Position numbers and translations under genes: made by a program
Shown here: one piece after another, positions 1 to 23,768 of the stretch
Position numbering within the stretch: the stretch's first letter is position 1
Layout: every line of letters begins with the position of its first letter
Virus record (IMG/VR): IMGVR_UViG_3300020442_001103
Location: 1 to 23,768 of that record
DNA from: a virus
DNA length: 23,768 bases
Direction: 5' to 3' (one strand)
The notes under the pieces: generated by a model
What the model saw: only the letters and a program-made list of their open reading frames with translations
Told to the model about the DNA's origin: nothing
Databases searched by the model: none

Positions 1-1
1 C

Positions 2-148
2 TACAAATTTGACAAATCAGACGCAACAGGTATGCTTATGGTGGGTCTGTCAGGGGCGTATTTAATTCACGAGTACGATAAAGTACGAAACGAATGGCGC
101 TTTGTACGAGCGTCGAATGAAAAAAAGGAAATGAAAAACAATGACTGA
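2..148 (+). CDS. C-terminal fragment of an unknown phage protein (5' end outside window)
   Basis: An open frame enters from the left edge and runs 48 codons to a TGA that overlaps the start of the M15 peptidase gene by 8 bases. The visible part has one short hydrophobic stretch (GMLMVGLSGAYLI), followed by a charged tail rich in Lys, Arg and Glu. The frame is open throughout and its stop is coupled to the next start, as at most junctions in this window, so it is probably the end of a real gene. The product cannot be named. A holin or other membrane protein next to the lysis enzymes is possible, but the visible hydrophobic stretch is too short to support that. Confidence 0.5.
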   Translation, partial: YKFDKSDATGMLMVGLSGAYLIHEYDKVRNEWRFVRASNEKKEMKNND

Positions 149-647
149 TAGTATTACAAACTATTATAATTTGGAAACTCATCCGGACCAAAAACATTTT
201 TTAAATGAAGAGTCGGAAAGAATCTTATCAGAAGTAAACCCTGCTTTGGCAGAAGTAGTACGTCGAGCAGTCGCCATTTCTGATATTGAGCTCCAAGTGA
301 TTCATGGCAAAAGAACGGGTGCACAACAAGAAGAGTTCTTTAGAAAAGGCGTAACACAGGGCGGATCTAGTCCTCATCTGTACGGTGCTGCAGTAGATAT
401 TGTACCAATTATCGAAGGGCGTATATGCTTTGAGATTGAGGTATTTGATGAAGTAGCAATGTCTATGAAGTACGCCGCCGAAGATCTAAATACTCCTATT
501 CGTTGGGGCGGTGCATGGCACTGCGAAAACTTTGCAACCTTCAATGGCATGATAGAAGATTTACAAAACTGGTATATTGAACAGTGTGTAGAGCACGGAA
601 CTCGTGTTCATTTAGATCTTCCTCACTTTGAACTTTCCGTTGCATAG
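141..647 (+). CDS. M15-family peptidoglycan peptidase (endolysin)
   Basis: The 168-residue protein looks like an M15 (VanY / L-alanyl-D-glutamate endopeptidase) enzyme that cuts peptide stems of peptidoglycan. The zinc-site signatures are visible: SPHLYGAAVDI at about residues 77-87 (His79 and Asp86 as ligands) and LPHFEL near residues 160-165 (His162 as third ligand). A GKRTGAQQ segment near residues 56-63 fits the substrate-binding Arg region. No signal peptide is seen, so it would need a holin or another route to reach the wall. The ATG at 141 has AAGGAAA about 10 bases upstream. The T4-type lysozyme follows 8 bases downstream, making a two-enzyme lysis pair. The family is clear; the exact bond cleaved is inferred. 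Confidence 0.85.
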   Translation: MTDSITNYYNLETHPDQKHFLNEESERILSEVNPALAEVVRRAVAISDIELQVIHGKRTGAQQEEFFRKGVTQGGSSPHLYGAAVDIVPIIEGRICFEIEVFDEVAMSMKYAAEDLNTPIRWGGAWHCENFATFNGMIEDLQNWYIEQCVEHGTRVHLDLPHFELSVA

Positions 648-655
648 GAAAAAAC

Positions 656-1102
656 ATGAATAGAGAAGCGGTCTACGACCAGTTAAAGATTGATGAAGGA
701 ATTGTTTGTGAAATTTATTTGGACCATCTTGGGTATAAAACCTTCGGAGTTGGACATCTCGTGCGTGAGTCAGATCCAGAGTGGGACTACGACGTGGGAG
801 AGCCAGTCTCAGTTGAGCGAGTCGTCGAGTGTTTTGAAAGCGATCTCGATGTGGCTGTAAGCGAATGCGTTGCTCTTTATGGCGCAGATGTTTGGGAAGG
901 ATTCCCTGGAGAAGTACAAGAAATACTAGTAAACATGATGTTCAATCTCGGACGTCCACGTCTGTCGAAGTTCAAGAAGATGAACGCTCACCTTATAGAC
1001 GGAGAGTGGTCAGCTGCAGCTATCGAAGGGCGAGACTCACGCTGGCACAAACAAGTAGGAAATCGAGCCGAACGACTCATGACAAGACTTGAGAATGTCT
1101 AA
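656..1102 (+). CDS. T4-type lysozyme (GH24 muramidase, endolysin)
   Basis: The 148-residue protein matches T4 gpe-type lysozymes, which hydrolyse the MurNAc-GlcNAc bond. The N-terminus shows the catalytic triad with the same spacing as T4 lysozyme: Glu14 (in IDEG), Asp23 (in YLDHLGY) and Thr29 (in KTFGVGHL), against Glu11/Asp20/Thr26 in T4. The C-terminal half contains the MMFNLG and NRAERL segments usual for the family. No signal peptide or SAR segment is visible, so release probably depends on a holin. The ATG at 656 has AGGAAAA just upstream. The stop overlaps the start of the alternative oxidase gene, so lysis and respiratory genes probably share a transcript. Confidence 0.92.
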   Translation: MNREAVYDQLKIDEGIVCEIYLDHLGYKTFGVGHLVRESDPEWDYDVGEPVSVERVVECFESDLDVAVSECVALYGADVWEGFPGEVQEILVNMMFNLGRPRLSKFKKMNAHLIDGEWSAAAIEGRDSRWHKQVGNRAERLMTRLENV

Positions 1103-1664
1103 CAAAATTATAGCAAAATCAATGACAAAGTTCTTTCGGTTTACCGCCGATATGTTCTTTAGAAAAAGATATGGGCATAGAGCTATAGTTCTAGAAACTG
1201 TTGCAGGTGTACCTGGAATGGTTGCTGGTATGCTCACTCACCTTTCCAGCCTTCGAGGTTTGAAGAAAGGACAAGGCAGTAAGATTCATGAGATGCTAGC
1301 GGAAGCTGAAAACGAACGTAAGCATCTCATGTTTTTCATAGAAATAGTGCAACCTACAAAGCTGGAGCGGGGTCTCATCGTACTGGCACAATTAATATTT
1401 TGGCACTACTATCTAGTATTGTATCTAATTGCACCTAAAACCGCACACTTGATGATACACTACTTTGAAGAAGAAGCTGTAAAAAGCTATACAGATTACC
1501 TTGGGGAAATTGACGCGGGTCGTATCAAAGACGTACCTGCACCACAAATCGCGATTGACTACTATGATCTACTTCCAGAAGCTAAGCTGTCTGATATGAT
1601 TAAGTACGTTCGACGCGATGAACAACATCACGCAGATTTAAACTTAACTTACAGCGAGGCATAA
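1095..1664 (+). CDS. aox: alternative oxidase (di-iron ubiquinol oxidase)
   Basis: The 189-residue protein is a recognisable alternative oxidase, a di-iron enzyme on the inner membrane face that oxidises ubiquinol and reduces O2 to water without pumping protons. All four iron-ligand blocks are present in order: LETVAGVPGMV (Glu34), EAENERKHL (Glu74 and His77), FEEEAVKSY (Glu cluster 125-127) and RRDEQHHAD (Glu176 and His179). VPAPQIAIDYY at 147-157 and the NERxHL form are typical of AOX; cyanophage PTOX carries a different form here. Hydrophobic stretches at about 94-113 fit interfacial membrane helices. The ATG at 1095 overlaps the lysozyme stop; a TTG two codons earlier is an alternative. 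It lacks the long N-terminal extension of plant enzymes, as bacterial ones do. The peroxiredoxin start abuts its stop. Confidence 0.93.
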   Translation: MSNKIIAKSMTKFFRFTADMFFRKRYGHRAIVLETVAGVPGMVAGMLTHLSSLRGLKKGQGSKIHEMLAEAENERKHLMFFIEIVQPTKLERGLIVLAQLIFWHYYLVLYLIAPKTAHLMIHYFEEEAVKSYTDYLGEIDAGRIKDVPAPQIAIDYYDLLPEAKLSDMIKYVRRDEQHHADLNLTYSEA

Positions 1665-2246
1665 ATGGCTATTTATTGCACAGAACATGAGCGCCACGAG
1701 TACGAAGAACGTGGCTACTGGCGCTGCTTACCAGAACTTATTCCAGCAGTAACTTTTCAAACTCGTATCTATGACGGTACACGAGACCAGTACGACTGGA
1801 AATCAGTAACTACGTGGGACTTGTTTTCTAACAGTCGAGTTCTACTCTTTTCACTTCCTGGAGCATTTACTCCAACTTGCTCTACCTACCAGCTTCCGTC
1901 TTTTGAGCAGCTTGCGCCTGAACTCTACGCAGAAGGCATTGACGCAATCTACTGTTTCACAGTAAATGATGCGTTTGTATGTAATGCTTGGGCGAAAGCA
2001 AACAATCTAAAAGAAGTACAAGTTATTCCTGATGGAAATGCAAACTTTACTGAAGGAATGTCAATGGTTGTAGACAAAGACAATCTTGGCTTTGGACGCC
2101 GCTCATGGCGCTATGCAGCCGTAGTAGATAATGGACATATTACAGATTGGTTTATTGAAGAAGGTCGAGAAGATAATCACAAGAAGGATCCTTATATGTT
2201 TACAGATCCTGCATACATTTTAAATAAGCTACGAGAGGGTAATTAA
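1665..2246 (+). CDS. peroxiredoxin (Prx5-like thiol peroxidase)
   Basis: The 193-residue protein has the Prx5/AhpE-type thioredoxin fold signature. The peroxidatic Cys72 sits in SLPGAFTPTCSTYQLPSF. VNDAFVCNAWAK and GFGRRSWRYAAVVDNG correspond to later conserved blocks of the family. The expected reaction is reduction of H2O2 or organic peroxides at the expense of a thiol donor; no glutaredoxin domain is fused. About 27 residues precede the usual fold start (PELIPAVTF) and carry two extra cysteines, Cys5 and Cys21, which is unusual. No signal peptide is visible, so it is probably cytoplasmic. Its ATG directly follows the oxidase stop with a GCGAGGC ribosome site, so the two are likely translated together. 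Confidence 0.88.
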   Translation: MAIYCTEHERHEYEERGYWRCLPELIPAVTFQTRIYDGTRDQYDWKSVTTWDLFSNSRVLLFSLPGAFTPTCSTYQLPSFEQLAPELYAEGIDAIYCFTVNDAFVCNAWAKANNLKEVQVIPDGNANFTEGMSMVVDKDNLGFGRRSWRYAAVVDNGHITDWFIEEGREDNHKKDPYMFTDPAYILNKLREGN

Positions 2247-2249
2247 TTC

Positions 2250-2278
2250 TTGACATTTAGTTGTGTTTCAAGTATAAT
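2250..2278 (+). promoter_or_regulatory. sigma70-like promoter P1
   Basis: TTGACA at 2250-2255 and TATAAT at 2273-2278 are separated by 17 bases, an exact match to the bacterial housekeeping consensus. TTC precedes the -35 box and G precedes the -10 box, as in the other promoters of this window. The predicted transcription start, about 7 bases after the -10 box, falls on or next to the ATG at 2285, so the transcript may be leaderless. Confidence 0.85.
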
Positions 2279-2284
2279 TACATC

Positions 2285-2884
2285 ATGAACTTATTTTATC
2301 TTGACAAAGACCTAGACAAATGTGCCGAGTATCATGTTGATAAGCACGTCAACAAGATGATACTTGAGGCCGCCCAGTTGTTGTGTACTGCCATTTGGGT
2401 AGACCGACTGCTGGGTTTCATACCACGAGCTCTTGAAAAAGACGAAGCTGCGGTTCTCAATGAGTACAAAAAACTTGAGAAGCCTCTGAAACCAGAAGAG
2501 CGTAAACTTACACCTTATCTCGGCATGATGTACAACCATCCCTGCACGATATGGACTCGATCATCATTAGATAATTACGAGTGGACGTGGTGCTATGCTC
2601 ACGCACTCGCAGAGGAATTTAGATATCGCTACGGCAAAGAACACAAGTCCTTCTGGCAGGTCATCAACAAACTACCTGACCCAGTCAACATTGAACGAGT
2701 GGGGTTTACCACATTTGGACTTGCGATGCCTGACATACTCAAAAACTATGATGATCCAATACAGTCTTACCGTGACTATTATCATCTTGACAAGGCTACT
2801 TTCGCCAGTTGGTCTCACCGACCAACTCCCCCTTGGTGGGATGAGTCTCTTGCTGACTACGAACAGAGGATCACAGCGAAGTGA
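2285..2884 (+). CDS. conserved phage protein of unknown function (YLD...HVDKHVNKM family)
   Basis: The 199-residue protein starts [17 protein letters not shown] and has a His/Asp/Lys-rich segment ([15 protein letters not shown], residues 17-31). From memory, this N-terminus recurs in uncharacterised proteins of marine phages. Invariant-looking residues are His17, Asp19, Lys20, His21, Lys24 and Glu28, which would suit a metal or phosphate site, but no function is established. The ATG at 2285 is chosen because it matches the family N-terminus. An upstream TTG at 2261 would lie inside the promoter and is rejected. The 3' end overlaps the GTG of the isocitrate lyase gene (GTGA junction), so the two are co-expressed from P1. 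Confidence 0.8.
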
Positions 2885-4083
2885 AAAAACGAAATTATAC
2901 CCGTGAAGATGTAAGAAAACTTCAGGGAACTAAGTACATAGAGTTTACTATTGCTAGAGAAATGGCAAACAAAATGCGTATGCTTCTAGCAGAAAATCCG
3001 TATATACATACGTTTGGAGCGTATAATGGACAGCAGGCTGTGCAACACGTTAAAGCAGGTCTTAAAGCAATATATTGCTCAGGATGGCAAGTTGCCGCTT
3101 CAGCTAACTCAGCTAATGAAGTTTATCCTGATCAATCTCTTTATCCTGTTGACAGTGTGCCTACCGTTGTACGAAATATCAACAATGCATTCAGAAGGCA
3201 AGATCAAATCCAATATGCCGATACGGGAGAAGGGTTTCCCTTCGCACCTATTATAGCAGATGCTGAGGCAGGATTTGGAGGAGTACTAAACAGTTATGAA
3301 TTGGCTAGAAACCTCATCGAAGCTGGGGCAGCTGGTGTCCATTTTGAGGACCAGCTTGCGTCCGCCAAAAAATGCGGTCACCTTGGAGGAAAAGTCCTTA
3401 TACCTCTTAGTGACGCTATCCGCAATCTTAACGCCGCTCGTCTTGCTGCTGACGTTGCTGGGGTTGATACTCTGGTCGTCGCTCGGACTGATGCCGAGTC
3501 AGCCAGACTCCTCTCTAGCGACTACGACCAAGCAGACTACAAGTGGATGTCCGGAGATCGTACTGCTGACGGATTTTGGCAGATCGAAGGCGGACTTGAA
3601 ATGGGATGTGAACGTGGGGCTGCATACGCAGAATACGCAGATCTCGTGTGGTGCGAAACAAGCAAGCCTTGTCTCAAAGAGGCTCGACGGTTTGCTGACG
3701 CAGTAAAAGCATCCTGCCCTGATACAATGTTAGCATACAACTGCTCTCCCTCTTTCAACTGGAGACAGTCTATTCCAGGAGACCAAGAGTTAGAAGACTT
3801 TCAGTATGAACTCGGAAAGCTGGGCTTTAAGTTTCAGTTTATTACATTGGCAGGATTTCATGCTACAAACTATGGAGTATTTAACTTTGCTCGTCAGTAT
3901 AAAGATCGAGGAATGTTTGCATACTCTCAGCTACAAGAAGCAGAGTTTGCAGCAGAGCAATTTGGGTACACATCAACACGACACCAGCAGGAAGTAGGTG
4001 TTGGATACTTTGACACAATTACAACAGCCCTCGGCAGTAGTACGGCGGCTATGGCAGATTCTACGGAGGCAGACCAGTTTTGA
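2881..4083 (+). CDS. aceA: isocitrate lyase
   Basis: The 400-residue protein is a full isocitrate lyase, which cleaves isocitrate to succinate and glyoxylate, the first step of the glyoxylate shunt. The catalytic KKCGH motif is intact at 163-167 (Cys165). [10 protein letters not shown] (67-76), [13 protein letters not shown] (82-94), [10 protein letters not shown] (125-134, with Mg-binding Asp127), WCETS and NCSPSFNW all align with the E. coli enzyme as remembered. The C-terminus (DSTEADQF) closely resembles E. coli GSTEESQF, so the 3' end is complete. It is about 30 residues shorter at the N-terminus than E. coli AceA. The GTG start overlaps the upstream stop, and its own stop overlaps the TTG of the DUF3310 gene, so it is embedded in a phage operon. 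No malate synthase is present, so the host would have to supply it. Confidence 0.96.
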
Positions 4084-4373
4084 GTAATTTATCAGAAGGT
4101 TGGACGAAATCAGAGGACGGAAAAGGACTCAGCTATAAGAGTCCCAGGCTAGTACACGATCCAGTAAATAGCCCTGCACATTATAATCGCGACGGGGTCG
4201 AGTGTATCGACGCAATGAGGCAAATCACTTCAGACGAAGGCTTTGAAGAGTATTGCCATCTTAACGCGTTCAAGTACATCTGGCGTTGCAAGAACAAACA
4301 AAACAAAAAGCAAGACGTTGAGAAAGCTATTTGGTATCTACGGATGATGATAGGAGATGATCCACGTGAGTAA
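4080..4373 (+). CDS. DUF3310 protein (T7 gp1.7-like, possible nucleotide kinase)
   Basis: The 97-residue protein carries the DUF3310 signature: [20 protein letters not shown] near residues 27-46, then [17 protein letters not shown] and a DVEKAIWYL helix. This domain is common in phages and is related to T7 gp1.7, for which a nucleotide kinase activity has been described; whether this copy has it is unknown. The start is TTG at 4080, sharing bases with the TGA of the isocitrate lyase gene (TTGA junction). The end overlaps the GTG of the next small ORF. Confidence 0.85.
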
Positions 4374-4593
4374 AGGTAGTAGATCACGAGTAGAAAACAC
4401 ACGACAATTTTACGAAAACTGGGAGAAAATCTTTGGTACGAAGAGTAAAGAAGAAAGATCACGAGAATTTATCGGAAACGAACATACAGAAAGTAATTTC
4501 TCTTTTGAATGGAAAGCAACCAATTTCCAAGAAGGAAGCATGCAGTATGCTGAATATAGCATACAATACCACGCGCCTACAGCGGATCATTGA
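4366..4593 (+). CDS. small hypothetical phage protein
   Basis: A 75-residue frame starting at GTG 4366, with GGAG about 10 bases upstream and overlapping the DUF3310 stop (GTGAGTAA). The first ~24 residues ([18 protein letters not shown], then EKIFG) resemble a short N-terminal motif of small uncharacterised phage proteins. The rest has no recognisable feature and overlaps, in another frame, the first 161 bases of the better supported helix-turn-helix gene. The N-terminal part may therefore be the conserved portion and the C-terminal part free to drift. Function unknown. Confidence 0.5.
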   Translation: MSKGSRSRVENTRQFYENWEKIFGTKSKEERSREFIGNEHTESNFSFEWKATNFQEGSMQYAEYSIQYHAPTADH

Positions 4594-5128
4594 TGATTAC
4601 CAAGATAAAATCGAGTATAGAGAACTACGTAAAAAACAAAATCGCGGAAGAGGAGCATCAAATGAAGAAATTCGTGAAGCAGTTGAACGATACCTTTCCG
4701 GAGAATCCATCGCAGAAATCGCAAGCGGACTCTACAGAAGCTCCGGCTTCATTAGATCTATCATTGAGCGAGTCGGAGTACCGAGGGTTGAAAGAGAAAG
4801 TGGCATCGCTGTGCTCCCTGATTCATGCATTGCGGAGTCATTCTCCCCCGGAGAAGTCGTCTGGTCAGCCGTCTACCAAAAACCAGCCAGAGTCGACTAC
4901 GAGCTTTCCGTCGATTACCAGGCTGAAAGAGAAGGATTCATAGACGTAAATTATGAACGCAAGTATGGAAGTAAATGCTATGCGATATATGTTATGGAAG
5001 AGGTTAGAGACGATACAGAAAAATGGGCTAACGTGGAAACAGGTGGCTACGCTGCTTACTCTCTCGCGTATGATCTTGGGAAACTATCACACCTTGAAAA
5101 GTACGGAGTCGACTTATCACGTATCTAA
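4433..5128 (+). CDS. helix-turn-helix DNA-binding protein
   Basis: The 231-residue protein has two likely helix-turn-helix units. One is at about 29-53 (QPISKKEACSMLNIAYNTTR) and one at about 82-114 (YLSGESIAEIASGLYRSS). A basic linker (RELRKKQNRGRG) lies between them. The C-terminal half, with GEVVWSAVYQKPARVDYE and a final GGYAAYSLAYDLGKLSHL segment, is familiar from memory in cyanophage and other marine phage regulators of unknown target. The TTG at 4433 is preferred because GGGAG lies 7 bases upstream; this start is inside the preceding ORF in another frame. The gene ends just before promoter P2. It may be a transcription regulator, but that rests on the fold only. Confidence 0.78.
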   Translation: MVRRVKKKDHENLSETNIQKVISLLNGKQPISKKEACSMLNIAYNTTRLQRIIDDYQDKIEYRELRKKQNRGRGASNEEIREAVERYLSGESIAEIASGLYRSSGFIRSIIERVGVPRVERESGIAVLPDSCIAESFSPGEVVWSAVYQKPARVDYELSVDYQAEREGFIDVNYERKYGSKCYAIYVMEEVRDDTEKWANVETGGYAAYSLAYDLGKLSHLEKYGVDLSRI

Positions 5129-5137
5129 AAATACTTC

Positions 5138-5166
5138 TTGACTTTCATCGCTCATACAGGTATAAT
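5138..5166 (+). promoter_or_regulatory. sigma70-like promoter P2
   Basis: TTGACT at 5138-5143 and TATAAT at 5161-5166, 17 bases apart. TTC precedes the -35 box and GG precedes the -10 box. Predicted transcription start is near 5173, leaving a ~20-base leader with GAGGAAA before the ATG at 5193. Confidence 0.85.
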
Positions 5167-5192
5167 ACATAGTATTGAAACTGAGGAAACCA

Positions 5193-5639
5193 ATGGGCGA
5201 CCGATTTTATTTATCACAACTACAAGCTACCGGATCTTGTCCGGGAGCACCCACAACTAACAACAGAAGGAAACGTAAAATGGCGTGGACAGACGAGAAA
5301 AAAGCAGAGGTTATTGCTGCATATGAAGCGCAAAACCCAACTCCAGAAAACAGCATGGAGATCGTCGCAGAGATTGCAGAAGAGTTCGAAGAGTCACCAA
5401 ACGGTGTTCGAATGGTTCTGACCAAAGCAGGTGTGTATGTCAAAAAAGCACCGGCAACAAAAGCCGCATCTAGTGGCGGTTCTACAGGCGGTGGCCGAGT
5501 ATCTAAGGCCGCAGCTATCGAAGCACTCACAGCAGCATTGACTGATGCAGGTCAAGATGTTGACGAAGAGATCGTTAGCAAGTTGACTGGCAAAGCAGCA
5601 ATGTACTTTGCAGGTGTGATCGCAGCAGTAAACTCTTAA
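5193..5639 (+). CDS. DNA-binding-like phage protein with WTDEK module
   Basis: The 148-residue protein has a basic N-terminal leader (MGDRFYLSQLQATGSCPG, then NNRRKRK). A Myb/HTH-like module beginning AWTDEKKAEV follows at about residues 31-82, then a Ser/Gly-rich linker (SSGGSTGGG) and a C-terminal domain ending SKLTGKAAMYFAGVI. The ATG at 5193 is chosen because GAGGAAA precedes it, it lies ~20 bases after the predicted P2 start, and the leader resembles related phage proteins from memory. An in-frame ATG at 5280 with AAGGAAA upstream is a second possible start, giving a 119-residue form. The module resembles repeats in the 8091-8810 gene, suggesting two members of one DNA-binding family. 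Exact role unknown. Confidence 0.78.
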   Translation: MGDRFYLSQLQATGSCPGAPTTNNRRKRKMAWTDEKKAEVIAAYEAQNPTPENSMEIVAEIAEEFEESPNGVRMVLTKAGVYVKKAPATKAASSGGSTGGGRVSKAAAIEALTAALTDAGQDVDEEIVSKLTGKAAMYFAGVIAAVNS

Positions 5640-5646
5640 TCAAAAA

Positions 5647-5701
5647 GCTCCTAAGAAAGTCGGGACGACAGAAGAATCTGCCAACCCGCTTCACTAGGAG
5701 C
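5647..5701 (+). promoter_or_regulatory. mRNA hairpin sequestering the Shine-Dalgarno of the downstream gene
   Basis: A long imperfect hairpin fills the gap between two genes. GCTCCTA (5647-5653) pairs with TAGGAGC (5695-5701). Inside it, GAA (5655-5657) pairs with TTC (5690-5692), CGGG (5661-5664) with CCCG (5685-5688), and CAGA (5669-5672) with TCTG (5677-5680) around an AGAA loop. The basal 3' strand contains AGGAG, the ribosome site of the GTG at 5706. The fold would hide that site. There is no T-run, so it is not an intrinsic terminator. It does not match a riboswitch class I recognise; a translational operator or thermosensor are possibilities. Confidence 0.6.
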
Positions 5702-5705
5702 ATTT

Positions 5706-5972
5706 GTGAAAAAAGAAGAACTAGCACGGCTCGTCGATGAGTACGGTGATGCTGTAATCACTTATCGCAGTGAAAACAGTAATAAGTTGAAATACAATGT
5801 GTGTACGTTGGACTTCAGCACGCCTTACATTCAGCAAAAGAAAAACAGAGCAAAAGAATCTGACCAGACTCTTTTGCTTTTTTGTTGGGACACCGACTCC
5901 TTTCGTCTATTAAAACCTCAGAACGTAACGAGTGTAGTACCTCTTGCCTCTGTTCTCAAGAACGGAGACTAG
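5706..5972 (+). CDS. conserved phage protein of unknown function
   Basis: The 88-residue protein (KKEELARLVDEYGDAVITY at the start, VCTLDFSTPYIQ in the middle, FCWDTDSFRLLKP and VVPLASVLKNG at the end) resembles from memory small proteins of cyanophages and related marine phages with no known function. It looks like a compact beta-rich domain. The GTG start at 5706 has AGGAG 5 bases upstream, but that site is base-paired in the hairpin at 5647-5701, so its translation may be controlled. The PC4-like gene starts one base after its stop. Confidence 0.72.
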   Translation: MKKEELARLVDEYGDAVITYRSENSNKLKYNVCTLDFSTPYIQQKKNRAKESDQTLLLFCWDTDSFRLLKPQNVTSVVPLASVLKNGD

Positions 5973-5973
5973 C

Positions 5974-6276
5974 ATGGAACTATATCAAGCGCCTGAAGTT
6001 TATGAAAAAGTTATACACTATGACGAAGCAAAGGAGACGCAAGTCCGGCTTACTATCTCAACCTTTCGTGGTATCGAGTATCTAGGTTTACGTAAGTATT
6101 ATTTAGATTTCGAAGAAGAGTGGAAGCCTAGTAAGGAAGGTATATCAATGCCTTTGGACTTTGATAACTCACGAAATCTTTTCGTCGGGCTAGTCGAAAT
6201 CTTATCACTTGCAGAAAGCAAGGAAATCATTGAAGAGCATTTTTCTGATTTGATTAAGGACTTATATGCCAAATAG
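5974..6276 (+). CDS. PC4-like single-strand DNA-binding protein
   Basis: The 100-residue protein contains a PC4/p15 coactivator-like core at about residues 21-63: VRLTISTFRGIEYLGLRKYY followed by EEEWKPSKEGISMPL. This pattern of basic beta strands ending in W-K-P-x-K-x-G-I-x-x-P is typical of PC4 domains, which bind single-stranded DNA as dimers; a PC4 homologue is known from phage T5 and linked to recombination-dependent replication. The C-terminal part (RNLFVGLVEILSLAESKEII) may be the dimer helix. The ATG at 5974 has GGAG 5 bases upstream; an upstream start at 5944 would overlap the previous gene and is not needed. It ends at TAG immediately before promoter P3. Confidence 0.72.
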   Translation: MELYQAPEVYEKVIHYDEAKETQVRLTISTFRGIEYLGLRKYYLDFEEEWKPSKEGISMPLDFDNSRNLFVGLVEILSLAESKEIIEEHFSDLIKDLYAK

Positions 6277-6279
6277 TTC

Positions 6280-6308
6280 TTGACTTTGTTTCCTTCTTTC
6301 TGTATAAT
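6280..6308 (+). promoter_or_regulatory. sigma70-like promoter P3
   Basis: TTGACT at 6280-6285 and TATAAT at 6303-6308 with a 17-base spacer. TTC precedes the -35 box and TG the -10 box. Predicted start near 6315, followed by GAGGGAA and the ligase ATG at 6334. Confidence 0.87.
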
Positions 6309-6333
6309 ATACTTTATTCAGTGAGGGAACTAT

Positions 6334-7278
6334 ATGCATCATTTTTTGGAAAAAGCATCGGCTATGTATTATTCTGGTACTCCGATTATGTCGGATGAAG
6401 AGTTTGATGCATTGGCAAAGAAGTACAGATATGAAGAGGTGGGCTATCAGGTAACTGACGGCATTCCTCATATGTATCGTATGTACTCTCTTCAAAAGGT
6501 GTTTAACCTAGGTGATATAGATAGTACTACCGCACCCATGGTGCGTACACCTAAATTGGATGGGGCGGCAGTGTCGTTGCAATATGTCAACGGCCATATA
6601 GCTCAGGCTTTGACTAGGGGAGACGGCCAACTTGGTCGTGATATCACGTTGAAGATGGAAGAGCTAGTGCCAAATGTCATCGGTATTAAAGGAGAAATCC
6701 AGATTACTGGTGAGGTCGTAGCGCCCAATACGATCCCAAATGCTCGCAACTTTGCAGCGGGGTCGCTCAATCTGAAGGACCAGTCTGAGTTTCGTTCTCG
6801 CGCACAAACTCTCAAGTTTGTCGCATACGATATTCAAGGAGCTAAGTATGAGCGGCTATCTTCTGCAATGGACCATTTGGCCCAACAAGGATTTGAAGTT
6901 ATCACTCACTTCGATGCATCCGCCTACCCAACAGATGGCGAGGTGTTTAGAGTAGATAATTACGAAGCCTTTTATAAACTGGGATATACAGCTCACCACC
7001 CTCGAGGGGCTTTCGCTCTCAAGGAGCAGAAAGATGGGGTGATTACAGAATTGCTCGATGTTGTGTGGCAGGTAGGCAAATCAGGGGTTGTGAGCCCTGT
7101 TGCTATCTTACGCCCAGTCGAAGTGGGGGACGCGCTAGTGAGCCGCGCAACTCTACACAACATTGAGTACATTCGCGCTCTCAACCTAGAGATAGGTTGT
7201 TCGGTTGAAGTTATACGTAGCGGTGAGATCATTCCACGAATCGTGAGACGAGTGGACATCGAGAAAAATAGTTCTTGA
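6334..7278 (+). CDS. ligA: NAD-dependent DNA ligase, N-terminal half (adenylation and OB domains)
   Basis: The 314-residue protein is the catalytic half of a LigA-type ligase, which seals nicks using NAD+. A short Ia segment (YYSGTPIMSDEEFDAL) is followed by the nucleotidyltransferase domain. Catalytic Lys74 is in PKLDGAAVSL, then TRGDGQLGRDIT, EVVAPNTIPNARNFAAGSL, and the motif IV-like TDGEVFRV. The OB fold carries WQVGKSGVVSPVAILRPVEV, SRATLHN and SGEIIPRI. The protein stops at the junction where the zinc finger would follow; that part is in the next gene, with its own promoter. The stop TGA lies inside the -35 box of P4. The two products presumably assemble; activity of this half alone is uncertain. 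Confidence 0.93.
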   Translation: MHHFLEKASAMYYSGTPIMSDEEFDALAKKYRYEEVGYQVTDGIPHMYRMYSLQKVFNLGDIDSTTAPMVRTPKLDGAAVSLQYVNGHIAQALTRGDGQLGRDITLKMEELVPNVIGIKGEIQITGEVVAPNTIPNARNFAAGSLNLKDQSEFRSRAQTLKFVAYDIQGAKYERLSSAMDHLAQQGFEVITHFDASAYPTDGEVFRVDNYEAFYKLGYTAHHPRGAFALKEQKDGVITELLDVVWQVGKSGVVSPVAILRPVEVGDALVSRATLHNIEYIRALNLEIGCSVEVIRSGEIIPRIVRRVDIEKNSS

Positions 7279-7304
7279 CATTCAGGTCAAATCTGTCGTA
7301 TAAT
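7275..7304 (+). promoter_or_regulatory. sigma70-like promoter P4, between the two ligase halves
   Basis: TTGACA at 7275-7280 and TATAAT at 7299-7304 with an 18-base spacer. The stop codon of the upstream ligase gene (7276-7278) is part of the -35 box. TTC precedes the -35 and CG the -10. Predicted start near 7311, with CGGAG before the ATG at 7331. Confidence 0.85.
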
Positions 7305-7330
7305 ATCTTTTCACTTTTTCGGAGTAGTCC

Positions 7331-8089
7331 ATGTTTCAAGAGATCAACTTCCCCACTAACTGTCCTTCTTGTGATAGTGAACTAGAGTGGGTAAATGATT
7401 CTTTGTACTGCCGTAATCATCTGTGTCCTGCACAGAATGCTAAAGCAGTGGAACACTTTGCCAAGACCATGAAGATTAAGGGCCTCGGTCCTGCTTCTAT
7501 CAAGAAACTTGGTTGGACGTGCCCGTCCGAAATTTACACCTCTTCGCAGGATAGTATCTTAGCATCGTTGGGTTCTGAAAAAGTGACAAACAAGCTCATG
7601 GGAGAGATTGTCAACTCTGTTGACGCTCCCCTTGAGCGCCTTTTGCCTGCCTTTGGCATACCATTGATCGGAAACACGGCAACACGGAAGCTGTCTGAGA
7701 CTGTAAAACATATTACTGTAATAGATGCAGACGCTTGTGAGCGTGCCGGTTTAGGCCCAAAGGCTACTAATAGCTTGCTTGAGTGGATAGAAAATGAGTT
7801 GCCATACTTTCAAGAGGTTCTTCCTCATAGTTGGTATTTTTCTCAAACTGTTTCTGCTCCTGTTGCGAGTAAGGGCATTGTGTGTATTAGTGGTAGACTG
7901 AAGAGTTTCAAGTCGAAAGCCGAAGCTACTACGGCCTTGAACGCGGCTGGGTATGAAGTAAAATCCAGTTTAACCAAGCAAGTCACACACCTCGTTAATG
8001 AGGGCGGAAATGAATCCGCAAAAACTAGACAAGCCAGAGACACTGGCGTAACTATAGTTACAGACCTAATTTCTTTTTTGGAGAACTAA
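7331..8089 (+). CDS. NAD-dependent DNA ligase, C-terminal half (Zn finger, HhH, BRCT)
   Basis: The 252-residue protein carries the domains missing from the upstream ligase gene. A four-cysteine zinc finger (CPSC at 11-14, C27 and C32 in YCRNHLCPAQ) is followed by helix-hairpin-helix repeats (KIKGLGPASIKKL; AFGIPLIGNTATRKL; AGLGPKATNSLLEW). A C-terminal BRCT domain spans about residues 178-252 (GIVCISGRLKSFKSKAEA, then VTHLVNEGG). These bind nicked DNA in intact LigA. It has its own promoter and CGGAG ribosome site, so the split is an organised two-gene arrangement and not a sequencing frameshift: 52 bases including a promoter separate the halves. Together they total 566 residues, shorter than E. 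coli LigA (671). Confidence 0.92.
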   Translation: MFQEINFPTNCPSCDSELEWVNDSLYCRNHLCPAQNAKAVEHFAKTMKIKGLGPASIKKLGWTCPSEIYTSSQDSILASLGSEKVTNKLMGEIVNSVDAPLERLLPAFGIPLIGNTATRKLSETVKHITVIDADACERAGLGPKATNSLLEWIENELPYFQEVLPHSWYFSQTVSAPVASKGIVCISGRLKSFKSKAEATTALNAAGYEVKSSLTKQVTHLVNEGGNESAKTRQARDTGVTIVTDLISFLEN

Positions 8090-8090
8090 T

Positions 8091-8810
8091 ATGGCACTTC
8101 CTAAGTGGACAGATGAGCGTACTGAAGCGCTCACTAACTTTGTGGGTTCTGAGAGCCCCGTTTCTCAAGCTACTGTTGCAGAAGCAGCAGACCAGCTTGA
8201 AACTTCTACTCGTTCTATCTCTAGCAAACTGCGAAAGATGGGCTACGATGTAGAACTCGCTTCTGCGGCTGGCGGACGTTCGTTCAGCGAGACTCAAGAA
8301 GCTACTCTTCGTGCATTCGTTACTGATAACTCAGGCGCATACACATATGCTCAGATCGCTGAGCACTTCGAAGGTGGAACTTTTTCACCTAAGTCAATCC
8401 AAGGCAAGATCTTGTCAATGGAGTTGACTGACCACGTTGCTCCTGCTCCTAAGGTAGAGAGCGTACGTACTTACACAGAAGCTGAAGAAGCTACTTTCAT
8501 CTCTATGGTGAACGACGGTGCTTTCGTTGAAGCAATCGCTGAAGCTCTTGGCCGTTCTGTAAACAGTGTTCGTGGTAAGGCTCTCAGCCTTCTTCGTTCA
8601 GGCGACATCCAGGCGATTCCTCGTCAGGAAAACACTAAGGGCTCTTCTAACGTAGACCCTCTTGACGGTGTTGACGTTGCTTCTATGACTGTTGAAGCTA
8701 TTGCCGAGTCTATTGGCAAAACTGCTCGTGGCGTTAAGACTATGCTTACTCGCCGTGGCCTCACTGCTGCTGACTACGACGGCGCTTCTAAAGCAGCTAA
8801 GTCACAGTAA
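8091..8810 (+). CDS. multi-repeat HTH/Myb-like DNA-binding protein, probably abundant
   Basis: The 239-residue protein appears to be built of four related units. Three begin with an aromatic-T/S-acid motif: KWTDERTEAL (5-14), RSFSETQEAT (63-72) and RTYTEAEEAT (126-135). The fourth is degenerate (MTVEAIAESIGKTARGVK, 199-216). Each unit is followed by a recognition-helix-like S-x-x-S-[VI]-x-x-K pattern, as in RSVNSVRGKAL and FSPKSIQGKIL. The codons are strongly biased to GCT, CGT, CTT and AAG, unlike the ligase genes upstream, which suggests high expression. GGAG lies about 7 bases before ATG 8091, and a terminator follows. It shares its module with the 5193-5639 gene. A nucleoid-type or regulatory role is inference. 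Confidence 0.75.
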   Translation: MALPKWTDERTEALTNFVGSESPVSQATVAEAADQLETSTRSISSKLRKMGYDVELASAAGGRSFSETQEATLRAFVTDNSGAYTYAQIAEHFEGGTFSPKSIQGKILSMELTDHVAPAPKVESVRTYTEAEEATFISMVNDGAFVEAIAEALGRSVNSVRGKALSLLRSGDIQAIPRQENTKGSSNVDPLDGVDVASMTVEAIAESIGKTARGVKTMLTRRGLTAADYDGASKAAKSQ

Positions 8811-8812
8811 TA

Positions 8813-8855
8813 TACACTTTTGTGTAGGTGGCTGGGTCTTCGTGCCCAGCTTTTT
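8813..8855 (+). terminator. intrinsic terminator with a preceding small hairpin
   Basis: GCTGGG (8831-8836) pairs with CCCAGC (8845-8850) around an 8-base loop and is followed directly by TTTTT (8851-8855), a standard rho-independent terminator. Just upstream, TACAC (8813-8817) and GTGTA (8822-8826) form a second, weaker hairpin with a TTTT loop. This is the only clear terminator seen in the window and closes the block ending with the repeat protein. The helicase TTG starts 20 bases later, so some read-through or an unseen promoter must serve it. Confidence 0.85.
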
Positions 8856-8874
8856 CATGTTCGGGGGAACTTAA

Positions 8875-10224
8875 TTGAATATTTCCAGTGCTTTGATTAA
8901 GCAGTGTATTGCTACGGCAGACTTTGAGACGTGGAGTTATCTGCGTAAAGAGTACCTGCCTGTAGAATACCATACTCTGTATAATCAAATTGATAAACAC
9001 TGTGAAAACTTTCATGAGTTCCCTTCGTTCGACGATCTCAAGCTCAGCATTCGTCACGCACCTACTAGAGACAAAGTCTTCGCTATAGAAGCTGTCGATG
9101 TAGATGTTGATGCCGTTGCTTTGCTTGAGTACTTAAAGAATGAATACACACAAAAAGAAATCCTTAACTCTCTTGATAACTATATTGACAACTCAGTAGT
9201 ATTTTCGTCTGCTGAGGAATCAGTGCAGGAACTACATCAAATTGTTTTGGATATTGAGGACAAAGTTGATCTTGAAGTTCCTCAAGAAAGTATGCAACGT
9301 ATTGAGTTGTTTGAACCAGAAGAAGAGATCAGTAAGTATATTGGTCTTGGTCTCAACGCAGAGTACGATCATGAAATCAAGTTCTCCCCCCGAGATTTGG
9401 TTTTGGTCGGTGGACGACGAGGCTCTGGTAAATCACTTACGTGTGCAAACATTGCAAACAACGTATTTCAGTCTGGCCGTTCAGCTATCTATTTCACGAT
9501 CGAAATGGATAGTAGATCAATACTGCAACGGTGTTGTTCTATCGCTACTGGCGTGCCCTACTCTCGACTACGAACGCAGAACCTATCTGTGACAGAGTGG
9601 GAGAAAGTGGCTGGCTGGTGGGCGAGCCGCTTCCAGCAAGGTCAGGACAGGTTAAAAGAATACAGAGAAAAACGAGATTTTCAAGAGTTTCATCGTACAC
9701 TCACCACACAGCATGAGCTTCTCCCGACTCAGCAGTTGGATGTAGTGTACGATCCAGGTCTTACTCTCGCAAAGATACGGGCTGAGCTGGATAAAAAAGT
9801 CAGCAAATTGGATGCCGGTGTTATCATTGTAGACTATATCAACCAAGTCAAAAGATCCAACCTACCCTCACGAGGAGGGCAGTACGATTGGACGGAACAG
9901 ATTGAAGTGTCCAAAGCGTTGAAAGCTATGGCACAGGAGTATGAATGCACAGTATTCTCTCCTTACCAAACCGATGCAACCGGCGAAGCACGCTTCGCAA
10001 AAGGCATTCTTGATGCCGCCGATGCAGCCTATGCACTCGAGACATGGGATCAAGAAGACGAATGCATTACTTTCAACTGTGTAAAAATGAGAGCCGCCAG
10101 TATGAAATCTTTCAGTTCTGTTATGGATTGGGAGTCTCTAAAGATGGGGCCCGAAACAGCTCTTACTCCCAAGGAGCGAGAAGCTAGTTCACACAAAACT
10201 GATGAAGATATTGACGACCTCTGA
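8875..10224 (+). CDS. DnaB-like replicative DNA helicase
   Basis: The 449-residue protein has an all-helical N-terminal region (1-165) and a RecA-type ATPase core. Walker A is GGRRGSGKS (179-187), a FTIEMD segment follows at 207-212, Walker B is VIIVDYINQ (316-324), and SPYQ (362-365) stands where DnaB has a Gln sensor. KMRAAS (404-409) may supply the arginine finger. It would unwind DNA 5'-3' as a hexamer ahead of the polymerase, with the separate primase encoded at 11179. The start is TTG 8875 with GGGGGAA about 5 bases upstream; the residues after it (NISSALIKQ) fit the family start. Unlike T7, helicase and primase are separate genes. Confidence 0.9.
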   Translation: MNISSALIKQCIATADFETWSYLRKEYLPVEYHTLYNQIDKHCENFHEFPSFDDLKLSIRHAPTRDKVFAIEAVDVDVDAVALLEYLKNEYTQKEILNSLDNYIDNSVVFSSAEESVQELHQIVLDIEDKVDLEVPQESMQRIELFEPEEEISKYIGLGLNAEYDHEIKFSPRDLVLVGGRRGSGKSLTCANIANNVFQSGRSAIYFTIEMDSRSILQRCCSIATGVPYSRLRTQNLSVTEWEKVAGWWASRFQQGQDRLKEYREKRDFQEFHRTLTTQHELLPTQQLDVVYDPGLTLAKIRAELDKKVSKLDAGVIIVDYINQVKRSNLPSRGGQYDWTEQIEVSKALKAMAQEYECTVFSPYQTDATGEARFAKGILDAADAAYALETWDQEDECITFNCVKMRAASMKSFSSVMDWESLKMGPETALTPKEREASSHKTDEDIDDL

Positions 10225-10236
10225 TAAAAAAAGTTC

Positions 10237-10265
10237 TTGACTATCCTCACTGATTGCTGTATAAT
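10237..10265 (+). promoter_or_regulatory. sigma70-like promoter P5
   Basis: TTGACT at 10237-10242 and TATAAT at 10260-10265 with a 17-base spacer, TTC before the -35 and TG before the -10. Predicted start near 10272. It drives the small-protein/cytochrome/primase/polymerase block. Confidence 0.87.
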
Positions 10266-10296
10266 ATGTACTTCAATTAGTGGGGATTTTTATTTT

Positions 10297-10590
10297 ATGG
10301 GAATGTTTTATGGATCAATCCGACATACAAGTAGCGGTAGAAAAAAGAAAAGCAGTACTAAGAGCTCTCGACGAACTATCAGAGCAGTTCAATCAAACTC
10401 TCCAAAACCTTATAGACGAGAAACACCTGAGTACAGAAGTGCCGCCGACACAACTGGAGTTGCCCCTCGGAACGACTCGATGCAGTATACAGGACAGTTG
10501 GTTAAGGGGATAGGGACTATGCACAAATCGAATGCAGTACCAATTATTGACGAACAACATATGAAAGACATTGCAAGGATGAGAAGATGA
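10297..10590 (+). CDS. conserved small basic phage protein (RRETPEY / VKGIGTMHKSNAVP)
   Basis: The 97-residue protein has a Lys/Arg/Ser-rich N-terminal half (GRKKKSSTKSSRR). A C-terminal half with RRETPEYRS, QYTGQLVKGIGTMHKSNAVP and IARMRR recurs, from memory, in many phage proteins of unknown function. The ATG at 10297 is preferred for the GGGGA 10 bases upstream; ATG 10303 is an alternative. The stop overlaps the cytochrome c ATG (ATGA). A second open frame (10310-10513, +1 relative) lies inside it and is discussed separately. The product is probably cytoplasmic; a nucleic-acid-binding role is possible from its charge only. Confidence 0.72.
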   Translation: MGMFYGSIRHTSSGRKKKSSTKSSRRTIRAVQSNSPKPYRRETPEYRSAADTTGVAPRNDSMQYTGQLVKGIGTMHKSNAVPIIDEQHMKDIARMRR

Positions 10591-10898
10591 AAAAGATTTT
10601 ACTTACTACAGCATTGCTAGTTGCTGCACCTTCGCTAGAGGCACAAGATCGCTTTGAAGACATTCGAGAAGAGTGGAAAATGTGCGCTACTTGTCATGGT
10701 GCTCAAGGGCAGGGCGGGATTGGCCCAGCCTTGGCAGGCCAGTCTGCTGATGATATTATCAACAAACTAATTCACTACAAGATGGGACATAAAGACGGTC
10801 CTCAAGCTGCTATGATGATTCCTTGGGCTCAAAGCCTTGAGGACGGCCAAATTGGACTCATAGGAGTATTTGTTCAAGAGGGGTTTCCAGCGCAATGA
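10587..10898 (+). CDS. periplasmic c-type cytochrome (class I, c4/c553-like)
   Basis: The 103-residue protein has a Sec signal peptide (MKKILLTTALLVAAPSLEA, cleavage expected near residue 19-20). A single haem-attachment motif CATCH lies at 33-37 and is followed by GIGPALAGQ, as in small c4/c553 cytochromes. Met76 or Met77 in AAMMIPWAQSL is the likely distal ligand. It would carry electrons in the periplasm, for example toward a cytochrome oxidase, and needs the host cytochrome c maturation machinery. The ATG overlaps the preceding stop and its own stop overlaps the next start (ATGA on both sides), so it is an integrated part of the phage operon. Its electron donor and acceptor are unknown. 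Confidence 0.9.
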   Translation: MKKILLTTALLVAAPSLEAQDRFEDIREEWKMCATCHGAQGQGGIGPALAGQSADDIINKLIHYKMGHKDGPQAAMMIPWAQSLEDGQIGLIGVFVQEGFPAQ

Positions 10899-11182
10899 AC
10901 AAGCGACTAACACCTAAAATTGCAGATCTTTTTGATATGCTAGAAAAGGATATGGACATTGGTGACTATGAGCACGCTGATGTTGTACTTGCTAGGCTAT
11001 CAAAATACTTTCACCTCTTTGACGATGAGCACGCCGATTACTATCAGTACGCACAAGATGTGTGCGATGAGATGCTTAACGGAGAAGTAGAAGATGATTA
11101 TTATGACGGTGAAAACTATCTCGACAATTGGGATGGAGATGCTCTTGCGTCTGCTGGCTTTGGTGTGGACGAAGACTATTGA
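10895..11182 (+). CDS. small acidic protein of unknown function
   Basis: The 95-residue protein is helical at its N-terminus (KIADLFDMLEKDMDIGDYEH) and very acidic throughout. It ends in a tail dominated by Asp, Glu, Tyr and Gly (EVEDDYYDGENYLDNW). No family is recognised. Acidic tails of this type can mimic DNA or bind replication proteins, but nothing here proves that. The ATG overlaps the cytochrome stop and the TGA overlaps the primase TTG, so it is translated between cytochrome c and primase. Confidence 0.7.
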   Translation: MNKRLTPKIADLFDMLEKDMDIGDYEHADVVLARLSKYFHLFDDEHADYYQYAQDVCDEMLNGEVEDDYYDGENYLDNWDGDALASAGFGVDEDY

Positions 11183-12012
11183 ACGTAGAAGACCTTCTTA
11201 AACAAAAAGGTATTGATTATATACCCAAAGGAAAAGATTTTGTGGTTAGCTGTCTCAATCCTGAGCACCCTGACCGCAATCCTTCTATGCGTATAGATCA
11301 AGTAACAGGTATATTTAATTGTTTCTCTTGCGAGTATAAAGGCAATCTTTTTACTCACTTTGGAGAAAAAGCAAACAAGATGGAAATCAAGCGTCAGCTC
11401 TTAAAGAAAAAGATTGACGAGGTAAGGGCTGAAAGCGTGGGTTTACAAATGCCAGAGGGATATGCTCCCTATGTTGGAAATTGGCGGGGTATTAGTCCCG
11501 CAACTTATAAAGAATTTGAAGCGTTCATACATTCCGGTAAGGACTTTGTAGGACGTATTTGTTTTCCTATCCGTGACCGATCTGGACGGATAGTCTCATT
11601 TCAATCAAGAACTACAGGAGACCAACAACCGAAGTATCTCAACACTCCACCTGGAGCAAAGATGCCTCTGTTTCCTGTAGTAGAGCCAATACAAGGGCGT
11701 ATAGTTCTTGTAGAAGGTATTTTTGATGTAATGAATCTACACGACAAAGGACTCACTAACGCAGTGTGTTGTTTTGGCGTGAAGAATGTAACTGAAGAGA
11801 AGTTACAAGTTCTCGCCGTCTCAGGAGTAGAGGGTGTGGACATATTTTTAGACAATGATGAAGCCGGTCAAGGACAGGCTGTAAAAGTACGCGAGCTATG
11901 TGAGTCAGTGGGACTCGATACACGCAACATTGCTTTTGGAGACAAAAACATGGATGCGGGTGCATTAGCTGAAACTCAAGTTACAAAACTAAGAGATAAA
12001 TTATATGCCTAA
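11179..12012 (+). CDS. DnaG-type DNA primase
   Basis: The 277-residue protein has a CHC2-type zinc-binding domain (Cys25, His30, Cys48, Cys51 in SCLNPEH and FNCFSC) for template recognition. It is followed by a Toprim catalytic domain with the Glu179 motif LVEGIFDVMNL and the FLDNDEAG motif at 223-230. It would make RNA primers for the family A polymerase encoded next. It lacks a helicase-binding C-terminal domain and is about half the length of bacterial DnaG. The TTG at 11179 shares bases with the upstream TGA (TTGA junction) and is preferred over a start at 11128, which would overlap the acidic gene. Its end overlaps the polymerase ATG by 8 bases. Confidence 0.9.
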   Translation: MNVEDLLKQKGIDYIPKGKDFVVSCLNPEHPDRNPSMRIDQVTGIFNCFSCEYKGNLFTHFGEKANKMEIKRQLLKKKIDEVRAESVGLQMPEGYAPYVGNWRGISPATYKEFEAFIHSGKDFVGRICFPIRDRSGRIVSFQSRTTGDQQPKYLNTPPGAKMPLFPVVEPIQGRIVLVEGIFDVMNLHDKGLTNAVCCFGVKNVTEEKLQVLAVSGVEGVDIFLDNDEAGQGQAVKVRELCESVGLDTRNIAFGDKNMDAGALAETQVTKLRDKLYA

Positions 12013-14278
12013 AGTTGCATTAGTAGAAACTAAGCCTAGTAAAACTAATTTTATGCGTGAGTTCGACGGACTGGAATTTGACCAGTTTCAGTTGTGCTCC
12101 GATCCAAATATCAAAAAAGTACTCAAGCGAGACTGCGACATTGATATGAATCCAGACGACTATGACTGGGTTATTCTTGTCGGCAGTGATGCTATGAAGT
12201 ACTACACCAAACTCAGTTCTGTTACTGAGTATTCTGGCAAGCGAGTTGAAGAAAAGTTCTTGCCTATTATCAACCCTGCTATGCTTGCCTTTAAACCAGA
12301 AGCCAAAAAAGTCTGGGAGTCAGGTAAAGAAAGCATTCTCGAGTATATCAAAGGCGAAAAAGAAGATGTAGTAATTGATGAAAGCATCGCTTTTGGTATT
12401 CAAGACACGGAGAAAGCAAATGAATTTATTCAGGCCGCCATCAGAGAAGAATGTGGATATGTTGCGCTCGATTCCGAAACAACTGGCCTCTACCCTCGTG
12501 ATGGTTATATGCTTGGTATTAGCCTTTGTTATAATGGTAAGTGTGGGGCTTATATCGACACTGATTGTTTTGATGAAGAAACTGAAAGGCTTCTTCAAGA
12601 GCTTTTTGACAAGAAAACAGTAATATTTCACAACGCCAAGTTTGATATGGCGTTTTTCGAGTATCACTTTCATTTTAGATTCCCTCAGTTTGAAGACACA
12701 ATGCTTCTTCACTATTTGATTGATGAGAACCCTGGAACTCATGGTCTAAAGCAGTTGACTATGAAGTTTACTCCTTATGGTGATTACGAGAAACCAATGT
12801 ACGATTGGATTGATCGTTATCGCAAAGAGCACGGCATTCTAAAAGATCAGTTTAGCTGGGGTGATATTCCTTTTGATGTAATGAAAACCTATGCAGGGAT
12901 GGATGCTCTGTGTACGTTTCTCATCTATGAAAAATTTGTAAAAATTAAACAAAACCCAAAGCTGTTATGGGTATATGACAATATTCTTATTCCAGGCACT
13001 CGATTCCTTATTGATACTCAAGATAATGGCGTACCATTTGATCGTAAAAGATTGTATGTCGGTCAGGATGCCATGCAGACTGATATTGATAATGCTATCT
13101 CTGCCTTGTATGAAAATGACAAAATACGGAGGTTTGAGGAAATAAATGGTAAGCCTTTTAATCCTAATTCTACTATGCAGCTTCGGAGCCTCTTGTTTGA
13201 TTATCTTGGCCTTACGCCAACTGGGAAGAAAACTGGCACGGGCGCAGACTCTACTGATGCGGAAGTGCTCAAGGAGCTCTCGCTTCAATCAGATGTACCA
13301 AAACGGATCTTGGATATACGACAAAAGTCAAAGATCAAGAATACTTACCTTGATAAAATCATACCACAACTGGACAGAGATTCTCGCTTGCGGACTGGGT
13401 TTAATCTTCACGGTACTACTAGTGGTCGTCTCTCTTCTTCTGGCAAGCTCAACATGCAGCAACTGCCTCGAGATAATCCTACAGTAAAAGGCTGTATCAA
13501 AGCGGCGCCAGGACACAAAATTGTTGCTATGGACTTGACCACAGCAGAAGTATATGTTGCGGCAGTTTTGGCAAAAGACACAGCGCTTATGGACGTGTTC
13601 CGTAGCGGAGGCAACTTTCACAGTACGATTGCTCACAAAGTATTTCGATTGCCTTGCGAAGTAGAGGAAGTAGCAGACCTATATCCTGATAAGCGTCAGG
13701 CCGCAAAAGCAGTAACCTTTGGTATCATGTATGGTGCCGGGCCTGCAAAGATCAGTGAGCAAGTAACAAAAGACAGTGGTAAGTATTTTTCTAAATCGGA
13801 AGCTCAAGAAGTTATTAGTGACTACTTCAAAGCCTTCCATAAACTAAAGGCGTGGATTGATGACAATCAGAAATTTATTGAACAAAATGGGTTCGTGTAT
13901 TCTTTCTTTGGTAGGAAGCGGAGGCTCCCCAACGTTGAATCCACCGATGCCGCTATCCGCTCGCATAGCGTTCGGTCTGGTCTTAATTTTTTGGTTCAGT
14001 CTGCTGCTAGTGATGTTAATCTCCTTGGCGCAATAGATATGGGAGAGTATATCAAAGCAAAGAATATGAAGGCGCGTATCTTCGCATTAGTACACGACTC
14101 CATTCTTGCCGAAGTTCCAGAGGACGAAATTGAACATTATAAAGAGAAGTTATTACACTTTGTACAGTTGGATAGAGGACTTTCTATCCCAGGCGCTCCG
14201 ATTGGATGTGACTTTGAAATCATCCATGAAGACTACTCCAACGGTAAATTTTCAAAATTGTATGGTGATTCAGTATAG
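12005..14278 (+). CDS. polA: family A DNA polymerase with 3'-5' exonuclease
   Basis: The 757-residue protein is the phage replicase. The 3'-5' exonuclease motifs are intact: ALDSETTGL (Asp156, Glu158), FHNAKFDMAF (Asp214) and YAGMDA (Asp300). Polymerase motifs are motif A VAMDLTTAEVYVAA (Asp510, Glu515), motif B RQAAKAVTFGIMYG with Phe572 at the E. coli Phe762 position, and motif C LVHDSILAEV (Asp698). In motif A the usual Arg after I-E-L is Tyr517, and motif C has Ser in place of the usual Glu. There is no 5'-3' exonuclease domain; that activity is encoded at 21421. The first ~115 residues weakly resemble a uracil-DNA-glycosylase fold. The ATG at 12005 overlaps the primase. Confidence 0.96.
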   Translation: MPKVALVETKPSKTNFMREFDGLEFDQFQLCSDPNIKKVLKRDCDIDMNPDDYDWVILVGSDAMKYYTKLSSVTEYSGKRVEEKFLPIINPAMLAFKPEAKKVWESGKESILEYIKGEKEDVVIDESIAFGIQDTEKANEFIQAAIREECGYVALDSETTGLYPRDGYMLGISLCYNGKCGAYIDTDCFDEETERLLQELFDKKTVIFHNAKFDMAFFEYHFHFRFPQFEDTMLLHYLIDENPGTHGLKQLTMKFTPYGDYEKPMYDWIDRYRKEHGILKDQFSWGDIPFDVMKTYAGMDALCTFLIYEKFVKIKQNPKLLWVYDNILIPGTRFLIDTQDNGVPFDRKRLYVGQDAMQTDIDNAISALYENDKIRRFEEINGKPFNPNSTMQLRSLLFDYLGLTPTGKKTGTGADSTDAEVLKELSLQSDVPKRILDIRQKSKIKNTYLDKIIPQLDRDSRLRTGFNLHGTTSGRLSSSGKLNMQQLPRDNPTVKGCIKAAPGHKIVAMDLTTAEVYVAAVLAKDTALMDVFRSGGNFHSTIAHKVFRLPCEVEEVADLYPDKRQAAKAVTFGIMYGAGPAKISEQVTKDSGKYFSKSEAQEVISDYFKAFHKLKAWIDDNQKFIEQNGFVYSFFGRKRRLPNVESTDAAIRSHSVRSGLNFLVQSAASDVNLLGAIDMGEYIKAKNMKARIFALVHDSILAEVPEDEIEHYKEKLLHFVQLDRGLSIPGAPIGCDFEIIHEDYSNGKFSKLYGDSV

Positions 14279-14756
14279 AAATATCAACAAAGTTCGGTTT
14301 CCAATATATGTTTTACCTACAGGAAACTGGGATCGTAGAGACGGGATTCTTTTTCTCGACGATAAGATAGTTGATGATAAAAATATGAGCGGCGATACGT
14401 TAGGTATGCGCCGCTTACAAACACCACATAAAAATCTCTTTTCTCTAAAAAATCAAATAGATAATTTTAGGGGCATGGTAAAATCAAGAGAGAAACATTT
14501 TATAGATACTAACGGTATTCCGTTTATCTATGAAAAGACTGAGTTCTGTAAATTAAAGTACTACAGAATCAAGAGAGTAATACAAAAGGACACAAGTTCT
14601 TTACTCAAGCTAGACGGGGTAAAGAGCGCTTTTGTTATTCCGAGGCCACCAGCAGAAGAGATGCGGTACGCTGGGATTCTCCACTATGGAGAACTGCCAT
14701 GGGTTTTATATGAGTATTCCGAAGACCGTCGTGAGGACACTCGAAGAAAAGTATAA
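14262..14756 (+). CDS. conserved phage protein of unknown function (PRPPAEEMRYAG)
   Basis: The 164-residue protein (FPIYVLPTGNWDRRDGILF near the start, MRRLQTPHKNLF, FIYEKTEFCKLKYY, VIPRPPAEEMRYAGILHYG, then YEYSEDRREDTRRKV) is, from memory, a widespread uncharacterised protein of T4-like and other marine phages. It has no catalytic motif that I recognise. The ATG at 14262 overlaps the polymerase end by 17 bases and fits the expected N-terminus; a longer frame from 14106 would lie mostly inside polA and is not used. Its position next to polA and phoH suggests expression with the replication genes. Confidence 0.78.
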   Translation: MVIQYRNINKVRFPIYVLPTGNWDRRDGILFLDDKIVDDKNMSGDTLGMRRLQTPHKNLFSLKNQIDNFRGMVKSREKHFIDTNGIPFIYEKTEFCKLKYYRIKRVIQKDTSSLLKLDGVKSAFVIPRPPAEEMRYAGILHYGELPWVLYEYSEDRREDTRRKV

Positions 14757-14759
14757 CTT

Positions 14760-15422
14760 ATGCGTAAAAAATCAAAAACCTTACAGGGTGCAAACTTAGA
14801 GTTGCAAGAGATTGAGCCGCTCACTAAGAATCAGCTACGAGCATTCGAAAGTGACAAGAATATGGTTCTGCATGGAGTAGCAGGAACCGGAAAAACTTTC
14901 ATCGCGTGTTATTTTGCATTCGATGACATGATTAAGGGTGAGATGGATAAGCTCGTAATCATTCGTAGTGCAGTTCCTACAAGAGATATTGGTTTTCTTC
15001 CAGGAACAGAAAAAGAAAAAGCATCAGTATATGAAGAGCCTTACAAAGACATTTGTGTAGAGCTTTTTCAGCGTGGGGATGCGTACCAAATATTAAAAAC
15101 AAAAGCATTAGTGCATTTCATGACAACCTCTTTTATTCGCGGGGTGACACTTCGTAATGCTACAATTATTATTGACGAGTGTCAGAATATGTCATTTCAC
15201 GAGTTAGACAGTATTATAACTCGGGTGGGGGAAGGCTGTAGAGTCATCTTTTGCGGAGATTTCCGACAGGCTGACTTACAGAAAAACGGGCTACGAGACT
15301 TTATTCGTATTCTGAAAGCCACTGATATGTTTGATGTAATTGACTTTGAGATTAACGATATAGTCCGTAGTAATTTTGTAAAACGCTACATTGTTGCCAA
15401 GGAGCAGCTAGGACTCGGATAG
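14760..15422 (+). CDS. phoH: PhoH-like ATPase
   Basis: The 220-residue protein is a PhoH-type P-loop ATPase. Walker A is GVAGTGKT (39-46). VIIRSAVPTRDIGFLPGT is the family block after it, and Walker B is TIIIDECQNM followed by ITRVGEGCRVIFCGD and RQADL. PhoH is among the commonest host-like genes of marine phages. It is related to superfamily 1 helicase/ATPase domains, and its biological role, once linked to phosphate stress, remains unclear. No PhoB-box is seen upstream; the gene starts 3 bases after the previous stop. It is compact, with no extra KH or PIN domain. Confidence 0.93.
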   Translation: MRKKSKTLQGANLELQEIEPLTKNQLRAFESDKNMVLHGVAGTGKTFIACYFAFDDMIKGEMDKLVIIRSAVPTRDIGFLPGTEKEKASVYEEPYKDICVELFQRGDAYQILKTKALVHFMTTSFIRGVTLRNATIIIDECQNMSFHELDSIITRVGEGCRVIFCGDFRQADLQKNGLRDFIRILKATDMFDVIDFEINDIVRSNFVKRYIVAKEQLGLG

Positions 15423-15620
15423 ATGAAAAAGTTATTACCAGTACTCCTGCTATCAGGATGTACAGTTATTGATAGGGAACAACAAGATTGTGTTGAGTTT
15501 ATGACCTATCTTACTACTAAAGAAGAATGTGTGGGAGGGCGCGGAGTAGCTCCTCAAGTCTGTATTATGAAACCTGTTGAGAAGCTATTCTGCACAAGAT
15601 ATGAAAGCAGTACTATCTAA
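15423..15620 (+). CDS. small predicted lipoprotein
   Basis: The 65-residue protein begins with a very short lipoprotein signal (MKKLLPVLLLSGC) with a LSGC lipobox; Cys13 would be lipidated. Four further cysteines (23, 36, 47, 57) suggest disulfides in the periplasm. No family is recognised. It could be an outer-spanin-like or host-surface-modifying protein, but it has no proline-rich region and lies far from the lysis genes, so neither is supported. Its ATG directly follows the PhoH stop, and its end overlaps the helicase ATG by 20 bases. Confidence 0.7.
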   Translation: MKKLLPVLLLSGCTVIDREQQDCVEFMTYLTTKEECVGGRGVAPQVCIMKPVEKLFCTRYESSTI

Positions 15621-16884
15621 TCGTATTTTTATGGAAGCTAGTCCCGAGTATCGAAAGATTCTCTCGGATGAACTCACCTATAAAATACCTTCGCAAAACC
15701 CGAACGACCCTCCCCAGATCATTAAGAATCTGCAGCGGGTGCGCGAAAATCTGGTATCAATACCAATCGGACGAACGGATCTGATACCAAGCGACTACGA
15801 GACAGTGGAGAAACGTCTCGAAGTTCCCGTTGACTTTCCGGAGTTTCAGTTTCAACTCCGGCAAAGTCAGCAAGATGTTTACGACGCGTTGAATGATAAC
15901 TGTATTATCAACGCTTGGGTAAGTTGGGGAAAGACCTTTACAGGTCTTGCAATAGCAGGGAAACTTGGTCAGAAAACACTCGTAGTGACTCACACAGTAC
16001 CGCTACGAAATCAATGGGCCAAAGAAGTGGAGAAAGTATATGGAATTAGTCCCGGCATTATTGGGAGTGGTAGGTTTGAGCTTGATAGTCCTATTGTTAT
16101 CGGGAATACTCAAACTTTGTATCGGAATATCGAGAAAATCCGAAAAGAATTCGGAACTATAATATTAGATGAAATGCATCACGTTTCATCGCCGACATTT
16201 GCTAAAATTATTGATACCTCTCATGCTCGGTATAAGATTGGACTCTCTGGCACCATCGAACGCAAGGACGGAAAACACGTTGTCTTCAGAGACTACTTCA
16301 GCCCGAATATTTTCAAACCACCGAAAGAGAATTTCCTCACGCCAAGTATTCACATATACAGAAGTGAGGTTAGGTTTCCCGACGGGGCGAACATCCCCTG
16401 GGCTAAGCGAGTCAATGCTATCGCAAATAACGACGAGTATCGCCACTCTATTGCAATGTTAGCAGCAGCTTACGCGGCACGAGGTCACAAAGTACTCGTA
16501 GTGTCAGATCGAGTACATTTTTTGAAAAGCTGTGCCGAACTGACTGGGGAAAAATCCATCTGTGTTACTGGTGAAGTACCACATGAAGAAAGAGAAGTGC
16601 TCATACAAGAAATACTACAAGGAGATAAGAATGTACTTTATGGAACTCAAGCCATCTTTAGCGAAGGCATTTCGGTCAATAGTCTTAGCTGTCTTATTCT
16701 TGCAACCCCTATTAATAATGAACCTTTACTTACCCAGCTCATCGGTAGGGTTGTCCGTAAGCACGAAGACAAGAGAGACCCAGTAATTATCGACATTCAT
16801 CTCAAGGGAAAAACAGCCCAAAGACAGGCGTCCAACAGAATGGGCTACTACATGAAGCAGGGTTATTCAATTAAACAGCTTTGA
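15601..16884 (+). CDS. UvsW-like superfamily 2 DNA helicase
   Basis: The 427-residue protein has an N-terminal segment (KAVLSNRIFMEASPEY) familiar in marine phage helicases and the SF2 motifs. The P-loop is AWVSWGKT (105-112), the DEMH box is ILDEMHH (188-194), motif III is LSGT (215-218), and motif VI is QLIGRVVRKH (379-388). In T4, UvsW performs branch migration and fork regression and helps switch from origin- to recombination-driven replication; a like role with the SbcCD pair is inferred. The ATG at 15601 is chosen over an earlier start at 15577 because the family N-terminus begins there. No good ribosome site precedes it, so it may depend on translation of the overlapping lipoprotein gene. 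Confidence 0.88.
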   Translation: MKAVLSNRIFMEASPEYRKILSDELTYKIPSQNPNDPPQIIKNLQRVRENLVSIPIGRTDLIPSDYETVEKRLEVPVDFPEFQFQLRQSQQDVYDALNDNCIINAWVSWGKTFTGLAIAGKLGQKTLVVTHTVPLRNQWAKEVEKVYGISPGIIGSGRFELDSPIVIGNTQTLYRNIEKIRKEFGTIILDEMHHVSSPTFAKIIDTSHARYKIGLSGTIERKDGKHVVFRDYFSPNIFKPPKENFLTPSIHIYRSEVRFPDGANIPWAKRVNAIANNDEYRHSIAMLAAAYAARGHKVLVVSDRVHFLKSCAELTGEKSICVTGEVPHEEREVLIQEILQGDKNVLYGTQAIFSEGISVNSLSCLILATPINNEPLLTQLIGRVVRKHEDKRDPVIIDIHLKGKTAQRQASNRMGYYMKQGYSIKQL

Positions 16885-16901
16885 ACATAGAAAAATACTT
16901 C

Positions 16902-16930
16902 TTGACAAATGCTTCAAATGAGAGTATAAT
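16902..16930 (+). promoter_or_regulatory. sigma70-like promoter P6
   Basis: TTGACA at 16902-16907 and TATAAT at 16925-16930 with a 17-base spacer, TTC before the -35 and AG before the -10. The ATG of the next gene begins on the base right after the -10 box, upstream of the predicted transcription start (about 16936-16937). Confidence 0.85.
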
Positions 16931-17332
16931 ATGTTATTCTATGATTGGAAAAAGATGTTTGAAGCGTCTGAGGGTAATCCTCTTGCGCTTTTTATCATCT
17001 TTAAAATGCTTGTAACAAATGCAATACCGAGGAATAAGTATGATGACATTTATAAGTATGCTGGAAAGCATTTTAATGGCCAATCCTACGTTCTTCATGC
17101 AGATGTGCTGTTGCATAATGCTTACAAGTATGAGTATCGCGAGATTGCCCAGTATCTTGCGTTAGCTTCCATGCGTCGGTACGCCGACTATGCAGCGACT
17201 GGGGACACTACACTTGATCTCGAGCAGTGTGAAGTAGATCAAGAATACTTTAAAGATAACAGTCTACTACGTATTAAAAATGGTAAAATACATTTTAAGT
17301 ACGAAGAAGTCAAACAGGAGAATATACACTAA
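16931..17332 (+). CDS. conserved phage protein of unknown function (FYDWKK family)
   Basis: The 133-residue protein (FYDWKKMFEASEGNPLALF near the start, then NKYDDIYKYAGKHFNG, SYVLHADVLLHN, YADYAATGDTTLDL and a final LLRIKNGKIHFKYEE) matches from memory a very common uncharacterised protein of marine phages. It has no recognised catalytic motif. The ATG at 16931 gives the expected N-terminus (MLFYDWKK) but lies upstream of the predicted start of P6 transcripts, which is odd; the next in-frame ATG (16955) would remove the FYDWKK motif. The stop overlaps the SSB start (TAATG), so it is co-translated with SSB and the SbcCD genes. Confidence 0.78.
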   Translation: MLFYDWKKMFEASEGNPLALFIIFKMLVTNAIPRNKYDDIYKYAGKHFNGQSYVLHADVLLHNAYKYEYREIAQYLALASMRRYADYAATGDTTLDLEQCEVDQEYFKDNSLLRIKNGKIHFKYEEVKQENIH

Positions 17333-17958
17333 TGGCACTATCATTTAACAAAGCCGCAGGCGGGGCTAAAAAATCGTCTATCACTTCTTACGCTTACCGT
17401 GACGGAGACAACGAAGTTCGCTTAGTTGGCGACGTACTAGCACGATACGTTTACTGGCTCGAAGGCAAGAATGGCAAGCAAATTCCTTTTGAGTGTCTGT
17501 CTTTTGACCGTAACGAAGAGCGTTTCAACAACCTTGAGAAAGATTGGGTTCGTGAGTACTACCCTGATCTGAAGTGTGGCTGGAGCTACGCTATGCAGTG
17601 CCTTGACAATGGTGAAGTCAAAATCATCAACCTCAAGAAAAAGCTATTCGAAGCTATCTTGACTGCAGCAGAAGATCTTGGCGATCCAACTGATCCAGAG
17701 ACTGGCTGGGATGTTAAGTTCAAGCGAGTAAAGACTGGTCCTCTTCCATACAACGTAGAGTATCAACTACAAGTACTAAAGTGCAAGCAGCGTGCTCTTA
17801 GCGAAAGCGAGATGTCAGCTATTGCAGATCTCAAGTCTATGGATGATGTTATGCCTCGTCCTACACCGGACGCTCAGAAGACTCTTCTCGACGAAATTCG
17901 TGAAGATGCAGCGGGCGATATTGATGAATCACTGGAAGATGAGTTTAACATCGGATGA
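17332..17958 (+). CDS. ssb: phage single-stranded DNA-binding protein
   Basis: The 208-residue protein resembles marine phage SSBs. The core has DGDNEVRLVGDVLARYVYWL, FECLSFDR, DLKCGWSYAMQCLD, ILTAAEDLGDPTDPETGW, KRVKTGPLPYNVEYQLQVLK and PRPTPDAQ. The C-terminal ~20 residues are strongly acidic (DIDESLEDEFNIG), the usual SSB tail that recruits replication proteins. Codons are biased toward those expected of a highly expressed gene. AGGAG lies upstream of the ATG at 17332, and the gene is followed by SbcD with an ATGA overlap. The family is recognised from memory; the oligomeric state is unknown. Confidence 0.82.
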   Translation: MALSFNKAAGGAKKSSITSYAYRDGDNEVRLVGDVLARYVYWLEGKNGKQIPFECLSFDRNEERFNNLEKDWVREYYPDLKCGWSYAMQCLDNGEVKIINLKKKLFEAILTAAEDLGDPTDPETGWDVKFKRVKTGPLPYNVEYQLQVLKCKQRALSESEMSAIADLKSMDDVMPRPTPDAQKTLLDEIREDAAGDIDESLEDEFNIG

Positions 17959-18914
17959 TTTTATTTACGGCAGACTGGCACATCAAGCTAGGTCAAAAGA
18001 ACGTACCTCGTGAGTGGGCCATAGATCGCTACCACAAATTCTTTGAGCAAGTACATAGTCTCGAAAAGCAGTGCAATATGCATATTATTGGTGGTGATTT
18101 ATTTGACCGTCTGCCGAACATGGAAGAGTTGGAGTTATACTTTACATTCATTTCGAATGTGAGTATTCCAACTCTCATCTATGACGGTAATCACGAAGCT
18201 ACAAAGAAAAACAAAACCTTCTTTACACAACTAAAGAAAGTAACAAAAGATATAAACCCACTTGTAAAAGTAGTTGATTTTTCATACTATGATAATGATT
18301 TTGGGTTTGGAGTACTGCCGTATGCAGATCTTCACCGTAAAAACTCTATTGAACTGTTTGATCCAAAGAAGCCTTTGTTTACTCATGTTCGAGGAGAGAT
18401 ACCTCCACACGTCAAGCCAGAGGTGGACTTAGACAGATTTGAGGACTTTCCAGTAGTTTTTTCCGGCGATCTTCACGCACACAGCAACACTCAACGCAAC
18501 ATTGTATACCCCGGCAGCCCTATGACAACTTCATTTCATAGAAATGAGGTACAGACCGGCTACCTTTTAATAAATCCAAATGATTGGTCTTGGATGTGGG
18601 ACGCTTTTGAGCTACCACAACTTATTCGTAAGACAGTATCAGATCCAAGTGAAATGATACCTACGGATTACCATCATACAATTTATGAAATTGAAGGTGA
18701 CATACAAGAGCTTGCAAATGTCAAGAACACTGATCTTCTTGACAAAAAAGTGGTCAAACGAAGTAGCGAAGCTACACTTGTCATAGACAAGGAAATGACT
18801 ATACAAGATGAATTAGTCGAGTATCTATCATACATTCTGGAAATACCAGAAGAGAGGATACCACAGATAGTAGGTATATTTAATGATTACGCTACAAAAG
18901 TTGAAATGGAGTAA
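17955..18914 (+). CDS. SbcD/Mre11-like nuclease (T4 gp47-like)
   Basis: The 319-residue protein has calcineurin-like phosphoesterase motifs in order: FTADWHIK (motif I, Asp and His), IIGGDLFDRL (II), YDGNHEA (III), FTHVRGE (IV) and FSGDLHAHS (V), with the metal-binding Asp, Asn and His residues present. In T4 the gp46/gp47 complex resects DNA ends for recombination-dependent replication and host DNA breakdown, and the same is expected here. The ATG overlaps the SSB stop, and its last 32 bases overlap the SbcC gene, keeping the two subunits translationally linked. Confidence 0.92.
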   Translation: MILFTADWHIKLGQKNVPREWAIDRYHKFFEQVHSLEKQCNMHIIGGDLFDRLPNMEELELYFTFISNVSIPTLIYDGNHEATKKNKTFFTQLKKVTKDINPLVKVVDFSYYDNDFGFGVLPYADLHRKNSIELFDPKKPLFTHVRGEIPPHVKPEVDLDRFEDFPVVFSGDLHAHSNTQRNIVYPGSPMTTSFHRNEVQTGYLLINPNDWSWMWDAFELPQLIRKTVSDPSEMIPTDYHHTIYEIEGDIQELANVKNTDLLDKKVVKRSSEATLVIDKEMTIQDELVEYLSYILEIPEERIPQIVGIFNDYATKVEME

Positions 18915-20679
18915 TTGTTTTAGCTACGGAGCCGACAATGAACTAGATCTCAGTACAAATACTGTAACACAAGTTCTTGGTACTAACGGGATGGGGAAGT
19001 CCTCCATCCCGTTAATTATAGAAGAGGCACTGTACAACAAAAACTCAAAAGGAATTAAAAAAGCAGATATACCCAATAGATATGTAAATCAAGGATATCA
19101 TATACACCTTGAGTTTACAAAGGATGAAAAGCACTATGATGTCATTATTGATCGGAAGTCTAGTATTAAGCTTCGTTTGTTGGAGAATGGAGAAGATATT
19201 AGTTCTCATACAGCGACCAATACATACAAGACTCTCCAAGATATTATTGGCATCGACTTTAAAACCTTCTCTCAGTTGGTATACCAAAACACAAATAGCA
19301 GTCTACAGTTTCTTACTGCGACAGATACAAACCGCAAAAAGTTTCTTATTGATCTTCTCCACCTAGAGCATTATGTAAAGCTATTTGAAATATTTAAGGA
19401 AGAAGCTAGAAAGAGTACGCTAAACCTTAATAGTATTGAAAGTAAAATAGCGACAATTGAAAAGTGGTTAGATAGTAACAAATTGAGTGATACATCCATA
19501 CTGCCTGTGTCTGAAATTTCTATTGACACGTTAGAAGACGAACAAGAGCTCGCTGCTCTTATGATTGAAATTCAAAATATTTCTGAGAAAAATAAAAAGA
19601 TTTCTCAGAATAATACTTACAGAGATATGCTGGCTGAGATAAATATCGAAGACGCACAAAACTGCAAGATAAAAGGAATTGAATCCTATGATGAGTTTCA
19701 AAGTGAGTTAGGAACCTTGAACGGGGTCGTAACGGGGTCAAAAAATATTTTGCACAAGCTAAACAAACTTGGAGATCACTGCCCCACTTGTGAGCAATCT
19801 GTAGACAGTTCTTTTAAACAAAAGTTAATTGATGCAGAGGCAAAGAAAGTTGCTGAAGCAAGGGAAAGACAGGATGAAATTAACGCAAGAATATCAGAAA
19901 TTAAACAAAACAATGCAGAGTTTCAACGTGCTCGAAAAATTGAAACCGATTGGCACGATCTGTTTAGAAGTATTGATGGGTCTTTACCAACACAGCTTGT
20001 GGATCCTGATGAGCTTAAAAGCAGGGCTAGTGGAATTCAAGAAAGAATATCGGATGCTAAGGAACGGCTGGTTCGACTCACACGAGAAAATGAAGCAATC
20101 ACTAAACGAAACACCAGAATCCAAGTAATTCTTGAACAAACTGAAGAGTTTACCAAAGAGTTATTTGACTTGAACGAGCTGTTAGATCTTGAAGCCGCAA
20201 CAACAAGTCACCTTGAGGTACTAAAGAAAGCGTTTAGTACAAACGGGCTGCTTGCGTACAAGATAGAAAATCTTGTAAAAGAGTTGGAAGAGCTTACAAA
20301 TCACTATCTAGCAGAATTGTCCGATGGCCGTTTTACTCTGGAGTTCGTAGTATCTAATGACAAACTTAATGTTCAAATCACTGATAATGGTAACATTGTG
20401 GATATTCTTGCTCTCTCTAGTGGAGAGCTGGCAAGGGTAAACACTGCTACTCTAGTTGCCATACGCAAGCTGATGAGTAGTATATCGAAGTCACAGATTA
20501 ATATTCTGTTTCTCGATGAAGTAATAAACGTATTGGATGATGCAGGGCGTGAAAAATTAGTAGAGGTACTTTTGGGAGAAGACTTGAATACTTATGTCGT
20601 GAGCCATGGATGGACTCACCCTCTACTCGACAAAGTTGAAGTAGTCAAGTCAGGTAATGTTAGCAAACTGGAGCATTAA
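18883..20679 (+). CDS. SbcC/Rad50-like ATPase (T4 gp46-like)
   Basis: The 598-residue protein is an SMC-type ATPase. Walker A is VLGTNGMGKSS (31-41). Two coiled-coil stretches flank a zinc hook (CPTC, 300-303). The C-terminal lobe has the ABC signature LSSGELARV (511-519), Walker B ILFLDEVINVLDD (541-553) and a switch His575. It partners the SbcD-like nuclease directly upstream to process DNA ends. The protein is close to T4 gp46 in size and much shorter than E. coli SbcC, as usual for phages. The ATG at 18883 gives the expected start (ITLQKLKWSNCFSYG). Confidence 0.93.
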   Translation: MITLQKLKWSNCFSYGADNELDLSTNTVTQVLGTNGMGKSSIPLIIEEALYNKNSKGIKKADIPNRYVNQGYHIHLEFTKDEKHYDVIIDRKSSIKLRLLENGEDISSHTATNTYKTLQDIIGIDFKTFSQLVYQNTNSSLQFLTATDTNRKKFLIDLLHLEHYVKLFEIFKEEARKSTLNLNSIESKIATIEKWLDSNKLSDTSILPVSEISIDTLEDEQELAALMIEIQNISEKNKKISQNNTYRDMLAEINIEDAQNCKIKGIESYDEFQSELGTLNGVVTGSKNILHKLNKLGDHCPTCEQSVDSSFKQKLIDAEAKKVAEARERQDEINARISEIKQNNAEFQRARKIETDWHDLFRSIDGSLPTQLVDPDELKSRASGIQERISDAKERLVRLTRENEAITKRNTRIQVILEQTEEFTKELFDLNELLDLEAATTSHLEVLKKAFSTNGLLAYKIENLVKELEELTNHYLAELSDGRFTLEFVVSNDKLNVQITDNGNIVDILALSSGELARVNTATLVAIRKLMSSISKSQINILFLDEVINVLDDAGREKLVEVLLGEDLNTYVVSHGWTHPLLDKVEVVKSGNVSKLEH

Positions 20680-20849
20680 TGGGACACGCAAGACGGATGA
20701 TGAATAATCGTCGAAGATTAATTTGGGAAATGACCAAAGAAAAGGAGGAAGAAAATGAGCGAAGACGGAATGACCATGACCAAGGGATTCATGATGTCGG
20801 AGAACATGAAAGAGTACCTGAGAGGAAAGATTCTTTATCACGAAACTAA
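20679..20849 (+). CDS. very small basic/charged ORF after sbcC
   Basis: A 56-residue frame whose ATG overlaps the SbcC stop (TAATG). It begins MGHARRMMNNRRRLIWEMTK and continues as a highly charged helix (EKEEENERRR). The N-terminal part lies in a 75-base gap otherwise without a gene, while the last ~95 bases overlap the next gene in another frame. From memory, short MGHAxR-type proteins occur at similar positions in marine phages. Function unknown. The overlap and small size keep confidence moderate. Confidence 0.45.
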   Translation: MGHARRMMNNRRRLIWEMTKEKEEENERRRNDHDQGIHDVGEHERVPERKDSLSRN

Positions 20850-20991
20850 TGTAAAGATTTATTTCTCAAATCCTGTAGGTATCGGTGAACACCCCGATAT
20901 TATGGCAGCAATAGAAGAAGAACTCGAGAAGGTAGCAGAGTATAAAGAAAAGCTGCAAGTACTACAGGAGATGCAAAGAGAGTTATGGTAG
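20755..20991 (+). CDS. small conserved phage protein, helical
   Basis: The 78-residue protein (KEYLRGKILYHETNVKIYF, NPVGIGEHPDIMAAIEEEL, KVAEYKEKLQVLQ) is predicted all-helical with a C-terminal coiled-coil-like segment. From memory, the block around VGIGEHPD recurs in uncharacterised phage proteins. The ribosome site is very strong (AAAGGAGGAAGAAA before the ATG), better than that of its neighbours, so it may be made in quantity. The stop overlaps the nuclease start by 7 bases. Function unknown. Confidence 0.75.
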   Translation: MSEDGMTMTKGFMMSENMKEYLRGKILYHETNVKIYFSNPVGIGEHPDIMAAIEEELEKVAEYKEKLQVLQEMQRELW

Positions 20992-21431
20992 ATAGCAGAG
21001 CAAAGGGGGCTCGTGGAGAATATTTAGTACGAGACATGCTCAGAGATGCAACCGGCTTACAGTTTGAGAGAGTGCCCGCTTCGGGCGCTCTTGAGTATCT
21101 AAAAGGCGATATCTACGTACCTCATGCATCAAACAAGTTTTGTATAGAAGTAAAAAACTATGAAAGTTCTCCGCTGAGTGACAAGATTTTCACAGCCCCG
21201 AGAACAAACAATTTAATTAAATGGTGGAAGAAAGTAGTACAGCAAGCAGAAGGCGGAAACCAGGAGCCTTTATTGTTTTTCAAATATAATCGGTCTACGA
21301 TATTTGTTGTTACTGCTGAACTGCCAAAAGAAACAGATCACTTTATACGAATAGAGTGGTTAAACTGTTACGTTCTAGTTGCTTCCGAGTGGCTAGAAGC
21401 AGAAAAACCGGAGTTTTTAAATGGCGTTTAA
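20985..21431 (+). CDS. PD-(D/E)XK nuclease, Holliday-junction-resolvase-like
   Basis: The 148-residue protein starts SRAKGARGEYLVRDML, which places a conserved Glu (Glu12) in the first helix. It then shows VPASGALEYLKGDIYV (Asp42) and FCIEVKNYE (Glu55 and Lys57), the E...D...ExK arrangement of archaeal Hjc-type resolvases and related phage nucleases. WWKKVVQQAE and PLLFFKYNR fit the later helix and strand. It probably resolves branched DNA before packaging or trims recombination intermediates, working near SbcCD and the UvsW-like helicase. The ATG at 20985 overlaps the previous stop. The fold call is good; the precise substrate is inferred. Confidence 0.82.
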   Translation: MVDSRAKGARGEYLVRDMLRDATGLQFERVPASGALEYLKGDIYVPHASNKFCIEVKNYESSPLSDKIFTAPRTNNLIKWWKKVVQQAEGGNQEPLLFFKYNRSTIFVVTAELPKETDHFIRIEWLNCYVLVASEWLEAEKPEFLNGV

Positions 21432-22266
21432 TCTGACTGACAAAATGGTCAATGATGACGCTAATTCTACTCTAATTGTTGATGCCCTCAACCTTGCATT
21501 TCGTTGGAAGCATCAAGGAAGAACAGACTTTCGATATGATTATCAAAGTACAGTAAAAAGTTTGGCAAAGTCGTATGATTGTAAGAATGTTATCATTACC
21601 GCAGATTGGGGTTCCTCTACTTACCGTAAAGCAATCTCGCCCGACTATAAGCAAAATCGAAAAGACAAGTTCGCTGAGCAATCAGAAGAAGAAAGACTTG
21701 CCTTTGAAGAATTTTTCGAAGAGTTCGAAGCAAGCCTCGAAGTCCTTTCGGAAGATTTTCCAGTCCTACGCTACAAAGGCGTAGAGGCTGATGATATTGC
21801 AGCACACTTAGTAAAACATCGAAACAAGTATGATTTAGAGTATATTTGGCTCATCTCGAGCGACCGTGACTGGGATCTTCTCATACAAGAAAACGTGGGT
21901 AGATTCTCTTATGTTACTCGAAGAGAAGTAAGACTAGACAATTGGAAAGAGCACTACGACATTCCACCCGAGATGTATATCTCAATGAAGTGTCTCACAG
22001 GTGATAAAGGCGATAATGTACCCGGCATTCCAGGGATCGGCCCAAAGCGTGCCACCCAGCTCATCGAGCAATACGGCAGTGCTTGGGATATTTATGAAGC
22101 CTTACCAATTGATAGTAGATACAAATACATTCAAGAATTGAATGCAAATGGTGAACAATTACTCGTGAACTACGAGTTAATGGATTTAATGACCTTTTGT
22201 GACGACGCAATAGGTCAGGACAATATTGTTGATATTGAGCGAGTAATAAATGGATATAGAAATTGA
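21421..22266 (+). CDS. 5'-3' exonuclease (FEN / RNase H type)
   Basis: The 281-residue protein has the N-terminal metal site (LIVDALNLAFRW, Asp21), ITADWGSSTYRKAISPDYK, the acidic EADDIAAHLV motif, ISSDRDWDLL, and the DNA-binding helix-three-turn-helix TGDKGDNVPGIPGIGPKRA. These are the hallmarks of the PolA 5'-nuclease/T4 RNase H family, which removes RNA primers and flaps. It supplies the activity missing from the phage polymerase. The ATG at 21421 overlaps the previous gene by 11 bases, and its end overlaps nrdA by 17. Confidence 0.93.
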   Translation: MAFNLTDKMVNDDANSTLIVDALNLAFRWKHQGRTDFRYDYQSTVKSLAKSYDCKNVIITADWGSSTYRKAISPDYKQNRKDKFAEQSEEERLAFEEFFEEFEASLEVLSEDFPVLRYKGVEADDIAAHLVKHRNKYDLEYIWLISSDRDWDLLIQENVGRFSYVTRREVRLDNWKEHYDIPPEMYISMKCLTGDKGDNVPGIPGIGPKRATQLIEQYGSAWDIYEALPIDSRYKYIQELNANGEQLLVNYELMDLMTFCDDAIGQDNIVDIERVINGYRN

Positions 22267-23768
22267 TTTTCGAAGAGATAGGTATTTATCTGAATTTAGT
22301 ATTAAAACGCTACAAGATAGATATCTAGTAGGGGGCGAAGGGTCTCCGCAACAAGCGTTTGCACGCGCCGCAGAAGCGTTTGCAGACAATGAAGCACACG
22401 CACAGCGTTTGTATGACTACGCAAGTAAGCTGTGGTTTATGTTTAGCACACCTATACTGTCAAACGGAGGTACAAAACGTGGTCTACCTATTAGCTGTTT
22501 TCTTAACTATGTTGATGATAGCAGAACTGGTATTACGGGACACTATACCGAAAACGCTTTTCTATCCTCTGTTGGTGGTGGAGTGGGCGGTTATTGGGGC
22601 GATGTTCGGTCTGTCGGTTCACGAACTTCGAATGGCTCCGAGTCTACAGGCGTTATTCCTTTCCTAAAAGTAGTAGATGCAGAGATGCTTGCTTTCTCAC
22701 AGGGCGTTACCCGTCGGGGAAGTTACGCGGCATATCTACCGATGAATCATCCCGAAATCGAGGAGTTTTTAGATGTTAGAAAGCCTACTGGCGGTGACAT
22801 TAACCGCAAGTCTACTAATTTACATCATGGGGTTGTTATTCCTGACGCTTTCATGGATCTTATTGAAGGAGCCACCAAGCATGAGGGATTTGATGATAGC
22901 TGGGATCTTGTGGATCCTCATACAGGGCATGTAACAAAGACAGTATCAGCTAAAACTCTTTGGGTAAAACTTATTCAGAACCGTGTAGAAACTGGAGAAC
23001 CTTACATTATGTTTGGGGACACAGTTCAAGAAGCACTGCCAGACTGCCAAAAAGACTTAGGCCTGTCTGTGTATCAATCGAACTTATGTAGTGAGATCAC
23101 ACTGCCGACAAACGAAGAGCGTACAGCTGTGTGCTGTTTGTCAAGTGTAAACTTGGAAGAGTATGACTCTTGGAGTAATGATCCGAACTTCATTCCTGAT
23201 CTAGTACGAATGTTGGACAACGTGATCACATACTTTATTGCTCATGCTCCAAATGAACTTGAAAGAGCGCGATATAGCGCAGAGAGGGAGAGATCAATTG
23301 GCTTGGGGGCGATGGGGTTCCATGCCTATTTACAACGGCACAACATTCCGTTTGAATCGGCAATGGCGAAAGGACGTAACATGGCTATGTTCTGGCACAT
23401 TAAATCTGCTGCGGAAACTGCTAGTAGGGATCTTGCACTGGAGCGGGGAGAAGCGCCTGATGCACAAGGCACGGGTATGCGTAATTGTCACTTGTTGGCT
23501 GTTGCTCCAAACGCTTCATCTAGTATTATCTGTGGCAACACTAGTCCTAGTATCGAGCCTTACCGTGCTAACGCATATACACAGAAAACTAAAAGTGGTA
23601 CCTCTCTACAAAAGAACGAATATCTCGAAGATATACTCCGAGATTTAGGAATGGATACTTCCGAAGTATGGAAGAGTATTGTTACTAATGGTGGTTCAGT
23701 ACAACATCTAGACTTTTTAGATGATTGGACAAAAGATGTATTCAAAACCGCTGTAGAAATAGATCAAC
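22250..23768 (+). CDS. nrdA: ribonucleotide reductase large subunit, 3' end outside window
   Basis: An open frame from ATG 22250 runs 506 codons to the window edge with no stop. The N-terminal region has STPILSNGGTKRGLPISCF (Cys83, first redox Cys) and later VGGGVGGYWGDVRS and TRRGSYAAYL. SNLCSEITLPT holds the catalytic Asn278, Cys280 and Glu282, and TAVCCLSS the second redox Cys. RSIGLGAMGFHAYL and APNASSSIICGNTSPSIEPYRANAY complete the barrel. It reduces ribonucleotides to deoxyribonucleotides for phage DNA. Only about 25 residues precede the core, so the ~90-residue ATP cone (activity site) is absent. It looks like the class I alpha subunit of T4-like and cyanophages; nrdB is expected downstream. 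Confidence 0.94.
   Translation, partial: MDIEIDFRRDRYLSEFSIKTLQDRYLVGGEGSPQQAFARAAEAFADNEAHAQRLYDYASKLWFMFSTPILSNGGTKRGLPISCFLNYVDDSRTGITGHYTENAFLSSVGGGVGGYWGDVRSVGSRTSNGSESTGVIPFLKVVDAEMLAFSQGVTRRGSYAAYLPMNHPEIEEFLDVRKPTGGDINRKSTNLHHGVVIPDAFMDLIEGATKHEGFDDSWDLVDPHTGHVTKTVSAKTLWVKLIQNRVETGEPYIMFGDTVQEALPDCQKDLGLSVYQSNLCSEITLPTNEERTAVCCLSSVNLEEYDSWSNDPNFIPDLVRMLDNVITYFIAHAPNELERARYSAERERSIGLGAMGFHAYLQRHNIPFESAMAKGRNMAMFWHIKSAAETASRDLALERGEAPDAQGTGMRNCHLLAVAPNASSSIICGNTSPSIEPYRANAYTQKTKSGTSLQKNEYLEDILRDLGMDTSEVWKSIVTNGGSVQHLDFLDDWTKDVFKTAVEIDQ

Follow-up and report, generated by a model that had tools for sequence, protein, structure and literature searches.

That phages control energy metabolism is well established for cyanobacterial photosynthesis. 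During cyanophage infection of Prochlorococcus, PTOX and cytochrome c oxidase have been proposed as electron outlets (PMC5082946). A survey of nitrogen-cycle phages reported seeing neither cytochrome nor quinone carriers in the phages that it covered (PMC8115048); the cbb3 oxidase subunit I genes reported from the viral fraction in a virome study (PMC3474794) encode a different protein from the phage cytochrome c considered here. The glyoxylate shunt is represented by a phage aceBA operon in an environmental T4-like genome (PMC5332604); that phage carries isocitrate lyase (ICL), as does the one described here, but together with malate synthase, and the main text makes no mention of a cytochrome or of an alternative oxidase (AOX). 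A haem-related gene, that for 5-aminolevulinate synthase, has been described among the tetrapyrrole auxiliary metabolic genes (AMGs) of phages, and the passages concerned (PMC11480375) deal with the precursor enzyme and do not describe a phage cytochrome, whereas in the present case it is a cytochrome that is encoded. No description of a phage-encoded cytochrome c carrier was found in the open-access full-text papers searched.

The stretch of DNA analysed here (the window) is an IMG/VR virus record of 23,768 bases, a fragment (23.8 kb) that encodes a predicted exported cytochrome of 103 amino acids. We read this gene, with a probability of about 0.6, as an AMG for a soluble periplasmic electron carrier, acting within a phage respiration module together with AOX and ICL.

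A cytochrome gene inserted among T5-like replication genes

The window carries genes for NAD ligase A and B, a D5-like protein, DnaB helicase, primase, family A polymerase, a helicase, SbcD, SbcC and flap endonuclease, an order (ligA-ligB-D5-helicase-primase-polA-helicase-SbcD-SbcC-FEN) that is collinear with Vibrio phage pVp-1 (Demerecviridae); judged by this gene order, the phage is T5-like (Demerecviridae). All window features given below with coordinates lie on the plus strand. The DnaB-like replicative helicase (8875-10224; T5 D6-like; phrog_19 E 7e-47, PF03796) is followed by a small conserved phage protein of no assigned function (10294-10590; phrog_27048, PHROG E 8e-20), the cytochrome (10587-10898), a small acidic ORF of no assigned function (10895-11182), which is 69-97% identical in T5-like relatives and has no Pfam or PHROG match, a DnaG-like primase (11179-12012; phrog_47 E 3e-41, with Toprim and CHC2 zinc finger) and a family A DNA polymerase (12005-14278) about 44% identical to Demerecviridae polymerases.

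The cytochrome ORF is present exactly as described in an earlier note on this DNA, which had also proposed that ATGA overlaps on both sides tie it to phage genes and to the primase. The tie to phage genes holds, with ATGA at 10587-10590 joining the cytochrome start to the end of the upstream gene and ATGA at 10895-10898 joining its stop to the start of the small acidic ORF. The primase, however, is one gene away, and it is this small ORF that overlaps the primase start (TTG 11179, ATTGA). The phrog_27048 gene also lies immediately 5' of the cytochrome in L048, L060, L071, L033, L034 and L051 (L-numbers are locus labels and G-numbers genome labels). In pVp-1 and L049 the helicase adjoins the primase without the cytochrome and its small neighbours, which argues that in the window these genes were inserted into a T5 backbone.

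A chance ORF or misassembled host DNA is ruled out, because independent contigs share the synteny and the gene is under purifying selection (see below). That this is a true phage gene among replication genes, as had been suggested, is supported by its occurrence in the same slot in close T5-like relatives and by a single phage-only clade. With T5-like replication genes on its flanks and a bacterial clade adjoining its own, it is a metabolic gene that the phage lineage has taken from a cellular source, and a probable AMG.

Export signal, haem site and predicted fold

The protein encoded at 10587-10898 passes the gathering score of Pfam Cytochrom_C (PF00034; 25.6 bits vs. 21.3) and falls slightly short of that of Cytochrome_CBB3 (PF13442; 25.8 bits vs. 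27); no PHROG match was found for it. Its N-terminal part (10587-10685) comprises a predicted signal peptide, MKKILLTTALLVAAPSLEAQ (about residues 1-20), and a lead-in to the haem site. The signal was judged by inspection and hydropathy: MKK is followed by the hydrophobic stretch ILLTTALLVAAP and a cleavage region of small residues, the hydrophobic 12-mer having a mean Kyte-Doolittle value of 2.2. The CATCH haem-attachment motif occupies codons 33-37 (10683-10697). Met77 (10815-10817), which sits in an MM pair at residues 76-77 in the C-terminal half and matches the axial Met of c552 in the alignment, is the predicted axial haem ligand, so that signal peptide, CATCH and Met ligand are all in place, as first noticed. 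The C-terminus reads GVFVQEGFP.

Searched against solved structures, the family profile matched 8yts (E 8e-15), c552 (E 2e-10) and c554 (E 3e-10). The AlphaFold model, made without haem, is of moderate confidence (mean pLDDT 74.6) and had 8yts as its top Foldseek match (E 6e-4). The nearest folds are those of the small electron carriers c546/556, c553, c554 and c552. VIA-align gave Z of 8-10 for c553, c554 and c552, and Z of 9.5-10.3 over 75-80 residues for the proteins that the profile had matched, values that are modest on their own for a helical protein. Taken together, the sequence profile, the ligands and the Z values support a firm assignment to the predicted class I cytochromes c: the protein has one CXXCH near the mature N-terminus, an axial Met, a cytochrome c fold and, by hydropathy, an export signal, and is thus predicted to be an exported monohaem carrier.

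The comparison with known small cytochromes that had been proposed at the outset therefore places the model with c553, c554 and c552. Cytochrome c4, which has two haem domains, is ruled out by the single CXXCH in 103 residues, and the cbb3 subunit CcoP, which has a membrane anchor and two haem domains, by the one CXXCH and a signal of the cleavable type only.

Conservation, selection and allele exchange

A first search found relatives at 34 viral loci, and a profile-guided search at least 174 IMG/VR stretches encoding relatives, of which the best 80 of 174 were kept; the best E value was 2e-53. The contigs concerned are redundant and for the most part incomplete. Cultured-phage records yielded no relative at E 0.1, in a search that may leave out records close to the window, and by these searches the family is so far known from viral sequences only. 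For a large set of relatives (part of L052-L111), the T4-like label derives from weak 20-26% SbcC/helicase matches and from a reading of the neighbours; in this T4-like-looking group (L054 9777-10312 and similar loci) a glutaredoxin gene lies directly 5' of the cytochrome and overlaps it.

C33, C36, H37 and M77 are invariant in all 48 distinct phage relatives, and the signal peptide is intact in 45 of them. Relatives without the CXXCH cysteines and histidine, which the earlier note had named as the observation to look for against its proposal, did not occur (48/48), and these ligands, with the class I fold predicted by profile and structure, argue strongly for the exported c-type cytochrome that it had proposed. 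If the export signal or the haem site had been misread and the protein had a non-haem role, an AlphaFold model of only moderate quality (mean pLDDT 74.6) would be less surprising; with CXXCH and Met invariant throughout, and a profile match to solved haem proteins at E 8e-15, we hold this to be very improbable. P101 and I89 are also invariant and G93 is present in 47 of the 48, the conservation of the tail being partly a sampling effect because one search pattern contained the C-terminal GVFVQEG; tail variants in the wider set include GVYISQGYP, GVYIQQGMP and DFVEANFP.

Substitution estimates indicate that the mature cytochrome is under purifying selection. For the mature part, dN/dS is about 0.09 between the window and L004 (dN 0.071, dS 0.81) and 0.10 between the window and L045 (dN 0.117, dS 1.12), and when every usable pair of full-length genes is counted, the median is 0.28.

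In L004, L044, L009 and L047 the flanks are about 92-97% identical to those of the window, the cytochrome about 67-74% only (in L004, flanking genes about 97% and cytochrome allele about 74%), and in these four cytochromes the signal peptide is followed by an additional LQEWTVFPTFASN segment. The low identity of the cytochrome against the high identity of its flanks, together with the extra segment, points to allele exchange at the locus. Frequent exchange of this kind, as seen in L004, and a position that varies among phages could also be taken as marks of a host gene recently captured and still in transit, without a selected function. That reading is contradicted by the deep, many-member phage clade, the low dN/dS and the ligands intact in 48/48, and we give it almost no credence.

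Association with alternative oxidase and isocitrate lyase

The window does contain an oxidase bypassing cytochrome c, as had been remarked: the gene at 1098-1664 encodes an AOX (ubiquinol oxidase; PF01786, 218 bits, E 1.7e-64) in which all four di-iron motifs were found (LET, NERKHL, FEEEA and RRDEQHH). It is followed by genes for a peroxiredoxin (1665-2246; PF08534 E 2e-21; phrog_2281 E 9e-58) and an ICL of the glyoxylate shunt (2881-4083). By the NCBI equivalog cut-offs that it passes (NF011645, 622 bits vs. 562; TIGR01346) and its KKCGH signature, the latter is judged to be a true ICL. Malate synthase was not noticed in the ORF list of the window, so the glyoxylate formed by this ICL would need host enzymes or feed glycine/purines. 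All three genes precede the cytochrome by about 6.5-9.5 kb.

AOX was found in 17 and ICL in 14 of the 50 cytochrome-bearing records, which are mostly fragments, so that these counts are lower bounds. In L045-L047, ICL and AOX lie between PhoH and helicase and the cytochrome at the helicase-primase position. The T5-like L049 and L050 have ICL first, then a small lipoprotein-like ORF, the cytochrome and AOX, and the cytochrome stop abuts or overlaps the AOX start. The cytochrome gene is mobile, being at helicase-primase in the window and at ICL-AOX in other phages. None of 18 sampled Pseudomonadales AOX loci has a small cytochrome within about 1.5 kb; the pairing therefore appears to be a phage arrangement, and a bacterial origin for it was rejected on this ground. 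The module is not obligate, since the complete phage C48C1 (L168, OQ984149.1 20000-50000; Kyanoviridae, 156 kb) has AOX, ICL and peroxiredoxin without such a cytochrome. In C48C1 the AOX and ICL are annotated as hypothetical proteins, and an IscU-like gene and the two-helix protein described below are also there; a search for papers mentioning this phage found none.

A second phage cytochrome c, with a lipobox, is encoded in L143-L145 (7546-7989), L156 (7558-7989) and L157 (1086-1502). In L143-L145, ICL is followed by a two-helix membrane protein, then by a small ORF, this second-type cytochrome and finally AOX; in L156 the cytochrome adjoins AOX, and in L157 it is close by. Its stop overlaps the AOX start in L143-L145 and L156, and from this overlap the gene is judged to be translationally coupled to AOX. 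That two separately derived cytochromes occupy the same position beside AOX is the best indication of a functional association, as opposed to one simply carried along by descent. This recurrent travel with AOX and ICL speaks to the function of the cytochrome, which had earlier been called not obvious, and suggests that the phages take over host respiration during infection.

The two-helix membrane protein (about 111 amino acids) has an NPLRHIP...MFYLSVMW...HL motif with one invariant His in the second helix. It was seen in L144 (6890-7225) and in L057, L074, L077, L112, L123, L130, L138, L156, L157 and L168, and in many phages it adjoins the cytochrome, AOX or ICL. No PHROG match was found for it, and it is possibly part of the module. 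An IscU-like Fe-S scaffold gene lies near the AOX/ICL/two-helix cluster in L130 (4442-4825), L057, L074, L112, L123 and L168. Should the cytochrome be more than an additional copy of the host carrier and work with phage-specific partners (AOX, the two-helix protein or others), it would belong to a dedicated phage-run electron route reshaping the respiration of heterotrophic marine bacteria, which we consider unlikely.

Haem maturation, ancestry and probable host

No member of the cytochrome assembly family Cytochrom_C_asm (PF01578) turned up in 23 phage records, of which many are fragments; phage-supplied assembly genes were set aside on this result, which, given the fragments, is not proof. 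CcmE is present in 6/6 of the Pseudomonadales genomes nearest by AOX or cytochrome, and haem-copper oxidase subunit I in 6/6 host-type genomes. With CcmE in the host-type genomes and no assembly gene in the phage records, the phage must rely on host maturation, in agreement with the dependence on a host Ccm system put forward before.

The first committed enzyme of haem-precursor synthesis is 5-aminolevulinate synthase. It is encoded in 6 of the 50 cytochrome-bearing records (L054, L063-L067; TIGR01821, 566 bits). In L063, 5-aminolevulinate synthase (4558-5817) is accompanied by serine hydroxymethyltransferase (8696-9838), the latter about 0.15 kb upstream of the cytochrome, and the two enzymes could possibly form a glycine-to-haem supply line for such a cytochrome.

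In a tree of 70 proteins, 50 rows of which are of the phage family, this family is set apart from the other rows by a branch with support 99/99. The stand-alone monohaem cytochromes of Pseudomonadales (L187-L198, L206) form the adjoining clades, and Pseudomonadales cytochromes are also the closest cellular matches of the profile (E down to 4e-24). Phage L099, which keeps the bacterial CxGxCYxxW-type N-terminal region, has a basal position in the phage family. The second phage cytochrome (L143-L145, L156, L157) groups with the bacterial L206 of genome G434 (support 100/99), and the separate groupings of the two cytochromes indicate capture by phages at least twice.

Among 391 genomes searched, the AOX of G434 and G451 are closest to the window AOX (70% and 69%), which makes marine Pseudomonadales-like bacteria plausible hosts. 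When named bacterial genomes were scanned with patterns that favoured the phage C-terminus, only four matches were obtained, all weak and of dihaem type. The close relatives among host cytochromes that had been suggested as a guide to the host are in Pseudomonadales, and the host is probably a marine gammaproteobacterium of or near that order.

A proposed role in host respiration

Our reading of the protein as a periplasmic electron carrier builds on the gene itself, its export signal, haem ligands and fold, purifying selection, ancestry in a phage clade and linkage to AOX and ICL, each of which is supported directly. The apocytochrome would be exported by Sec, and haem would be attached by the host Ccm system. 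The mature cytochrome would then join the host pool and carry electrons from the bc1 complex to the haem-copper oxidase, a direction, donor and acceptor that we infer. AOX oxidises ubiquinol directly and does not need cytochrome c, so the cytochrome is not expected to be an AOX substrate; instead, the two would act on two exits from the quinol pool. ICL would convert isocitrate to succinate and glyoxylate, and the succinate would yield ubiquinol through succinate dehydrogenase. AOX would burn surplus ubiquinol without proton pumping or membrane potential, and the carbon flow that forms precursors would go on, while the extra cytochrome would keep the ATP-making, energy-conserving bc1-to-oxidase branch open and the peroxiredoxin would handle peroxide. 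The benefit to the phage is likewise one that we infer.

Several points count against this model. AOX is not visible in 33 of the 50 cytochrome-bearing records, long T4-like-looking fragments among them, so the cytochrome also serves phages without visible AOX. Conversely, C48C1 has the other module genes and lacks the cytochrome, and AOX makes no use of cytochrome c. Host cytochrome c, moreover, is usually stable and abundant, and a supply of it by a lytic phage might perhaps be unneeded. The same records bear on whether the protein is a decoy that poisons the host cytochrome pool, accepting electrons and delivering them poorly, so that respiration is throttled and electrons leave via the phage AOX. 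Such a decoy would have its alternative outlet in AOX, and its C-terminal segment is unlike host cytochromes; since many family members occur in records without AOX and the conserved surface and ligands resemble those of a normal carrier, we find this improbable.

The partner could also be other than the bc1-oxidase branch, with the cytochrome serving as donor to a periplasmic peroxidase or as acceptor from a host dehydrogenase, in detoxification or a special oxidation. A peroxiredoxin does occur in the same AMG cluster, the best matches by fold and by sequence comprise not just oxidase donors but also proteins that serve sulfur, sulfite, hydrogenase and nitrite enzymes, and the fold thus leaves the partner unfixed, and the C-terminus (G93 and P101 near-invariant) is conserved beyond the needs of haem binding. 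However, no peroxidase or dehydrogenase gene was recognised beside the cytochrome in the loci read, where the recurrent neighbours are AOX and ICL, and we regard this partner assignment as doubtful. If, as we favour, the protein feeds the bc1-to-oxidase branch, phages of respiring heterotrophs would also supply mobile electron carriers, and the gene set of cytochrome, AOX and ICL would offer a concrete handle on whether respiration limits phage production. Such phages are predicted to infect only hosts that have both Ccm and a cytochrome c branch, a constraint that would be useful in host prediction.

Comparison with known systems

The phage cytochrome resembles c554 of Vibrio parahaemolyticus (2zzs), c552 of Marinobacter (P. 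nautica; 1cno) and c546/556 of Thioalkalivibrio (8yts) in having one CXXCH, a Met in the C-terminal half and a common mature fold of about 80 residues. The phage members differ in a conserved DRF..IR lead-in and a G(V)FVQEGFP-type tail, both absent from the bacterial rows aligned here. Unlike the phage family, the Pseudomonadales monohaem cytochromes (L187-L198, L206) have a longer N-terminus and do not lie beside AOX.

Phage AMGs for electron transport are already known; what is new, within the literature searched, is that the carrier is a respiratory cytochrome c and that it is linked to AOX and ICL. Among phage AMGs, the cyanophage genes for PTOX and plastocyanin likewise combine a quinol oxidase with a mobile electron carrier, and by analogy the cytochrome-AOX set may be viewed as their counterpart in heterotrophs. 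The cyanophage pair acts in the photosynthetic membrane and uses a copper protein, whereas the set described here would act in the respiratory chain, uses a haem protein and is paired with ICL.
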